Shown one piece after another: positions 1 to 64,000 of a DNA stretch of 64,000 nucleotides. Positions within the stretch are counted from its first letter, which is position 1, and each line of letters begins with the position of its first letter. Source of the DNA: Gracilibacillus ureilyticus. Lineage in GTDB: Bacteria; Bacillota; Bacilli; Bacillales; Amphibacillaceae. The DNA is taken from the NCBI RefSeq assembly GCF_900111195.1, contig NZ_FOGL01000003.1, forward strand, positions 1 to 64,000. Direction: 5' to 3'. Under the pieces are notes generated by a model. It made no database searches and was not told the DNA's origin. It worked only from the letters and a program-made list of their open reading frames with translations. The position numbers were made by a program, and so were the translations under genes.

Positions 1-1
1 C

Positions 2-77
2 GGAGGATTAGCTCAGCTGGGAGAGCACCTGCCTTACAAGCAGGGGGTCGCAGGTTCGAGCCCTGCATCCTCCACCA
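2..77 (+). tRNA. tRNA-Val (UAC)
   Basis: Complete cloverleaf with acceptor GGAGGAT/ATCCTCC, anticodon TAC in the loop after CTGCC, a GGTTCGAGCCC T-arm and an encoded CCA end. It is the first of six tRNAs in one run; the cluster probably continues to the left of the window. Confidence 0.97.
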
Positions 78-82
78 TTTAT

Positions 83-158
<76 letters not shown>

Positions 159-174
159 CTTGCCTATAATACAT

Positions 175-260
175 GGAGGGATAGCGAAGTTGGCCAAACG
201 CGACGGACTGTAAATCCGTTCCCATCGGGTTCGTAGGTTCGAGTCCTACTCCCTCCACCA
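175..260 (+). tRNA. tRNA-Tyr (GUA)
   Basis: An 86-base tRNA with the long class II variable arm expected of bacterial tRNA-Tyr. Anticodon GTA, acceptor GGAGGGA/TCCCTCC and encoded CCA are visible. Confidence 0.97.
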
Positions 261-310
261 TTGTATATTTTAAAGCTCAGTGTATATAATAAGGTTATAC
301 ACTTTTTTAT

Positions 311-385
311 TGGGCTATAGCCAAGCGGTAAGGCAACGGTTTTTGGTTCCGTCATGCGTTGGTTCGAATCCAGCTAGCCCAGCCA
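311..385 (+). tRNA. tRNA-Gln (UUG)
   Basis: Begins with T as many Gln tRNAs do (TGGGCTA paired with TAGCCCA), anticodon TTG, encoded CCA. The closing pair of the anticodon stem (31-39) reads T/T instead of a Watson-Crick pair, a mild oddity. Confidence 0.95.
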
Positions 386-413
386 TTTTTTTATTTGAGT
401 CACAATAACATTA

Positions 414-489
414 GAGCCATTAGCTCAGTTGGTAGAGCATCTGACTTTTAATCAGAGGGTCGGAGGTTCGAATCCTCCATGGCTCACCA
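414..489 (+). tRNA. tRNA-Lys (UUU)
   Basis: Acceptor GAGCCAT/ATGGCTC, anticodon TTT, T-arm GGTTCGAATCC and encoded CCA. Confidence 0.97.
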
Positions 490-495
490 CTTTCT

Positions 496-568
496 GGGGC
501 CTTAGCTCAGCTGGGAGAGCGCCTGCTTTGCACGCAGGAGGTCAGCGGTTCGATCCCGCTAGGCTCCA
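496..568 (+). tRNA. tRNA-Ala (UGC)
   Basis: Acceptor GGGGCCT/AGGCTCC with a G-T pair at position 3 and anticodon TGC. Unlike the other five, the CCA end is not encoded (the 3' end is followed by TT), so CCA must be added after transcription. Last gene of the cluster. Confidence 0.95.
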
Positions 569-590
569 TTCTAAAATAGAAGAAATTAAA

Positions 591-620
591 GAATAGGTAA
601 TCAATTACCTATTCTTTTTT
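591..620 (+). terminator. Terminator of the tRNA cluster
   Basis: Ten-base-pair stem GAATAGGTAA / TTACCTATTC with a four-base loop and a run of seven T. It can also act weakly for the convergent gene on the minus strand. Confidence 0.9.
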
Positions 621-1753
621 TATCTATATTCAGTTGCTTTCGTCATCTGATGCCAGATAGATCCTTTAGCCTTCTCTCCTCCTTCTATCCGGGCAAGTGC
701 CATTTTAGCTTGCATTCTTACCTCGAATTCAGGATCGTCTATAGCTGCATTTAAAGCAGGTATTGCCGTTTCATCACCTAATTCATATAAAAACATAGCT
801 GCTCGCCATCGTACGAGGCGATTTTCATCTTTAAGAGATTCAATCATTTTAGGCATCGCTTGTTTAAAACCAAGATCTGATAAACAGTCACCTGCCGTTC
901 TCCTGACATTAACTGCGTTATCTTTTAATGCCTTGTATAAATATGGTAGTACTCTTTCATTCTCAATCATCCCTAAATAAGCTGTAGCTAGTCTGCGAAT
1001 AGAAGCTTTCTCATCTTCTAGCGCTTTGTCTAAAAGATCTAAATCTTTAATTGTCGGGGACATCCGATCAAGAGCGGCATACCGAGCTTTCCAATTTGGA
1101 TTCTCTAACATTTCCATTGTCACTCTCTGGCGGGTAAATTGATGATCCTTGTGCCGGTTAGTTAATGCAAAATCAACTAATTCCTGCAGACGTTTATTAT
1201 CATAACTAGCTGATAATTCTTCCGTTATTTCCTCTGCGATTTGATCTATGTCTCCATATCTCGGGGATTGCTCTATCCATCTTCGTTCTTCCAGCATATT
1301 TTCCGTATTTTCTGATGCTTTTAGTGCAGCTTCAGTGAAATTAGCCGGAAGGCCAACTCTTTTTTCATGTTCACCTTCTACTAACTTAATTTGCATTGGA
1401 ATAAAGCGAAACATTTGGATAAAAACATTTATCTCACCAAATGAATCATCTGCTTTTTCTGTGGTGGTATAGAAAGTACTCTCAAATGATGCATCAGTGC
1501 CTAGTATAGTTGTCACTTCTGGTAATATTTCTTCCCAGGAAACTTTCGGATTTCTCTCCAAGGCAATAAAATCGATTACCCGGTAAATTCCCTTTACACC
1601 ATTTATCTGAAACAGTTCTTTTATATAAGCAGGCGCGCTATTCAAATCGTCATTTGCTTTGTAATTTTCAGTCCAGTTGTCTGGTAGCTTCTCATCTAAA
1701 TTTAGTTTCATGGAATAAGGACTTGGTGTCGGCTCAATAGATAAAATTTTCAT
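620..1753 (-). CDS. cvfC: CvfC-like conserved virulence factor C protein (Nfu-N plus HEAT repeats)
   Basis: A 377-residue soluble protein. The N-terminal about 90 residues (ILSIEPTPSPYSMKLNLD onward) resemble the Nfu/NifU N-terminal scaffold domain. The C-terminal half (about 220-365) is a run of HEAT-like helical repeats such as ALEDEKASIRRLATAYLG and ALKDNAVNVRRTAGDCLS. This combination is the family called conserved virulence factor C in Firmicutes; its biochemical role is not established. I chose the ATG at 1753 because GGGGGA precedes it at good spacing; an upstream in-frame ATG at 1780 would add nine residues and has no ribosome site. It is monocistronic and converges on the tRNA cluster. 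Confidence 0.85.
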   Translation of the reverse strand: MKILSIEPTPSPYSMKLNLDEKLPDNWTENYKANDDLNSAPAYIKELFQINGVKGIYRVIDFIALERNPKVSWEEILPEVTTILGTDASFESTFYTTTEKADDSFGEINVFIQMFRFIPMQIKLVEGEHEKRVGLPANFTEAALKASENTENMLEERRWIEQSPRYGDIDQIAEEITEELSASYDNKRLQELVDFALTNRHKDHQFTRQRVTMEMLENPNWKARYAALDRMSPTIKDLDLLDKALEDEKASIRRLATAYLGMIENERVLPYLYKALKDNAVNVRRTAGDCLSDLGFKQAMPKMIESLKDENRLVRWRAAMFLYELGDETAIPALNAAIDDPEFEVRMQAKMALARIEGGEKAKGSIWHQMTKATEYR

Positions 1754-1954
1754 AAGATTTGTTTCCCCCTCTATAAGCAAGCATATTAGTTTATTCTAAC
1801 AAACAGCCTATGGTTTATACAATCTTCATGCAATACAATTAGAATGCTCGGAAATGCCTGCTTTATTAGAAAATTTTTCAATACATAAACAAAAAGTACA
1901 ATTTTCTTGTTATAATAGCCTTATTGTGCAATTAATAATTTTTTTTAAAAATAA

Positions 1955-1981
1955 TGAAACCTAATGTTGTGGTTTTTCGTA
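1955..1981 (+). promoter_or_regulatory. SigW-type autoregulatory promoter
   Basis: TGAAAC at 1955-1960, 17 bases, then CGTA at 1978-1981, followed by the sigW start 36 bases on. TGAAAC and CGTA are the hallmark elements of extracytoplasmic SigW promoters, and sigW is autoregulated in Bacillus. The promoter overlaps an in-frame ATG at 1954, which argues against that ATG being the start codon. Confidence 0.88.
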
Positions 1982-2016
1982 CAATAGGTAACCGCAAATT
2001 TGGCGGAGGTAATAAG

Positions 2017-2583
2017 ATGATCGAGAAAAAGATAGCAAAGAGTATTAAATTAGTAAAAAAAGGAGATCAATCAGCATTCGAAGATATTGTTGAGCACTTC
2101 CAAGGCAAGGTGTTTGCAATTTGTTTTCGTATGGTTGGAAATAAACATGAAGCGGAAGATATTGCACAGGAAGCATTTATTCGCGCATATATTAATATAC
2201 AATCATATGATGAAAATCGAAAGTTCTCGACATGGTTGTACAGGATTGCCACAAACTTGGCCATCGACCGTATGAGGAAGAAGAAACCTGATTATTATCT
2301 TGATGCTGAGATTCAAGGTGCTGATGGATTAAACCTTTATGCGCAAATCCCTGATGATGGTGTATTGCCGGAAGATGAAGTAGAAAGCCTTGAGACACAG
2401 AGTTATATACAAAAAGAGATAATGGAATTGCCAGCTAAATATCGGAGTATTATTGCATTAAGGTTTATCGACGAACTCTCTCTTAAGGAAATAAGTGAAA
2501 TACTGGAAATACCAGTTGGCACGGTTAAGACAAGAATTCATAGAGGGAGAGAAGCTTTAAGGAAAAAGCTTCGACATGTGTAA
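2017..2583 (+). CDS. sigW: ECF RNA polymerase sigma factor SigW
   Basis: A 188-residue sigma-70 family ECF factor. Region 2 is seen in FRMVGNKHEAEDIAQEAF and RKFSTWLYRIATNLAIDRMR (about 40-90); region 4 is the helix-turn-helix ELSLKEISEILEIPVGTVKT (about 150-170). It redirects RNA polymerase to envelope-stress genes (cell-wall antibiotics, alkali, salt). The start at 2017 has GGCGGAGG upstream. It sits 15 bases before its anti-sigma partner and downstream of a SigW-type promoter, giving positive autoregulation. The order sigW-rsiW-cdaA-cdaR-glmM-glmS matches Bacillus subtilis. Confidence 0.96.
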   Translation: MIEKKIAKSIKLVKKGDQSAFEDIVEHFQGKVFAICFRMVGNKHEAEDIAQEAFIRAYINIQSYDENRKFSTWLYRIATNLAIDRMRKKKPDYYLDAEIQGADGLNLYAQIPDDGVLPEDEVESLETQSYIQKEIMELPAKYRSIIALRFIDELSLKEISEILEIPVGTVKTRIHRGREALRKKLRHV

Positions 2584-2598
2584 AGGAGTGTGAGTAAG

Positions 2599-3210
2599 AT
2601 GAAGTGTAATAATGAAGTGATAGAACTAATGCATCAATATTTAGATGGTGATATAACTGGAAATGATGAAGAAGCATTACGCTCCCATTTGAGATCATGT
2701 GAAGCTTGTCAAACACATTTTCGGGAATTAAAAAGAACAGTAGCTTTAATTACTACAAATGTTGATCTCCAGCCTTCTGCTGATTTTACAAACAAAGTGA
2801 TGGCACAACTGCCAAAAGAGAAGAAAAGATCAACAGTCCGCCGATGGGTGCGAATCCATCCATTAGTAACCGCTGCTGCTATTTTCTTTATTTTAATGTC
2901 CAGTAGTCTTTTATCATTTTGGAATCAGGACCATCAATTAAGTTATCCAAAAGGAATGAACCTTGTGGTGGAAAACGACACAGTCATCGTTCCTGAAGGA
3001 GTTACTATAGAGAATGATCTGGAAATAAAAAATGGAAATATTAAAATAAATGGAGAAGTAAAAGGCGATGTTGTGATTATTAATGGTGAGAACCTTACTG
3101 CATCTGCTGGAAGTGTTGCCGGGGAAATTGAACAAGTTGACCAAATGTTCGGCTGGCTTTGGTACAAGTTAAAAAATTTAACGGAAGAAGTATTTAGCTT
3201 TGACGAGTGA
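2599..3210 (+). CDS. rsiW: Anti-sigma-W factor RsiW
   Basis: A 203-residue single-pass membrane protein. The N-terminal cytoplasmic zinc anti-sigma domain carries the H-x3-C-x2-C motif (HLRSCEACQ, about residues 32-40); one transmembrane helix lies at about 88-108 (PLVTAAAIFFILMSSSLLSF); the C-terminal part is extracytoplasmic and repeats VENDTVIVPEG-like short beta motifs. By homology it holds SigW inactive until site-1 and site-2 proteolysis. I prefer the ATG at 2599 (AAAGGAG ten bases upstream) to the GTG at 2590, which would touch the ribosome site. A terminator follows directly. Confidence 0.93.
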   Translation: MKCNNEVIELMHQYLDGDITGNDEEALRSHLRSCEACQTHFRELKRTVALITTNVDLQPSADFTNKVMAQLPKEKKRSTVRRWVRIHPLVTAAAIFFILMSSSLLSFWNQDHQLSYPKGMNLVVENDTVIVPEGVTIENDLEIKNGNIKINGEVKGDVVIINGENLTASAGSVAGEIEQVDQMFGWLWYKLKNLTEEVFSFDE

Positions 3211-3240
3211 TCTTATTGGAAGGATAAGATCACTTTTTTT
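3206..3240 (+). terminator. Terminator of sigW-rsiW
   Basis: Stem AGTGATCTTAT / ATAAGATCACT followed by seven T. It overlaps the rsiW stop codon and separates the sigma operon from cdaA. Confidence 0.9.
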
Positions 3241-3384
3241 CTATATATAAATAAATTGTAAAGAAAAAGTAAGGAGTTAACATATGCTCTAAGTGAAGTT
3301 ACAGATTATTTTGTGCTATAATGTGGGTACTAACGATAATTTTAAATAGGAAGAGGATTCGGATGGACATAAGGTTGTGTTTTC

Positions 3385-4209
3385 ATGTTTAATTGGGAAT
3401 GGTCGTTTCTCAATATATTAAAGATAGTTGTAGACATAGGAATTGTCTGGTACATACTTTACAAGCTTCTTATGCTGATTAGAGGAACAAAGGCTATTCA
3501 GTTATTAAAGGGTATTTTCGTTGTTATATCTGTTTATCTGATCAGTGTTTTGTTTGACCTGGCAACAGTACGAATCTTAATGTGGCAAGTAATTATGTGG
3601 GGGCCACTAGGGATAATTATCTTATTCCAGCCGGAACTGAGAAGAGCGTTAGAGCAATTAGGAAGAGGAAGCTTCTTCTCCCGTAATTCGAAATCTGAAG
3701 ACGAAATATTTCATCACTCTATAAAGGCCATTGCAGATTCGTGTAATTATATGGCGAAAAGAAGGATTGGTGCATTAATTACAATCGAACGTGAAACAGC
3801 AATGGGTGATTATATTTCAACAGGAATTCCGATTAATGGAAAGTTAACCAATCAGCTATTAACTAACATTTTCATCCCGAATACACCTCTTCATGATGGT
3901 GCGGTCATTATTAATAAAGATGAAATTGTTGCCGCAGCTTGTTATTTACCTTTATCGGAAAGTCCGTTTATCTCAAAAGAACTTGGAACAAGGCATAGAG
4001 CAGCACTTGGTATTAGTGAAGTAACAGATTCAATTACAATAACTGTATCCGAAGAAACTGGAAATATTTCGTGCACAAAGAATGGAGAACTGCATCGAAA
4101 TATTACTGTCGATAAATTAACAGAGTTACTTGAAAAGGAGCTCGTGACAAAATTCAAATCCTCTGCAACAAAAGGCTGGAACTGGAGGGGTAAAAAAGAT
4201 GATGAATAA
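3385..4209 (+). CDS. cdaA: Diadenylate cyclase CdaA
   Basis: A 274-residue membrane enzyme that condenses two ATP into c-di-AMP. Three transmembrane helices occupy about residues 1-85 (for example VVDIGIVWYILYKLLMLI), then a coiled linker and the DAC catalytic domain with the signature TPLHDGAVII (DGA) and LGTRHRAALGISE (RHR). Length and order fit the CdaA/YbbP family. It overlaps cdaR by 11 bases, indicating translational coupling. c-di-AMP controls potassium and osmolyte uptake. An extended -10 element TG-N-TATAAT at 3314-3322 is a likely promoter; no clear -35 was found. The ribosome site is weak (AAGG ten bases upstream). Confidence 0.95.
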   Translation: MFNWEWSFLNILKIVVDIGIVWYILYKLLMLIRGTKAIQLLKGIFVVISVYLISVLFDLATVRILMWQVIMWGPLGIIILFQPELRRALEQLGRGSFFSRNSKSEDEIFHHSIKAIADSCNYMAKRRIGALITIERETAMGDYISTGIPINGKLTNQLLTNIFIPNTPLHDGAVIINKDEIVAAACYLPLSESPFISKELGTRHRAALGISEVTDSITITVSEETGNISCTKNGELHRNITVDKLTELLEKELVTKFKSSATKGWNWRGKKDDE

Positions 4210-5455
4210 TTGGTTGGAAAAGCCATGGGTCATACGAATTGTCGCTTTAGCACTTTCCGTTTTACTTTTTGTGGTTGTTGCATTTGATGAAAATGTTTCC
4301 GAGGAAGATGTTGGTATTGATTCTATCTTCGGAACAACAAATGAAACTAGAACATTGGAAGATATGCCTGTAAATATTGAAATTGATCAGGAGAAATATG
4401 TGGTAAGCGGTGTTCCGGAGACAGCAAAGGTAACACTGCAAGGATCAGTTAGTCTTGTTACCTCCACATCTTTACAAAGGAACTTTGAAGTGTTTGTGGA
4501 TTTAGAGGGGTTAGGAACAGGGACACATGTCGTACCCCTCGAATATTCAGGCATCGCAAACCAGTTAAATGTATATGTGGAGCCTCAGGAAGTAGAAGTG
4601 TCGATTGAAGAGAAAGCAGCCCAGGAATATACTCTAAATATTGATGTACTAAACCGTGATCTGATTGCAGCAGGTTATGAAGTTGGTAACGTCTATGCAG
4701 ATCCGGAAACAGTTACAGTAACTAGTTCGAAAAGTATTGTAGACCGTATAGCTATTGTGAAAGCTTTCGTCGATGTCTCTAATGCGGAGGAATCCTTTAC
4801 TACAGATGATGTGCCAGTTAAAGTATATGACAATCAAGGAAATGAGTTAAGTGTAAGGATTGATCCGCCAACTGTCGATGTTACCGTGGATGTAAGAAAT
4901 CCTAATAAGTCTGTACCGATTTCACTGGAAACGACGAATGAATTAGCAGATAATTTAAAGGTTACTTCTATGGAACTGCAAACGAAAGAGGTTACTGTCT
5001 TTGCAGCTGAATCATATTTGGATAATTTGAAGGAATTGAAAACAAAGCCAATTGATCTAAGTGAAATAGAGGAAAGTGGCACAATAGAGGTGGAGTTGGA
5101 TCTCCCGCAGGAAGTAAGGAAAGTCAGCCCTGCTACGGTGAATGTAACTGTCGAAGTAGAACAGACAGAAGAGCGGGTGATGGAGAATATACCAGTCTCT
5201 ATTGAAGGGCAACCGGAAGATGGAAGTGTATCTTTTGTTACTCCATTTTCCGGGGCTGTAAATGTCACAATAAGGGGCTTCCCTTCAGATATTGAAGCAT
5301 TAACTGCGGAGGATATTCCGTTGGAAGTGGTATTGGACAATCAATCGCCAGGTGAATATACTTTGCCGATTAATCACAATATTTCCGAGGAAATATTAGA
5401 AAATGTCGAAATTGAACTTGCAATAGAAGAAGCAACCATCCTGGTTGAGCCTTAA
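4199..5455 (+). CDS. cdaR: CdaA regulatory protein CdaR (YbbR domains)
   Basis: A 418-residue protein with one N-terminal transmembrane helix (about 10-30, VIRIVALALSVLLFVVVAF) followed by four extracytoplasmic YbbR repeats, recognised by recurring segments of the type VSGVPETAKVTLQGS and FSGAVNVTIRGFPSDI. It binds and modulates CdaA. The start has GGAGGGG eight bases upstream; an ATG three bases later is equally possible. It is the middle gene of the conserved cdaA-cdaR-glmM operon that links c-di-AMP with cell-wall precursor synthesis. Confidence 0.93.
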   Translation: MMNNWLEKPWVIRIVALALSVLLFVVVAFDENVSEEDVGIDSIFGTTNETRTLEDMPVNIEIDQEKYVVSGVPETAKVTLQGSVSLVTSTSLQRNFEVFVDLEGLGTGTHVVPLEYSGIANQLNVYVEPQEVEVSIEEKAAQEYTLNIDVLNRDLIAAGYEVGNVYADPETVTVTSSKSIVDRIAIVKAFVDVSNAEESFTTDDVPVKVYDNQGNELSVRIDPPTVDVTVDVRNPNKSVPISLETTNELADNLKVTSMELQTKEVTVFAAESYLDNLKELKTKPIDLSEIEESGTIEVELDLPQEVRKVSPATVNVTVEVEQTEERVMENIPVSIEGQPEDGSVSFVTPFSGAVNVTIRGFPSDIEALTAEDIPLEVVLDNQSPGEYTLPINHNISEEILENVEIELAIEEATILVEP

Positions 5456-5487
5456 TGTTTAGGAATGAATAAAGGAGAGAATTATTA

Positions 5488-6837
5488 ATGGGAAAATATT
5501 TTGGTACTGATGGTGTTCGAGGAGTAGCAAACCAAGATTTAACACCGGAATTAGCATTTAAGTTAGGACGTTATGGTGGTTATGTGTTAACAAAGGAGTC
5601 GCAAAATCCTAAAGTATTGATTGGAAGAGATACGCGGATTTCCGGAAACATGTTAGAAGGTGCTCTTGCTGCTGGTCTGTTATCGATTGGTGCCGAAGTG
5701 ATGAGATTAGGTGTGATTTCTACACCTGGAGTAGCCTATTTATCCAAGGCGATGGACGCTCAGGCAGGAGTAATGATCTCAGCCTCGCATAATCCGGTAG
5801 AAGATAATGGGATTAAGTTTTTTGGATCTGACGGGTTTAAATTATCTGATGAGCAAGAGGCAGAAATAGAAGCATTATTAGAGCAAGATGAAGATAATCT
5901 TCCACGACCTGTGGGAGGGGATATTGGCCAGATAAATGACTATTTTGAAGGTGGGCAAAAATATATCCATTATTTAAAAGAAACAATTGATAATGAATTT
6001 GATGGTATACATATCGCACTTGACTGTGCTCATGGAGCCACTTCAAGTTTAGCTTCTCATTTATTTGCTGATTTAGAAGCAGATATATCAACAATTGGAT
6101 CATCTCCAAATGGATTGAATATTAATGACGGATTTGGGTCTACTCATCCTGAAAAACTGCAGGAATTAGTGATTGAAAAAGGTGCTGATATTGGATTGGC
6201 ATTTGATGGAGATGGAGACCGGCTCATAGCAGTTGATGAGAAGGGAAATATAGTAGATGGTGACCAGATAATGTTTATTATCGCTAAATATTTAAATGAA
6301 AGAGGTCTGCTGCGTCATTCCACAGTAGTATCCACTGTCATGAGTAATATCGGGTTCTATAAGGCACTGGAAGAAAATAATATGAAGAGCGATAAGACGG
6401 CTGTAGGTGACCGGTATGTAATGGAGGAAATGCGTAAAGGTGGTTATAACCTTGGCGGTGAACAATCCGGCCATATTATTTTCCTTGATTACACAACAAC
6501 AGGAGATGGTATGTTATCTGGACTCCAGCTGGTAAATGTTATGCGTGAAACAGGAAAGAAATTATCTGAACTTGCTGGTGAAATGGATAAATTCCCGCAA
6601 TTATTAAAAAATATCCGTGTCGTTAATAAAAATGAAGTAATGACAAACAGGCTGGTTCTGGAGTCCATAGAAAAAGTGGAAAAGGAAATGGGCAGTGAAG
6701 GCCGGGTACTTGTAAGGCCTTCCGGTACAGAACCATTAGTACGTGTCATGGTAGAGGCACCTACACTGGAAGAATGTAATCATTATGTAGATGAGGTCGT
6801 AGCTGTCATTCAAAGTGTTATCGGCTATGAGGAGTAA
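5488..6837 (+). CDS. glmM: Phosphoglucosamine mutase GlmM
   Basis: A 449-residue alpha-D-phosphohexomutase that converts glucosamine-6-phosphate to glucosamine-1-phosphate, a step to UDP-GlcNAc for peptidoglycan. Seen: N-terminal [10 protein letters not shown], the phosphoserine loop [15 protein letters not shown] (about 96-110), the metal site AFDGDGDR (about 240), the sugar loop GGEQSGH (about 325) and the phosphate-binding [12 protein letters not shown] near the C-terminus. The start has AAAGGAGAG upstream. GlmM interacts with CdaA in Bacillus and inhibits it, which explains the shared operon. Confidence 0.97.
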
Positions 6838-6846
6838 GAGTAATGT

Positions 6847-6883
6847 AAAAGGCTTAAAATGTTACCGAATTTTAAGCCTTTTA
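6847..6883 (+). terminator. Probable terminator after glmM
   Basis: Stem AAAAGGCTTAAAAT / ATTTTAAGCCTTTT with a short loop. The T run is only four bases, so some read-through toward glmS is possible. Confidence 0.65.
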
Positions 6884-7053
6884 CTAAACACCTTTTTGGC
6901 TTGTATTACATAATCTTTTAGTAAGCCATTTTACAATATTTATTGCGCAGAAGAAAGTTTTCAAGTAAAATGGGGACAGTCATCATTTTTTGAAAAAATG
7001 GTGCTGATTATTCAAGAATAGAAAGGAGCATTGATGGTTTTCTGATTGATGAA

Positions 7054-7245
7054 GCGCCAGGGCTAAAAGAGGGAGTCTCTGATAGCTGACGAGGTGGGGG
7101 TTTATCGAACATGATCGGCGGATACCTCCCGGTTGGACATCATCTCAACCGATATGTTTTTGTTCGAAAACAAAAAGGCAACTTTTTGCACAAGAATAAA
7201 AACAAGATGATACAATCACACGAGAAAGGGGCAAAGAAACGCCCC
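7054..7245 (+). ncRNA. glmS self-cleaving ribozyme/riboswitch
   Basis: Directly upstream of glmS. The cleavage-site core reads A then GCGCCAGGGC (predicted cleavage between 7053 and 7054), followed by GCTGACGAGGTGGGG, by ATCGGCGGATACCTCCCGG, and the 3' part CACACGAGAAAGGGGC closes a GGGGC/GCCCC stem. These are the conserved pieces of the glmS ribozyme in Bacilli. Glucosamine-6-phosphate acts as cofactor for cleavage, which exposes the mRNA to RNase J1 and lowers GlmS. A separate hairpin at 6978-7005 lies just upstream and is unexplained. Confidence 0.95.
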
Positions 7246-7310
7246 ATGTCATAAATATAAGTCAATCGGTCGTTTGTTTGCCCCTTCATATACAAGGAGG
7301 AAACAACGCT

Positions 7311-9113
7311 ATGTGCGGTATTGTAGGTTATATTGGAGCAAATGATTCAAAGGAAGTTTTACTGACAGGACTGGAAAAGTTAGAATACAGAGGCTATGAT
7401 TCAGCAGGGATTGCAATTCTGAATGAACAGGGAATGAACGTCTTTAAAGTTAAGGGACGTATTGCAGCATTACGTGAGAAAGTCGACGCTTCTGTCATGG
7501 CGAATGTTGGGATTGGTCATACGCGCTGGGCAACACACGGTGAACCAAGCGAAGAGAATGCCCACCCGCATCAAAGTGCAACAGAACGTTTTACTTTAGT
7601 TCATAATGGGGTAATCGAGAACTATTATGAGCTTCGTGATGAATATTTACAAAATGTAGAACTCAAAAGTGAGACTGATACAGAGATCGTTGTACAGCTA
7701 ATTGAACAGCTTTATAATGAAACAAATGATGTACTTGAAGCATTCCGCAAAGGATTATCTTTATTAAAAGGATCTTATGGAATTGCATTAATTGACAAAG
7801 AAAACCCTGATCTTATATATGTTGCTAAAAACAAGAGCCCATTGCTTGTAGGTCTCGGTGATGGCTTTAACGTTGTCGCAAGTGATGCGATGGCAACACT
7901 TAGAGAAACAAATCGTTATGTAGAAATTGAAGATAAAGAAGTAGTGCTTGTTCGTGCGGACAGAGTGGAAATCCAGAAATTAGACGGTACAGTTGTGGAG
8001 CGTGCAGAATATGTGGCTGAAATCGATGCGTCTGATACAGAAAAAGGAACATATCCACACTTTATGTTAAAAGAAATTGATGAGCAGCCATTTGTTATTC
8101 GTAAGATCATTCAGGAATATCAAGCAGAAGATGACTCTATCAAGCTTAATGAAGATGTACGCAAGGCAATGCAGAAAACAGACAGGGTTTATATTATCGC
8201 TGCCGGAACTAGCTACCACGCAGGTCTTGTTGGAAAGCAGTTTATCGAGAAATTAGCAAATATTCCTGTTGAAGTTCATATCGCAAGTGAATTTTCATAT
8301 AATATGCCACTACTATCTGAAAAGCCATTGTTTATCTTCATTTCTCAAAGTGGAGAAACTGCAGACAGCCGTTCGGTTTTAGTACAGACAAAAGCGTTAG
8401 GCCATCCAGCCTTAACAATTACGAATGTTCCTGGTTCTACCCTTTCTCGTGAAGCAGATTACACATTACATTTACATGCAGGACCAGAAATTGCCGTAGC
8501 ATCAACTAAAGCATATACTGCACAAATTGCTGTACTGGCAATCCTGGCAGTAGACACAGCAAGAGTGAAAGGTCTTGATCTTTCATTTGATCCATTGCAG
8601 GAATTAGGTATTGTTGCTAGTGCAATGGAAACATTAACAGATCAGAAAGAAGAATTTGACCGCCTTGCGAAAGAAATGTTCGAAACAACCCGTAACGCTT
8701 TCTTTATCGGTCGTGGTGTTGATTACTACGTAGTTCAGGAAGCATCATTGAAACTGAAGGAAATCTCTTATATCCAAGCAGAAGGTTTTGCTGGAGGAGA
8801 ATTGAAACATGGTACAATTGCATTAATTGAAGAAGGAACACCAGTGATTGCAATTGCTACACAGGAAAACGTGAATTTATCTATCCGTGGAAATGTACAG
8901 GAAGTAGCGGCACGTGGAGCAAATACATGTACAGTAAGTATGAAAGGATTGGAGAAAGATAGTGATTCTTTCGTATTGCCACAAGTCCATGAATTGTTAA
9001 CACCACTTGTAAGTGTTATTCCAATGCAGTTACTTGCATATTATGCAGCATTGCACCGTGATTGTGATGTTGATAAGCCACGTAACCTTGCAAAATCAGT
9101 TACGGTAGAGTAA
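7311..9113 (+). CDS. glmS: Glutamine--fructose-6-phosphate aminotransferase GlmS
   Basis: A 600-residue enzyme making glucosamine-6-phosphate from fructose-6-phosphate and glutamine. The mature N-terminus is the catalytic cysteine (MCGIVGYIG), which fixes the start at 7311 behind AAGGAGG; a longer reading frame from 7278 would block this cysteine. The class II glutaminase domain spans about 1-220 ([26 protein letters not shown]); two SIS sugar-isomerase domains follow ([11 protein letters not shown] at about 345, and [18 protein letters not shown]). The C-terminus [13 protein letters not shown] is the family end. It is controlled by the ribozyme in its leader. Confidence 0.98.
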
Positions 9114-9166
9114 AAGAAAACTTTAATATAAAAAAATCGCATCGTTTGTATAAAAATGTGAGGTCT

Positions 9167-9203
9167 CACCCCTTTGGATATGATAATCCAAAGGGGTGTT
9201 TTT
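9167..9203 (+). terminator. Terminator of glmS
   Basis: Thirteen-base-pair stem CACCCCTTTGGAT / ATCCAAAGGGGTG, six-base loop, five T. Confidence 0.93.
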
Positions 9204-9204
9204 A

Positions 9205-9943
9205 TGGTCTTCCAAAACCCCTGGCTATGCCGGGGGTTCCATAGAGCTTCATGGGGACACAAAAAAGCCTCACTTCAAGGTAAGATATGGTTGGTTTCCC
9301 GACCACCAAATCTCACCAAAGAAGGAGGCATGTCCAATGGAGGGCAAGAATAGTTTAGCACATACACAATGGAGATGTAAGTTTCACATCGTTTTTGCGC
9401 CAAAATATAGAAGACAAATTATCTATGGAAAGTATAAAAGAAGCATTGGAGAAATAATAAGAGAGCTTTGTGAAAGGAAGGGAGTTGAAATACACGAAGC
9501 AAATGCATGTAAAGATCATATTCATATGTTAGTAAGTATCCCACCAAAATTAAGCGTATCTCAATTCATGGGGTACTTAAAGGGCAAAAGTAGTTTAATG
9601 ATTTTTGATCGTCACGCCAATTTAAAGTACAGATATGGTAATCGCAAATTCTGGTGCCAAGGTTACTTTGTCGATACAGTGGGAAGAAACAAAAATCAAA
9701 TTCAAGAATATATAAGAAATCAGCTTAAAGAGGACTATATGAGCGATCAGTTAACCTTATTAGAAGAATTTGATCCGTTTACTGGAGAAAAGAATAAGAA
9801 GAAATAAGAGATTCTTCTAGAATCAGTGAGTGAGTGTGGTGCGGAAGGGAAACCTATTCAGTGGGCCTTTAAGGCCGAGGCCGGTAACAGAGGCTTCTAG
9901 CCGCAGAGCAAACCACCAGTTCACACTGGTGGTTTTGATTATG
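9205..9943 (+). mobile_element. IS200/IS605-family element carrying only tnpA
   Basis: The element holds one Y1 transposase gene flanked by imperfect palindromes: a left hairpin AACCCCTGGC / GCCGGGGGTT at 9216-9238 and a right hairpin AAACCACCAGT / ACTGGTGGTTT at 9910-9936. A further hairpin TGGTTGGT / ACCACCA at 9287-9309 lies just before the tnpA ribosome site and could limit translation, as in IS200. No terminal inverted repeats or target duplication are expected for this family. No tnpB is present. The exact ends are inferred, not proven. Confidence 0.75.
9337..9807 (+). CDS. tnpA: IS200/IS605-family Y1 transposase TnpA
   Basis: A 156-residue HUH single-strand transposase. The HUH metal motif is CKDHIHMLVSIP (H-I-H at about residues 64-66); the catalytic tyrosine is expected in the helix FVDTVGRNKNQIQEYIRNQ (Y about 130). 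The start at 9337 has GGAGG eight bases upstream; the longer frame from 9196 reads through the left-end hairpin and is not credible. Length equals the family norm, and no stop or frameshift is seen, so the gene could be active. Confidence 0.92.
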   Translation: MEGKNSLAHTQWRCKFHIVFAPKYRRQIIYGKYKRSIGEIIRELCERKGVEIHEANACKDHIHMLVSIPPKLSVSQFMGYLKGKSSLMIFDRHANLKYRYGNRKFWCQGYFVDTVGRNKNQIQEYIRNQLKEDYMSDQLTLLEEFDPFTGEKNKKK

Positions 9944-10216
9944 ATCAGGACGAAAACTCGGGAGTCCGAGCTAAAGATTTGGTTGTGAAGTGGAGATCAG
10001 GACGAAAACTCGGGAGTCCGAGCTAAAGATTTGGTTGTGAAGTGGAGATCAGGACGAAAACTCGGGAGTCCGAGCTAAAGATTTGGTTGTGAAGTGGAGA
10101 TCAGGACGAAAACTCGGGAGTCCGAGCTAAAGATTTGGTTGTGAAGCGAAGATCAGGACGAAATCTAGGAAGTGCGAGCCAGAGATTTGGTTGTGAAGCG
10201 GAGATCAGGACGAAAT
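9944..10216 (+). repeat. 52-bp tandem repeat array with an internal hairpin
   Basis: Units start at 9944, 9996, 10048, 10100 and 10152, each exactly 52 bp, with a partial sixth from 10204. The first units are near identical; the fifth has several changes. Each unit begins ATCAGGACGAAA, and the first four contain CTCGG-GAGT-CCGAG, a five-base-pair hairpin, then AAAGATTTGGTTGTGAAG. The array starts about eight bases after the right hairpin of the IS200 element. It is not a CRISPR because the full unit is conserved and no variable spacers exist. No open frame runs through it. Confidence 0.95.
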
Positions 10217-10335
10217 TGTCTCCCTGTAACTCTCCCTTTCAAAAATGTAACTCTTCTTACAAGATGTAAGTAAGTTTTACAAAGAAGGGGAAGCGGAGGC
10301 AGGTATGTATCGGGCTTTATGTAATACTTCAATCA

Positions 10336-10378
10336 GAATCGGGAGCGTACCGTTGGTACGCCTTCTCGGTTCTTTTTT
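10336..10378 (+). terminator. Terminator-like hairpin in the intergenic region
   Basis: Stem GAATCGGGAGCGTACC / GGTACGCCTTCTCGGTTC with one or two bulged bases, loop GTT, then six T. No gene lies directly upstream other than the repeat array, so it may end an unannotated transcript. Confidence 0.7.
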
Positions 10379-10485
10379 ATTGGGTGAAATCCCAGAAAAG
10401 CAGGTGACACAAGGGATTAAAGTCATCCAAGCAAGAGAAAAAGCGTGAAGAAAAGCGTGAGAAAACGCCAGAAGATCCTCTGTTA

Positions 10486-10752
10486 ATCCTTAAACCTTAT
10501 CCCTATTACCTCCATAATTTCTATTCTGTTTTGTAAAACTGAGTTCCATTTTCCAATATTTCATCAAATGATTTTTGCCTGATTTCTGTATGAAATAGCG
10601 GTTTTCTTTGTAAAACTTAGTTAAATTAAAAGGCGAGGTTCCAAGGGTGAAAAAGGGCGTGATGTCAAGTGGAGAAGGGATTGTGGGGGTGAGAGAGTTT
10701 TGTAAAACTAAGTTTAAAAGGCACATAGTAGAGGATAAAGGTTAAGGTAATT
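10486..10752. repeat. MITE-like noncoding block with imperfect inverted ends
   Basis: The left end CCTTAAACCTTATCC (10488-10502) and the right end GGATAAAGGTTAAGG (10733-10747) are imperfect inverted copies (about 13 of 15). Inside, TTTGTAAAACT-N-AGTT occurs three times (about 10530, 10609 and 10699). An open frame on the minus strand exists but shows no family likeness. The block could be a decayed miniature transposable element; no target duplication was established. Confidence 0.4.
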
Positions 10753-10837
10753 AAAAAAGGGTTGCAAATTAATGTGAATCTGGGTTGACTTTTAAATCAC
10801 CGTTAGTTATCATTTATATAATTTAATAAATAATTTG

Positions 10838-11115
10838 ATGACGAGAAAGAGTAGTTATGTTTATCTTATCTACAGAGAGTTGACGATTTGCTGGAAGTCA
10901 ATGTTAAGACCATAATGAAAATCCTCTCCGAGAAGCAAAGTTGAAAGGACTTTTAAACTTTGACGGCATTCTACCGATATCCAGGACACGTATGATAGTA
11001 CGTAGTGAAATGAACTGATAAAAACCACTACTATGGTTTTTTTTATTTTGTTAAAGGAAGATTATATATTTATATATAAACTCGATTCTACGTATGTAGG
11101 GTCGAGTTTTTTTAA
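10838..11115 (+). ncRNA. T-box-like leader of ileS2 with a degenerate T-box
   Basis: Stem I features: AGTA at 10850-10853, TTATG (10855) paired with CATAA (10911), CAGAGAG at 10873, a TGAC/GTCA arm with TTGCTGGAA loop (10881-10900), then GAAA-ATC-CTCTCCGAG, placing an isoleucine specifier ATC at 10921-10923. CAAAGTT/AACTTTG (10936-10962) fits stem III. The expected T-box AGGGTGGTACCGCG is replaced by ATGATAGTACGTAG (10992-11005). Two terminators follow: AAAAACCA/TGGTTTTT (11020-11041) and a 14-bp stem at 11078-11109 with seven T. TACGTAG (10999) can pair with CTACGTA in the second stem, a possible antiterminator. Confidence 0.72.
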
Positions 11116-11131
11116 TTAAAATGAGGTGATA

Positions 11132-14100
11132 ATGTTGAAGGAGTCCAGTGTAGAAAGGGAATTAAGGGTTCGTAAAAAATGGGAAAAAGATGGAACGTTC
11201 GAACGTTCCATATCTAACCGAGAAGGAAGAGAGACCTATGTTTTTTATGAAGGGCCTCCAACTGCAAATGGCTTGCCACATGCAGGTCATGCCCTTGGGA
11301 GAACAATCAAGGACTTTGTAGCGAGGTACAAAACAATGTCTGGTTATCAGGTTTTAAGAAAAGCGGGTTGGGATACACATGGCTTACCTGTGGAATTAGA
11401 AGTTGAAAAACAATTGAATATTCGTGGTAAGGATCAAATTGAGGAGTTCGGAATAGAAAATTTTATTCAGAAATGTAAAGAAAGTGTCTTTGCATATGAA
11501 AATGAATGGAAACAATTTACTGAGGCTCTTGGTTATTGGGTGGATATGGAAGACCCTTATGTAACCTTAAACAACAAGTATATTGAGTCTGTATGGAATA
11601 TCCTATCCATGATACATGAGAAGGATTATTTATATAAAGGACACAGGGTTGTTCCTTATTGTCCACATTGTGAGACTTCACTTAGTTCTCACGAAGTTGC
11701 ACAAGGGTATAAAGATGTTACCGATTTATCCGTTACAGCCAAATTTCGATTACAGGGAACTTCAAAAGAATATCTTTTAGGTTGGACAACTACACCATGG
11801 ACATTACCAGGTAATGTTGCTGTTGCTGTAAACCCTAATATGAATTATGTACGAGTTAGACAAGGATCAGAAATATTTGTTCTTGCAGAGTCTCTGGCTT
11901 CCACTGTTATGAAGGAGGATTATGAGATTTTGGAAGTTATGAAAGGAAAAGACTTAATTGGCGTCTCTTACGAACCGCCTTTTAATTATGTCACAGTAAC
12001 CAAAGGACATGAAGTTCTCGGTGCAGATTTTGTTACTGATACAAGTGGAACTGGTATTGTGCATATAGCACCTGCCCATGGAGAAGATGATTACAAGGCA
12101 ATTCAGGATAATCAATTTGATTATGTGAATGTTGTTGATTCCAAAGGTCGTTATAAGGAATATGTAGCCCCGCTTGCAGGACAATTTGTAAAGAAAAGTG
12201 ACGTAGAAATTATCAAAATGCTATCGAAGCAAAACCTTTTATTTGATAAGCAAAAGTATGAACATAGTTATCCCCATTGTTGGAGATGTGACAGTCCTCT
12301 TCTTTACTATGCCATGGAGGGTTGGTTTATTAAGACAACGGAAGTTAAGGAAAACATGCAATCAAATAACCAAGGGGTTCAATGGTTCCCTTCTCACATG
12401 AAGGATGGAAGGTTTGGAAACTTTTTGGATAACATGGTGGACTGGAATATTGGAAGAAACAGATATTGGGGAACTCCACTAAACGTTTGGATTTGTCAAG
12501 ATTGCAGTAAAGAAAAAGCCCCGCATTCAGTTAAAGAATTAAGAGAGCTTTCTATTGAAGAATTGCCAGAAGATATAGAGTTGCATAAACCATACGTAGA
12601 TAAAGTACATCTAACTTGCTCTTGTGGCGGTACAATGTTTAGAACAAGCGAAGTTATTGATGTATGGTTTGATAGTGGCTCCATGCCATTTGCTCAATAT
12701 CATTATCCATTTGAAAATAAAGATATGTTTAAGAAGCAATTTCCTGCAGATGTGGTCATTGAGGGGGTTGACCAAACAAGAGGATGGTTTTACAGCTTAT
12801 TAGCGGTTTCTACTCTGTTTACAGGACAATCACCTTATAAACGAGTCCTTTCTTTAGGACATATTTTAGATGAAAAGGGACAAAAGATGTCAAAAAGTAA
12901 GGGAAATGCCTTGAACCCTACTGAGCTAATTAATGAGTTTGGTGCAGATTCGTTAAGATGGGCCTTGTTGGCTGATAGTTCTCCATGGAATAATAAACGC
13001 TTTTCCAAAAAGACTGTTAGTCATGCTAAGTCTAAAGTGATTGATACACTTTTGAACGTTTATTCTTTTTACTCCATGTATGCAGAAATTGATCAATTTA
13101 ATCCAGATAGTGACATGGGTGGAACTCAAAAAACTCTCGATAAATGGGTTTTTTCAAGATTAAATACTGTTATTAGGGAAGTTGTCCAAAGTTTAGATGA
13201 TTATGATGTAACAAAAGGGGCAAGATCCATTGCAACGTTTGTTGATGAACTTAGTAATTGGTATGTAAGACGTTCCAGGCAACGATTTTGGAGCAGTGGT
13301 ATGACTGATGATAAAAGGTCAGCATTTAGCACTTTATTTGAGGTCTTAAAGAAGCTCACGCAACTAATGGCTCCTTATACACCTTTTGTTACAGAAGATA
13401 TATACTCAAACTTAGTGAAAGATAGTGTGCATGTATCTGATTACCCTCAACCTGACGAAACGCTTATTGATGAACAATTAGAAAAAGATATGGATGCTGT
13501 CCTACAAATAATAGAGCTAACAAGATCCCTAAGAAATACAGTTGGAATAAAAACCAAACAACCATTAGCTCAATTGGTTGTAGTTCCGATAAAAGAAACC
13601 ACTCTATCTCAGTTGCAAAAGTATTCCTCTATTATAAAAGATGAAATGAATATAAAAGAAGTAAAGTTTAAAAATGATTACCAAGATTTGTTGCAGGTTG
13701 ATTTCAAATTGAATTTCTCAGTAGTTGGGCCAAAGTTAGGTAAATCATTGGGTGAAGTTAAAAATAAAGTTGATGAATTAGACGATAACGAGAAGGATAA
13801 ATTTCTTGAAGATAAAGAAATACAGTTATTATTAAATTCGGGTGATACTATCACACTTAATACGGATGACATACTTATTGAGAAAAAAGGAAAAAATGGT
13901 TTTGAATTGCTGGAAGGGAGTAAATTCATAGTTCTATTAGATACTAATTTGACGCAGGAATTAAAAGAAGAAGGATTAGTAAGGGAGTTTGTTCGGGCTG
14001 TTCAGACATATCGGAAGGAATTAAATCTTCCAGTTGAACTACGAGTAGATCTTTTTGTTCAGACTGATTTACAGCTTCAAAAAGTATTGATTAAATTTGA

Positions 14101-14212
14101 TGAATTAGTGCAAAAAAATCTAATAATTAGTGCAGTTCATTTTGAAAGTAAACCAGATATGGTAAGTTTCAAAGTAGAAGGGTATGAAGTTAAATTATTC
14201 ATTAAATCGTAG
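11132..14212 (+). CDS. ileS: Isoleucyl-tRNA synthetase, type 2 (eukaryote-like, mupirocin-insensitive type)
   Basis: A 1026-residue class I synthetase charging tRNA-Ile. The HIGH box reads HAGH (residues 50-53 after [11 protein letters not shown]), the KMSKS loop is at about 585-589 ([10 protein letters not shown]). CP1 editing-domain motifs [12 protein letters not shown] and [15 protein letters not shown] are present, and zinc-type cysteines occur in [10 protein letters not shown] and [10 protein letters not shown]. Length above 1000 and these variants mark the type 2 group, which resists mupirocin; type 1 enzymes are near 920 residues. The main ileS usually sits next to divIVA, so this is probably a second copy. 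The start at 11132 follows GAGGTGAT closely; TTG at 11135 is possible. An accessory location beside an IS supports acquisition. Confidence 0.93.
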
Positions 14213-14285
14213 GGAATACTCATAGATGATACATTATATTCTTTGACTGTTCGCCAATTAAAACTTTTTCATTCCTATCAAGATA

Positions 14286-14320
14286 AAAACACCTTGCTTA
14301 AAAAAGTAAGGTGTTTTTTG
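14286..14320 (+). terminator. Terminator of ileS2
   Basis: Stem AAAACACCTTGCTT / AAGTAAGGTGTTTT followed by T run. Confidence 0.9.
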
Positions 14321-14438
14321 CATACGTTAATTGTCATTATACATTTTTTGAAATATAAGTATATTAATATTTACCATATGCTTTATAATCGTTTTCAAGC
14401 ACTATATGTCACCTAAAAGAAAATGAAAGGGGATCTAT

Positions 14439-14574
14439 ATGAATAAATAAAGCTAAGAAATATCATCAAGCCTTTGGTGTGTATGGAATCTGCGTAGAAG
14501 ATAACAAGCTCTTGGTAATACACAAAAACGGTGACCCGTATAAAAACCGCTATGATCTTCCTGGCGGTAGCTTG
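14439..14574 (+). pseudogene. NUDIX hydrolase, broken N-terminal fragment
   Basis: After an ATG at 14439 preceded by AAAGGGGATC, the frame stops at once (TAA at 14448). Shifting by one base gives KYHQAFGVYGICVEDNKLL then VIHKNGDPYKNRYDLPGGSL, the start of a NUDIX fold up to the first residues of the Nudix box. One inserted A near the start explains the shift. The rest of the box (E-x7-REUxEE) is missing because the sequence continues into an ABC transporter gene. So this is a frameshifted and truncated remnant. Confidence 0.75.
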
Positions 14575-15382
14575 GAGTTTAAAAGATGTATCCTTTCAAC
14601 TGGAAAAGGGTTATATTATGGGATTCATCGGTGCTAATGGTGCAGGGAAAACAACAACTATAAAGTCAATTTTGAATATGATTCATTTGGATAGAGGTGA
14701 GATTCATATTTTAGGCAAGAATATGGCCGAACATGAGCTGGAATTGAAACAGGACATCGGGGTAGCAGTTGGCGGTATGAATTTCTATACTAGGAGCAAA
14801 ATTAAGACACTAACCAATACGATTAAGAAGTTCTATAAGAATTGGGATGAGGCGACCTATCGCAACTGTTTAAGAAAATTCAAGTTAGACGAGAACAAAA
14901 GAATCATTGAATTGTCGGAGGGAATGAAGATAAAATACAGCTTATCTCTTGCTCTATCCCACGGGGCGAAGCTTCTTATCCTAGACGAACCGACAAGCGG
15001 ACTGGATCCAGTTGCTAGAGATAATCTGTTGGATATTTTTCAGGACCTTGTAGTAGATGGCGAAATCAGCATTCTTTTCTCCACTCATATTACATCTGAC
15101 TTGGAAAAGTGCGCCGATTTTATTACTTTTATCGAAAATGGACAAATCATTCAAAGTATGGAAAAAGAAGATTTTAAGGAATCCTACCGCCTATTGAACG
15201 GCAACGAAAGCCAGCTCCACCAAGTGAAAGAAAAATTAATTTCCTACAAAACAAACTCATTCGGCTTTACAGGATTGATTCACTTCAGCAATTATGACCC
15301 ATCCGCCAATATTAAAGCAACCGTCCCAACTCTTGAAGAAATTTTGATCTTTTTCGCGAAAAAGGAGGATATGTATGTATAA
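14531..15382 (+). CDS. ABC transporter ATP-binding protein, 5' end lost by fusion to a NUDIX remnant
   Basis: From about 14574 the frame encodes SLKDVSFQLEKGYIMGFIGA, i.e. an ATPase whose first about 15-20 residues are replaced by out-of-frame NUDIX sequence. Walker A GANGAGKTT, a variant signature LSEGMK, Walker B LLILDEPTSGLDP and the switch histidine FSTHI are intact. It resembles the YtrB/BcrA type exporter ATPases that pair with a small permease and a GntR regulator. The GTG at 14531 and the ATG at 14552 have no ribosome site, so expression is doubtful. It overlaps the permease gene by eight bases. Possibly a pseudogene. Confidence 0.7.
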   Translation: MTRIKTAMIFLAVAWSLKDVSFQLEKGYIMGFIGANGAGKTTTIKSILNMIHLDRGEIHILGKNMAEHELELKQDIGVAVGGMNFYTRSKIKTLTNTIKKFYKNWDEATYRNCLRKFKLDENKRIIELSEGMKIKYSLSLALSHGAKLLILDEPTSGLDPVARDNLLDIFQDLVVDGEISILFSTHITSDLEKCADFITFIENGQIIQSMEKEDFKESYRLLNGNESQLHQVKEKLISYKTNSFGFTGLIHFSNYDPSANIKATVPTLEEILIFFAKKEDMYV

Positions 15383-16028
15383 TTTAGTAATGAAAGATCT
15401 GAAATTAGGAATAAACCCCTGGTTTCTAGCGATGCCTTTTTTAATTGGTGCCTTAATGTTTATTCCCGGCTGGATCTATTTATTAGTCCTTCAGTATTTT
15501 TTCTGGATATCGGTACCGAATATCTTTGGTCAATTTAAAGCGCAGAATGATCTGATGCTTACAATGACTTTGCCTGTATCCAGAAAAGACAAGGTGAAGC
15601 CAAGGATAATCGTAATCGTTATCTTGGAATTATTGCATATTTTTGTTGCAATGATCTTTAGTTTGTTCACGATTCGCTTGTACCCGAATGTGGACTATTT
15701 TTTCTTCGCCCCATATATGGGCTTTTGGGGGATATGTTTTGTGATGCTTGCAATCTTCAACATTATCTTTATCCCCATGTATTACAAAACGGCGTATAAA
15801 TATGGTGCTGCACTGATTGCCTCTGTTGTGGCAACATTACTTTTTTCTGGAGTTGTACAATGGTTGGGTATCCAGAATAATTTCGTATTTGATACTTTTA
15901 ATGGTAGTGGTGCTGATGATACGACACTTCAATTATTCATTCTACTTGCTGGAATTACAATATTTGCAGTTTTTACGATTGTAGCCTACAATATAGCCAT
16001 TAAACGATTTGAGAAAGTGGATATTTAA
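15375..16028 (+). CDS. ABC-2 type permease subunit
   Basis: A 217-residue integral membrane protein with about six hydrophobic helices (LAMPFLIGALMFIPGWIYLL, IIVIVILELLHIFVAMIFSL, FFFAPYMGFWGICFVMLAIF, and a last one near 185-208). It starts behind AAAGGAGG and overlaps the ATPase gene; the stop overlaps the GntR start by one base, so three genes are translationally coupled. Function by context: exporter permease of a YtrA/YhcF-type regulated system. The substrate is unknown. Confidence 0.75.
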   Translation: MYNLVMKDLKLGINPWFLAMPFLIGALMFIPGWIYLLVLQYFFWISVPNIFGQFKAQNDLMLTMTLPVSRKDKVKPRIIVIVILELLHIFVAMIFSLFTIRLYPNVDYFFFAPYMGFWGICFVMLAIFNIIFIPMYYKTAYKYGAALIASVVATLLFSGVVQWLGIQNNFVFDTFNGSGADDTTLQLFILLAGITIFAVFTIVAYNIAIKRFEKVDI

Positions 16029-16393
16029 TGAAAATAGATATTTCAAACACCTCTGAAAAACCAATTTATCAGCAACTTTTTGAGCAAATTAGCGCCCAGA
16101 TTCTTATGGGAGAGATAGACCAAGGCTATAACTTACCGCCAATACGACAAGCAGCCAAGGAATTACGTGTTAGTATTATTACAATAAAAAAAGCTTGGGA
16201 AGAACTCGAACGAAAGGGTTTAATTTATACTATAACTGGTAAAGGATGTTTTGTATCCGAACTATCATCCAATGATAAGCTTGAAAAACGTAATGAAATG
16301 ATTAGGAAGCAAATGATTAAAGATGTGTCCTACTATAAATCTTTTGGGCTGACGATAGATGAAATAATTAAACTATTAAAAGAGATAGATTGA
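16028..16393 (+). CDS. GntR-family regulator, YtrA subfamily
   Basis: A 121-residue protein with an N-terminal winged helix-turn-helix (KPIYQQLFEQISAQILMG, then LPPIRQAAKELRVSIITIKK and AWEELERKGLIYTITGKGCFV) and a short C-terminal helix region, the layout of the YtrA subgroup that controls neighbouring ABC exporters. It normally leads such operons; here it is last. If it represses its own operon, the operator should be near the lost 5' end of the ATPase gene. Confidence 0.85.
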   Translation: MKIDISNTSEKPIYQQLFEQISAQILMGEIDQGYNLPPIRQAAKELRVSIITIKKAWEELERKGLIYTITGKGCFVSELSSNDKLEKRNEMIRKQMIKDVSYYKSFGLTIDEIIKLLKEID

Positions 16394-16796
16394 CAGCAAA
16401 TTATATTGTATTCTTTGAGGATGTTGGTGGGGATATATTCCATAGGGCGGCAGACAGTACAGTCCTTGCAAAGGCGGAAATTATCAAGCATTTAAAAAAT
16501 TTAACTTTTCATATTTTAAAAGCTCAGAATTAATCTGAGCTTTTTTCTATGAGTCCACACTGGGCTTGAATGCCACTTGAATAGTGATTAATACTAGAAT
16601 AATTAATTCGTCTGTATATTTATTTTCCTTTTTATAAAACCTGGATAATAGTAATTAAGTGACCTCTATCACATCGAATGTTGTCGAATTTTGTTATTTT
16701 AGATATGGGATGCACTGTTTAGAAAAATACTTGAGACTTAAGTAAGTAAAGAGTAAAGCTGAAGGTCAGCACAATTACCGAAAGGATGAGATAAAG
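16394..16796. other. Intergenic region with possible decayed coding remnant
   Basis: From 16390 a frame without a proper start reads YIVFFEDVGGDIFHRAADST and VLAKAEIIKHLKN before a stop near 16531. It has no recognised family; a C-terminal NUDIX fragment is conceivable given the N-terminal piece at 14439, but this is weak. A terminator lies at 16517-16546. The rest (16550-16790) shows no gene. Confidence 0.4.
16517..16546 (+). terminator. Terminator of the ABC/GntR cassette
   Basis: Stem AAAAGCTCAGA / TCTGAGCTTTT, loop ATTAA, six T. Confidence 0.92.
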
Positions 16797-18122
16797 TTGA
16801 AAGATAGGAATTTAACTGAAATTACTCAAAAGCTGAATTTTACAGTGGTTAAGCGTAGTATTAGCCTAAAATTGATTATTGCCATTATGTTAAGTTTAAT
16901 AGTAAGTTCACCTGTATCAGCTTTTATTAACTCGCTTATCAAGCAATACATACATGGAAATTATGGAGTCTATATCAATGCATTAATTTCATTATTAGTA
17001 ACAACAGTGGTTATTCTGCTATTTGTAAGATTAATCATTATTAAGCCCTTAAACTTGGTTGAAGAGGCAATGCATACAGCTTCGGAAGGAGATCTAACTG
17101 TAACAATACGTCATAATTCAAAAGATGAAATCGGAAGGTTATCCAGCTCTTTCAATGTAATGATAAATAATCTGATTGAATTGATAAATAAAGCTAATCA
17201 TACTGTATTAAAAATAAATGATTACTCAGATCAACTAAGTTTAATATCTGAAGAAAATAGTAAAGCAATCGATCATATTTCCTCCTCTATTCAGAAAGTG
17301 GCTTCAGGGGCTGAAGGGCAGGCACAAAATTCAATAGATTTAGTTTATTCGGCTAAGGAAATATCAAAAAGAATGGACCAGTCTGCTTCGTCTATTCAGA
17401 CTGTTGCGAATACTTCTATTTCAGCAAACAGTAAGGCAAATGCAGGGAATGATTCTGTTAATAAAACTATTTATCAAATGAGAGAAATCCAGGATTCAGT
17501 GAAAAAGACCTCGGACGTTATTCATTCATTAAATATCAAATCAAATAAAATCGAAGAAATTGTTGGAATGATAACCCAAATTGCAGATCAAACAAATTTA
17601 CTCGCATTGAATGCCTCAATCGAGGCTGCTAGAGCCGGAGAACATGGCAAGGGCTTCGCAGTTGTTGCTGAGGAAGTACGAAAACTTGCAGAACAATCTG
17701 GAAGTGCGACAGAGAGTATCCGGGAAATCATTAGAGAAATTCAGACTGTAACAAATGACGCAGTAGAGTCCATGAATCAAGGAAGGAAAATTGTTGAAAA
17801 GGGAATGGAATTAGTAGATCATACGGGTTACAGTTTTAGTGATATATCAAAATATATTGAGGAGATATCCAGGCAATCTCAAGAAGTATCTACGGTTGTC
17901 AAAGAAGTTAATCAAAGGTCATTAAACATGGCCAAAATGATTGAAGAGGCAGCTTCGGTTACTGAGCAGAATTCAGGAAATATTCAAACAATAACTGCAT
18001 CAACGGAAGAACAAAGTGCTTCTATGGAAGAGATAGCTTCATCTATCTCTGAGTTAAATGATATGTCTGATGATTTGAAGGGATACCTTGACAGTTTCAA
18101 AATAGTGGCAGACACAAACTAA
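16797..18122 (+). CDS. Methyl-accepting chemotaxis protein
   Basis: A 441-residue chemoreceptor. Two transmembrane helices (about 24-45 and 58-80) enclose only about 12 external residues, so it has almost no periplasmic-type sensor domain and probably senses membrane or cytoplasmic cues. HAMP follows (about 82-135, [20 protein letters not shown]), then the coiled-coil signalling domain with the conserved tip [20 protein letters not shown] and [20 protein letters not shown], which docks CheA/CheW. Start is TTG at 16797 with AAAGGATGAG upstream. Monocistronic; no clear SigD promoter was found. Confidence 0.92.
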
Positions 18123-18523
18123 CCTTAGTGACTGTTCTGGTTCACCAACTGTATTTAAATCCAGTTGAAGAAAAGAAGCATTGATCTCAGCCAGTAATAG
18201 CTTATTAAAGGTAGGATGAATTTTCTAAATTCTATCTCTTCACAGCATAGAATGTAGTGTAAATACTGTTTCGCTCTGCTCTTAAGAAGACAGAGCTTTT
18301 TATTTGTTTGTCCCCAATACAAAAGAAGTGTATCATCTAATTCCCAGGTCCATAAAATATCCAAGTCTTTCTACAAATCACTGGAGGCAGCAATAGTTCC
18401 AAATTCAGATGGACAAAGATAAACTAAACATTGAAATGTTTGACAGTAATTGGATCTTGCTTTAAAGTTAGACATTCCTAACGACTAAGTGTAAATAACA
18501 ATAAAATGGAATGGAGAATTATA
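18123..18523. other. Intergenic region, terminator only
   Basis: Contains a probable terminator at 18272-18305 (GCTCTG / CAGAGC, then TTTTTATTTG) about 150 bases after the chemoreceptor gene. I see no gene, repeat or recognisable leader in the rest. Confidence 0.6.
18272..18305 (+). terminator. Probable terminator after the chemoreceptor gene
   Basis: Stem GCTCTG / CAGAGC with a 12-base loop and five T. Confidence 0.7.
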
Positions 18524-19642
18524 ATGAGAAATTGGTTTTATTTTTTGTGTTCTACAGTAATTATTATGATTACGCTAGCAGGATGTAGTGGCAGTAATGC
18601 AAGTACTTCCGCTGGAGGTTCGAAAGATGTATCTGCCGGATTTAAGGAGATTACGTCACTAGACTTAGAAGGTCCCGTTACTAACATGAACTTTTCTCTT
18701 GATGATGATGGAGATACTCTGTTATGGGGAGAAAATGATGGGGGTATTGGAGATGATTTAAGGCGGAATGTATGGGTTGATGGAGAAGTTAAGAGCCTTG
18801 ATATCGAATCATGGGACCAGTTTGCTTTTTTGACTCAAACAGGCAAGCTTATCAATGCAGAGACGAACTGGGATGCTGATGTAGATAAAAGACATTCAAT
18901 TCTTGAGTATGATCCAATTACCGATCAAACGGAAAAGTTCACGGCTCAGAATGATCGTGATGACATATTGTTACCAGGTCACGGTACATATATTCAAGAT
19001 CCGAAGACATATATACACACAGAAACAAACCCGAATCATGAAGATGCAGGAATTTATCTTTGGGAAATAGGGAGCAATGAATTTACTGATTTAAATTTTC
19101 TTAATGACATAAAGAGCGATGTTGGGGAAATAACGTCATATCCTCACTATTTCCTAAATAAAGATGTAACGACAATATATGCAACGGTTTTAAACGCAGG
19201 GATTTTCTCTTATGATATAGAAGCAGGAAAAACAGATAAATTGCTGGATACAGACGAGGTAATGCCACAAGGTAATACGACTACAATGCTGACAGCTGAT
19301 GAAAAATATCTTATTTATGTTACCAATAATTCTGAAGACTACAATTTAATCTACCATGCTCTGGACTTAGAAACAAAAGATTCACTGGAAATTGGTATGG
19401 GGACTAAAGTTTTTACACTGACAAATGGGAATATTGCTATCATCGATGAAGGGGAAGTAAAGATTTTCAACTTTGAAACAGAAAAACTGGAAACCATTCA
19501 TAAAATTGAATTAGAAGAAAATCAAAGCATTGACAATTTAACGGTAAGTTTAGACGGGAGTACTATCGCCTATGGATATACAACAAAAGGTGAAGGAGAC
19601 CAGGAAGATACGTCTCATATCAGCATCTTAAGCAATAAGTAA
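18524..19642 (+). CDS. Secreted lipoprotein with beta-propeller-like repeats
   Basis: A 372-residue protein with a lipoprotein signal peptide: MRNW, hydrophobic stretch, then the lipobox TLAGC with lipidated cysteine 21, followed by a Ser/Gly-rich linker. The body has repeated segments of the type LTADEKYLIYVTNNSEDYNL and VSLDGSTIAYGY that look like WD/Tol-B style propeller blades. It is acidic, as is usual for exported proteins of salt-tolerant bacilli. The start at 18524 has GGAGA seven bases upstream. No named family was recognised; a membrane-anchored binding or sensor role is a guess. Confidence 0.75.
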   Translation: MRNWFYFLCSTVIIMITLAGCSGSNASTSAGGSKDVSAGFKEITSLDLEGPVTNMNFSLDDDGDTLLWGENDGGIGDDLRRNVWVDGEVKSLDIESWDQFAFLTQTGKLINAETNWDADVDKRHSILEYDPITDQTEKFTAQNDRDDILLPGHGTYIQDPKTYIHTETNPNHEDAGIYLWEIGSNEFTDLNFLNDIKSDVGEITSYPHYFLNKDVTTIYATVLNAGIFSYDIEAGKTDKLLDTDEVMPQGNTTTMLTADEKYLIYVTNNSEDYNLIYHALDLETKDSLEIGMGTKVFTLTNGNIAIIDEGEVKIFNFETEKLETIHKIELEENQSIDNLTVSLDGSTIAYGYTTKGEGDQEDTSHISILSNK

Positions 19643-19814
19643 TTTTTTTTGGAGGATGAAACTAGAGTTAAGCGGCAGTATTCAATAATTTATAGGATTT
19701 TTTTAAGGCAGTTATTTAGAGTAACAGTCTTCTTTTTTATTAGCTGATTATAAGGGAGTCCTGATAGATTCAACTATCATTAATTAGTTATTCCCCAACA
19801 GTGAGAAATAAAAT

Positions 19815-19840
19815 GTTTGAGACCCATCAAGATTGGATAT
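19815..19840 (+). promoter_or_regulatory. Candidate SigB-type promoter of the DoxX-like gene
   Basis: GTTTGA, 14 bases, GGATAT, 31 bases before the start codon. The SigB consensus is GTTTAA-N12..14-GGGTAT; two positions differ, so this is moderate evidence. Confidence 0.5.
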
Positions 19841-19870
19841 GTAGAGGATAAATGGTAAAGGTGGGTACTT

Positions 19871-20242
19871 ATGAAAGCTTTTTTTCGAACACTCTACTCT
19901 CTCCTTCTTCTGGGGGCTGGTATCATGCATTTTGTCCGTAAGGGAAATTTTCTAAGAATGGTACCGAAAATATTACCCTTTCGCAGGTTCATTGTATTAA
20001 TCTCAGGTGTTTTTGAGTTAATATTTTCTTTAATGCTTTGGGTGAAAAAAGGGCAGCAAATTACTGGAAGGCTATTAGCGTTATTCATGATAGCTATTTT
20101 TCCTGCAAATGTGTATATGGCTGTAAATATGATTTCATTCAAACCGGAAAAGAAACCAAATCCTTTGTTGCAATGGTTGCGTCTTCCGATGCAGATTCCA
20201 CTGATTATTGGAGCATTAAAAGTGGGAAGAGGCAAAAGGTAA
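19871..20242 (+). CDS. DoxX-like small membrane protein
   Basis: A 123-residue protein with four predicted transmembrane helices (about 5-20, 37-58, 68-90 and 100-117) and a motif LLGAGIMHFVRKGNFLRMVP that matches the DoxX/YfiD-like membrane family of bacilli. Biochemical role unknown. The ribosome site is AAAGGTGGG. It stands alone; a possible SigB promoter suggests stress control. Confidence 0.7.
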   Translation: MKAFFRTLYSLLLLGAGIMHFVRKGNFLRMVPKILPFRRFIVLISGVFELIFSLMLWVKKGQQITGRLLALFMIAIFPANVYMAVNMISFKPEKKPNPLLQWLRLPMQIPLIIGALKVGRGKR

Positions 20243-20375
20243 ATTCAGGCATAATCCTGTGGGGTTGTGTCTTTTTTATAGATTTTGATGATGGATACCA
20301 TGATGTCTACATTGTCTTCAAAGATTCTGATGTTCGATTAGATTCCATCAAGTTTGAAAGTTAGATAAATAAGTG

Positions 20376-20408
20376 AAAAAAGAGATCTTCATTACAGAAG
20401 ATCTCTTC
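20376..20408 (-). terminator. Terminator of guaC
   Basis: On the minus strand: stem AAGAGATCTTC / GAAGATCTCTT followed by six T. It may also slow transcripts from the plus strand. Confidence 0.9.
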
Positions 20409-20419
20409 CACTTTATAGA

Positions 20420-21394
20420 TCAATCACCATTAAAAATCGAGTTTTTCACAACAACATAATCTACATGACGAATAGCATCAAGTGTGTTTCCTCCAGCGTA
20501 TGAAATAGAAGATTGCAGATCCTGTTCCATTTCTGTTAAGGTGTCCTGGAGTGAACCTTTATGCTCCACATGCATTTTTTTCCCTTCTACGTTCTTCTTT
20601 TCGCCTTTTTGGAATTCGGATGCGGAACCGAAGTACTCCTTATACAGCTTACCGTCTTTTTCGATGTTTTCTCCAGGTGATTCTTCATGTCCGGCAAAAA
20701 GCGAACCGATCATGACCATTGATGCACCAAAGTGGATAGATTTAGCGATATCACCGTGTGTTCTTATGCCGCCATCAGCAATAATCGGTTTCGTTGCTGC
20801 TTTGGCACACCAGCGTAACGCAGCTAATTGCCACCCGCCTGTTCCGAATCCTGTTTTGATCTTTGTGATACAAACTTTACCAGGGCCAATCCCCACTTTT
20901 GTTGCGTCTGCACCAGCATTTTCAAGTTCCCTTACCGCCTCCGGTGTACCAACATTTCCGGCAATAACAAAGCTTTTCGGAAGAAGTTCTTTAATATGCT
21001 GGATCATGTTAATAACTGCATTGGAATGACCATGTGCTATATCGATTGTGATATATTCAGGGGTAAGATTAGCTTCAGCCAACTCTTCGATAAATTGATA
21101 TTCCTCTTCCTTCACACCAACACTAATAGAAGCGTACAATCCTTTTGACTGCATTTCTTCTACAAATGATCTGCGTGTTTCTGGTTCAAAGCGGTGCATA
21201 ACATAAAAATAATTATTTTCAGCAAGGTAAAGTGCTATATTTTCATCTATAATTGTTTGCATATTTGCAGGGACTACAGGAAGCTTAAAACTGCGTCCAC
21301 CCAGTGTAACGGTGGTGTCACATTCAGAACGGCTGTTAACGATACATTTAGCGGGTATCAGTTGAATGTCTTCGTAATCAAATGTATTTTCCAT
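20420..21394 (-). CDS. guaC: GMP reductase GuaC
   Basis: A 324-residue TIM-barrel enzyme of the IMPDH/GMPR family that reduces GMP to IMP and ammonia with NADPH, returning guanine nucleotides to the purine pool. Signs: [20 protein letters not shown] at the N-terminus, the catalytic loop [17 protein letters not shown] with the active cysteine (about 180), [20 protein letters not shown] and [13 protein letters not shown]. No CBS domains, which separates it from IMP dehydrogenase. Start at 21394 follows AGGAGTG; the ATG at 21403 would overlap the ribosome site. It is expressed from a leader with a guanine riboswitch. Confidence 0.95.
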
Positions 21395-21432
21395 TATATA
21401 CACTCCTAATAATTGATTTAAAATTACAGATT

Positions 21433-21540
21433 AAAAAAATCCTGACTATAAATGGGTAGAATTTTTCCACCCATTCGTAGTTAGGATTTATCGGTTCCCA
21501 GTAGAGACTCTTAGACCATTATTCTAAGAATATACGAATG
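21433..21540 (-). promoter_or_regulatory. Guanine riboswitch with overlapping terminator (predicted ON switch)
   Basis: Minus-strand leader of guaC. Aptamer 21540-21472: P1 CATTCGTA/TACGAATG, P2 TCTTAGA/TCTAAGA with loop ATAATGG, J2/3 GTCTCTAC, P3 with loop ACCGATAAA, J3/1 with the specificity base C at 21480 (guanine type; adenine switches have U). The terminator 5' arm (21489-21469) contains all of the P1 3' strand and the P3 3' strand, and pairs with 21457-21437 over 19 of 21 positions, then seven T. Aptamer and terminator are therefore mutually exclusive, so ligand should promote read-through. Confidence 0.9.
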
Positions 21541-21720
21541 ATTTTTATAAATATTTTCTCAATCCAAAAGTAATTATAAACGAACTTTTATAAAAAGTAA
21601 ATAGAAAAATGTTCGTGTATTAGTTGAAAAAGGATCGGAATTCCAATTTATTTAATGAATTTGTGGTTTTTTCCTGTATTGAGAGGGGGCAGGAGAAAAT
21701 GTTGATGAGGTTTTTGAAAA
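21541..21720. other. Region between guaC leader and pepF
   Basis: Contains the presumed guaC promoter upstream of the riboswitch but no clear -35/-10 pair was assigned. A 60-codon open frame on the plus strand (21624-21806) has no family likeness and crosses the pepF terminator; I do not call it. Confidence 0.5.
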
Positions 21721-21759
21721 ATAAAAGACACCATATGCGGTTTAAAATCACATATAGTG
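21721..21759 (-). terminator. Terminator of pepF
   Basis: Minus strand: CACTATATGTG / CGCATATGGTG (11 pairs with two G-T), then TCTTTTATTTTTC. Confidence 0.8.
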
Positions 21760-21802
21760 CCTCCGATAAAATTATTCCTCTGAGCGCCAACTGTCATTTA
21801 TA

Positions 21803-23608
21803 TTAAGGGATTAATTTATCACTTAACCGAATAAATTCATTAGCTTCTTTCGCCATTAATTGAATACCGGCTACCCAGAATTCTTCTTTTGTAATATCGG
21901 CATCCAAATGTTTTTTAGCCAGTTCTTCCACTTTCATGGAGCCTGTGTCTCGCAGTAAGGCGATATATTTCTCCTCAAAGCCTTCTGGATTCTCTAAATA
22001 TTTAGCATAAATCCCTAGGCTAAACAGGAATCCGAATGTATATGGAAAATTATAAAATGGTACATCATCAATGAAGAAGTGCAGTTTGCTGCTCCAGAAA
22101 TACGGGTGATAGCTAGCTAAACTGTCCCCATATGCTGTCTTTTGTGCTTCTACCATTAATTGATTTAATCTTTTTTCAGGAACAATTCCTCCGGCACGCT
22201 CTTCATAAAACGCATTCTCAAACAGGAAACGAGCGTGAATATTCATAAACATAGCAGTTGCATTTTCCAGTTTGGTATTCAGCAGGGAGATCTTTTCTAG
22301 CTCCGATTTGGCATTTGACAAAGTGGCACTTCCAATAATCGTCTCTGCAAACGTACTGGCAGTTTCTGCAACATTCATTGCATAATTACGGTTCAATTCC
22401 GGTAGGTCTGTCATGACATGGCTGTGAAAAGCGTGGCCTAATTCATGTGCTAATGTGCTTGTATCAGAAGTCGAGCCGGTAAACGTCATAAAAATACGAG
22501 ATTCTTCTAATTCCGGCAGACTTGTACAATAACCGCCAGGGCGCTTGTTTGGCCGGTCTTCAGCTTCTACCCAGCGGTTTTCCAGAGCGTGTCTGGCGAA
22601 GTCCGCTAATTTCGGACCAAAAGTTGTGAAGTTATCTATCACAAAATCACAAGCTTCATTATACGTAAATTCAGTAGATTTCACATTTTCCAGATCTAGT
22701 GGTGCATCTACGTCCTGCCATGCCAGTTTTTCCATGCCTAGTAATTTTGCTTTCTGATTTAGAAAATCTATAAATGGCTGCTTATTATTCGAAACAGCAG
22801 ACCACATGGCATTCAAGGAATCCTCTGTCATACGGTTATATTCCAATGGTTCTTCCAGATGGCTTTTGTATTGATGCTTTGTTTGCAGGGTTATACGGTA
22901 GCCAGTTAAATGATTTAACGTATCAGCGAAAACAGGACCATTTTTAGCCCATGCTTCCTCCCAATTTTTAAACAGCTGTTCCCTCACTTCAGGATCTGGA
23001 TCTGCATACATTCTATTCATTGCCTGACCAACAGAAAGCTCAGATATTTCTCCTTCACGATCAGTGTATGGTATGGTCATAGTGGAAACGATAGTGTCAT
23101 ATATACTGCTCCAGGCGGCAAGCCCGTCTTTATTCAGTTCTGCAATCAGCTCTTCTTCTCCATCTGACAGCAGTCGTTTTCCTTCCTCGCGAATTTCCTT
23201 GAGTGCGAAAGCTACCTCTTTTATATCCCCATCATTTAAGAGGTTCACCCACTCGGTATCAGAAATGACAACAAGCTTTTTCTTGAAAACATTGGAAAGC
23301 TTTTGTATATCACTATATAATTCCAATATTTGTCCTTTTACTACAGTGGCATGCTCATCATTCATAAATGCATCATGCCACATGTTAACGAAAGTAGATG
23401 CCTGACCTAATCCTTTGTCGATGGACTCACGATTTTGCAAAATTGCCTTCAATGCACCGGCTGTTTTTATTTCTTCATCACTATTATTTAATAAAGAATC
23501 ATACTCCTTAATCTGATGCTTAACCTCCTGCAGTTTTGCTTGTAATTCTTCAGAAGTCGTCCCTCCGGGGAAAATAGAATCTAAATCCCACGTGTCATTA
23601 TAATTCAT
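21803..23608 (-). CDS. pepF: Oligoendopeptidase F (M3 family)
   Basis: A 601-residue cytoplasmic zinc peptidase that cleaves oligopeptides. The M3 zinc motif is TLAHELGHAFHSHV (H-E-x2-H, about residues 390-400), with the downstream glutamate in NVAETASTFAE. The N-terminal domain is helical, with MNYNDTWDLDSIFPGGTTSE at the start, as in PepF/PepB. Length matches the family (about 600). AAGGGAGTG lies upstream of the start. It is monocistronic with its own terminator. Confidence 0.95.
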   Translation of the reverse strand: MNYNDTWDLDSIFPGGTTSEELQAKLQEVKHQIKEYDSLLNNSDEEIKTAGALKAILQNRESIDKGLGQASTFVNMWHDAFMNDEHATVVKGQILELYSDIQKLSNVFKKKLVVISDTEWVNLLNDGDIKEVAFALKEIREEGKRLLSDGEEELIAELNKDGLAAWSSIYDTIVSTMTIPYTDREGEISELSVGQAMNRMYADPDPEVREQLFKNWEEAWAKNGPVFADTLNHLTGYRITLQTKHQYKSHLEEPLEYNRMTEDSLNAMWSAVSNNKQPFIDFLNQKAKLLGMEKLAWQDVDAPLDLENVKSTEFTYNEACDFVIDNFTTFGPKLADFARHALENRWVEAEDRPNKRPGGYCTSLPELEESRIFMTFTGSTSDTSTLAHELGHAFHSHVMTDLPELNRNYAMNVAETASTFAETIIGSATLSNAKSELEKISLLNTKLENATAMFMNIHARFLFENAFYEERAGGIVPEKRLNQLMVEAQKTAYGDSLASYHPYFWSSKLHFFIDDVPFYNFPYTFGFLFSLGIYAKYLENPEGFEEKYIALLRDTGSMKVEELAKKHLDADITKEEFWVAGIQLMAKEANEFIRLSDKLIP

Positions 23609-23671
23609 TCTAAATCACTCCCTTTTTATCATTGTATACATATCTAGAATAATTAAAAACTGAAACTAACT

Positions 23672-23708
23672 AAAAAAGCCCTCTAGTTTGTTTTAAAACT
23701 AGAAGACT
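23672..23708 (-). terminator. Terminator of the yebC-like gene
   Basis: Minus strand: AGTCTTCTAGTTT / AACTAGAGGGCT (13 positions with G-T pairs) followed by six T. Confidence 0.85.
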
Positions 23709-23743
23709 TTTCTGAAAAATTTAAAAAGAACTTAGAATGTTAA

Positions 23744-24460
23744 TTAGTCTAATTCCACATTGTGATAAACTTGCTGAACATCTTCTAAATCCTCTAATGC
23801 ATCAATCAGTTTCTCAAATTGTTCCTGATCATCCTCTGAAAGAGTAACATCATTCTGAGGAAGCATCGTTAATTCAGCGACAGTAAATTCAGTTATTCCC
23901 TTTTCCTTAAAAACTTCCTGAACCGCATGGAACTGGTCAGGCTCGGCATAAATAATGACAACATTATCTTCTTCGATAAGATCCCGGGCATCGACATCTG
24001 CCTCCATTAAAATCTCTAATATCTCATCAGCAGACATTCCTTCGATCCCAAAGACAGCAGTATTATCAAACATATAAGATACCGACCCGTTTGTTCCCAT
24101 ATTACCGCCGTTTTTGTTAAAGGCTGCACGGACATCCGCTGCTGTACGATTCACGTTATTGGTTAATGTATCAACAATAATCATTGAGCCACTTGGCCCG
24201 AAGCCTTCATAGCGTAATTCATCATAATTCTCATCATCTCCGCCTTTGGCCTTTTCGATGGCGCGATCAATGATTGATCTAGGTACACTGTAGGTTTTGG
24301 CTCTTTCCAACACAATCTTTAATGCCTGATTAGATTCTGGATTAGGCTCTCCCTGTTTGGCAGCAACGTAAATCTCGCGGCCGAACTTAGCATAAATACG
24401 GCTTGTGTTTTTATCTTTGGCAGCTTTCTTTTCTTTAATATTATTCCATTTACGGCCCAT
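23744..24460 (-). CDS. YebC/PmpR-family protein (YeeN-like)
   Basis: A 238-residue protein of the YebC/TACO1 family. Typical features: start [20 protein letters not shown] and [20 protein letters not shown], the middle [16 protein letters not shown], and a C-terminal acidic domain ending in [11 protein letters not shown]. Family members have been described as transcription regulators and as translation factors that relieve stalling on proline runs; sequence alone cannot decide. The start is a good match to the family N-terminus. It is separated from pepF by a terminator. Confidence 0.93.
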
Positions 24461-24619
24461 TTGACCACTCTCTTTCTGTTAACTGATTGCTTATATCTAC
24501 TTATTAAATTATACACTAAAAAATAGTGATTGTGTGCAGGACATGACTGAAACAGTAATATGGTAAAATAAAAAGCGAAAATTCAAATCGATAAAATAAT
24601 AAGAGGGTAGGGTGTTTAG

Positions 24620-25258
24620 ATGGGGAATTACTTTGAATATAAACATACAATTGATTCAGAAGAAGAACTGCGCAAGCTTATTGGTTATCCAGGTGAGTTA
24701 GTAAACAATAAGGCGATTCAATATATTGATAGAAATTGTCAGGAGTTTATATCCAAATCACCCTTTTTATTAATAGCCACATCAAGTGAATCAGGATTTT
24801 GTGACGTTTCTCCAAGAGGAGATCATGCCGGTTTTGTCCAAGTGTTAAATGAGAAACAATTAATCATCCCTGAAAGGCCTGGGAATAAAAGGGCAGATTC
24901 ACTGCGAAATATATTATCAAATCCATATGTAGGGCTGTTATTTGTTATTCCTAGATTAGGGGAGACATTAAGAGTAAATGGAAATGCGGTAATAATTAAG
25001 GATGAAGAAATACTTAACAGAATGATTGTTAAAGGTAAGAAACCGCTGCTGGCAATTGGGGTAGATGTGGAAGAATGCTATATTCATTGTGCAAAAGCTT
25101 TTATTCGTTCAGGTTTGTGGAATCCGGAATCCTGGACAGATAAGGCGGAATTACCGTCAGCAGCGAAAATGATCTATGAGCATGCTAAACAGCCTGATAC
25201 AAGTATTTCTTCTATTGAGGAAAGGCTCAAAGAAAGTTATTCAAAAAGACTATATTAA
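24620..25258 (+). CDS. Pyridoxamine 5'-phosphate oxidase-related FMN-binding protein
   Basis: A 212-residue protein of the flavin-binding split-barrel superfamily, close to the group with FLLIATSSESGFCDVSPRGD (FMN phosphate and substrate contacts) and IPERPGNKRADSLRNILSNP. Such proteins are flavin reductases or oxidoreductases of unknown substrate rather than true PdxH. The ribosome site is AGAGGGTAGGG about eight bases before ATG. Monocistronic, with a terminator at its end. Confidence 0.85.
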   Translation: MGNYFEYKHTIDSEEELRKLIGYPGELVNNKAIQYIDRNCQEFISKSPFLLIATSSESGFCDVSPRGDHAGFVQVLNEKQLIIPERPGNKRADSLRNILSNPYVGLLFVIPRLGETLRVNGNAVIIKDEEILNRMIVKGKKPLLAIGVDVEECYIHCAKAFIRSGLWNPESWTDKAELPSAAKMIYEHAKQPDTSISSIEERLKESYSKRLY

Positions 25259-25263
25259 CTCAT

Positions 25264-25314
25264 GAACAAGGGGCGTTACTATTGAAAAGTAACGCAACTG
25301 ATACCCTTGTTTTT
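25264..25314 (+). terminator. Two-level terminator hairpin
   Basis: Outer stem ACAAGGG / CCCTTGT encloses the inner hairpin GCGTTAC / GTAACGC; five T follow the outer stem. Confidence 0.8.
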
Positions 25315-25430
25315 AGCATCATTTTTCTTCTCCTAAAGATAAAATCCCGTAGCTCTTTGGTAAATCATAAATTTCAAGTACTATTTAATGAATTGATGAC
25401 CATAGAATAAAAAAAGGGGGGGGAGAATGA

Positions 25431-26696
25431 ATGACAATACATGTGGTTACAGCGGGGGAATCCCTTTGGCAGATTTCGACTCAGTATCAGATTCCTGTTT
25501 CAGATATTGTGAATGTGAATGGTTTGCCTGCTTCTCATGCAATAATTCCCGGACTGGCACTCTATATTCCTGATGATGCCAATGTAAAGAACAGGCCCTA
25601 TATAGTCAAAGAAGGTGATACGCTCTGGCGGTTAGCGAATCGCTTTAATACTCCAACAGGAACTATCGTCCAAGCAAATCCGGGCGTGAATTTAAATCAA
25701 TTATATGCCGGGCAGAAGCTTGTCATTCCTACATCGGTAAGACCCCAAATAGAGACGCTCGGATTTATCATTCCATATTCGGCACAAAATGCATTAACTA
25801 TTTTACGGATATTAACTAATTCCCTTACATACGCAGCAGTCGTTTCATATTCCTTCACATCTCAGGGATATGCTTACGTTTTATTAGATGATACAGAGGT
25901 TGTTAGAGAAAGCATACAGCAGGGTATCACCCCGCTTTTAATGATTCGTAATTTTACTTCCGCTGGTTTTGATGCAGAATTAGCAGGAAATGTACTGGCT
26001 AATCCGCTGTATCGCAGAAACCTTATTGAAAGTTTATTACGGTTTGTTAATGAAAAGGAATATGGCGGAGTTTCCCTCGATCTTGAATTTATTCCTCCAG
26101 CAAGAAGGGGAGATTTTAATACATTTTTGAAAGATCTAAAAGCCGCCCTGGGAACACGGATCCTGCATGTTAATGTGCATGCTAAAACAGAGGACCTGCC
26201 AACCAACCGAATCGTAGGTGCATATGACTATAAGGAAATCGGCGAAATTGCTGATGTAGTAGCTGTAATGACAATTGATTACGGATATCCTGGTGGCCCG
26301 CCTAATCCTGTGAGCCCGCTATGGTGGATGTATCAGGTTGTCCGATATACCGTGAGCTTGATTGAATCAAGTAAGTTACAAGTTGCCTTTCCTTTATATG
26401 GGTATGATTGGAGAGTAGCTGATAATACCTCTACAGCATTATCGGTTACCGGTGCACAAAACCAGGCAATTGCTGCGAATACTGTAATAGAATTTGATGT
26501 TGCCGCGGCCTCCCCCTGGTACAGGTATTGGGCTTTAGCTGAAGAGCATGTCACATGGTTTGAAGATATTAGAAGTTACCAGGAAAAATATTATCTTGTT
26601 GATCAATATGAATTGCTAGGGGTAACATACTGGCAGGCGGGGTTGCCTGCACCACAGAACTGGTATTACTTAAATAATCATTTTACAGTCACATAA
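25431..26696 (+). CDS. LysM-GH18 spore peptidoglycan N-acetylglucosaminidase (SleL/YaaH-like)
   Basis: A 421-residue protein with two N-terminal LysM modules (about 3-47, HVVTAGESLWQISTQYQIPV; about 54-98, YIVKEGDTLWRLANRFNTPT) and a GH18 barrel (about 105-420) whose catalytic strand is GGVSLDLEFIPP, with the acid glutamate after D-L. This is the layout of the cortex-lytic or spore-associated glucosaminidases YaaH/SleL and YdhD. No signal peptide, in line with deposition during sporulation from the mother cell. A very strong ribosome site (nine G) precedes the start. A hairpin at 26686-26730 overlaps the stop. Confidence 0.92.
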   Translation: MTIHVVTAGESLWQISTQYQIPVSDIVNVNGLPASHAIIPGLALYIPDDANVKNRPYIVKEGDTLWRLANRFNTPTGTIVQANPGVNLNQLYAGQKLVIPTSVRPQIETLGFIIPYSAQNALTILRILTNSLTYAAVVSYSFTSQGYAYVLLDDTEVVRESIQQGITPLLMIRNFTSAGFDAELAGNVLANPLYRRNLIESLLRFVNEKEYGGVSLDLEFIPPARRGDFNTFLKDLKAALGTRILHVNVHAKTEDLPTNRIVGAYDYKEIGEIADVVAVMTIDYGYPGGPPNPVSPLWWMYQVVRYTVSLIESSKLQVAFPLYGYDWRVADNTSTALSVTGAQNQAIAANTVIEFDVAAASPWYRYWALAEEHVTWFEDIRSYQEKYYLVDQYELLGVTYWQAGLPAPQNWYYLNNHFTVT

Positions 26697-26730
26697 GAGT
26701 GGCCACGTCTGGTTACTCTGTATGTGACTG
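26686..26730. terminator. Hairpin between convergent genes
   Basis: CAGTCACAT-A-AGAGT pairs with ACTCT-GT-ATGTGACTG. No T run on the plus strand; it probably separates the convergent LysM gene and the ZIP-like gene. Confidence 0.5.
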
Positions 26731-26759
26731 CATTGTTATGGATATATTTTGGATGTTTT

Positions 26760-27491
26760 TTACAATAGAAAAAGTAATATAGAGTAGGTAAAGATTCCGA
26801 TAAAGAAGGCTGTAAAACTGCTTTCTCGTTCCTCTGGCAGTTCTTCCTTCATTACATTTAAAATGATGCCTCCTGAAATAAAAGCGACTAATAAGGAAAT
26901 AACCATTTCATTTACTTCCGTAAGCACACCTATAAACCAGCCGGCAAAGATGGAAGTAGCCAGTAGCCAGCGGCCGTATTTATCATATTCCTCTTTATGT
27001 GTTTCACCTAGACTCTTATCATTTGTAATAAAATGAACTCCCATGGCAACAAAGAAGAAGAACATTCCCCACGGCCCTGAAAATTCCTCCCTGATCAGCA
27101 GATAGCCAATGATGGCATTATAGACTGTGAAAGAACCTATATGGATCCAAAACACTCCTGATGAAGGCCTGTTTTCTCCATTTGCCCCTCTTTTTTTGGA
27201 TAACTTTACAACCTTCTCCAGACCATAAAAAATGGCCAGTCCAACCATCGCAATTAAATAAATATGATGTTCAAGAAAGCTCCAAAAGGCATTTTCAATT
27301 TCTCCTTCAAGTTCTGCCTGATATTCCCCAAGTTCCGGCAGCAAATGGAGAAATACATAGGCTACAGCTATCCCGCCAACAATAGAGAGTAGCCTGCTTC
27401 TCGGTACCATCTTTATAAATTTCATACGTTTCGAGATTAAATGGAGAATTACAAATCCAATGACAAATACAAAACTCAGCCAAAATTCCAT
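26760..27491 (-). CDS. ZIP-like integral membrane protein
   Basis: A 243-residue protein with about seven or eight transmembrane helices. The segments VFLHLLPELGEY near residue 50 and SLLVAFISGGIILNVMKEEL-PEE near 210 recall ZIP metal transporters (H-x3-PE and E-E-x-P-E motifs), but the central helix pair lacks the classical H-N-x3-D set, so metal transport is uncertain. It is convergent with the LysM-GH18 gene. Alternative: an uncharacterised membrane family. No operon partner. Confidence 0.55.
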   Translation of the reverse strand: MEFWLSFVFVIGFVILHLISKRMKFIKMVPRSRLLSIVGGIAVAYVFLHLLPELGEYQAELEGEIENAFWSFLEHHIYLIAMVGLAIFYGLEKVVKLSKKRGANGENRPSSGVFWIHIGSFTVYNAIIGYLLIREEFSGPWGMFFFFVAMGVHFITNDKSLGETHKEEYDKYGRWLLATSIFAGWFIGVLTEVNEMVISLLVAFISGGIILNVMKEELPEERESSFTAFFIGIFTYSILLFLL

Positions 27492-27785
27492 ATTATTCCC
27501 TTCCTTTTCGATCTATTAGATGTTTCTGATCTGTGCTGCTGATTTCTTTATGAAGTGAATTTTTCCCTTTCTATCAAGGGATCAAACATTACTTATTTGC
27601 AGAAATGAGGTTTTATTTGAATAAAAATCTTTCTTTTTGCAGAAAGTGATAGTCTATTTGCAAATTCTGTTGCTTCGTTCTTTTACAAATGCCTGATTAT
27701 CCTGTTTGTTTGCAGGAATTTAAGAAATAAAGTATGATCAGATTTATATTTAGTGCATAAAATTTTGACAAAAAGGGTGACGTTT
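27492..27785. other. Intergenic with degenerate TTTGCAGAAA repeats
   Basis: TTTGCAG or TTTGCAA occurs at about 27597, 27636, 27658 and 27709 in loosely similar surroundings, reminiscent of the 20-bp family at 47328. The array is degenerate and its meaning is unclear. No gene seen. Confidence 0.35.
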
Positions 27786-28292
27786 ATGACTGACCAAAAA
27801 ATATATTCTTTAGAACCGATTATTAACCGCCAATCATGTGTTTTAATTCTTGGTTCTATCCCAGGTCGCCAGTCATTAATGAAACAGCAGTATTATGGCC
27901 ATCCGAAGAATCATTTTTGGCCAATTCTATTTGAGATTTTCGGGCAGGAAAAGATTGAGGATTACGAAAGGAAGATTGAGTTTTTGCATAATAAAAACAT
28001 TGCGTTGTGGGATATGATAGGATCATGTTACAGGGAGGGCAGTCTTGATTCCAAGATATTTGAGGCAGAACCAAACCCGCTTGAACAATTGCTTGATGCC
28101 TATCCAAATATTAAGAGAATTGGATGTAATGGTACAAAGTCCTATCAAACATTTCAAAGGCACTTCCTACACTTAACCAATCGATTCAATGTAGTGAAAC
28201 TGCCTTCCACAAGTCCTATTCCGGGCCGATATAATAAAACGTTTGAAGAGAAGGTTCAAATATGGAAGGAATTCATTGAGGGTGAATCCTAG
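27786..28292 (+). CDS. DNA-deoxyinosine glycosylase (UDG superfamily)
   Basis: A 168-residue protein of the uracil-DNA glycosylase superfamily, the group annotated as deoxyinosine (hypoxanthine) glycosylase. Motif 1 is VLILGSIPGRQSLMKQQYYG with HPKNHFWPILFEIFG; motif 2 region LPSTSPIPGRYN near the C-terminus holds the DNA-intercalating loop. It removes deaminated adenine from DNA. The ATG at 27786 follows AAAGGGTGA; a GTG at 27753 in the same frame has no ribosome site. It converges with the ABC transporter operon. Confidence 0.88.
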   Translation: MTDQKIYSLEPIINRQSCVLILGSIPGRQSLMKQQYYGHPKNHFWPILFEIFGQEKIEDYERKIEFLHNKNIALWDMIGSCYREGSLDSKIFEAEPNPLEQLLDAYPNIKRIGCNGTKSYQTFQRHFLHLTNRFNVVKLPSTSPIPGRYNKTFEEKVQIWKEFIEGES

Positions 28293-28322
28293 AAAGATTT
28301 TCTGAACAAAGTCTCGAATTTT

Positions 28323-28357
28323 TAATAAAAGAAGAGGATTGAACTATTCAATCCTCT
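28323..28357 (-). terminator. Terminator of the quaternary-amine-type ABC operon
   Basis: Minus strand: AGAGGATTGAA / TTCAATCCTCT with a three-base loop overlapping the stop codon, then TCTTTTATT. Confidence 0.8.
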
Positions 28358-29868
28358 AACAAACCTTCTCCTTTTAAATACTCTTGAGCCACCTCATTTG
28401 CACTGTATCCTTCTTCGGCAACTTTATAATTCATTTCTCTCATTTGATCATCACTGATTTTCCCTGCTAGTTGATTAAGTACCTCTTCTAACTCAGGAAA
28501 TTCCTTGAGAGTTTCTGCACGCAGTAAAGGTGCCCCTTGATATGGAGGGAATAGGTTCTTGTCATCTTCCAGCACTTTTAAGTTATATCTTCTTAGTTCA
28601 CTGTCTGTTGAGTATGCATCAACCAGGTTAATATCACCTTCTTCAATTGCTGTATACCTTAATTGAGGTTCCATCGTTTTAACATGTGGAAACTGGATGT
28701 TATATACCTTCTGAATTCCAATGTATCCATCTTCCCGATCAGAGAATTCCAGAGTAAATACAGCCTTAACTTCATTTTCTACTGCTTGCAAGTCGGAAAT
28801 TGCCGATAATTGATATCTTTCGGCAAAAGCTTCAGGGACAGCCAATGTGTAAGTATTGTTATATTCCATCGGTTTCAGGAAACGTAAATTAAATTCATCT
28901 AATAATCCCTTACGTGCCTGCGTATATACTTCCTCTTCATTATTGCTGGCAGCTGTTTCATTTAAAAACTGTGATAATGCAGTACCGGTAAATTCAGGGT
29001 AAATATCTATACTCCCTGTTTGTAATGCATTAAATAAAAACGAGGTTTTTCCTAAGCCGGGTTCCAATTCTACATCTAAATCTGTCTCTTCCTCTATTAG
29101 CAGTTTATACATATTGATTAAAATTTCAGGTTCGGTTCCTAACTTTCCGCCAATAACAATCGTTTCATCACCGCTATTTGTCAAGACAGGAACAAGAAGG
29201 AACATTAATGAAACAATAACAAGGATACTTATTGTAATAATAGACGTCCGAAAAGAGAACTTTTCCATTTTCTTTAACAGAATATCAAAGAAAATAGCCA
29301 GTAATGCAGCAGGAATTGCTCCCATTACAATTAAGGATGTATTATTTCGGTCGATACCTAATAAAATAATATCTCCTAAACCTCCAGCACCAATTAATGC
29401 AGCGAGAGTAGCTGTTCCGACAATTAACACCATCGATGTTCGGATTCCTGCCATAATAACAGGCATTGCCAGAGGCAATTCTACTTTTATAAGGCGTTTT
29501 GTAGAGTTCATCCCCATTGCTGTAGCAGCTTCAATTAATGAGGGATCAACTTCTTTAATGCCTGTGTATGTATTTCGCAAAACGGGTAATAAGGCATAAA
29601 GGATTAAAGCAATAATAGCAGGTATTTTACCAATACCGAATAATGGGATAAATAAACCAAGTAAAGCTAAGGAAGGTATTGTCTGTAAAATGGCCGTAAC
29701 ACCTATTACCGGTTCAGCAACCTTCTCTTTTTTAGTTAAATAAATTCCAAGCGGGATAGAGATAAGTACAGCAAACAGCAATGCGATAAAAGAAATCTGG
29801 ATGTGTTCAAGCAGTGCCTGCCATAATTGTTGCTGCCGATTTTCAAAAACTTCCATTAAATTAGACAT
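28348..29868 (-). CDS. ABC transporter permease fused to substrate-binding domain (OpuF/EgtUBC type)
   Basis: A 506-residue fusion. Residues about 1-215 form a BPD_transp_1 permease (IPSLALLGLFIPLFGIGKIP; the EAA loop is EAATAMGMNSTKRLIKVELP). A further helix at about 210-232 anchors a C-terminal OpuAC-type binding domain (about 238-506) with GGKLGTEPEILINMYKLLIE and SIDIYPEFTGTALSQFL. Such fusions import glycine betaine-type osmolytes (OpuF, BusB) or ergothioneine (EgtUBC). Length equals EgtUBC; the ligand pocket cannot be decided by eye. It overlaps the ATPase gene by eight bases. Confidence 0.88.
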   Translation of the reverse strand: MSNLMEVFENRQQQLWQALLEHIQISFIALLFAVLISIPLGIYLTKKEKVAEPVIGVTAILQTIPSLALLGLFIPLFGIGKIPAIIALILYALLPVLRNTYTGIKEVDPSLIEAATAMGMNSTKRLIKVELPLAMPVIMAGIRTSMVLIVGTATLAALIGAGGLGDIILLGIDRNNTSLIVMGAIPAALLAIFFDILLKKMEKFSFRTSIITISILVIVSLMFLLVPVLTNSGDETIVIGGKLGTEPEILINMYKLLIEEETDLDVELEPGLGKTSFLFNALQTGSIDIYPEFTGTALSQFLNETAASNNEEEVYTQARKGLLDEFNLRFLKPMEYNNTYTLAVPEAFAERYQLSAISDLQAVENEVKAVFTLEFSDREDGYIGIQKVYNIQFPHVKTMEPQLRYTAIEEGDINLVDAYSTDSELRRYNLKVLEDDKNLFPPYQGAPLLRAETLKEFPELEEVLNQLAGKISDDQMREMNYKVAEEGYSANEVAQEYLKGEGLLED

Positions 29869-30820
29869 GTTTTAGCCCGCCTTCTTTCAATTCTCCTGAA
29901 AAGTAATTTACTATAGCCAATCTGTCTATTTTCCCGATGACTGTACCGTCAGACTCCACAAGAATTTCTTCTCTCTCTGATAATAAATCCAATACTTCTT
30001 TCAGGGACGTATCTGTATTAATTCGGAACATATCCACTGAGGATGCATTCGATAAAGGGTGAACAAGCTTTAGTAAATCAAAGTTACCACCCGTTATTTC
30101 AGCGGAACCAACGAAATCTTTAACAAAGGAATTAGCCGGATTTGTGAAAAATTCACGAGGCTTGCCTATTTGTACTACTTTTCCTTCCTTCATTAAACAA
30201 ATGCGGTCAGCTATTTTTAATGCCTCCTGGATATCATGTGTTACAAAAACAATGGTCTTGTTAATCTGTTTTTGCAACTCCACTATTTCTTCCTGGAGCT
30301 TTTCTCGGCTGATAGGATCTAATGCACTAAATGGTTCGTCCATTAAGATAATGTCGGGATCTGCTGCAAGAGCTCGGATAACCCCGATGCGCTGCTGTTG
30401 GCCGCCAGACAGTTCGTTCGGCTTGCGATTCCGGTATGTTTCTGGGTCAAGACCCACCATTTCTAATAATTCCGCAACACGTTTTTTTACTTTACTTTCT
30501 TTCCATTTCTTCATTTCAGGAACAATAGCAATATTTTCTTCAATGGTCATATGTGGAAAAAGTGCAATCTGCTGGAGTACATACCCTATATTCCACCGTA
30601 ATTCATGAATATTATAATCACTGATCTTTCTTTTATCTATGTAAATAGTTCCTTCAGAAAGAGGGATTAGTCTGTTCATCATTTTTAAGGTAGTTGTTTT
30701 ACCGCAGCCACTGGGACCGATAAGAACGAATAATTCCCCTTTTTTTATGGAAAAGTCCGCTTGGTTAACTGCTATGGTTCCATCTGAGAACTGTTTTGTT
30801 ACATTTTCAAAAGTAATCAT
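29861..30820 (-). CDS. ABC transporter ATP-binding subunit of the OpuCA/EgtUA type
   Basis: A 319-residue ATPase. Walker A is GPSGCGKTTTLKMMNRL, signature LSGGQQQRIGVIRAL, Walker B IILMDEPFSALDP, switch H in FVTHDIQEAL. The C-terminal about 60 residues (MFRINTDTSLKEVLDLLSER) are a single CBS-like unit, shorter than the CBS pair of OpuAA/OpuCA. The product energises the fused permease-binding protein downstream. The start has GAGGAG upstream. No separate regulator (GbsR-like) is nearby. Confidence 0.9.
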   Translation of the reverse strand: MITFENVTKQFSDGTIAVNQADFSIKKGELFVLIGPSGCGKTTTLKMMNRLIPLSEGTIYIDKRKISDYNIHELRWNIGYVLQQIALFPHMTIEENIAIVPEMKKWKESKVKKRVAELLEMVGLDPETYRNRKPNELSGGQQQRIGVIRALAADPDIILMDEPFSALDPISREKLQEEIVELQKQINKTIVFVTHDIQEALKIADRICLMKEGKVVQIGKPREFFTNPANSFVKDFVGSAEITGGNFDLLKLVHPLSNASSVDMFRINTDTSLKEVLDLLSEREEILVESDGTVIGKIDRLAIVNYFSGELKEGGLKHV

Positions 30821-30877
30821 TTCTTTTACTCCTCATCTATTCTTACTTCTTCCAGGTAGAAATTATCATCTGGATAA

Positions 30878-30922
30878 AAAACAACCCATTTTGGCTGCTT
30901 CCTCCCAAAATGGGTTATTTTA
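30878..30922 (-). terminator. Terminator of csbD
   Basis: Minus strand: AACCCATTTTGG / CCAAAATGGGTT (12 perfect pairs) then GTTTTTT. Confidence 0.93.
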
Positions 30923-30925
30923 TGT

Positions 30926-31126
30926 TTACCATTTGTTTTCATGATTTTCATTATCGTCTTTTGCGTGACCTTTCTCTTCCTGCATTTTTCCTTTTAACTT
31001 CTCTTTTTTACCTTCTGTTACCATTTTGGAGTTACCTACTGCGTTTCCAATCTGGTCTTTGGCTTCACCCTTTACTTTACTCACATTACTTTTCACTTTA
31101 TCGCTCATGCCATTATTATTACTCAC
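30926..31126 (-). CDS. csbD: CsbD-family stress protein
   Basis: A 66-residue, very hydrophilic, lysine- and glycine-rich protein. The CsbD signature is seen as KVKGEAKDQIGNAVGNSKMV and EGKKEKLKGKMQEEKGHA. CsbD proteins are SigB-dependent in bacilli and of unknown mechanism. GTG start at 31126 with AGGAGTG upstream. A SigB-like promoter lies 42 bases upstream, and a strong terminator follows, so it is a single-gene stress unit. Confidence 0.9.
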   Translation of the reverse strand: MSNNNGMSDKVKSNVSKVKGEAKDQIGNAVGNSKMVTEGKKEKLKGKMQEEKGHAKDDNENHENKW

Positions 31127-31167
31127 TAAAATGCACTCCTTTTGGAAGAATTATTCACATAATACTT

Positions 31168-31192
31168 TTACCCGCACTACAACTGCTCAAAC
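31168..31192 (-). promoter_or_regulatory. SigB-type promoter of csbD
   Basis: Minus strand: GTTTGA (31192-31187), 13-base spacer, GGGTAA (31173-31168). One difference from the consensus in each element. Confidence 0.75.
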
Positions 31193-31299
31193 AAAGTTTT
31201 TCAGATCGAAGATGATAAATATTTTAACAAAGAGCGAGTAAACAGCTGCAAAATAGACAGAATAAAAAAAGCATCATAAATAGAAAAGGGGTGTGGAAC

Positions 31300-31425
31300 A
31301 TGGCGAAAAAAGGAATCCAAAATTCGAGCATTGAGCAAATCAGAAATGACCATGAAACTGAAACAGCTTTTATGGAAAATAAGGCAAAAAAGAATCGTAA
31401 TAATGGCGCAAAAAGAGGGAAGTAA
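31300..31425 (+). CDS. Small basic hypothetical protein
   Basis: A 41-residue open frame starting MAKKGIQNSSIEQIRNDHET and ending in a Lys/Asn/Arg-rich tail NKAKKNRNNGAKRGK. The ribosome site is AGGGGTG about six bases upstream. It is 27 bases before the YozQ-like gene, so the two probably share a transcript. I do not recognise a family; its size, composition and neighbours resemble minor spore or stress proteins, which is inference only. Confidence 0.6.
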   Translation: MAKKGIQNSSIEQIRNDHETETAFMENKAKKNRNNGAKRGK

Positions 31426-31452
31426 AACTCATAAAGATTGGGGGCTTTAATT

Positions 31453-31743
31453 TTGGCAAATAACAGAGGAACTGACAGACCTGATGATTATAAGCGATTT
31501 GCTGGTATTGACAAGGAATACGACTTTAACCAGACTTTAGATGGGGAAGCAAAAACGAACATTAAATCTGATGGCCGTTTCTCCAATCAATTCGATACTG
31601 CAGAAAAAAACAGGGTAGCAGAAAAAAACTACGAACCGTCCGATTATAATGGTAACTCGCAAATAGAAAAAGGATTAGCAGAAACCCATGAACAGGTAAG
31701 TGATGATTATTTTGAGGGTACAATTGATCAGGATTTAGAATGA
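31453..31743 (+). CDS. YozQ/DUF4025-like small acidic protein
   Basis: A 96-residue hydrophilic protein without membrane segments. The C-terminal part KNYEPSDYNGNSQIEKGLAE and THEQVSDDYFEGTID resembles the YozQ/DUF4025 motif of bacilli. The likely start is TTG at 31453 with GGGGG eight bases upstream. Function unknown; its setting among spore and stress genes suggests a dormancy or stress role. A terminator follows. Confidence 0.6.
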   Translation: MANNRGTDRPDDYKRFAGIDKEYDFNQTLDGEAKTNIKSDGRFSNQFDTAEKNRVAEKNYEPSDYNGNSQIEKGLAETHEQVSDDYFEGTIDQDLE

Positions 31744-31761
31744 TGATTCTCTCTTTGATAC

Positions 31762-31796
31762 AAACCAGTATAAGCAATAGCATATACTGGTTTTTA
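31762..31796 (+). terminator. Terminator of the YozQ-like transcript
   Basis: AAACCAGTATA / TATACTGGTTT plus T run. Confidence 0.92.
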
Positions 31797-31828
31797 ACTA
31801 ATTACATGGAAATACCCTGTTGAACCAT

Positions 31829-32617
31829 CTAAACACCAAATGATTGGGTTTGCTGTATAAGACGGGGACGGGTTGCCCTATACCAATGCTGGCAAAGAAT
31901 GAATATGAGAATAATGTCAATCAGATCACCGCCATAATACATAATCATGGCACCGGTCTCCCCTTGTGTTCGGGGTACGCCATCTGGTGGCGATGCGTAG
32001 ATGTATTTGGAAAGAATACCATGTCCTGCTAAGGCAAGTAATAACACTATGGAACGATAGATAAAACTGTACCTGTGAGCAGTTGGTTCAATATAGATAA
32101 TTGATGCAGTAAACACATATCCAGCTAAAAAAACATGGACATGGATAATGATATGTAAAAGAAGGTTATGATGCATCATCATGTATAAATCAGTTGTATA
32201 CAGCAGCCAAAGACCACCAATGTTTAGAATAGTAGCGACAACAGGGTGACTGATCAGACGTATTGGCCACTTTCTCAGCAGTTGTGCCACACGTCGGGCC
32301 CCTGATACAGGAAGTGACCGAAGAAGAAGTGTAACGGGTGCAGCAAGAACAATCAGCATGGGAGCCAGCATACCCAATAAAATATGACCGGCCATGTGGA
32401 TGGAAAAGTTCATATGTGCCTGACTGGCGACAGGTCCTAGCAGAGACAGAGCAACACTAAGGATCCCAAAGAACCAGAAGACACAGCGGATAAACGGCCA
32501 TTTCCTAAGGTGGCTTTTACGATTAGATGTTATTACTGCACCGATATAAAGAAAAAATACAATGATAAGAAGTATAGCTAGGTGCGAGCTGCTATAGTCT
32601 ATATTAGTATTCTCCAT
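31829..32617 (-). CDS. ctaG: Cytochrome c oxidase assembly protein CtaG (caa3 type)
   Basis: A 262-residue integral membrane protein with seven predicted helices. Family marks are MNFSIHMAGHILLGMLAPML, MMHHNLLLHIIIHVHVFLAG and ASPPDGVPRTQGETGAMIMYY-GGD. CtaG is needed for copper insertion and assembly of caa3 oxidase. Start at 32617 chosen since AAAGGATG lies eight bases upstream; the ATG at 32626 is part of that ribosome site. The gene overlaps the DUF2243 gene by 14 bases, so both are made together. Confidence 0.88.
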   Translation of the reverse strand: MENTNIDYSSSHLAILLIIVFFLYIGAVITSNRKSHLRKWPFIRCVFWFFGILSVALSLLGPVASQAHMNFSIHMAGHILLGMLAPMLIVLAAPVTLLLRSLPVSGARRVAQLLRKWPIRLISHPVVATILNIGGLWLLYTTDLYMMMHHNLLLHIIIHVHVFLAGYVFTASIIYIEPTAHRYSFIYRSIVLLLALAGHGILSKYIYASPPDGVPRTQGETGAMIMYYGGDLIDIILIFILCQHWYRATRPRLIQQTQSFGV

Positions 32618-33113
32618 TTGTTTCATCCTTTTTAAACGGGGAATGTCTAGATTGCTTTAGAAAATAAAGACCGATAAAAATTAGTATCAAAGCTAATCCA
32701 TTCCAGACTATATCATAGATTATCACATTATCTACATAGCGAATCTGGTGAATTCTCATAATTTTGTGCTGAATGATTCCATCGTACAGTTGGAAGATTC
32801 CAGCTCCTAATAAAATTCCACTCCACCATCGCTTTATTTGCCATTCGCTTCTTCGCTTTAGATCAGCTAACATGAACAATCCCCCGATTGTTGCAAACCA
32901 GCTGAAAGCATGAAACAGTCCATCTGAAACGAGTCCAATATCTGTCGTTGATTTATCGTAAAAATGGTGCCAGTGAAGAAGCTGGTGAAAAACCGTCTCA
33001 TCTATAAAAGCAACTAACCCGAGACCAAACAGGAAGCCTGACCACAGATTACGCTGCCGGTAGGAAGTGTTAGTGTGACGCTTCACTGCAGCAACATTGG
33101 TTACATGAGTCAT
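32604..33113 (-). CDS. DUF2243 membrane protein
   Basis: A 169-residue protein with four predicted transmembrane helices. Family-typical are GLVAFIDETVFHQLLHWHHF and GAGIFQLYDGIIQHKIMRIH, rich in conserved histidines inside or beside helices that could bind metal or haem. It starts behind GGGGTGAG. Overlap with ctaG implies a role in copper handling or oxidase assembly, which is inference from context. Confidence 0.85.
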   Translation of the reverse strand: MTHVTNVAAVKRHTNTSYRQRNLWSGFLFGLGLVAFIDETVFHQLLHWHHFYDKSTTDIGLVSDGLFHAFSWFATIGGLFMLADLKRRSEWQIKRWWSGILLGAGIFQLYDGIIQHKIMRIHQIRYVDNVIIYDIVWNGLALILIFIGLYFLKQSRHSPFKKDETNGEY

Positions 33114-33251
33114 AATCTCACCCCTGAGAATGCTTGTATTGTATAACATTTCCAGTATTCCCGGAATACGTGAATTATAAACCGATGGAGCTTCCGCTAT
33201 CACAACAATAAATATCCGCTTATGTTTCGTTAAGGGGTCTAATAGAACGAG

Positions 33252-33280
33252 AGTCCGGACCTGCTATTAAGGTCCGGACT
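33252..33280 (-). terminator. Hairpin terminator after ykuS
   Basis: Perfect ten-base stem AGTCCGGACC / GGTCCGGACT with nine-base loop; the T run on the minus strand is poor. Confidence 0.6.
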
Positions 33281-33284
33281 AAGA

Positions 33285-33536
33285 TTATTGCTGCTGTTGT
33301 ATTTTCTGATTTACTTGCTGGCTGATATCATTTGCGTTAAGGCCATTTGCACTAATTACTGAACCCTGAATAGCTGTATTCTGCACGCCCATCATATTTT
33401 CATCAAGTCCTGTTATAACACAGCAATCACAACCATTGGCGTCCTGTTCCTGTCTTAGTATTACTACTTCATGACCTTCCGCCTGTAACATTTGCTGAAC
33501 GTCTGTTAGCGATTCTTCCACTCCAATACGAGCCAT
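33285..33536 (-). CDS. ykuS: YkuS family (UPF0180) protein
   Basis: An 83-residue protein starting [20 protein letters not shown] with the family pattern [20 protein letters not shown] followed by [15 protein letters not shown]. YkuS proteins are small, cytoplasmic and of unknown function. The C-terminal Gln-rich tail is unusual. AAGGAGG stands upstream. Divergent from sspH. Confidence 0.88.
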
Positions 33537-33632
33537 TGATTCAACCTCCTTGAAATATCATCTTTTTTAATATGTTCCTAATTGCATAATTCATACATTT
33601 TATATTTGTATTTTTTTAGCAAAGTAAAAAAT

Positions 33633-33657
33633 GTTTAGTTTACCGATAAAAAGGTAT
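33633..33657 (+). promoter_or_regulatory. SigB-type promoter of sspH
   Basis: GTTTAG, 13 bases, AGGTAT. Close to GTTTAA-N13-GGGTAT. In B. subtilis sspH is made in the forespore, so a second sporulation promoter may also exist; I could not assign it. Confidence 0.6.
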
Positions 33658-33698
33658 GAAAAAAGTAGGGATAAATATTATTGGAGGAGGATTTAGAA

Positions 33699-33881
33699 AT
33701 GAATATTATAAGGGCAAAAGAAATTACACAGGACCCCGATATGAAAGATGTAGAGTATTTAGGTAAATCAGTATATATTCTGTCTGTTGATGAGGAATCA
33801 AAAAAGGCGCTAGTACGATATCGGGAAGGATCTGACGAAACAGTTGAAGTTGATGTAAGACAGCTAAATGAAAATGAATAG
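33699..33881 (+). CDS. sspH: H-type small acid-soluble spore protein
   Basis: A 60-residue protein whose start MNIIRAKEITQDPDMKDVEY matches SspH (N-terminal MNxxRAxEI, middle VxYxGxxVxI) and whose end is the acidic TVEVDVRQLNENE. It belongs to the minor spore core proteins. The ATG at 33699 follows GGAGGAGG; the longer frame from 33681 would include that site. Presence of this gene supports a spore-forming host. Confidence 0.9.
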   Translation: MNIIRAKEITQDPDMKDVEYLGKSVYILSVDEESKKALVRYREGSDETVEVDVRQLNENE

Positions 33882-34005
33882 AAATATGTGGAATGGCATG
33901 GAGAAGGGGAATGCCTAGGACAGCTTAATCCTTCTATCATCAGCTAGTTATCTTTAGCGATATATTACGAACTATTTACATTCATATATTAAATTTGCTC
34001 AATAA

Positions 34006-34030
34006 GTTTCATACCAGCTTACCGGGGTAT
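34006..34030 (+). promoter_or_regulatory. SigB-type promoter of the ATP-grasp/M20 pair
   Basis: GTTTCA (34006-34011), 13 bases, GGGTAT (34025-34030), 38 bases before the start codon. Perfect -10, one change in the -35. Confidence 0.78.
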
Positions 34031-34068
34031 AAACTAAACAAATCTAATATAAAAGGGGATGACTAGCA

Positions 34069-35115
34069 ATGAATATATTAATACCTTCATGTGCCAGAAG
34101 GATAGATTTTGTAGGATTTTTCAAAAATGCATTGAGAGATTTAGGGATCGACGGAAAGGTAGTTGTTGCCGATCCGGATTATAATGCACCATCCTTACAA
34201 GCAGGAGATAACAGTTACGTTATCCCTCACCAGACAGATGAGAAATATTTAGATAAAATTTTCGATATATGCGATAAAGAAAATATCGATTGTATTGTGC
34301 CATTAAATGATTGGGAGGTTCCCAAATTAGCATCCGCAAAAAGTGAATTTCTGAACAAAGATATCAAGGTATTAGTCGCGGAAGAGGATGTTGTTGAAAA
34401 AGTCAGAGATAAAGGGAAATATCGGGAGCTTTTGGAGCCTTTTGAGGTAAAAGCACCAATCTCTTATATGAATGTCGAGGATGCAAAAAAAGGCTTGCAG
34501 AGCGGAGAAGTGGACTATCCCTTAATTATCAAACCTCGAAATGGCTCTGCATCTATGGGTGTAGATTTTGCCAATAATTTGGATGAGGTTCAGCACGCCT
34601 ATGATTCTGCTGTAAAAGAAATACTCGACAGCCCGCTGGATGATGCAACCTCCAAGGAAGCACATGAAAATGTAATTATTCAGGAGGTAATAGAGGGAGA
34701 CAAGTTCAGTGTAGATATATTCAACGACCTTGATGGTAATTTTGTAACATCCCTTGTTCGTAAGCAGCTGGACATGCGTGGTGGGGATATTGACCGTTGT
34801 ATAACAGAGAACCCGCCTGAGTTAATGGCTGTTGCTGAGAAAATTGGCTCTAATTTAAATCATGTTGGATATATGAATGCCGATGTGTATTATAACGGGA
34901 AAGATTACTACGTTATTGATATAAATCCTCGATTTGGAGGCGGTTATGCATTTTCCCATCGAGCAGGTGCTAATATCCCAGCCGCTATTATTGCAATGGT
35001 CAAAGGAGATGAAGTGAAAAAAGAATGGTTAATACAGAAGGCCGGGTTAGAGCTTGCCCGTCATGATACGGTTGTTAACATTAATAAGGAAAAACCGGAT
35101 GTAATGAAAGAATAA
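34069..35115 (+). CDS. ATP-grasp ligase (carbamoyl-phosphate-synthase-like)
   Basis: A 348-residue protein. An N-terminal pre-ATP-grasp Rossmann part (MNILIPSCARRIDFVGFFKN) is followed by the ATP-grasp fold (about 115-310) with VDYPLIIKPRNGSASMGVDF, NVIIQEVIEGDKFSVDIFND and the Mg-binding YYVIDINPRFGGGYAFSHRA. Such enzymes join a carboxylate to an amine using ATP through acyl-phosphate. The substrate is unknown. The gene is 19 bases ahead of an M20 deacylase gene, under a SigB-type promoter, so both likely act on the same amide-type compound. Confidence 0.85.
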   Translation: MNILIPSCARRIDFVGFFKNALRDLGIDGKVVVADPDYNAPSLQAGDNSYVIPHQTDEKYLDKIFDICDKENIDCIVPLNDWEVPKLASAKSEFLNKDIKVLVAEEDVVEKVRDKGKYRELLEPFEVKAPISYMNVEDAKKGLQSGEVDYPLIIKPRNGSASMGVDFANNLDEVQHAYDSAVKEILDSPLDDATSKEAHENVIIQEVIEGDKFSVDIFNDLDGNFVTSLVRKQLDMRGGDIDRCITENPPELMAVAEKIGSNLNHVGYMNADVYYNGKDYYVIDINPRFGGGYAFSHRAGANIPAAIIAMVKGDEVKKEWLIQKAGLELARHDTVVNINKEKPDVMKE

Positions 35116-35134
35116 TAAGCAGAGGAGTGATAGG

Positions 35135-36247
35135 ATGGGAGACCAATTAGTTCAGCTGCTAGAAGAACTAATTGAGATAGACAGTTCAACAAAGGATGGA
35201 GCAAACCATGCCATTGACTATTGCGCAGAATGGTTAAAAGACAGAGGTCTCCAGGTAAAAAGAGTATCTAATCAAGGGTATCGATCATTAGTATGTACCA
35301 TTGGTGAAGGTGAACAAACGATTGTCTTGAACGGACACGTTGATGTAATTGAAGGGGAGAAAGACCAGTTTCGCCCCTTTTCCAGGAACAACAAAATGTA
35401 TGGACGAGGTTCCATTGACATGAAAGCAGGGGTTGCGGCGATGATGGTAACTGTTGCTGAGTTAAAGGATCGAAAACTGCCGGCAAAAGTAATGCTTCAG
35501 CTTGTTCCGGATGAGGAAAAAGGGGGCAGGTATGGTAGTAAATATTTAGCTGATCAGGGGTACTATGGGGATTTTATGATTTGTGGAGAACCAACCAACT
35601 TGGGGATTTCCGTTCAATCAAAGGGTGTTTTGCAACTCGATTTTAAGATCCATGGCAAGCCTTCACATGGCAGCCGGCCATGGGACGGCGTAAACGCCAT
35701 TTTAAAAGCATATCAGCTTTATGAGGATATCCTGCGGTTACCATTTGCAGAGGAAACGGATCCGCCATTTTTCGATAAACCGTCTATTAACCTTGCAAGG
35801 CTTTCAGGTGGAACCGTTTATAACAAGGTTCCTGAATTGTGTGAAATGGCATTAGATATTCGTTATCTGCCGAAACAAAACCCTGATGAGATTTATCAGC
35901 AAATTAAGGAAATTACAGATGGAGAAGTAAATATCCACATTTGTAATGAACCAGTTAAAACGAAGGCAGATCACCCTTATGTAAAACTGCTGGAAAGCTC
36001 TATAAGAAAAGAAACGCAGCTGGAAGACGTAAAAGTCTTTGGACAGCACGGTTCATCCGATGCGCAGTTTTTTACGAAATACGGAACTGCTGCAGTAGAA
36101 TTCGGCCCCGTGGGAGCAGACTGGCATGGGGAAGACGAAATGGTCTATATAGACTCTGTCAAAGAGTATGTAAATATATTGAAGGAATTTGTTCAAACAG
36201 AGGTAGCAGCAAGTGATAAAGAAGCCCTATTTCAAGCTAAGAACTAG
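35135..36247 (+). CDS. M20-family ArgE/DapE-type deacylase or peptidase
   Basis: A 370-residue metalloenzyme. Dinuclear zinc ligands appear in VLNGHVDVIEG (H-x-D), YGRGSIDMKAG (bridging D), LVPDEEKGGRYGSKYL (catalytic E-E), ICGEPTNLGI, and the C-terminal FGPVGADWHGEDEMV. A lid/dimerisation domain lies between (about 170-290). It hydrolyses N-acyl amino acids or small peptides. The start follows GAGGAGTG. Coupled with the ATP-grasp gene; the partner suggests a make-and-break pair for a small peptide-like metabolite. Confidence 0.9.
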   Translation: MGDQLVQLLEELIEIDSSTKDGANHAIDYCAEWLKDRGLQVKRVSNQGYRSLVCTIGEGEQTIVLNGHVDVIEGEKDQFRPFSRNNKMYGRGSIDMKAGVAAMMVTVAELKDRKLPAKVMLQLVPDEEKGGRYGSKYLADQGYYGDFMICGEPTNLGISVQSKGVLQLDFKIHGKPSHGSRPWDGVNAILKAYQLYEDILRLPFAEETDPPFFDKPSINLARLSGGTVYNKVPELCEMALDIRYLPKQNPDEIYQQIKEITDGEVNIHICNEPVKTKADHPYVKLLESSIRKETQLEDVKVFGQHGSSDAQFFTKYGTAAVEFGPVGADWHGEDEMVYIDSVKEYVNILKEFVQTEVAASDKEALFQAKN

Positions 36248-36296
36248 TTGTGTTTTTTACAAAAATGTAACATTAAAGGATAAAAAAACAAAAAAT

Positions 36297-36322
36297 GTTT
36301 AATTATTCTACTAGCGAGGTAT
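36297..36322 (+). promoter_or_regulatory. SigB-type promoter of the KGG-repeat gene
   Basis: GTTTAA (perfect -35), 14 bases, AGGTAT (-10, one change), 63 bases before the start. Confidence 0.8.
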
Positions 36323-36384
36323 AAGAATAATGTGATCATAAAGAATCACTAACTAAATCTATAAATTACAGGAGGTAGTTAACT

Positions 36385-36966
36385 ATGGCAAGAAAAAGAA
36401 ATAACAATAATAATGGAAACATGAGCAGAGAAGAAGCAGGACAAAAAGGTGGAGAAAAAGTAAGCCGTAAATACGATCAGGATTTCTTCCAGGAGATTGG
36501 TAAAAAGGGCGGAGAAACAACAAGCGAGAAATATGATCAGGACCATTTCCAGGAAATCGGCCAAAAAGGTGGAGAAACAACAAGCGAGAAATATGACCAG
36601 GATCACTTCCAGGAAATCGGTCAAAAAGGTGGAGAAACAACAAGCGAGAAGTATGACACAGAGCACTTCCAGGAAATTGGCCAAAAAGGTGGAGAAACAA
36701 CAAGCGATAAATATGATAGAGAGCACTTCCAGGAAATTGGCCAAAAAGGCGGAGAAACAACAAGCGATAAATATGATAGAGAACATTTCCAGGAAATTGG
36801 TCAAAAAGGCGGAGAAACAACAAGCGATAAATATGATAAAGAACATTTCCAGGAAATCGGCCAAAAAGGCGGAGAAACAACAAGTGAGAAATACGGTGAA
36901 GATCACTATGAAGAAATTGGAGAAAAAGGCGGCCGTAATTCAAGAAGAAACAATAAAAATTCTTAA
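36385..36966 (+). CDS. GsiB-like KGG-repeat hydrophilin
   Basis: A 193-residue, highly hydrophilic protein built of about seven or eight 20-residue repeats of the form GQKGGETTSEKYDQDHFQEI, each with the KGG motif. It is like GsiB, the SigB-controlled glucose-starvation and general stress protein, and LEA-type hydrophilins that protect against desiccation. The DNA repeats are 60 bp and nearly identical, so copy number may vary by slippage. AGGAGG precedes the start. Open frames on other strands here are artefacts of the repeat. Confidence 0.92.
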   Translation: MARKRNNNNNGNMSREEAGQKGGEKVSRKYDQDFFQEIGKKGGETTSEKYDQDHFQEIGQKGGETTSEKYDQDHFQEIGQKGGETTSEKYDTEHFQEIGQKGGETTSDKYDREHFQEIGQKGGETTSDKYDREHFQEIGQKGGETTSDKYDKEHFQEIGQKGGETTSEKYGEDHYEEIGEKGGRNSRRNNKNS

Positions 36967-37031
36967 TTACGACCAATAAATAGATATTAAAAATAAACAT
37001 TTCCCAATCATTATAAAGGAGGAATGTAAAA

Positions 37032-37214
37032 ATGGCAAATCAAAAACAATATAAAACAGGAGAAAAAGCTCCTGAAACAGGCAAATACAAAGTAGATAAA
37101 TTAGTAAACGGAAATAACCATAATGACAATACAGAAATCGACTTAAATGAAGGAGATCAATTCCCTCCGTCTCCATCTGAAAATGAGGCAGCATATTGGG
37201 TGAAATCTTCTTAA
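37032..37214 (+). CDS. yjzC: YjzC-family small protein
   Basis: A 60-residue protein. MANQKQYKTGEKAPETGKYK and the later EIDLNEGDQFPPSPSENEAA match the YjzC pattern (GExAP near the start, a GDxFPP segment later). Function unknown. AAAGGAGGAATG precedes the start. It may share the SigB transcript of the KGG gene 65 bases upstream. Confidence 0.8.
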   Translation: MANQKQYKTGEKAPETGKYKVDKLVNGNNHNDNTEIDLNEGDQFPPSPSENEAAYWVKSS

Positions 37215-37221
37215 GGGTGAG

Positions 37222-37254
37222 ACAAGCCCCTCTTTTAAATGTAAAGGGGGGTTT
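37222..37254 (+). terminator. Hairpin between yjzC and manganese catalase
   Basis: AAGCCCCTCTTT / AAAGGGGGGTTT, twelve pairs with two G-T, then CCTTATC. The T tract is weak, so partial read-through into the catalase gene is possible. Confidence 0.65.
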
Positions 37255-37304
37255 CCTTATCGGCAAATGTAAAACAATCAGACTCACAAAAAGGTGGTTA
37301 GAGA

Positions 37305-38129
37305 ATGTTTTATCATAGAAAAGAACTGCAATTTCATGCAAAACCTGATCGTCCGGATCCTGTCTACGCAAAAAAATTACAGGAAATACTAGGCGGTCAA
37401 TTTGGTGAGATTTCTGTCGCAATGCAATACTTATTTCAAGGCTGGAATGCACGTGGAGATGAAAAATATAAAGATTTAATTATGGATACAGGTACGGAAG
37501 AGTTAGGGCATATTGAAATGATCTCCACAATGATTGCGAGATTACTAGACGATGCTCCTGTAAAAGAACAGGAAAAAGCAGCAGAAAACCCGGTGATTGA
37601 ATCGATTCTGGGAGGAATGAATCCTCATCATGCGATTGTATCAGGGCTTGGAGCAATGCCTGAAAATAGTACAGGGGTTCCATGGAATGCGGGTTATATC
37701 GTGGCGAGCGGTAATTTAGTCTCCGACATGAGAGCAAACCTGAATGCAGAATCTCAAGGAAGATTACAAGTAGCTAGATTGTATGAAATGACAGATGACA
37801 GTGGAGTAAGAAAAATGCTTTCCTTCCTGCTGGCACGGGATACGATGCATCAGAACCAGTGGATAGCTGCATTGAAAGAATTAGAGGAAAAATACGGCAC
37901 AACGGTACCGGGAACAGTGCCGGCAGAATGGGAAGCAACTGAATTTTCTTATGACTTAATGAACTTTTCTGATGGTGAAGACAGTAAGAAAGGTTCATGG
38001 GCTTCAGGTAAGACCCCGGATGGTAAAGGGGAATTCGGTTATGTACAGGAGCCGAAAGCACATGGCGGGAAACAAGAATTAAAACCTGCTCCATACTATG
38101 CTCATGGCACACCGCCAGTGGAAAAATAA
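37305..38129 (+). CDS. Manganese (non-haem) catalase
   Basis: A 274-residue ferritin-like protein that dismutates hydrogen peroxide at a di-manganese site. Ligand helices: GEISVAMQYLFQGW (Glu about 35), TEELGHIEMISTMI (Glu and His about 66-69), NAESQGRLQVARLYEM (Glu about 148) and ARDTMHQNQWIAAL (His about 182). Length fits the YdbD/KatN group; the C-terminal tail is proline and glycine-rich. Weak ribosome site AAAGGTGG. It sits in the stress island. Confidence 0.93.
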   Translation: MFYHRKELQFHAKPDRPDPVYAKKLQEILGGQFGEISVAMQYLFQGWNARGDEKYKDLIMDTGTEELGHIEMISTMIARLLDDAPVKEQEKAAENPVIESILGGMNPHHAIVSGLGAMPENSTGVPWNAGYIVASGNLVSDMRANLNAESQGRLQVARLYEMTDDSGVRKMLSFLLARDTMHQNQWIAALKELEEKYGTTVPGTVPAEWEATEFSYDLMNFSDGEDSKKGSWASGKTPDGKGEFGYVQEPKAHGGKQELKPAPYYAHGTPPVEK

Positions 38130-38148
38130 CAACAAGATAATGGCTGAT

Positions 38149-38184
38149 GAAATAGCATCCTGAAGCAGGGTGCTATTTCATTAA
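38149..38184 (+). terminator. Terminator of manganese catalase
   Basis: TGAAATAGCATCC / GGGTGCTATTTCA with seven-base loop, weak T run. Confidence 0.75.
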
Positions 38185-38203
38185 CTATCGGAGGTAGAAA
38201 GAT

Positions 38204-39340
38204 ATGCAACAGTCTAAGGCGAAATCGATAGGAATAGTAACAGCTCCAGGATACACTGACCACTTCGGCGATCTGTTAACGAAAGAATTACCGGATCTTT
38301 TAGCTAATGCTATAGATAGTGAGATCCGCTGGGATGTGGAGTATCTTGTCGATCCATTAACTGGTGTCACAGAAGATTCGGAAAAAATAAAAAAAGCTAC
38401 ATATTCTGAGATGAAGGAAAAAGATTGGGATATCGCAATTTGTTTAACTGACTTACCATTCTTTCATAATAAATCACCAATAGTGATGGAGATGGACAGG
38501 GTTAATAACATTGCATGGGTAAGTGTTCCCTCACTTGGCATATTTCCTCTAAAAAGAAGAATTATCAGTTTCATTATGAGAATATTAAAGGATTTGACAG
38601 ATCCATCCTATGACAGTGAAGAACCTATTTCAAAAGAAAGTGGCAAAAGGAAAAAGTTAAAATCCCTCTCTCCATTTCAAAGACTGGAGATGGAAGATAA
38701 AGAAAATGGCAATGGTAATGTGCTATATACATATAAGCCAAAAATAATAGGAAATACCCGGTTGATACTGGGAATGCTGCGGGCAAATCAACCGTGGGTT
38801 ATTTTCCCTCACTTTTTAAAAATAGTTGTTGTTGCTTTTACTACGGGGTGTTTTGCATTAGTTTTCCCTACCATGTGGAAATTGAGCAGCCATTACAATA
38901 CTGGCCGTATGTTATTAATTACTTTTTTAGCAATCGGATTAATGGTCACATGGATTATCCTTATTCATAAATTATGGGAAAAACCACATAAAGGGCGAAG
39001 TAAATCATTGCGGATTATTTATAATGTAACAACCGTTTTCACATTGTTGTTAACAGTTATTTTTTATTATATTATATTGTATATTTGTTTTATTTTTGCT
39101 TCCATAACATTAATACCGAGTGAACTTCTACAGACAGAAATTTCCGGAAAAGTTGATTTGTTAAGGTATTTGTCGATAGCCTGGACTGCAACAAGTATTT
39201 CCACATTTATTGGAGCTTTCGGTACAACTTTGGAAAATGAAGAGGCAGTTCTTTCTACCACCTATGGTAATCGCCAGAGACAGCGTTATGAAAAAGTCAA
39301 AAAAATGAAAAGAAAGCAAGAGGATGATGAATCAAGCTGA
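38204..39340 (+). CDS. Uncharacterised membrane protein with N-terminal soluble domain
   Basis: A 378-residue protein. The first about 195 residues are soluble; IGIVTAPGYTDHFGDLLTKE and WDIAICLTDLPFFHNKSP suggest an alpha/beta domain. About four to five transmembrane helices follow (about 205-228, 240-262, 275-310, 330-345), and a basic Arg/Lys-rich tail ends the protein. The ribosome site is GGAGG. I do not recognise a named family and no partner gene is evident; it follows the catalase terminator. Confidence 0.65.
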   Translation: MQQSKAKSIGIVTAPGYTDHFGDLLTKELPDLLANAIDSEIRWDVEYLVDPLTGVTEDSEKIKKATYSEMKEKDWDIAICLTDLPFFHNKSPIVMEMDRVNNIAWVSVPSLGIFPLKRRIISFIMRILKDLTDPSYDSEEPISKESGKRKKLKSLSPFQRLEMEDKENGNGNVLYTYKPKIIGNTRLILGMLRANQPWVIFPHFLKIVVVAFTTGCFALVFPTMWKLSSHYNTGRMLLITFLAIGLMVTWIILIHKLWEKPHKGRSKSLRIIYNVTTVFTLLLTVIFYYIILYICFIFASITLIPSELLQTEISGKVDLLRYLSIAWTATSISTFIGAFGTTLENEEAVLSTTYGNRQRQRYEKVKKMKRKQEDDESS

Positions 39341-39349
39341 TTTCTAAAA

Positions 39350-39388
39350 GGGAACACGGACATAATCTCCGTGTTTTCCTTTTTCTTT
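39350..39388 (+). terminator. Terminator of the membrane-protein gene
   Basis: GGAACACGGA / TCCGTGTTTTCC then CTTTTTC. Confidence 0.85.
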
Positions 39389-39853
39389 CCCCTGTTAATT
39401 TCCCCGAAATTTTTAACTAGCCAACCTTATGGATAAAGCTTTAGGAATTACAGTCATAGATAGATTTCAGTTGATCCAACAACATTTCAATAGACAAGAA
39501 CAGGATATTTTGTGTTTCAAAGATCCTTAAATATGAGTAAAGGTGGAAAAAATAATCATTATATTAGGTTTTTTATACTTGAATCTATTATTTACCAATT
39601 ACAATGATAGTGTGCAATTTGCAAGATAATGTTGATTTAACAGGATTATATAGTTTAAATGACCTATAGATATAACAGCCTTCCAGAATTAATTAGATTT
39701 ATTTTACTAATTATATAAAATATGGAAAAATGATTATATTTTTGTAAGCGTTTTCGTGATAGAGTTATATTGATCAATCTTAAAAGGAGGGGTGAGGTAG
39801 GACACCTGAGATGGACAACAGTTTCAAAAAAATTTGAAAAGGACGTGAAGGTA
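39389..39853. other. Intergenic region upstream of pectate lyase
   Basis: Holds a good CcpA-type cre site at 39742-39757 and a strong ribosome-like AAAGGAGGGG at 39782-39791 that is not followed by a usable in-frame ATG. After it an ATG at 39811 opens only a nine-codon frame (MDNSFKKI). No other gene seen. Confidence 0.5.
39742..39757 (+). promoter_or_regulatory. CcpA cre site
   Basis: TTGTAAGCGTTTTCGT fits the catabolite-responsive element WTGNAANCGNWNNCW at all but one place. It lies about 100 bases before the pectate lyase start, where carbon catabolite repression of a polysaccharide lyase is expected. Confidence 0.72.
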
Positions 39854-40855
39854 TTGATAAGAACAAAAAATGCAAAGATCTTTGTAACGTGTCTCATCAT
39901 TATGTTGTCATTAGGTTTGTCTTTTCAATCTGTGTCTGCGAGTACTCCTGATTTCAGTATGACAGGGTTTGCTACCAATGATGGTGGAACCACGGGCGGT
40001 GATGGAGGGGATACTGTAACTGTTTCCACTGGTGACCAAATCATTCAAGCTTTAAAGAATAAGGACGATAACACGCCGCTGAAGATTTACGTAAGTGGTA
40101 CTATCACACCGAATAACACTTCAGACAGCAAAATTAATATTAAAGATGTTTCGGATGTATCCATTATTGGAGTTGGAACAAATGGTGAATTTGACGGTAT
40201 AGGAATTAAAGTATGGAGAGCTGATAATGTTGTTATTCGAAACCTCACGATTCATGAGGTGAGGGCAGGCGATAAAGATGCCATCAGTATTGAAGGACCA
40301 TCCAGTAATATTTGGGTAGACCATAACGAACTGTACGCCGATTTAAATGTTGACAAAGATTATTATGATGGTTTATTTGATGTAAAGAAAAATGCGCATA
40401 ATATTACTTTCTCCTGGAACTATGTGCATGATAGCTGGAAGGCGATGTTAATGGGCTCTTCTGATAGTGATGATGGCGATCGTAATATCACTTTCCATCA
40501 TAACCATTTTCAAGATTTAAATTCTCGCGTACCAGCTTTCCGTCATGGAGAAGGACACCTATATAATAACTATTTTGAAGGAATCATCGATACAGGTATC
40601 AATGCACGCATGGGTGCAGAGCTGCTTGTTGAAAATAATGTCTTCGAAAACTCAAAGGATCCATTAGGCTACTGGTACAGTGATGAACCAGGCTACTGGA
40701 ATGTATCCAACAACCTTTATATAAACAGTACGGGAAGTCAGCCTACTTCTTCAACAACTAATTACACTGTCCCGTATAATTACAATTTAACTCCAGTTCA
40801 AGATGTAAAAGCAGTCGTTACTCAATATGCAGGGGTGGGAGTAGTCCAGCCTTAA
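39854..40855 (+). CDS. Secreted pectate lyase (PL1)
   Basis: A 333-residue exported beta-helix enzyme that cleaves polygalacturonate by beta-elimination with calcium. The signal peptide is [20 protein letters not shown] followed by QSVSAS. PL1 marks are [19 protein letters not shown], the calcium-site aspartates in [13 protein letters not shown] and the catalytic arginine region [20 protein letters not shown]. The start is uncertain: TTG at 39854 (AAAAGGA ten bases upstream) gives a good signal peptide; GTG at 39845 is the alternative. A cre site is upstream. Genes for pectin use point to plant-linked carbon sources. Confidence 0.9.
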
Positions 40856-40914
40856 GAATTAGATGAATTAGAGAACCTTATGATGTAAAAAAATAACAAG
40901 ACAAGATCTGCTAT

Positions 40915-40980
40915 AAGCGATCTTCAGTTTGGTAACTGTCATGATTTCCTGATAGGTCCTTACTGGAGGTCGCTTTATTT
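40915..40980 (+). terminator. Terminator of pectate lyase
   Basis: A 14-pair stem AAGCGATCTTCAGT / ACTGGAGGTCGCTT with a long loop, then TATTT. Confidence 0.7.
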
Positions 40981-41309
40981 ATGATTTTAAGGAAGATTGC
41001 TTAAAGGTGGTTTAAGAATATTGTAGATTTTATTCTTCCGATGGCAAGAGACAGAGTATAGTTAAACTATAAGTTGCAATTTTTAAATTCATGCTTGTCA
41101 ACTAGAATATCATATATACGAACAAACAACCGAGCAACATTCGGGGTATGTCTCCCTGTCATACATTATCCACAAATATAATTCTGCCCCTTGATAATAA
41201 GCTGCTTTTAGTCTTGTAATATCACTTGTGAAACTTGCCACTTTACAATAAGGGATAAATTTGATAAATTAATTCTCACTATGTCTATTGGAATTAGGGG
41301 GAATCAACT
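40981..41309. other. Intergenic region before abgT-like gene
   Basis: AT-rich, with no gene, clear leader or repeat. TTGATAAATTAATT near 41260 may be part of a promoter but no convincing -10 was assigned. Confidence 0.5.
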
Positions 41310-42836
41310 GTGAGAGAAAAGAAAGAAGACAGTAACTTTTTCCAAAGATCGTTGTTTCGCTCTTTGGATGGGATCGAATGGCTGGGTAATAAACTTCCTT
41401 CGCCATTATCTCTTTTTGCTATATTATCTCTTCTTGTAATTATATTATCTGGTATCTTTTCAGGAGTATCGATAAACAATCCAACTACAGGTGAAACAGT
41501 TCAGGTTCATAACTTATTTAGTATGGATGGTTTGCAGTATATTTTCCAGAATGCTGTTGATAATTTTATAGGTTTTGCGCCATTGGGGGCCGTTCTCGTA
41601 ACAATGTTAGGGATAGGTTTGGCCGAACAGACAGGTCTGGTTAATTCAACATTAAAGGCAACGGTCTTTGCATTTCCAACACGCCTTTTAACAGCAGCGC
41701 TTGTGTTTGCAGGGGTTATGTCCAGTCTGGCAATTAATGCTGGGTACGTTGTTTTGCCGCCATTAGGTGCAGTATTGTTTCTGGGTCTTGGCCGTCACCC
41801 TATTGCTGGGCTTGCGGCAGCTTTTGCGGGTGTTTCAGGTGGATTTGGTGCTAATTTATTTTTAACCTCGACCGATGCAATCCTGCGGGAATTAACAGCA
41901 GAAGCGACACGGACTATTGATCCGCAATATGCTGATACGATTACTGTATCAATGAATTGGTATTTTGCAGCTGTTTCTGTAGTGTTAGTTACTGTAATTG
42001 GTACGATAGTTACTGAAAAGGTGATAGAGCCACGGCTCGGAAAATATCAAGGCGAATATAAGGGTGAGCAAGTAGATAAACTGACACCAATAGAGAAGAA
42101 AGGTTTGCGCTTTGCAGGCATCAGTTTTCTGATTACATTAGCATTAATGGTCTTTTTATCATTTGGTCCATTAAGAGGCGATGGGAGCTATTTAGATTCC
42201 CCGTTCTTTGACTCACTGGTATTTGTCATTTTTATCATCTTCTTTGTCCCGGGACTTGTATATGGGATTGTTTCTAAAATTATAAACAATGATAAGGATT
42301 TAACGAAATTACTTGGGAAAACAATGGCAAGTATGAGCGGTTATATTGCTTTAGCTTTTACTGCGGGTCAATTTATTGCATATTTTCGAGAAACAAATAT
42401 GGGAACAGTGATTGCATATAAAGGAGCAGAGTTTTTACAGGATACTGGTTTTGATGGATTCGGATTAATCTTGACATTTATCTTTCTAACAATGTTTATC
42501 AATCTTTTTATTGGAAGCTCATCAGCTAAGTGGACTATTTTAGCTCCGGTATTTGTTCCGATAATGATGAACCTCGGTTATACGCCTGAGTTCACAACAT
42601 TAGTTTACCGTATATCAGATTCTGTAACGAATATGGTAACACCATTGCTACTATACTTTCCGGTAATCATTGCATTTGCACAACGTTATGAGAAAAAAAT
42701 GGGAATCGGCACGCTGATTTCCATCATGATACCATATTCTGCAGCTTTTTCTTTAGGGTGGATTATCCTTCTGTTCATTTGGATGTTGTTTGGTCTTCCT
42801 GTAGGGCCAGGGGCTGGGATTCAATACCCGGGATAA
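41310..42836 (+). CDS. AbgT-family transporter
   Basis: A 508-residue membrane protein with about 11-13 helices. Family marks: WLGNKLPSPLSLFAILSLLV at the N-terminus, AGVSGGFGANLFLTSTDAIL and the C-terminal INLFIGSSSAKWTILAPVFV and ISDSVTNMVTPLLLYFPVI. AbgT proteins take up p-aminobenzoyl-glutamate or export sulfonamide-type antimetabolites. GTG start with AGGGGGA upstream. Monocistronic. Confidence 0.92.
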   Translation: MREKKEDSNFFQRSLFRSLDGIEWLGNKLPSPLSLFAILSLLVIILSGIFSGVSINNPTTGETVQVHNLFSMDGLQYIFQNAVDNFIGFAPLGAVLVTMLGIGLAEQTGLVNSTLKATVFAFPTRLLTAALVFAGVMSSLAINAGYVVLPPLGAVLFLGLGRHPIAGLAAAFAGVSGGFGANLFLTSTDAILRELTAEATRTIDPQYADTITVSMNWYFAAVSVVLVTVIGTIVTEKVIEPRLGKYQGEYKGEQVDKLTPIEKKGLRFAGISFLITLALMVFLSFGPLRGDGSYLDSPFFDSLVFVIFIIFFVPGLVYGIVSKIINNDKDLTKLLGKTMASMSGYIALAFTAGQFIAYFRETNMGTVIAYKGAEFLQDTGFDGFGLILTFIFLTMFINLFIGSSSAKWTILAPVFVPIMMNLGYTPEFTTLVYRISDSVTNMVTPLLLYFPVIIAFAQRYEKKMGIGTLISIMIPYSAAFSLGWIILLFIWMLFGLPVGPGAGIQYPG

Positions 42837-42880
42837 TAATTTTTTAAGGAAATAACCATTCAGCGGATTAAGATGAAGTA

Positions 42881-42922
42881 CGTGAGCACATATCCTTCAA
42901 TGTGTGCTCACGCTATTTTTTT
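42881..42922. terminator. Bidirectional terminator
   Basis: CGTGAGCACA / TGTGTGCTCACG, then a T run for the plus strand. It serves the abgT-like gene and overlaps the end of the convergent carrier gene. Confidence 0.88.
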
Positions 42923-43860
42923 CTGAAGAGGCTTATTAAAATGCTGCTGACTACAGCTAAAACAGGTAATTCCAGTAAAGGACCTATAACTAATGTTAAG
43001 GCAATAAGGGGATTGTCCGGAAATGCGGTCATAGCAATCGCTATAGCTATTGGAGAATTTCTCGCTAAAGTTGTCAGACTTAGGCTGACTCTGTCGGGAA
43101 TAGAAAAATTCAAAAGTTTTCCAGTATATTGACTGATAAGAAAGTTGATAATGAAAAATAAAAAAACAGGAACTGAAATTTTCCACATTAGCTCTAAATT
43201 ATCAAGTAATAACTGGCCATGAGAGGCAAATATAGCAGCGATAGCAAGACTAAGAAAAATAATTGGCAGTCTACCCGAGATAGAAGTGAGCCTATCCTTT
43301 AACTGTTGCCTGTTTCTCATAACCAGTTTTGTGAAAAAAGCTAAAGCGAACGGGATGAATAAAACGGTAAAAATACTTTCTCCAAGAGATGCAGGTTTTA
43401 CAAAACCGCTCATACCGCTGAAAATCAGGAGGTAAACGGGAAGCAAAACGAGCTGTAATATTAAGTTTAAAGGTAAAATTGCTGTAGACAATGCTACATT
43501 GCCCTTCGCCATTCCTGTAAAGATTAAATACCAGTCAGTACAAGGTGTAACCATTAACATAATAAACCCGATATATAAAGCATAGTTATCCCCTAAAAAG
43601 ATCCATGCAAGAATCCATGCGTAGATTGGTGTCCAGAGAAAGTTAATGGCAATAGATGTATAGGTGAATTTTACATTCTTAAAAGCTTTCATTATTTCTT
43701 CCACAGGGATCTGCAGAAAAGTGATATATAACATAGCTGCCAGTAAAGGGACAATGATGCTTTCCGCATTCAGTCTGATCAAGTCCACGTTACCTAATGC
43801 TAAACCGGTAATTACGGATAAAAGGATAATGAGAGTATACATTTTTTCCAATAAGTTCAT
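42913..43860 (-). CDS. SBF/ACR3-superfamily carrier
   Basis: A 315-residue membrane protein with ten predicted helices of the bile-acid:sodium symporter/ACR3 fold. The half-helix motif [20 protein letters not shown] corresponds to the ACR3 cysteine region, and [20 protein letters not shown] to the second crossover. It may export arsenite or other anions, but an arsRBC operon lies 5 kb away, so its own substrate is open. Start ATG at 43860; the longer frame from 43872 uses TTG without ribosome site. Confidence 0.7.
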
Positions 43861-43933
43861 CACATATCCCAACTTTGCAGTTCGATATTAATTGGTGCAG
43901 AGATTCCAAAGGGATTTATATAATGGAAAGCAG

Positions 43934-44416
43934 TTATTCAAATTCGGATACTCCTTTTGCCATTTTCCTCTCCTCATTAGAAATTATCCCATTAAATTGA
44001 TATATCAGCGCCCCGCTATCTGAGATTTTGATAGTCACATAACCCTCGTTTGCCCATTTATCCAGTTTTGCTTTTGCTTCTCCCAATGATAATTCAGTAT
44101 CCATCGCCAGCTCAACCGCTGTTAGCGACCCATTTCTCTGTTCAGCTAATTTTAAAATATTATTTTCGAGTGGGTCCGGGGTAATTCGATTTCTCCCTAT
44201 GCGAAGAGCCCATCTGCACATAATGACCCCTCCAATTAACGGAGCCAACCCAATTATACAAAGAAAAATGATATCTCCTACAGGCCCAAAAGAGGATGCA
44301 GATGGATCACCCATATCTCTAATACATACAATTAAAAACAGTAATCCGGTCAATGCGATACACAAACCGATCACAAAAAGACAAAATTTTATAATTCCTT
44401 TCAAATAAGCTCTCAT
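43934..44416 (-). CDS. Membrane protein with C-terminal winged-helix-like domain
   Basis: A 160-residue protein. Two transmembrane helices (about 8-30 and 45-68) precede a soluble part with LENNILKLAEQRNGSLTAVE and LSLGEAKAKLDKWANEGYVT that looks like a winged helix-turn-helix. Such small proteins are common in bacilli but lack assigned function. The end FNGIISNEERKMAKGVSEFE is hydrophilic. Monocistronic. Confidence 0.6.
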   Translation of the reverse strand: MRAYLKGIIKFCLFVIGLCIALTGLLFLIVCIRDMGDPSASSFGPVGDIIFLCIIGLAPLIGGVIMCRWALRIGRNRITPDPLENNILKLAEQRNGSLTAVELAMDTELSLGEAKAKLDKWANEGYVTIKISDSGALIYQFNGIISNEERKMAKGVSEFE

Positions 44417-44749
44417 CCAAACATATATCCTGTGTTCATTACAGTAATATTATCATAATTATCCATACAAATGAATATTTAAAAGGGGCCAATGCCTATT
44501 CATACGAATAGGTTAACAAAAGAGATTCGCTATTTGAAAGATTGATAGTTTCTTCTTATATAATCATTCGTACAATCAGTTGCTGGCTCTGTAAATTATT
44601 TATCAAAGCGCTAAATGTTTAAAAAAATCCTCACGTTATATACCTTATTCTTTGTATCTCAATCAAGGATTTTTACATCTTATGCATTGGAAGGAGCTGA
44701 CTAAGTGAAATTTTGGCATACTATAAAAAAAGGAAAGGATGGGGTACTT
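44417..44749. other. Leader region of the ABC-LytTR operon
   Basis: Contains an 18-bp palindrome CCTATTC-ATAC-GAATAGG at 44491-44508 and a hairpin AAAAATCCT (44623-44631) / AGGATTTTT (44666-44674) with 34-base loop. The second could be a weak attenuator. No gene seen. Confidence 0.4.
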
Positions 44750-45631
44750 ATGTTAATCGCTGATGACATTAATAAATATTATGGTAATAAAAAAGTGCTG
44801 TCTAATGTTTCTTTCAATATACCAGAAGGAGCCTGTTATGGTTTGGTCGGACTGAATGGAGCAGGAAAGTCTACATTAATCAAGATTATTGCCTCCGTCA
44901 TTCATAATTACAGTGGTAAAGTCCAATTATCAGACAATAGCGCTCGTATTGGATATGTACCGCAGGAAATTTCATTGGAAGAATCTTTAACAGCAAGTGA
45001 TAATTTGTCTTTTTTTGGAAGACTTTACGGTTTGCGCGGCAAAGAATTAGAGAAGCGAACAGACGAAGTTTTAGAAAAGGTTGGTCTTGCAGAACGTAAA
45101 AAGGATAAAGTTAAAACATTTTCCGGGGGCATGAAGAGAAGGTTAAATATTGGGTGTGCCATCATCCATGAACCAAACCTGATTATTATGGATGAACCGA
45201 CAGTCGGAATTGATCCGCAATCCCGTAAATATATTTTTACAATGATTGAACAGTTTAAGAAAGACAATTGTACAATAATCTATGCCAGCCACTACATGGA
45301 AGAGATTGAAAGAATATGTGAAGAGGCGGCATTTATCGACAATGGTAAATTTGTAGAATCAGGGTCTGTTAATCATTTACTTCAAAAATATGCGATACCT
45401 ACTATCTATGTAAAGGGGGAAAATTGTCTCCCTGACGAATTAAGGACTTCCAGTTCAACGAAAGAAAAAAATGGCGGTTATCTCATCACATCTAATAATC
45501 CGCTAGCTGAAATGAGAAAAATCATTAATTTCTGTAAAGAAAGCAGGGGCGAGATTGAACGGCTTGAACTCGTGAAGCCGAAGCTTGAAGATATTTTCTT
45601 TTCTTTGACTGGAAGCCAGTTAAGAGATTAA
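44750..45631 (+). CDS. ABC transporter ATP-binding protein
   Basis: A 293-residue ATPase of the ABC-2 exporter type. Walker A GLNGAGKSTLIKII, signature FSGGMKRRLNIGCAI, Walker B LIIMDEPTVGIDPQ, switch YASHYMEEI. The C-terminal part is the DUF4162-like region of drug exporters. A GTG at 44705 with GGAAGGAG eight bases upstream would add 15 residues and is a serious alternative; the ATG at 44750 gives the usual family N-terminus. It heads a four-gene unit ending in a LytTR regulator and DUF3021 protein. Confidence 0.88.
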   Translation: MLIADDINKYYGNKKVLSNVSFNIPEGACYGLVGLNGAGKSTLIKIIASVIHNYSGKVQLSDNSARIGYVPQEISLEESLTASDNLSFFGRLYGLRGKELEKRTDEVLEKVGLAERKKDKVKTFSGGMKRRLNIGCAIIHEPNLIIMDEPTVGIDPQSRKYIFTMIEQFKKDNCTIIYASHYMEEIERICEEAAFIDNGKFVESGSVNHLLQKYAIPTIYVKGENCLPDELRTSSSTKEKNGGYLITSNNPLAEMRKIINFCKESRGEIERLELVKPKLEDIFFSLTGSQLRD

Positions 45632-45653
45632 TAAGGAAGAAGAGGTGAAAAAA

Positions 45654-46400
45654 ATGTATGCTGTTATCATGTTAGAATGGAAGAAAAGTATTCAGGATCG
45701 GGGTCTGTTATTTTGGACATTGGTATTGCCAATTATTTTTACGGTTATATTCATATCAATATTCTCCTCAGGATTAAGCGGTTCAGAACGTCAGCAGGTT
45801 ATTGTCTCGATCGTTTCAGGTTATACGGTCATGTTTGTTTTCTTTATTATGATTTCTATGGTTGATTCTTTTATCAAAGATTGCAATATTGGCATGGTTG
45901 CCAGAATTTCGAGCACCAATTTAAAACCTCACCTGTATTTACTGGGCAAATGGAATAATTATATGTATATTGTGATTATACAGATAGTGATATTAACTTT
46001 GTTTGGGAAAATTGTATACAATATACCATTAGGTCAGCCTGTCCATATTTTGATACTGTATTTATTTTTAACAATTATGGTGACTGGATTAGGGCTCGCT
46101 CTTGCGATGACTGTAAGAACACTAAATATGGGTATTGCACTAACCCAGGTCATTGCATTGGGAGGTGCAGTATTGAGCGGCCTGTGGATCCCGGTTGAAA
46201 TGATGCCGTCCTTTCTGCAAAATATTAGTAAATTTCTGCCGCAATATTGGGCACATCAGGCGTTACAGGATGCAATGGAAGGGACAATACAACTTGGTGA
46301 TCTTTTTATAACAATACTCGTTTTATTGGGCTTTACCATCCTGGGATTTGTAATAGCATTGCTAGGCTATCCAGGTTTTTTAAAGAGGGCGAAGGGATAA
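45654..46400 (+). CDS. ABC-2 type permease
   Basis: A 248-residue permease with six helices (for example GLLFWTLVLPIIFTVIFISI, MYIVIIQIVILTLFGKIVYN and ALTQVIALGGAVLSGLWIPV), followed by the ABC-2 signature MMPSFLQNISKFLPQYWAHQ. The start at 45654 has AGAGGTG eight bases before it. It forms an exporter with the ATPase 22 bases upstream. The substrate is unknown; LytTR-linked exporters often handle antimicrobial peptides or other amphiphiles. Confidence 0.88.
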   Translation: MYAVIMLEWKKSIQDRGLLFWTLVLPIIFTVIFISIFSSGLSGSERQQVIVSIVSGYTVMFVFFIMISMVDSFIKDCNIGMVARISSTNLKPHLYLLGKWNNYMYIVIIQIVILTLFGKIVYNIPLGQPVHILILYLFLTIMVTGLGLALAMTVRTLNMGIALTQVIALGGAVLSGLWIPVEMMPSFLQNISKFLPQYWAHQALQDAMEGTIQLGDLFITILVLLGFTILGFVIALLGYPGFLKRAKG

Positions 46401-46416
46401 ATAAACAGGAGGCTGA

Positions 46417-46890
46417 ATGATGAAGGTGAAGATAGATATTAATGATAAACATACAGAGCCGTCCATCACCATTCAGACAAATGAATGGACAGATGAACTA
46501 GAGGAAATTATCGCAATCATTAAGGGGAAAAATCGAAAGCGGTTATTTGGAATAGAAGCTGATCAGACTATCCTGATTGATCCTAATGACATTGATTTCA
46601 TTTATGCCGAAAAGAGAAAGGTCTTTGCTTGCATGGGACAGCGCAACCTCGAAATTAAAATGAAGCTTTATGAAATAGAAAACATTCTGGCTCCTTATAA
46701 TTTTATGCGCTTTTCAAAATCAGTAATTGGCAACCTCAATCATATTGCTCGTTTTGAATTATCATTTAACGGAAATCTATGTGTCTATTTTCACTCCGGG
46801 ACGAAAGAGTACATTACACGGAAATATGTAGGTCCAATAAAAAACAGACTGGATATGGGAGGGCAATCAAATGATAATGGAAGCAATTAG
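46417..46890 (+). CDS. LytTR-family DNA-binding regulator
   Basis: A 157-residue protein without receiver domain. The LytTR domain (about 60-150) is seen in VFACMGQRNLEIKMKLYEIE and FMRFSKSVIGNLNHIARFEL and EYITRKYVGPIKNRL. AGGAGG precedes the ATG pair at 46417/46420. Its stop overlaps the DUF3021 gene by 20 bases. LytTR and DUF3021 pairs are known as regulator and membrane inhibitor for neighbouring ABC genes. Confidence 0.9.
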   Translation: MMKVKIDINDKHTEPSITIQTNEWTDELEEIIAIIKGKNRKRLFGIEADQTILIDPNDIDFIYAEKRKVFACMGQRNLEIKMKLYEIENILAPYNFMRFSKSVIGNLNHIARFELSFNGNLCVYFHSGTKEYITRKYVGPIKNRLDMGGQSNDNGSN

Positions 46891-47290
46891 AAGAAGTATC
46901 GTTGGAGTAGCTTTTGCAGGAATTATCACTTTTATTGCTCTAACTACTTTAGTAATCACAGATACAGAAGCCCCTGTCACACAAATATGGCTATACATGC
47001 TCTGTTCCATAATCATCGGAATCTATTTTGCCTTATCTTCATTTATATACGGAGATAACGGCTGGAGTAATCTGAAGCAAACAGTGGTTCATTTCCTGCT
47101 GTCGATTACTTTTTATTTAATAATAGCTTTATCAGTAGGATGGATTTCCTGGAAAATATCTGATATTCTCTTATGCAGTCTAATATTTATCCTTATTTAT
47201 GCAGTTTTCTGGACGGCATACTATATGTACTATAAAAAAATAGAAGTTTCCATGAATGAAAATCTTAAAAAGAAACAAGCACGTAAATAA
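46871..47290 (+). CDS. DUF3021 membrane protein, likely LytTR inhibitor
   Basis: A 139-residue protein with four transmembrane helices (RRSIVGVAFAGIITFIALTT at the start) and a charged C-terminal end. DUF3021 proteins of streptococci and bacilli sit beside LytTR regulators and hold them inactive at the membrane. It overlaps the LytTR gene, which supports such a pair here. No terminator with a clear T run was found after it; the 20-bp repeats begin 37 bases later. Confidence 0.82.
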   Translation: MIMEAIRRSIVGVAFAGIITFIALTTLVITDTEAPVTQIWLYMLCSIIIGIYFALSSFIYGDNGWSNLKQTVVHFLLSITFYLIIALSVGWISWKISDILLCSLIFILIYAVFWTAYYMYYKKIEVSMNENLKKKQARK

Positions 47291-47322
47291 TATTATTGGG
47301 GAGAGACGAGCGGGGGTTTTCG

Positions 47323-47440
47323 TGAAATTGCAAGAAGAGAGCGGAAATTGCAAAAAGGGAGCGGAATTTGCAAGAAGGAGGCAAATTTGCAAGAAGGGAG
47401 CGGAAATTGCAAGAAGGGAGCAAAAATTGCAAGAAGAATC
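47323..47440 (+). repeat. 20-bp tandem repeats, six copies
   Basis: TTGC marks each unit at 47328, 47348, 47368, 47387, 47407 and 47427. Unit consensus is AAATTGCAAGAAGGGAGCGG with a few changes; one spacing is 19 bp. All frames are open across the array and give low-complexity peptides of Lys, Gln, Cys and Arg, which databases often carry as false proteins. Confidence 0.92.
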
Positions 47441-47451
47441 ACACTCTGAAC

Positions 47452-47488
47452 CCAAAACAAAGCGCCCTATTCTACAGGAAAGGGCGCT
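47452..47488 (-). terminator. Terminator of the SDR gene
   Basis: Minus strand: AGCGCCCT-TT / AT-AGGGCGCT then TTTGTTTTGG. Confidence 0.85.
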
Positions 47489-47515
47489 GCGCCAGTCAAT
47501 ATCTATGCAACTATT

Positions 47516-48166
47516 TTATAGCGATTGGATCGCTTCTTCAACGGGTGTATTTCCTGTTACAACTTGGAATTCTTTTCCGATCGTTGAGTCATGGAGTAAA
47601 CTCTCTACAATAACTCTAGCTATATCTTCTCGAGGTACTTCTCCTCTTTCCACTTTTTCCGCAAGTGCGACCTGATTTTTGCCAGGGTCATTTGTAAGGG
47701 CACCAGGATGGATGATAGTGTAGTCTAAATCAGTATCTCTTAGCCATTCGTCAGCATAGTGTTTTGCAACAACATATGGTGCAAAGGATTCCGGTGCGGA
47801 TTGAATCGCTTCACGCGTTGTATCATAGGAGCTAATCATAATATATCGCTTCACATTTGCCTGCTTTGCTGCTTCAATCGTTTTTACTGCACCATCTAAG
47901 TCGATCATTAGTGTTTTATCCTTGCCTGTTTTTGGTCCAGACCCTGCTGTAAAGACAATGGCATCAACATCTTCAGCGGCTTTTGCTATTTCTTCAATCT
48001 CACCTTCTAAATCGACTATAGCAACATCGGCACCTAAATCTTTAAAGAAATCTGCCTGCTCTTCCTTACGGATCATTGCTTTCGCTTCTAATTTATCATT
48101 TTTTTGGATTAATGACACAACATGTTTTCCGATCTGTCCATTCGCTCCGATAACTAATACTTTCAT
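47516..48166 (-). CDS. NAD(P)-binding short-chain reductase-like protein (YhfK-like)
   Basis: A 216-residue atypical SDR of the NmrA/YhfK kind: MKVLVIGANGQIGKHVVSLI carries the GxxGxxG nucleotide site; IMISSYDTTRE and FAPYVVAKHYADEWL take the place of the Ser/Tyr/Lys region; DYTIIHPGALTND is the C-terminal mark. Substrate unknown. Start at 48166 has AAAGGATG six bases upstream. Confidence 0.88.
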   Translation of the reverse strand: MKVLVIGANGQIGKHVVSLIQKNDKLEAKAMIRKEEQADFFKDLGADVAIVDLEGEIEEIAKAAEDVDAIVFTAGSGPKTGKDKTLMIDLDGAVKTIEAAKQANVKRYIMISSYDTTREAIQSAPESFAPYVVAKHYADEWLRDTDLDYTIIHPGALTNDPGKNQVALAEKVERGEVPREDIARVIVESLLHDSTIGKEFQVVTGNTPVEEAIQSL

Positions 48167-48349
48167 TTTCTTCATCCTTTCCATAGATCTTTCTATGTAC
48201 CTATTTTAAATCTTCCCAGTAGAGAAGTTAAATAAACTGCCCATTGAAAATATAATAAATTAATGATGGAAGGAAAGAAGAAGTGTGTTAAAATAGGAAC
48301 AAACGTTTTGTTTTTATGCCTCGGAGAAATACAGCGAAGGAGAATAGAA

Positions 48350-48820
48350 ATGACAGGGAAGACACATTTAATGGGAGGAATAGCTTCAACAGTTGTTGCT
48401 GCCCAATTCACGAACTATGACCCGGCACTATTTATTACTGCGGGAGCAATCGGGTCGCTTATCCCGGATATTTGCCATGGGGGCAGCAAGATAGGTCGCA
48501 AATTACCTATGTTGTCAAAAATTATTAACAAACTATTTGGTCATAGAACCTTTACACATAGTATGTTATTTCTTGTGCTCATTGGATATGTGCTAACACT
48601 TATCACGAGCAATGAATCAGTTATTTTCGGTGTAATATTGGGAATGGTGAGCCATCTGCTTTTAGATGCTTCTACTAAAAATGGAATTAAGCTTCTGTAC
48701 CCATCTGCTCTAACATTTCGATTTCCGGTAACTGCGAAAACAGGGGGATCTGCTGAAAAAGTAGTTTTAATACTCTTAACATTAGTAACCATTTACTTCG
48801 GAAAAGATTTAATTTTGTAA
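48350..48820 (+). CDS. YdjM/DUF457-type metal-dependent membrane hydrolase-like protein
   Basis: A 156-residue membrane protein with MTGKTHLMGGIASTVVAAQF, HRTFTHSMLFLVLIGYVLTL and MVSHLLLDASTKNGIKLLYP. The H-x3-H/D pattern across short helices is that of the LexA-regulated YdjM and YfhO-like families. The real activity is not known. Start at 48350 after GAAGGAG. The end is close to the arsC terminator on the other strand. Confidence 0.85.
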   Translation: MTGKTHLMGGIASTVVAAQFTNYDPALFITAGAIGSLIPDICHGGSKIGRKLPMLSKIINKLFGHRTFTHSMLFLVLIGYVLTLITSNESVIFGVILGMVSHLLLDASTKNGIKLLYPSALTFRFPVTAKTGGSAEKVVLILLTLVTIYFGKDLIL

Positions 48821-48859
48821 AAAAAAATGACGAGCCGCTTAAACTCAAGTCAGCTCGTC
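48820..48859 (-). terminator. Terminator of the ars operon
   Basis: Minus strand: GACGAGC / GCTCGTC, inner part partly paired, then nine T after an A. Confidence 0.85.
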
Positions 48860-48866
48860 TGCTCCA

Positions 48867-49286
48867 TTATTCGCCAGTTTCTGCAAAATGCTTAATTCTA
48901 TCGCCAATTTCATCACGAACTCTTTGGAATACTTTCCATTTCTCTTCATCCGTTCCCTCAGCTTTCGCAGGGTCATCAAATCCCCAGTGCTCACGCTTTA
49001 CACTTGGAGGTGTTACAGGGCATTTATCGGCAGCATCACCGCAAAGTGTGATAGCCAATGTAGCATTATTCAAAATTTCCGGGTCAATAATTTCAGACTT
49101 TTGATCAGAAATATTCACTCCCGCTTCACTCATTGCTTTTACTGCATTAGGGTTCAGTCCATGTGCTTCAATTCCTGCACTGTATACTTCCCAATCTTCC
49201 CCTAAATACTTTTTCGCCCAGCCCTCAGCCATTTGACTTCTGCATGAGTTTCCTGTACATAAAAAATAAATTGTTTTTTTAGGCAT
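48867..49286 (-). CDS. arsC: Arsenate reductase ArsC (thioredoxin-coupled)
   Basis: A 139-residue low-molecular-weight phosphatase-fold enzyme reducing arsenate to arsenite. P-loop [15 protein letters not shown] holds Cys10 and Cys15; [14 protein letters not shown] holds Cys82 and Cys89, the triad that relays electrons to thioredoxin; [13 protein letters not shown] is the general acid loop. GAGCTGAC precedes the start. Third gene of arsRBC, 20 bases after arsB. Confidence 0.96.
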
Positions 49287-49305
49287 AATAGTCAGCTCCT
49301 TTTAT

Positions 49306-50604
49306 TTAAAATATAGTTAAAGTGAGAAATAATCCTGCAAGTGTAATGAATAAAATAGGAATTGTTAAAATGATACCTGTTTTAAAGTAAGTTCCCCAGG
49401 AGATTTTGACACCCTTTTGAGACAGTACATGTAACCAGAGTAAAGTTGCTAGAGACCCGATTGGTGTGATCTTTGGGCCTAAATCTGAACCAATAACATT
49501 GGCATATATCAGGGCTTCTCGAATTACACCCGATGTATCTGTTTCTGCAATCGCGATGGCATCAATCATAACTGTTGGCATGTTGTTCATTACAGATGAC
49601 AGGATGGCTGCAATGAAGCCCATTGATATCGTCGCAATAAAAAGCCCCTGTTCCGCACTTGCCTGAATGACATTTGCAAGAATATCAGTTAACCCTGCAT
49701 TTCTCAATCCGAATACGACGACATACATCCCAATTGAGAAAAAAACAATTTCCCACGGGGCACCTTTAATTACAGCCTTTGTTTCCACAGCGTTACTGTT
49801 ACGAGCCATTAATAAGAAGAAAACAGCGACAATTCCTGCTACTATGGAAACTGGTATGTTGATAAATTCACTAATAAAGTAGCCTGCTAAGAGTACTGCT
49901 AATACATACCAGGAAAGGTGAAACATTTTCACATCTTTTATCGCTTCAGCGGGTATTTTTAACTCTGATAAATCATAATTCCGTGGAATACTTTTCTTGA
50001 AATAGAGTAGTAAAACAATAATCGTCGCAGCTAATGAGAAAAGATTTGGTATGATCATACGAGAAGCATACTCAATAAATCCTATATTGAAAAAGTCCGC
50101 TGATACGATGTTAACAAGGTTGCTTACTACTAATGGCAGGGAAGTAGTATCTGCAATAAACCCGCTTGCCATAATAAACGGAAATACCATCTTTTCTGTA
50201 AAATTTAGATTTCTTACCATTGCTAATACAATAGGGGTTAGAATAAGTGCAGCCCCATCATTGGCAAAAAGTGCAGCAACAACGGCACCAAGTAAGCTGA
50301 TGTAGATAAACATTTTTGTGCCATTTCCCTGAGCGGCTCTGGCCATATGTAATGCGGCCCATTCAAAAAATCCGATTTCATCCAATATAAGAGAAATGAT
50401 AATAATAGCAACAAAGGCAAGGGTAGCATTCCAGACAATTTCTGTTACTTCCCAGACATCGTGTAAACTAACTACACCAATAATTAACGCGATGATAGCC
50501 CCGCCGCAAGCTGACCATCCAATCGATAATCCTTTAGGCTGCCAGATCACTAATACGAGTGTTATCAAAAAAATAAGTGCAGCCAATAAAATTTGTACTG
50601 GCAT
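49306..50604 (-). CDS. arsB: Arsenite efflux permease ArsB
   Basis: A 432-residue membrane protein with 11-12 helices. The ArsB marks are [20 protein letters not shown] and [20 protein letters not shown] and the following [20 protein letters not shown]. It exports arsenite and antimonite by the proton motive force. No arsA is present. GGAGGGAGA-type ribosome site. It follows arsR by 15 bases. Confidence 0.95.
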
Positions 50605-50619
50605 TTTTCTCCCTCCAAT

Positions 50620-50964
50620 CTAACAACAAGAGATTCTCGTTCCATTTTCTTCGAGTTCTTTGAATTTATGATCCTGATTTGGCAATTGTTTCAATATTTG
50701 TTCAACTAAAGAATAATAATCATAATCTCTATTTAATGAATAAAAGTTCCACTGGCCTCTTCTTTCTTCTGTAACAATCCCTGCATCCTTTAATTTGCGA
50801 AGATGTTGGCTAACAGATGGTTGGCTTGCTTGGAATATTTCTACGAATTCACATACACAGCACGTATTATTCTCTAAAAGTTTAACTATCATTAAACGAG
50901 TTTTATCACCTAACAACTTCAACACTACAGCGGCATTCTCCACTTCAGTTAAATGAATTCCCAT
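50620..50964 (-). CDS. arsR: Arsenical resistance repressor ArsR
   Basis: A 114-residue ArsR/SmtB winged-helix repressor. Metal-binding cysteines are in TCCVCEFVEIF (alpha-3 ELCVCDL type), the recognition helix is QASQPSVSQHLRKLKDAGIV. A C-terminal ISCC adds a cysteine pair. It should bind AT-rich dyads ahead of the operon; ATATATCAATATATA at about 50994 (plus strand) is a likely site. Arsenite releases it. Confidence 0.94.
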   Translation of the reverse strand: MGIHLTEVENAAVVLKLLGDKTRLMIVKLLENNTCCVCEFVEIFQASQPSVSQHLRKLKDAGIVTEERRGQWNFYSLNRDYDYYSLVEQILKQLPNQDHKFKELEENGTRISCC

Positions 50965-51049
50965 TATAGAAACCTCCCCATTTACATCCTATCCATATAT
51001 CAATATATAATAATATGCTTATATAAAACAAACGATTAGTTTCCAACAG

Positions 51050-51083
51050 AAAAACTGATGATAGAAAATTCCTTCTATCATCA
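51050..51083 (-). terminator. Terminator of the MFS gene
   Basis: Minus strand: CTGATGATAGAA / TTCTATCATCAG with six-base loop overlapping the stop, then five T. Confidence 0.85.
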
Positions 51084-52229
51084 GCTTTCTCTATTTACTA
51101 GTGTTAATGCAAAAACTGTCAGATAAAGCAAACTGATAATGGTGAAAAAACTTATTGACTGAAACAGCTGGATAAACAGGCCGCCAATAGTTGGACCAAT
51201 TAAACTTCCAAAGCTGAAGAATACCCCGCATAACAGGTTGCCTGTTGGAAGCAGATTTTTGGGCATTAAATCAGTCATATAGGATATTCCAAGTGAAAAA
51301 GTAGATCCGACAAACATGCCTGCCAAAAAGAGACAGATGTTCAGAGCAATATATGAGTTTTCCAGAAACCCGGCCATCGTAAATGTTATAAACCCCAGGA
51401 ATAAGACACTTCTTAATATTTTCTTTCTCCCTAATTTATCACTTAATATTCCTAAAGGTAATTGGAATATAATCCCGCCTATAGCAAATGCAACAAGTAA
51501 TGTAGATACATGGTGAACATCCAATCCTAACCTTAGTCCATAGACAGGAAAGCTTCCGTTTAGAGATGTTTCTAAAAAGCCATAGGCAAATGGCGGAAGA
51601 AAAGCAACCCACGCATACTTCCAGGCGGAAGCAAACCGTTTAAATGTATCCTTGAAAGAACTCATATGGAATTCCTGATCAGGAAATTCATTTTTCAGGG
51701 AAAATAAAAATAACCAGCCGAATAAACTTAACAGTGATGAAATAATAAATGGCAAACTTTCATTTATATTCACTAATGGAACCATTAAAGGACCGACAGC
51801 AAAGCCGATTCCAAAAAACAATCCATAAATTGCAATGTTTCTGCCTCTTTTATGTTCTGGTGAAAAAGCAGTAATCCAAGTTTGTGCTCCGAAGTTTAAC
51901 GCATGGTCTCCGATTCCGACGAGCAGACGCAGGAAAAACCAGAATAAAAAAGACTGCCATAAAGGAAATAATAACAGTGAGACAAAGACTAAAAATCCTC
52001 CGGTAATGATTAAAGGCTTATATCCATATTTCCTTAAAGGCTGCTCCATAAAGGGAGAGGCAAGAAGTATTCCAATATATAAACCAGTGGCATTTAGTCC
52101 ATTTAAAAATGAGGAGACCCCGCTAGTTTCAAATAGGACTGCAATTAATGGTAACAGCATGCCCTGGCTAAAGCCTGAAATAGCGACAATACAAACTAAA
52201 ATCCAAAAACGAAACTTGTTCTTTTTCAT
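51081..52229 (-). CDS. MFS transporter (12 helices)
   Basis: A 382-residue major facilitator protein. Motif A occurs as LPLGILSDKLGRKKILRSVL between helices 8 and 9; the N-terminal half has FWFFLRLLVGIGDHALNFGA. It resembles YfkF/YcaD-like drug or metabolite exporters; substrate unknown. AAGGGATAG stands upstream. It is next to arsR but in its own transcript. Confidence 0.85.
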   Translation of the reverse strand: MKKNKFRFWILVCIVAISGFSQGMLLPLIAVLFETSGVSSFLNGLNATGLYIGILLASPFMEQPLRKYGYKPLIITGGFLVFVSLLLFPLWQSFLFWFFLRLLVGIGDHALNFGAQTWITAFSPEHKRGRNIAIYGLFFGIGFAVGPLMVPLVNINESLPFIISSLLSLFGWLFLFSLKNEFPDQEFHMSSFKDTFKRFASAWKYAWVAFLPPFAYGFLETSLNGSFPVYGLRLGLDVHHVSTLLVAFAIGGIIFQLPLGILSDKLGRKKILRSVLFLGFITFTMAGFLENSYIALNICLFLAGMFVGSTFSLGISYMTDLMPKNLLPTGNLLCGVFFSFGSLIGPTIGGLFIQLFQSISFFTIISLLYLTVFALTLVNRES

Positions 52230-52508
52230 TACTATCCCTTCACTTTCTTCTAAGGTGCCTGTATATCATACATGAAATAACGATCGATTGAAAAGAAATT
52301 GGTATAATCTCCATAATAGTATCTTTTCTTGTATGCTTTTTCATTAGATTAACTAGAATTTAGTTTAGAAAAAGGTCTATAATAAATTTATGGCGAATTC
52401 CAAATATGATACAAACTGGCCATTTGTCAGATCTTCATCACGGAAGGTCTAACTCTATGCTGAATTTTAAAGGAGTTTTTTATACTTTTCAGAATGGGGG
52501 CAGGAGAT

Positions 52509-53018
52509 ATGAGAGTTCGACTAAGTGATTATTCGGATAAATGGAAGCAAATGTTTGCAGAGGAATCTCAGCGGTTAAGCTCCATTTTTGGGGATGAGAT
52601 AATATCATTTGAGCACATTGGCAGTACTGCCATCCCAGGTATGAAGGCTAAACCTGTAATAGATATGATTTGTACTGTAAGAAGTATTGAAAGAGTCGAT
52701 ACATATAATGATCAGATGATCAGATTAGGTTATGAAGCAGCCTTCGAGCATGGAATAGAGGGAAGGCGGTTATTCCGTAAAGGTGGCGAAAACCGTACAC
52801 ATCATATTCACTTTTATCAATGGGATAATCCGGAAATCTTCAGACATTTGGTATTCCGCAGTTATCTTCTGGCACACCCGGAGGAAGTGAAAAGGTATAG
52901 TCAGTATAAAGAAAAGCTAGCTGAAAGATATGAGTATACATCAGAGTACAGCCCTGCTAAAAAAGCGTTCGTAACGGAAATGGAAAAGAAGGCGCTTGAC
53001 TGGTGGGAAAATAGATAG
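52509..53018 (+). CDS. GrpB/UPF0157 family nucleotidyltransferase-like protein
   Basis: A 169-residue protein of the GrpB group. SFEHIGSTAIPGMKAKPVID carries the G-S-T-x(8)-K-x3-D motif of the nucleotidyltransferase fold; HHIHFYQWDNPEIFRHLVFR and DYLxxHP-like SYLLAHPEEVKRYS are family marks. Molecular role unknown. The ATG at 52509 after CAGGAGAT is preferred over the longer frame from 52494. Confidence 0.88.
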   Translation: MRVRLSDYSDKWKQMFAEESQRLSSIFGDEIISFEHIGSTAIPGMKAKPVIDMICTVRSIERVDTYNDQMIRLGYEAAFEHGIEGRRLFRKGGENRTHHIHFYQWDNPEIFRHLVFRSYLLAHPEEVKRYSQYKEKLAERYEYTSEYSPAKKAFVTEMEKKALDWWENR

Positions 53019-53057
53019 GGGACTGATCAAACTTAAAATTAGTCCATTCTCAATAAG

Positions 53058-53096
53058 AAGATCTCTTGTATTAGTAAGCCAATACAAGAGATCTGG
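53058..53096. terminator. Bidirectional terminator
   Basis: AGATCTCTTGTATT / AATACAAGAGATCT, 14 perfect pairs, between convergent genes. Confidence 0.8.
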
Positions 53097-53097
53097 A

Positions 53098-54522
53098 TTA
53101 TATGTGAGTTTGTTTATAATGATGAAACCACGGCTGAGCATTTTCGATTTGGTGGGCCAGCTGGAGCATTGATGCATCTTTACCAAGCTGGCCAAAGAAA
53201 TGTATGCCAACTGGAAGCCCTGCTTCGGTCCAGTGAGCAGGGACACTCATTGCAGGTTGGCCTGTTGCATTAGCAATTGGCATAAGTGGATTATAATCAA
53301 GCATATTTTGCATCATCCCCTCATAACCAGACAGCTCAAGTCCCTCTCTTTCGCCAATTTTAAGAGGCAATTGATTCATGGTTGGCGTCATCCATACATC
53401 AAATTCACAGAAGAATTCCATAATTTTTTGTGCTTCCCTTTGAAGAAATACCCGCGATTCCTCATATTCGAGTGCAGATAACTTTTCGCCATATTTCAAC
53501 ATCTCATAAGTTAGTTTTTCCACATTTGGAGGTGTAGGCTCTTTCCCTGCCATTTGTCCGAGATGTTTAATTACAACAGATCCAGTGGCCATCCAAATGT
53601 TGATAAAATGATGTGCCATTGCTTCATGATCAAAGGATGGCGATATATCTACCACATCATGACCGAGGTCTTTCATTAATTGTACAGTCCTTGTAAAATT
53701 ATCTCTTGTTGCTTTATCATATTTCACCATTGCATTCGTTTCATATCCAACAGCAATTCTTAGTTTTTGTGAAGTTTTTTTCAACGAACTAAAGAAATTA
53801 GTCTGTTTATCAAATGCAGGGTAAATCTGAGGATGCTCACATCCATTAAGGATGTCTAACAGAATAGCACTATCCCTCACTGATCTGGTAAGTGCATGAT
53901 TAACAGAAAAATGATTTACATATGGAGAATATGGTAATCTCCCGCGGCTTGGCTTAAAGCCGAACAATCCACAGGCAGACGCCGGAATGCGAATCGAACC
54001 GCCTCCGTCACTTGCATGTGCAAAAGGGATTAACCCTGCCGCAACTGCAGCAGCAGCCCCTCCACTGGATCCTCCGGGGGACCGATCCAGATCCCAGGGA
54101 TTTTTAGTGGGGCCAAAGAGTACAGGTTCAGTAGTTGGTAAAAAGCCCATTTCCGGTGTGTTAGTTTTTCCTAAAAAAATCAGCCCGGCCTCTTTCCAAC
54201 GATTAACTATATAATCATTTGCTGGTGCAATAAAATCTTTGAGCATGACAGAACCGCTTGTGGAAGGCTCTCCTTTTACTGGATTAAGATCTTTAATAAG
54301 AAAAGGCAGCCCAGCCACAGGACTAGCATGAAGTGGAATGTTTTTTGCCATATCTCTGGCATTATCAAACATTTGATGGATGACAGCATTCAATTTGGGA
54401 TTTAATTTTTCAATTCGATCAATATAGAAATCAACTAATTCGAGACTTGTTATTAATTTTTGATCTAGAAGCTGTTTTTGACCTGTTGCATCAAGTTCTA
54501 ATAAATAATTTTCAGTAGCCAA
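53098..54522 (-). CDS. Amidase signature family enzyme
   Basis: A 474-residue amidase. Catalytic Lys in [16 protein letters not shown], the Ser-cisSer-Lys motif in [20 protein letters not shown] and [20 protein letters not shown] are intact. The sequence is closer to NylA-type 6-aminohexanoate-cyclic-dimer hydrolases and other catabolic amidases than to GatA, which would sit with gatC/gatB. GGGGAGAG lies upstream. The VOC gene 20 bases upstream on the same strand probably shares the transcript. Confidence 0.9.
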
Positions 54523-54542
54523 TCTTCTCTCCCCTTACATGT

Positions 54543-54968
54543 TTAGTCAGGAATAACTTCCGGATAGTCACAATATTCAATAATAGTTCCTTCCGTATCA
54601 GCAGGGTTCAGATAAATTAGCCGCCTTCCGTGTTTGTTGATGCGCAAAGTGTCTTGTAATACGCGAACCCCCTGTTTTTCCAATTCCTCCATCGCAGCAT
54701 CAAGGTTTTCAACCCGATAGGCAATATGATGGACCCCTTTTCCTTTTTGCTTAATAAATCTAGCAATTGGCGAAGTCGTATTATTGGTTGGGGCTAACAA
54801 TTCTGTACGTATTCCATTCACCTCAATTATTGCGATATCGCTCTCTACACCAACTGCATCACTTCTGTAGCGATCAAGCATTTCCCCGCCCAATATATTT
54901 ATATAAAATTCGATACTGTCTTCTAGACTGCGAACTGCCACACCGAGGTGATCTAATGTTTTTTCCAT
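54543..54968 (-). CDS. VOC-family protein, methylmalonyl-CoA epimerase-like
   Basis: A 141-residue vicinal oxygen chelate protein. LDHLGVAVRSLEDSIEFYIN holds the first metal His, GKGVHHIAYRVENLDAAMEE the second, and ADTEGTIIEYCDYPE the C-terminal Glu; together they match methylmalonyl-CoA epimerase. No mutase genes are in view, so the role is open. Start at 54968 after AAGGAGC. Confidence 0.85.
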   Translation of the reverse strand: MEKTLDHLGVAVRSLEDSIEFYINILGGEMLDRYRSDAVGVESDIAIIEVNGIRTELLAPTNNTTSPIARFIKQKGKGVHHIAYRVENLDAAMEELEKQGVRVLQDTLRINKHGRRLIYLNPADTEGTIIEYCDYPEVIPD

Positions 54969-55111
54969 AATAAGCTCCTTTTTCAGTTTGTTAATCATTA
55001 TAACATGAGGGTCTTTATTTCCGTACCCTGTTCAAAGATGAATTTCTGCCTGAAAACCCCTTGGAAACAGTTCCCTGTTTTTGCTATGATTAACTAAATG
55101 AAAAAAGGGAG

Positions 55112-55255
55112 ATGAAATCACAGTTGGAAGAATTAATAGGAGAATGTGCCGTTTGTGGTGAGTCTGTTTATTGTAAGGGCGGCTTTTTAGAGGGGACAAA
55201 TGAGAATGGTTTATTACTGTGTCCAAAATGCAGCACTGAACCTTCCGAAGAATAG
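55112..55255 (+). CDS. Small zinc-ribbon-like protein
   Basis: A 47-residue open frame: MKSQLEELIGECAVCGESVY followed by a loop and LLLCPKC. Two Cys-x2-Cys knuckles (12-15 and 37-40) would bind one zinc. GGGAG stands directly before the ATG, so a TTG at 55124 (four residues later) may be the true start. It is close upstream of the sigma remnant. Function unknown. Confidence 0.55.
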   Translation: MKSQLEELIGECAVCGESVYCKGGFLEGTNENGLLLCPKCSTEPSEE

Positions 55256-55294
55256 CGGGATTGCCACAATTGTAATAGGAAAGACGGGGAAATA

Positions 55295-55444
55295 ATGAAT
55301 AATCAATATCTATATGAGCAGTACAAACCGTTATTATTTACGATTGCGTATCAAATGTTAGGTTCTATTGCTGATGCAGAAGATATTATTCAGGATGTTT
55401 TTGTTCAATTAATTGTAATGAATCCGGATAAATTAGCTGCAACA
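55295..55444 (+). pseudogene. ECF41-type sigma factor gene, N-terminal remnant
   Basis: Residues MNNQYLYEQYKPLLFTIAYQ and MLGSIADAEDIIQDVFVQL are the start of sigma region 2 of an ECF factor of the SigJ/ECF41 kind. After about 41 residues the likeness stops; regions 2.3-4 and the SnoaL-like C-terminal domain are missing. The open frame continues through a promoter and into the next gene, giving a false 215-residue chimera. The ribosome site is intact (GGGGAAATA). This looks like deletion of most of the sigma gene. Confidence 0.82.
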
Positions 55445-55471
55445 TGTCACAAATCCTCCTTTCACATTGTC
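55445..55471 (+). promoter_or_regulatory. ECF41-type promoter of the carboxymuconolactone-decarboxylase gene
   Basis: TGTCACA (55445-55451), 16 bases, TGTC (55468-55471), 33 bases before the start codon. The known ECF41 target is TGTCACA-N16-CGTC, found ahead of carboxymuconolactone-decarboxylase genes. Only the first base of the -10 differs. Confidence 0.82.
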
Positions 55472-55504
55472 TTAATAGTGAAAGATAAAAAGGGAGGAAT
55501 TATA

Positions 55505-55942
55505 ATGGGACCAAGAACTAATTATATGGAGACAGCACCGGAATTAGTCAGGCTTATCGGTCAATTGGAAATGTACAAAAACCAGACAGGATTTGATAAG
55601 AAGTTAATCGAATTAATAAAAATCCGGGCCTCACAAATTAACAATTGTGCATTTTGTATAAACATGCATACAAAAGATGCAAGGAAATTAGGCGAGACGG
55701 AGCAGAGACTCTACTGTCTGAGCGCTTGGCATGAAACTGATTTTTACTCAGAAGAAGAAAAGGCCGCACTCGAATTAACAGAAGCGGTGACAATGATTTC
55801 CTCAAATGGTGTGTCTGATCAGGTGTATGAAAAAGTCCGCCAGCATTTTGACGAAAAGCAGTATATCGATTTAGTTGGATTAATTATCACCATTAATTGC
55901 TGGAATCGACTATCGATTGCGAATAATAATGTACCAGAATGA
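55505..55942 (+). CDS. Carboxymuconolactone decarboxylase/AhpD-like protein
   Basis: A 145-residue helical protein. The redox motif is NNCAFCINMHTKDARKLGET (C-x2-C-x3-H), typical of AhpD-type alkylhydroperoxidase proteins. The start at 55505 with AGGGAGG seven bases upstream is clearly preferred to the longer chimeric frame from 55295. Such genes are the standard partners of ECF41 sigma factors; an ECF41 promoter lies directly upstream. Likely role is peroxide or electrophile detoxification. Confidence 0.92.
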   Translation: MGPRTNYMETAPELVRLIGQLEMYKNQTGFDKKLIELIKIRASQINNCAFCINMHTKDARKLGETEQRLYCLSAWHETDFYSEEEKAALELTEAVTMISSNGVSDQVYEKVRQHFDEKQYIDLVGLIITINCWNRLSIANNNVPE

Positions 55943-56044
55943 GGAAGATTCAATTGCTCTTTCTCGCTCCTATAATTTTGGTGAACCATCTATTTTGCAT
56001 ATCAAGGAGACAACTATTAATATGAAGAGAAAGAGGTGATGTAA

Positions 56045-56602
56045 ATGAAAACGGAAAAGCAATATTTCGAGGAAGGTAAATCTATTCAGGCATACATGGA
56101 GGAAATGAGCACATTAAAACAGGAAAGTATGAAAGTTTACGAAGAATTTCAGCTTCCTGATGATGAACTCATACAGTTATTGAAACAGCATCCACTAAAC
56201 TTTTTAGTGATCACAGAAGACTGGTGTGGAGATGCGATGATGATTAATCCGGTCATTCGAAAAGTGGCAGAGGCTGCAAATATCGATGCAAGAGTTACAT
56301 TACGAGATGAAGATACAGAGCTAATTGACCGTCACCTTACCAATGGAGGAAGGGCAATTCCGATTGTTCTCATACTGGATGACGAAGGAAATTTAATTGG
56401 TAAATGGGGGCCAAGGGCTCCGGAGGTTCAGCAGATAGTTGATGAATTTCGCTCTGAATTACCTGCTAAAGAAGATCCTCAATTCCAAGAAAAACAAAAA
56501 GAGATGATTTCCACACTAACAGGAAGATATGTTAATGAGCCTCAACTTTGGGCATATGTTTATGACAGCTTTAAGGATACTTTACTTCATTTGATAAAGT
56601 GA
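56045..56602 (+). CDS. Thioredoxin-fold protein with a single active-site cysteine
   Basis: A 185-residue protein of the thioredoxin superfamily. The active-site loop is FLVITEDWCGDAMMINPVIR, where W-C-G-D lacks the second cysteine of C-x2-C; the cis-proline is in GGRAIPIVLILDDEG. It cannot act as a dithiol oxidoreductase by itself, but may act in a monothiol way. Common in bacilli, role unknown. AGAGGTGATGTAA precedes the start. Confidence 0.85.
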   Translation: MKTEKQYFEEGKSIQAYMEEMSTLKQESMKVYEEFQLPDDELIQLLKQHPLNFLVITEDWCGDAMMINPVIRKVAEAANIDARVTLRDEDTELIDRHLTNGGRAIPIVLILDDEGNLIGKWGPRAPEVQQIVDEFRSELPAKEDPQFQEKQKEMISTLTGRYVNEPQLWAYVYDSFKDTLLHLIK

Positions 56603-56642
56603 GGCTGCTGATCTGCAGCATATTCAGAAAGTAACTTAAATA

Positions 56643-56680
56643 GTAATCAAGGCTGCTTATTAGGGAAGCAGCCTTGGTTA
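56643..56680. terminator. Bidirectional terminator
   Basis: GTAATCAAGGCTGCTT / AAGCAGCCTTGGTTAC, 16 positions with one mismatch and one G-T, between convergent genes. Confidence 0.82.
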
Positions 56681-56689
56681 CATTAACAG

Positions 56690-57277
56690 TTATTTTTTAA
56701 TTTTACTAAAATAATGATAAATTTTATTCAATTTTTGATCATGCTTCCCATTACTGTTCTCCATACTGCCAAATTCAAAAAACTTCACTTTGCTAATCCC
56801 CACAAAATTTAAAGTTGCTTTCTTTATTAAAGCTTTATGAGCATTATTTAATAAGAAAAATGGATAAAAGGCAGGACCTTTCATTGTTGAAACGCAAACT
56901 GCAGTTTTTCCTTTCAGTAACCCTTCTGCGGAATATTTCCCTTTATCTTTATAGGCAAAATTAGAGGCTAATACCTGATCAAAATATCCAAGTAACATTG
57001 CTGGCGGTCTTCCCCACCATATAGGATAAACAAACACTAGCTTATCTGCCCATACAATTTGTTTTCTATATTCCTCCATCTCAGGATCCTTGTGCATATC
57101 ACGTCTCCTTTTCTGGTCATTGAAAGCAAGTGCTGGGTTAAATTTCTCTTCGTATAAATCTATCACCTTAATTTGCTTAATTCTCTCATTAGCTTTGGAA
57201 CCTTCCATAACTTTCTGTAAGAAGTCATAACATAAGCTATGATGATTAGGGTGTGTATAAACAATTAATACATTCAT
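56690..57277 (-). CDS. Flavodoxin-fold NAD(P)H:quinone reductase (MdaB/KefF-like)
   Basis: A 195-residue protein. MNVLIVYTHPNHHSLCYDFL starts the flavodoxin-like fold and binds FMN/FAD phosphate; VFVYPIWWGRPPAMLLGYFD and FAYKDKGKYSAEGLLKGKTA are family marks. It reduces quinones by two electrons, avoiding semiquinone radicals. Divergent from a marR gene with two shared operator-like boxes, so it is likely induced by quinones or electrophiles. Confidence 0.9.
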   Translation of the reverse strand: MNVLIVYTHPNHHSLCYDFLQKVMEGSKANERIKQIKVIDLYEEKFNPALAFNDQKRRRDMHKDPEMEEYRKQIVWADKLVFVYPIWWGRPPAMLLGYFDQVLASNFAYKDKGKYSAEGLLKGKTAVCVSTMKGPAFYPFFLLNNAHKALIKKATLNFVGISKVKFFEFGSMENSNGKHDQKLNKIYHYFSKIKK

Positions 57278-57294
57278 TCATTCACCTCACTTAG

Positions 57295-57346
57295 TTATCA
57301 TTTGATAATAATATAACGCTTTTTATAAATAGTTGTCAATTGATAA
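57295..57346. promoter_or_regulatory. Pair of MarR-type operator boxes
   Basis: TTATCA-TT-TGATAA (57295-57308) and TTGTCA-AT-TGATAA (57333-57346), both dyads, 38 bp apart, in the divergent intergenic region between the quinone reductase and marR genes. Confidence 0.7.
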
Positions 57347-57393
57347 TTGTTATTTGTTAACTATTTTGTTATTTTGTAATGGAGGTGAAAACA

Positions 57394-57831
57394 ATGGAAC
57401 AGCATTCATTTTTTGAAAACTTTATAGCGTTTACTGCAAGTGTTCACCGTGTAACCCATGAATTAACAATCGATTGTATCCCTGATAACATAACCCCAGT
57501 TCAATACAGTATTATGGAACTCATAGCGGTCAGTGACCCATTGACATTAAGTCAAATAAGTGATTGTCTGCGCATTTCCCTTCCGAACGCAAGCCGTGAG
57601 GTTAGAAAATTAAATGAAAAGAAACTTCTCAAAAAGACTGGCGATTTAAATGATAGAAGGAAGCAGTATATTCAACTATCTCAGCAAGGAGAAAAGATAA
57701 TGAGTGGTATATTTGAATGTATTAAAGAGAGACTTCAAAAAAGATTGAACGGCATTTCTGAAGAGGAATTAAAACAAGGGGAACGTGCAATGAGTGTATT
57801 GATGGATAATGTGTTTGCAGAAGATAATTAA
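57394..57831 (+). CDS. MarR-family regulator
   Basis: A 145-residue winged-helix protein. The DNA-binding part is LTLSQISDCLRISLPNASRE and LLKKTGDLNDRRKQYIQLSQ (wing with D-x-R-R), framed by dimerisation helices. Two cysteines (residues about 33 and 64) might sense oxidants. Start at 57394 with GGAGGTG; an ATG at 57379 lies within that region. Divergent from the quinone reductase gene, which it probably represses. Confidence 0.92.
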   Translation: MEQHSFFENFIAFTASVHRVTHELTIDCIPDNITPVQYSIMELIAVSDPLTLSQISDCLRISLPNASREVRKLNEKKLLKKTGDLNDRRKQYIQLSQQGEKIMSGIFECIKERLQKRLNGISEEELKQGERAMSVLMDNVFAEDN

Positions 57832-57840
57832 AAAGGTAAC

Positions 57841-57878
57841 CTGAGTCTGGGTGAGCAGGACTCAGATCAATTTTTTTA
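57841..57878 (+). terminator. Terminator of marR
   Basis: CTGAGTC / GACTCAG followed by seven T. Confidence 0.9.
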
Positions 57879-57897
57879 GCTGGTACATCCATAACGA

Positions 57898-57938
57898 GAA
57901 AAAAAGCCTGGCATGGAATCTCAGTTCTTCGCCAGGTT
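57898..57938 (-). terminator. Terminator of the SDR gene
   Basis: Minus strand: AACCTGGC / GCCAGGCT plus seven T. Confidence 0.85.
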
Positions 57939-57949
57939 CGCTGTCATCT

Positions 57950-58732
57950 TTAATATTTATAGGACTGTCCGCCATCAATCGGAATTACTGCTGCATTAAT
58001 AAAATCTGCCTGATTGGATAACAAGAACGCAACGAGATATCCTACTTCTTCCGGTTTGCCGAAACGCTTCATTGGATTAACACTAACAAATTCCTTGCCA
58101 GCTTCCTCCCAATTTTCACCGCCAATTTGCTTTAACGATCCTTCTACCATTGGCGTCATAATCGCGCCAGGTGCTATAGCCTTAATGCTAACGCCATATT
58201 GCCCATACTCTACGCCGGAATTTCTAGTTAATCCGACAACCCCGTGTTTACTGGCAGCATAACCTGATTGATTACCAACTCCGCGTATACCTCCAACAGA
58301 GGCGGTATTTACAATAGAACCGAATCCCTGTTCCTTCATTACTTTTAATGCATGTTTCATTCCGTAAAAAACACCATTTAAATTAATGCTTACAACCCGT
58401 TCGAATTCATCGACAGTGTAGTCTTCTGTTAAGTTTTGTTTTCCTTCAATCCCTGCGTTATTAAAGAACCCATCAATCTTACCAAACTTATCTACTGTTA
58501 TCTCGATATATTTTTTTACGTCCTCTTCATTTGTTACATTGGCTTCAACTAATTCAATCGTTGTGTCTGGTGCATGAGATAGAATCTCGTTTTTGCTTTC
58601 TTCTAAGCCATCTTTGTTCACATCAACGAGTATTAGTGTTGCTCCTTCTTTTGCGATTTGAAGTGCGGTTGCTCTACCGAGACCTGACCCACCGCCGGTT
58701 ATAATCACTACTTTTTCCTGAAAACGTGTCAC
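57950..58732 (-). CDS. Classical SDR oxidoreductase
   Basis: A 260-residue short-chain dehydrogenase. VVIITGGGSGLGRATALQIA (TGxxxGxG cofactor site), an aspartate after the second strand (LILVDVN) favouring NAD, NNAG, catalytic Ser in GSIVNTASVGG and Y-x3-K in SGYAASKHGVVGLTRN. The substrate cannot be read. Start is GTG at 58732 with AAAGGAGG eight bases upstream; the ATG at 58762 lacks a ribosome site. Confidence 0.9.
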   Translation of the reverse strand: MTRFQEKVVIITGGGSGLGRATALQIAKEGATLILVDVNKDGLEESKNEILSHAPDTTIELVEANVTNEEDVKKYIEITVDKFGKIDGFFNNAGIEGKQNLTEDYTVDEFERVVSINLNGVFYGMKHALKVMKEQGFGSIVNTASVGGIRGVGNQSGYAASKHGVVGLTRNSGVEYGQYGVSIKAIAPGAIMTPMVEGSLKQIGGENWEEAGKEFVSVNPMKRFGKPEEVGYLVAFLLSNQADFINAAVIPIDGGQSYKY

Positions 58733-58901
58733 CTCAAATTCCTCCTTTTCTGCTAAATTCATTACTTAATATGCTAAAATAATATCTATCTATACTAATT
58801 AGAATAAATATACAACCGCTCTTCATTCAGTGAAACATTGAATCAATAGACAGAATCTACATATTTCATGCTATAAAAACTTCTAAAAAGAGGTGAGCTA
58901 T

Positions 58902-59510
58902 ATGGCAATATTTTTTGTGCGGCATGGTAAAGATGATGAAAGTTATCGCGGTGGGTGGAGCCAACGTGGGCTTATAGCAGAGGGAATCGAACAGTCACGA
59001 AAATTAGGAAGCTACTTGGCGGGGAAGAATGACGATTTTAAAATTACGCGGATCATATCCAGTGATTTGACTCGCGCGTTGGAAACGGCAGAATGTATTA
59101 CTGATCATCTCCCGTTAGAAATAGAACATTCTGAAAAATGGCGTGAAACAAATAATGGAGTTTTAGCTGGAATGGCAAACGAAGAAGCAAATCTTAAATA
59201 TCCAGGTCTATATTTTAGCAGTTTAGCTATGGATGAGAAGTATCCAGGGGGAGACAGTCCAAATGAGACCTATTCAAGAATAAAGCAAGTATGGGAAGAT
59301 ATATGTGAGGAACATAAGGAGAACGAGGGAGAAAATATTTTGATCATTACACATGGCGGGGTAATTAATATCGTTTATCACCTTTTGAAAGGTTTAGAGT
59401 GGACGAATAAAACTTCACGGTTCCCTGTTACATATACAAGTATTCATGCTGTAGAATTTCAAAATAAATCCTGGTGCTTAACTAAAGAAAATGAAACAAA
59501 TCATCTGTAA
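58902..59510 (+). CDS. Histidine phosphatase (phosphoglycerate-mutase-like)
   Basis: A 202-residue protein. The catalytic R-H-G is in MAIFFVRHGKDDESYRGGWS; ISSDLTRALETAECI and WRETNNGVLAGMAN give the substrate Arg and Glu; ILIITHGGVINIVYHLLKG holds the second His. Substrate unknown. AGAGGTGAG is before the ATG at 58902. Confidence 0.9.
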   Translation: MAIFFVRHGKDDESYRGGWSQRGLIAEGIEQSRKLGSYLAGKNDDFKITRIISSDLTRALETAECITDHLPLEIEHSEKWRETNNGVLAGMANEEANLKYPGLYFSSLAMDEKYPGGDSPNETYSRIKQVWEDICEEHKENEGENILIITHGGVINIVYHLLKGLEWTNKTSRFPVTYTSIHAVEFQNKSWCLTKENETNHL

Positions 59511-59628
59511 CAGATAGCTTCTAAGCCCCGGAAGGAGCAATTAATATAAGGTCAGATGACTTTTTTTAGTAAAAACCTGACCTAATAGAAGTCTTCTGAT
59601 TCATTGGAATATAAGGGGGATTGATCCA

Positions 59629-60006
59629 ATGGTGTATTTATTAATTGGATTAGCCGGGTTTATTGGGGCGGTACTTAGATATTTAGTTGGGCTGCCTTTT
59701 AGTAGTGAAGAGGCCGTGTTTCCTTTTGGAACATTAATCGCTAATTTAGCAGGAAGCTTTATATTAGCATACTTAACAAATATTCTATTTAAAAAGTGGC
59801 CTATCCCGGCAAATATACAAACAGCCCTTGCTACAGGACTAATCGGGTCATTTACAACATTCTCGACACTTAGTGTAGAAATGGTGACACTATTACAGCA
59901 CAATAAAACTTTATTAGCATTTATTTATTTTGTAATAAGCTTATTCGGTGGTTTATGGATGAGCAGATTGGGATTTTGCAAAAGGATAGAGGTGAAAAAG
60001 GCATGA
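59629..60006 (+). CDS. crcB: Fluoride exporter CrcB/Fluc, first subunit
   Basis: A 125-residue membrane protein with four helices. Family motifs: GFIGAVLRYLVGL, FPFGTLIANLAGSFILAYLT, the central TGLIGSFTTFSTLSVEMVTL with the F-T-T-F-S-T sequence lining the pore. In many Firmicutes two different CrcB genes lie in tandem and form a heterodimeric channel. The stop overlaps the next start (ATGA). No fluoride riboswitch was found upstream. Confidence 0.95.
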   Translation: MVYLLIGLAGFIGAVLRYLVGLPFSSEEAVFPFGTLIANLAGSFILAYLTNILFKKWPIPANIQTALATGLIGSFTTFSTLSVEMVTLLQHNKTLLAFIYFVISLFGGLWMSRLGFCKRIEVKKA

Positions 60007-60371
60007 CACTTACTTCTGTTTTGTTAGTGGGGACGGGTGGTTTTTTTGGTGCAATCAGTCGTTATGCTATTAGTCAGATAATTAATAAAAAAAATACCTC
60101 CCGTATACCTATAGCGACAGTTATCGTCAATTTAACCGGCTCTTTTTTATTAGGTATTATTATCGGAGTTGGTCTGAATAACATGATAACACTTTTATTG
60201 GGGACAGGATTTATGGGTGCTTTTACGACGTTCTCCACCTTTAAGCTCGAAGCTGTCCATCTCCATATAAACAAAAGGAAAAGAGAATTTATCTACTCTC
60301 AGTTGATTTGTTATGCTGGGGGTATTAGTTTAGCTTTTATCGGAATGATGATAGGAAATTATTTCTCCTGA
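60003..60371 (+). CDS. crcB: Fluoride exporter CrcB/Fluc, second subunit
   Basis: A 122-residue membrane protein with GGFFGAISRYAISQIIN, IATVIVNLTGSFLLGIIIGV and TGFMGAFTTFSTFKLEAVHL. Start ATG at 60003 within the last codons of the first subunit (GAGGTG upstream), so the two are translationally coupled. The longer frame from 59955 is not credible. Together the two subunits should make an antiparallel dual-topology channel. Confidence 0.95.
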   Translation: MTLTSVLLVGTGGFFGAISRYAISQIINKKNTSRIPIATVIVNLTGSFLLGIIIGVGLNNMITLLLGTGFMGAFTTFSTFKLEAVHLHINKRKREFIYSQLICYAGGISLAFIGMMIGNYFS

Positions 60372-60454
60372 TAATCAACATAAGAGCCTTTTCCTATTGT
60401 ATCTGTTATAATTGCTAAAAATGTAAACGGTTAACAAAGAAGGGATGAGTATAA

Positions 60455-61255
60455 TTGCCGCAAATTACAATGACCTTTCCTGAGGGGAAAAATAAAGTAG
60501 TTACAATGAGCTATGATGATGGAAAAGCTGCTGACCGTCGTCTTGTCGAAATTTTTAATAAGAATGGGATTAAAGGTACCTTTCACCTGAATTCCGGCCT
60601 GCTTGGACAAGGGGACAGGATCCCGAGAGAAGAAATTGCTGAATTATTTCAAGGCCATGAAGTGTCCGCACATACGGTCACACACCCAACAATAGCTAGG
60701 TCACCAAAAGCCCAGTTAATTGAAGAGGTGTTTTTTGACCGGAAGATGTTAGAGGAAATAGTGGGTTACACTGTACGGGGTATGTCCTATCCGAACGGTT
60801 CCTACAATCAATCAATTAAAGAACTGCTTCCACATCTAGGAATTGAATATTCACGTACGGTAAACAGTACAGAAAGCTTTGCCATGCCCGATGACTTACT
60901 GGAATGGAATCCCACCTGTCATCATAATAGAAATCTAATGAAGTTAGCAGAGGATTTTGTTCAGCTGCATAAAACTCAATATTTGTATATGTTTTATGTA
61001 TGGGGCCACAGTTATGAATTTGACCATGATGAAAATTGGAATCTTATCGAAGATTTCTGTACGTTTATCGGCAATCGTGAGGATATCTGGTATGCTGCCA
61101 ATATTGAAATCGTTGATTATTTAAATGCTTTTCAAAACCTTAGATTTTCAGCGGATAGCCAGTTTGTTTATAACCCTTCCGTGATGTCTGTATGGTTAAA
61201 TGTTGAGGGGAAATTCCTTGAGGTTAAAGGCGGGGAGAATACTAGACTAACATAA
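60455..61255 (+). CDS. Polysaccharide deacetylase family protein
   Basis: A 266-residue NodB-fold protein without signal peptide. VVTMSYDDGKAADRRLVEIF has the S-Y-D-D-G motif 1, GHEVSAHTVTHPTIARSP motif 2 with the metal histidines, and RGMSYPNGSYNQSIKELLPH motif 3. It would remove N-acetyl groups from an intracellular or released sugar polymer. TTG start at 60455 with GAAGGGATGAG. Just upstream, TGTAAACGGTTAACA (60422) resembles a cre site with one extra base. Confidence 0.9.
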   Translation: MPQITMTFPEGKNKVVTMSYDDGKAADRRLVEIFNKNGIKGTFHLNSGLLGQGDRIPREEIAELFQGHEVSAHTVTHPTIARSPKAQLIEEVFFDRKMLEEIVGYTVRGMSYPNGSYNQSIKELLPHLGIEYSRTVNSTESFAMPDDLLEWNPTCHHNRNLMKLAEDFVQLHKTQYLYMFYVWGHSYEFDHDENWNLIEDFCTFIGNREDIWYAANIEIVDYLNAFQNLRFSADSQFVYNPSVMSVWLNVEGKFLEVKGGENTRLT

Positions 61256-61282
61256 GATGCAGAAGGCGTAGCCCTCTGCATC
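61256..61282. terminator. Bidirectional terminator
   Basis: GATGCAGAAGGC / GCCCTCTGCATC between convergent genes. Confidence 0.8.
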
Positions 61283-61289
61283 CATTTCA

Positions 61290-61892
61290 TTATTTTTTCT
61301 TCTTATAGTAAATGACAACTGTAGCTATCAGCCCGATAAATATACATAGATAAGCCACATTTGAATAAGTATCCATCCATGAAGAGATATGTTCCCAATT
61401 CTCACCTAACATAGCACCGGTCATTATTAAAATGATATTCCAAATTACTGTACCAATTATTGTGAAAACAAGGAATATCCAAATATTCATTTTTGCCATT
61501 CCAGCAGGTATAGAAATTAAGCTGCGGACCAACGGAATCATTCGACAGAAGAGAATGGTCCAATATCCATACTTCGCGAACCATTCATCTGCTTTTGCCA
61601 AGTCTTTATTGGAAATGCGAAGGATATGCCCCCACCTATCAATTATTTTTTCTAATTTGTTTACTTTGAGGAGAAGCCCAATTCCATAAAGAGCTATCGC
61701 GCCTACAACTGAACCGAATGTGGATGCAGTAATAACTCCAACAATAGTTAAACTGGAGTAGGTTGTCATAAAGCCGCTAAATGGAAGTACGATTTCAGAA
61801 GGAATAGGCGGAAATATATTTTCGACAGCCATCATAAAGAAAATGCCCCAATAGCCATATTCCTCCATTATATTAGTTATAAGGTTTTCCAT
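61290..61892 (-). CDS. DedA-family membrane protein
   Basis: A 200-residue protein with about five helices. DedA marks: ENIFPPIPSEIVLPFSGFMT near the start, GSVVGAIALYGIG, and FCRMIPLVRSLISIPAGMAK (F/Y-x-R-x(2)-P-x-x-R). Members such as UptA translocate undecaprenyl phosphate across the membrane. Start at 61892 after GGAGGAGAC. Confidence 0.93.
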   Translation of the reverse strand: MENLITNIMEEYGYWGIFFMMAVENIFPPIPSEIVLPFSGFMTTYSSLTIVGVITASTFGSVVGAIALYGIGLLLKVNKLEKIIDRWGHILRISNKDLAKADEWFAKYGYWTILFCRMIPLVRSLISIPAGMAKMNIWIFLVFTIIGTVIWNIILIMTGAMLGENWEHISSWMDTYSNVAYLCIFIGLIATVVIYYKKKK

Positions 61893-61936
61893 AGTCTCCT
61901 CCATCTTAAGAAATAATTATAGATTAAGTGGGCTCT

Positions 61937-62119
61937 TTATTTGATAATTTCACTCCAGGTATTTATCATATCCCATGAGAAACCAGGCAGTTTTGATAGT
62001 GTGTCATTCGCTCCTGATATTTCACCAGCAATATATACAGAACCAAAGAAGATTATGCAAATAAACAGAATTGCTGCATAACATTCTATGACTTGTTTAA
62101 AGTTACTATTACTTTTCAT
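61937..62119 (-). CDS. Small single-helix membrane protein
   Basis: A 60-residue open frame: MKSNSNFKQ, then a hydrophobic helix YAAILFICIIFFGSVYIAGE and a short polar C-terminus. GAAGGAG is 14 bases before the ATG, rather far. No family recognised. It lies just upstream of the dedA gene on the same strand, so co-transcription is possible. Confidence 0.5.
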   Translation of the reverse strand: MKSNSNFKQVIECYAAILFICIIFFGSVYIAGEISGANDTLSKLPGFSWDMINTWSEIIK

Positions 62120-62245
62120 TTTGAAGTTTAAATCTCCTTCTCTAATTATTGTACATGAAAAAATAAACCTTAGAAAACTGAATCAGATTTTAAAAAGTAT
62201 GAAAAATATGCCTAGAGACTAGACAAACGAAGGAATTATAAGTGA

Positions 62246-62575
62246 TTAGAGGTAATTGGAGGAATGCTGAATAACACTGCAATTTCGCAGCATTTGATAA
62301 TTTGTATAAATCATACGGGACGACAGCCTGTTTAAGTGCGCATCATTACTTATAATGGAAGTGTTAACAGCTTTCATTGTCGCCGCGGATTTTGACTTTT
62401 GAATATTATATGATGCATGTTCTGTGATTACATCATCATAAACTGCTAGTTCCTGTGCCGATACAATTATTTCACTGTCATTACCAGCTATAGACCGCAC
62501 CTCGTGTGCCGGGTTAATAAGTGTAGTTGACGTAACAAGTAATGACAATATAAAAAGCAAAAGGGCATTTCGCAT
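62246..62575 (-). CDS. Small exported hypothetical protein
   Basis: A 109-residue protein with a signal peptide (MRNALLLFILSLLVTSTTLI, cleavage probably near PAHEV). The remainder is polar with Ser/Asn-rich parts and has one cysteine. GGAGGTGA nine bases before ATG is a strong ribosome site. I do not recognise a family; no partner gene is evident. Confidence 0.6.
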   Translation of the reverse strand: MRNALLLFILSLLVTSTTLINPAHEVRSIAGNDSEIIVSAQELAVYDDVITEHASYNIQKSKSAATMKAVNTSIISNDAHLNRLSSRMIYTNYQMLRNCSVIQHSSNYL

Positions 62576-62635
62576 TTAGGATTCACCTCCATTCACTTAT
62601 TAGTATAAATAAGGGTAAAGAAAAAGTAAATTCTC

Positions 62636-64000
62636 TTATGCCTTTAATAAGCGGTTCAATTTTAGTTTGCTTCGTTTTGAAACTAAAATATATAATATAT
62701 CGCCGGCGTTAATTTTTGTATCACCTGTAGGTGTGACTAAATCATTGTGTCTAATAATAGCATTGATAAGCACATCCTGGGGGAAATCAATATCTTTAAT
62801 GGTACTACCATTCAATGTCGATTCTTCGTTCACTTCATACTCCATAATCTCTGCATTTGCTTTGCCAATTGAAACTAGTTCCAGAGAGTGACTAGGTTCG
62901 ACTTTCTTCGGCCCGGTTAGTTTTAAAGATTTTGCAAAAACAGCAATTGTAGAACCTTGTAACAAAGTAGAAGTTAATACAACGAAAAATACTACATTAA
63001 AAATCATCGGACTATCTTCGATTCCTGCGATTAGCGGGAATGTCGCAAGTACAATTGGAACAGCCCCTCTAAGACCCGCCCATGAAAGGAAGATTCTCTC
63101 CCTCCATTCAAAGCCCATCCTGAATATGGACAGAAAGACAGCGATAGGTCTTGCAATAATAATTAGTATTACAGCTAACAGAAGCCCTTTCCACATGACA
63201 TCAAAGGTGAATAATTGAGAAGGGAATACTAATAATCCAAGAATGACAAACATGAGGATTTGCATAATCCAAGCAAAGCCTTCATTAAATTTTACAATTG
63301 AGTGACGGTAGGTCAGGTCTGCATTACCAATAATCATTGCAGCGAAGTAAACGGCCAGTAAACCACTTGCACCGACAAAATCAGTAATACTGTATGCAAG
63401 CAAAGCAAAAGCTACTGCAAATACAGGGTACAGTCCACTTGAATCCAAATTAACCCGATTAATAGAATAGATACCGAGTTTTCCAAGTAGAAAACCAATT
63501 AACAAGCCTATGCCCATTTGCCAGAAGAATGACAGGATTAATAGAATGTAGGAAGGGTTATCGATTGTTAATAATTGAATAAAAGAAATTGTTAAAAATA
63601 CGGCCATTGGATCGTTTGTTCCAGACTCCACCTCAAGCGTTGCGCCTAAACGTTCCTTAATATTTTGCCCTTTTAGTACAGAAAAAACGGCAGCTGCGTC
63701 TGTCGAACCGACGATAGAACCGAAGAGAAATGCCTCAAACCATCCGATATCCAATATTAATTTAGCAGCAATTGCTACAATAGTCGTTGTTAATAACACC
63801 CCAAGAGTTGCCAGGGATAAAGCGGGCTTGGCAACAGATCTGACGGTAGAGAACTTTGTCTGTAAACCACCTTCAAACAAGATGATTACAAGCGCAATTA
63901 TCCCGATAACTTGCGCAAGCTGTGCATTATCAAAATAGATGAATCCTAGCCCCTCGCTGCCGCTAACCATTCCGACCACTATAAATAAGATGAGGGCCGG
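62636..64000 (-). CDS. CPA1-type potassium/sodium-proton antiporter with C-terminal TrkA-C domain (partial)
   Basis: At least 455 residues; the 5' end lies beyond the window (the frame is open to 64000 and the first visible helix is incomplete). Marks: IIALVIILFEGGLQTKFSTV, GSIVGSTDAAAVFSVLKGQN, LEVESGTNDPMAVFLTISFI with the ion-binding Asp, and SWAGLRGAVPIVLATFPLIA. The end (about 365-447, EVNEESTLNGSTIKDIDFPQ) is a TrkA-C domain, which in NhaP2/CpaA-type proteins binds nucleotides such as c-di-AMP. Suits a c-di-AMP-controlled potassium exporter. Confidence 0.92.
   Translation of the reverse strand, partial: PALILFIVVGMVSGSEGLGFIYFDNAQLAQVIGIIALVIILFEGGLQTKFSTVRSVAKPALSLATLGVLLTTTIVAIAAKLILDIGWFEAFLFGSIVGSTDAAAVFSVLKGQNIKERLGATLEVESGTNDPMAVFLTISFIQLLTIDNPSYILLILSFFWQMGIGLLIGFLLGKLGIYSINRVNLDSSGLYPVFAVAFALLAYSITDFVGASGLLAVYFAAMIIGNADLTYRHSIVKFNEGFAWIMQILMFVILGLLVFPSQLFTFDVMWKGLLLAVILIIIARPIAVFLSIFRMGFEWRERIFLSWAGLRGAVPIVLATFPLIAGIEDSPMIFNVVFFVVLTSTLLQGSTIAVFAKSLKLTGPKKVEPSHSLELVSIGKANAEIMEYEVNEESTLNGSTIKDIDFPQDVLINAIIRHNDLVTPTGDTKINAGDILYILVSKRSKLKLNRLLKA

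Follow-up and report, generated by a model that had tools for sequence, protein, structure and literature searches.

GMP reductase converts GMP to IMP, and its gene, guaC, lies on the minus strand of the window analyzed here (the whole stretch of 64,000 nucleotides from Gracilibacillus ureilyticus contig NZ_FOGL01000003.1) behind an RNA that, judged from its sequence, looks like a predicted guanine sensor. The question raised by this locus is in which direction such a sensor would drive a gene whose product consumes GMP. The guaC gene runs from an ATG at 21394 to a stop at 20420 (20420..21394, minus strand) and its product scores 659.4 bits with TIGR01306 (cut-off 465.65); a ribosome-binding site, AGGAG, lies ahead of the ATG at 21403..21407, and a terminator-like hairpin is located 3′ of the gene at 20372..20412, both on the minus strand. 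Elsewhere the window holds a glmS ribozyme at 7042-7213 (plus strand; 101.2 bits) and six tRNA genes at 2-568 (plus strand).

The aptamer and the terminator ahead of guaC

The guaC leader matched RF00167 with a covariance score of 76.2 bits (cut-off 37), the purine aptamer occupying 21472..21540 on the minus strand with 20/20 pairs and ending 78 bases before the guaC ATG. It is built of P1 (21540-21533/21479-21472), J1/2 with the sequence UAU (21532-21530), P2 (21529-21523/21515-21509) capped by L2 AUAAUGG (21522-21516), J2/3 GUCUCUAC (21508-21501), and P3 (21500-21496/21486-21482), at whose L3 end an A.A mismatch, 21495/21487, encloses L3 CCGAUAA (21494-21488; 21487..21495 with the mismatch). 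J3/1 consists of A21481 and C21480, the latter being the specificity base at position 74 in xpt numbering. A C at position 74 is the rule for the guanine class (PMC11477304), and the window aptamer, with C21480 there, bears out an earlier, sequence-only reading of this DNA that had assigned it to that class. J2/3 of the form GUYUCUAC together with C74 was found in 15/15 guaC aptamers. The pair that closes P3 in the window is U-A, as in 13/15 guaC aptamers (U54-A72), whereas OFF switches have C-G there (32/33 OFF aptamers), so that selectivity among guanine, hypoxanthine and xanthine is not to be assumed. In addition, L2 and L3 of the window deviate from the usual AAUAUGG/CCGUAAA, and loop docking may be weaker as a result.

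A terminator stem on the minus strand takes up, within its 5′ arm (21469..21489), the 3′ strands of both P3 and P1. Its 3′ arm, at 21437..21457, runs into a U tract of seven T at 21433..21439, with which it shares its final three positions. This agrees in its coordinates with the earlier claim that both strands are wholly contained in the 5′ arm of a 21-position stem, of which 19/21 positions are paired, with two mismatches; a simple terminator scan did not list the stem. The unconstrained fold of 21567-21433 is the terminator (-37.7 kcal/mol, z -4.1, attained by 0/200 shuffles), and the fold of 21567-21468, from which the 3′ part is removed, is the aptamer (-18.4 kcal/mol). Taken alone the aptamer fold is no stabler than shuffled RNA (z -1.15; 26/200 shuffles), and it is the covariance score, rather than stability, that supports the aptamer call. 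When the 39 bases after P1 were shuffled, 0/2000 hairpins attained -27.2 kcal/mol (mean -9.2, sd 2.4); the cross-pair count was less striking, the 16 cross-pairs being attained by 14/2000 of these shuffles. Energies calculated for the growing transcript kept the aptamer fold intact until about 20 nt past P1, beyond which the terminator fold leads, finally by 9.9-11.5 kcal/mol. The aptamer and terminator folds, as modeled, exclude each other. Translational control was considered and rejected, since the accessibility of the ribosome-binding site is alike in both folds.

Predicted direction of control

The sign of each purine switch was called from the strongest hairpin entering a T run (four T in a row, hairpin of -7 kcal/mol or better), taking its start relative to base 74. 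The guaC terminator starts 9 nt before base 74, which is the ON layout, and the same layout is seen at the U-type switch of a PbuE-like transporter gene in the same genome, which we take to be pbuE, where the terminator starts 10 nt before base 74. At the remaining C-type switches of this genome, located at guaA, at purE (both identified by NCBIfam) and at a third gene that is presumably an NCS2-type permease, the terminator starts 27, 173, and 59-65 nt after base 74, respectively, and by their sequence these three have the OFF layout. Among aptamers from 30 genomes of the family, 30/30 start the hairpin beyond P1 (lowest +13), in a sample that takes the best-scoring aptamer per genome and leans to ordinary switches. 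A further set of eight genomes joined the five aptamers of the window genome to all 42 listed for seven genomes that had been picked because they hold ON-type matches; of these 47, 32 were OFF, all of them C-type (32/42 C-type), and 15 were ON, comprising 5 U-type and 10 C-type aptamers, with 6 of the 10 before guaC. L232 was entered as ON by eye in this count. The terminator rule returned no result for L006, L170, L232, L190, and L024, and it did not class L173 or L037 as ON; by eye, L006, L170, L173, and L037 look ON.

Within 330 nt after base 74 no further terminator-like hairpin was found in the guaC leader, and since the sole hairpin found there overlaps the aptamer, the bound aptamer would be expected only to favor read-through. 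The sequence-only reading had likewise held that guanine should turn guaC on, and the geometry found here is the one it implied. The majority of guanine switches described so far act in the opposite direction. From the arrangement of the leader, we consider it highly probable that this is a guanine-sensing transcriptional ON riboswitch. In the mechanism that we propose, RNA polymerase would make the aptamer before the 3′ arm of the terminator. If guanine is missing, the newly made 3′ arm would invade P1, J3/1, and P3, and the resulting terminator would stop transcription ahead of guaC; if guanine is bound, P1 would be held, invasion would come too late and the polymerase would read through, with the outcome that GMP reductase would be made when guanine is at hand. 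By our own estimate guanine binding cannot overturn the final lead of the terminator fold at equilibrium, and control should therefore be kinetic. Ligand binding, the sign in the cell, and kinetic control are what we infer for this leader.

The prevalence of OFF geometry among C-type aptamers, in the family loci as in the eight genomes, would favor an OFF switch here as well, in which the guanine-bound aptamer promotes termination as at xpt or guaA by way of an antiterminator that P1 disrupts. We regard this as improbable, given that the only terminator-like hairpin found needs the very strands that the bound aptamer holds and that a second hairpin was not seen in the 330 nt that follow base 74. 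A change of ligand is equally hard to credit: the aptamer might have kept its shape and lost its ligand or exchanged it, for example for hypoxanthine, xanthine, or a guanosine compound, as the U54-A72 pair, the unusual L2 and L3 of the window, and the pocket variants with new ligands described in passages of PMC9295807 would all allow, but the invariant J2/3 and C74 and the strong conservation of the riboswitch unit speak against it. The hairpin could finally be the terminator of the peptidase gene that precedes the leader on the minus strand, and overlap the aptamer by accident; that gene has a hairpin of its own with a T-rich tail (about 21764-21723, -20.0 kcal/mol), and the overlap of aptamer and terminator recurs before guaC in related leaders, so that we give this explanation next to no weight.

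Distribution of the guaC switch and the PurR boxes

A search for the same arrangement before guaC in other genomes, which the sequence-only reading had suggested as a check, found it in 14 further leaders (L006, L007, L008, L012, L014, L017, L019, L020, L025, L037, L041, L156, L166, and L168; L167 duplicates L017, L170 duplicates L006, and L169 is the window itself). In 13 of these, L156 being left out, aptamer and terminator are 83-88% identical to those of the window (77% in L041), while guaC third codon positions are 46-57% identical, the spacer ahead of the ribosome site 34-47% (shuffled baseline 42%), and the spacer 3′ of the promoter 53-75%. For most pairs, then, conservation of the riboswitch unit exceeds that of guaC third codon positions and of either spacer. 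Pair covariation within the 13 close guaC leaders was not above that of shuffles. Across 43 distinct ON leaders, before guaC and other genes, the P1 strand shared by the two folds pairs in both of them in 270/344 cells, only in P1 in 48 and only in the terminator in 26, a count that left out leaders without a script-found overlapping terminator; bases co-change in the three strands, e.g., from C-G-U to U-A-U. Six leaders of the Sutcliffiella group have three or four terminator mismatches, and the U tract of L006 is broken.

A strict regular expression found 9 guaC switches and was replaced by a broader pattern and by R1, a model built from 13 leaders. With R1, a full-strength guaC switch (at least 119 bits) was present in 11/80 named guaC loci, its own source leaders included, and 1/50 further guaC loci was positive, namely the congener L156. 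Among 398 genomes of the class, that of the window included, five had an R1 match of at least 125 bits, each before guaC. Within the genus the switch is rare (1/15 congeners whose guaC upstream region was compared). A decayed guaC switch is seen in L024 at about 1330-1440 (56 bits by R1), in which P1 and a terminator-like 3′ part are recognizable and J2/3 and J3/1 are not. In a tree of 110 GuaC proteins, from which L034, L112, and L113 (no usable reading frame) and L156 were left out, 14/15 switch rows, L024 included, grouped together (SH-aLRT 91, computed without bootstrap), with hosts from more than one family and a Paenibacillus record among them; L041, from Domibacillus, stood apart, and two switch-less congeners were placed elsewhere. 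Joint transfer of guaC and its leader from species to species would explain this most simply, and a mislabeled record may lie behind the cross-family group. Several congeners have broken guaC matches, in two overlapping pieces in G134 and G140 and with internal stop codons in G143, which may reflect sequencing error or decay; G134 has the guaC switch. In G038 (contig 12, near 338058) and G029 (contig 1, near 2248763) a purine switch lies beside guaC on the opposite strand, in divergent orientation.

Upstream of the aptamer on the minus strand, a pair of candidate PurBoxes spans 21578..21617, with CGAA at 21615 in CACGAACAT (21617-21609) and TTCG 31 bases on in AAAGTTCGTTT (21588-21578). This pair flanks a promoter-like site at 21573..21601 (minus strand; -35 TTTACT, 17 bases, -10 TATAAT; 10/12 matches). 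The promoter scan gave a total of 5 sites with 5.0 expected by chance, so that this one is supported by its position, with the PurBoxes on one side and the aptamer on the other. A CGAA/TTCG pair at a distance of 30/31 was present in 125/131 guaC upstream regions, at least two genomes being counted twice, as against 0.8% of shuffled ones; the upstream region of L041, though switch-bearing, lacks the pair. In passages of PMC8789054 the PurR operator is defined by paired CGAA/TTCG boxes, each box of 14 bp, with a 16/17-bp spacer, and guaC of B. subtilis is named as a PurR target. The boxes of the window have both the sequence and the distance (31) of such an operator.

PurR releases at high PRPP. 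It would accordingly block the guaC promoter unless PRPP is high, and expression of guaC would call for high PRPP together with guanine, the condition under which guanine must become adenine nucleotides. Guanine is probably, on this sequence evidence, one of two inputs to guaC, with PurR as its partner, and we lean towards a PRPP-AND-guanine gate on the gene. If the ON reading is right, one ligand would act with opposite signs on two opposed steps in one cell: guanine would lower guaA, which leads to GMP, and raise guaC, which leads away from it, and a futile cycle would be limited.

Relation to other purine switches

The sequence-only reading had likened the leader to the pbuE layout, with the 5′ arm of the terminator spanning P1, J3/1, and P3 up to L3, and this likeness held: the pbuE adenine riboswitch shares with the guaC switch both the course of the 5′ arm and an A.A mismatch at L3. 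The guaC switch differs from it in having C, not U, at the specificity base and in serving GMP reductase, not an efflux carrier. Passages of PMC7707468 describe pbuE control as kinetic and report a chimera that joined a base-74-to-U version of the xpt guanine aptamer to the pbuE platform. According to the same passages, the chimera failed until it was given a mismatch at the P3 pair beside L3 and an altered junction end of P2, for which making one pair C-G sufficed. The window aptamer has both features, the A.A at 21495/21487 and a canonical second P2 pair, C-G. They occur together in 8/9 classifiable distinct guaC aptamers vs 3/59 OFF aptamers (Fisher p 1.9e-7, with related sequences that are not independent); L233 and L237, whose P1 starts were mis-set, were left out of this count. 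In the other C-type ON switches the second P2 pair is C-G in 25/25 and the L3-side mismatch is found in 1/21, so that the mismatch is not required in every ON switch; 27/30 permease and oxidoreductase leaders are mismatched at 54-72. If our reading is right, the guaC switch would match in nature the engineered chimera of guanine aptamer and pbuE platform, and would show which aptamer changes accompany a reversed sign.

With the guanine-I riboswitch (RF00167; xpt, purE, guaA) the guaC switch has in common the aptamer fold, J2/3, C74, and the GG/CC docking bases of the two loops. The OFF control of guanine-I was not found in the window switch, whose predicted geometry is ON; its P3 has six steps with a mismatch at L3 rather than seven paired steps, and closes with U-A rather than C-G. 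Guanine-I is called OFF in passages of PMC9295807, where ON control is predicted for guanine-II, xanthine-II, and a nucleoside-sensing variant; guanine-II is there placed in Paenibacillus, mostly with phosphoribosyltransferase genes. The guanine-ON logic itself is thus not new. Guanine-II resembles the guaC switch in its predicted ON control and in keeping U22, U51, and C74, and is described in these passages with an inserted base in J2-3 and a changed J3-1. Compared with that text description, the window would have an 8-nt J2/3 and a 2-nt J3/1 if U54-A72 pairs; the two bases can pair, which would leave no insertion, and L006 has A.A there. The term 'GMP reductase' is absent from the main text of PMC9295807, no guaC riboswitch is described in the excerpts of PMC9430930, PMC4448311, PMC8789054, and PMC4223553 that were consulted, and searches of open-license papers on guanine/purine riboswitches and guaC turned up none. 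Tandem guanine/PRPP riboswitches, as described in passages of PMC5912903, combine guanine and PRPP signals on a purine gene, both sensors being RNA and guanine acting OFF, whereas at the guaC locus PRPP would act via PurR and guanine would act ON.

Outside guaC, R1 retrieves ON leaders of both types: those of the C type precede permeases (PF00860), FAD-dependent proteins (PF21688), and PbuE-like carriers, and those of the U type precede adenine deaminase and PbuE-like genes. In a tree of the 47 aptamers from the eight genomes, which includes L233 and L237 with mis-set P1 starts, a single branch separated ON from OFF (1 change against a shuffled mean of 12.8; SH-aLRT 99), and the ON side contained both U and C types, intermingled. 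When the tree was restricted to the 5′ half of these aptamers, which lies outside the terminator, 3 changes were needed (shuffled mean 13.0). A set of 103 aptamers, whose ON members had mostly been picked up through their resemblance to guaC, gave 1 change, and 2 with the 5′ half. These trees use 40-71 columns and the ON/OFF split on them is suggestive only; shared structural demands could mimic kinship of the ON aptamers. We therefore put forward only tentatively, and with slightly less than even confidence, that the ON purine switches of Bacilli form one aptamer lineage apart from the OFF guanine switches, in which the specificity base has changed between U for adenine and C for guanine according to the gene served; that the guaC switch shares a closer ancestry with the pbuE adenine switch than with the guanine switches found beside it in the window genome; and that together with PurR it forms a PRPP-AND-guanine gate opposing the OFF switch of guaA. 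If it is an ON switch, the guaC leader would also make it possible to test which trait of purine riboswitches is the more stable, the sign or the ligand.

Several members of the wider set deserve mention. C-type aptamers lie before FAD-dependent protein genes in L174, L175, L177, L178, L180-L183, L186, L187, L190-L195, L238, L239, L243, L244, L250, L252, L253, and L256; nearly all of them, though not L190, were called ON by script, PF21688 was found in the two genes tested, and the aptamers are possibly of the published guanine-II type. C-type ON aptamers also precede NCS2-type permeases in L171, L172, L173 (by eye), L176, L179, and L184, the permease being identified by PF00860 in L171 and by likeness in the other five. 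In L185 and L188 the ON switch ahead of a PbuE-like carrier has C in place of U as its specificity base, which may be a natural change from adenine to guanine. L234 and L237 (G156 contig 1, about 10.9-11.3 kb) form a divergent pair of C-type ON aptamers; a permease-like gene follows one of them, and a gene that we take to encode a 2Fe-2S xanthine dehydrogenase subunit follows the other. L200 and L226 are C-type aptamers of OFF geometry before genes that are adenine-deaminase-like by likeness to L189. In L257 a C-type ON aptamer, which may be the published 8-oxoguanine variant, precedes an amidohydrolase gene, presumably for a guanine or 8-oxoguanine deaminase.
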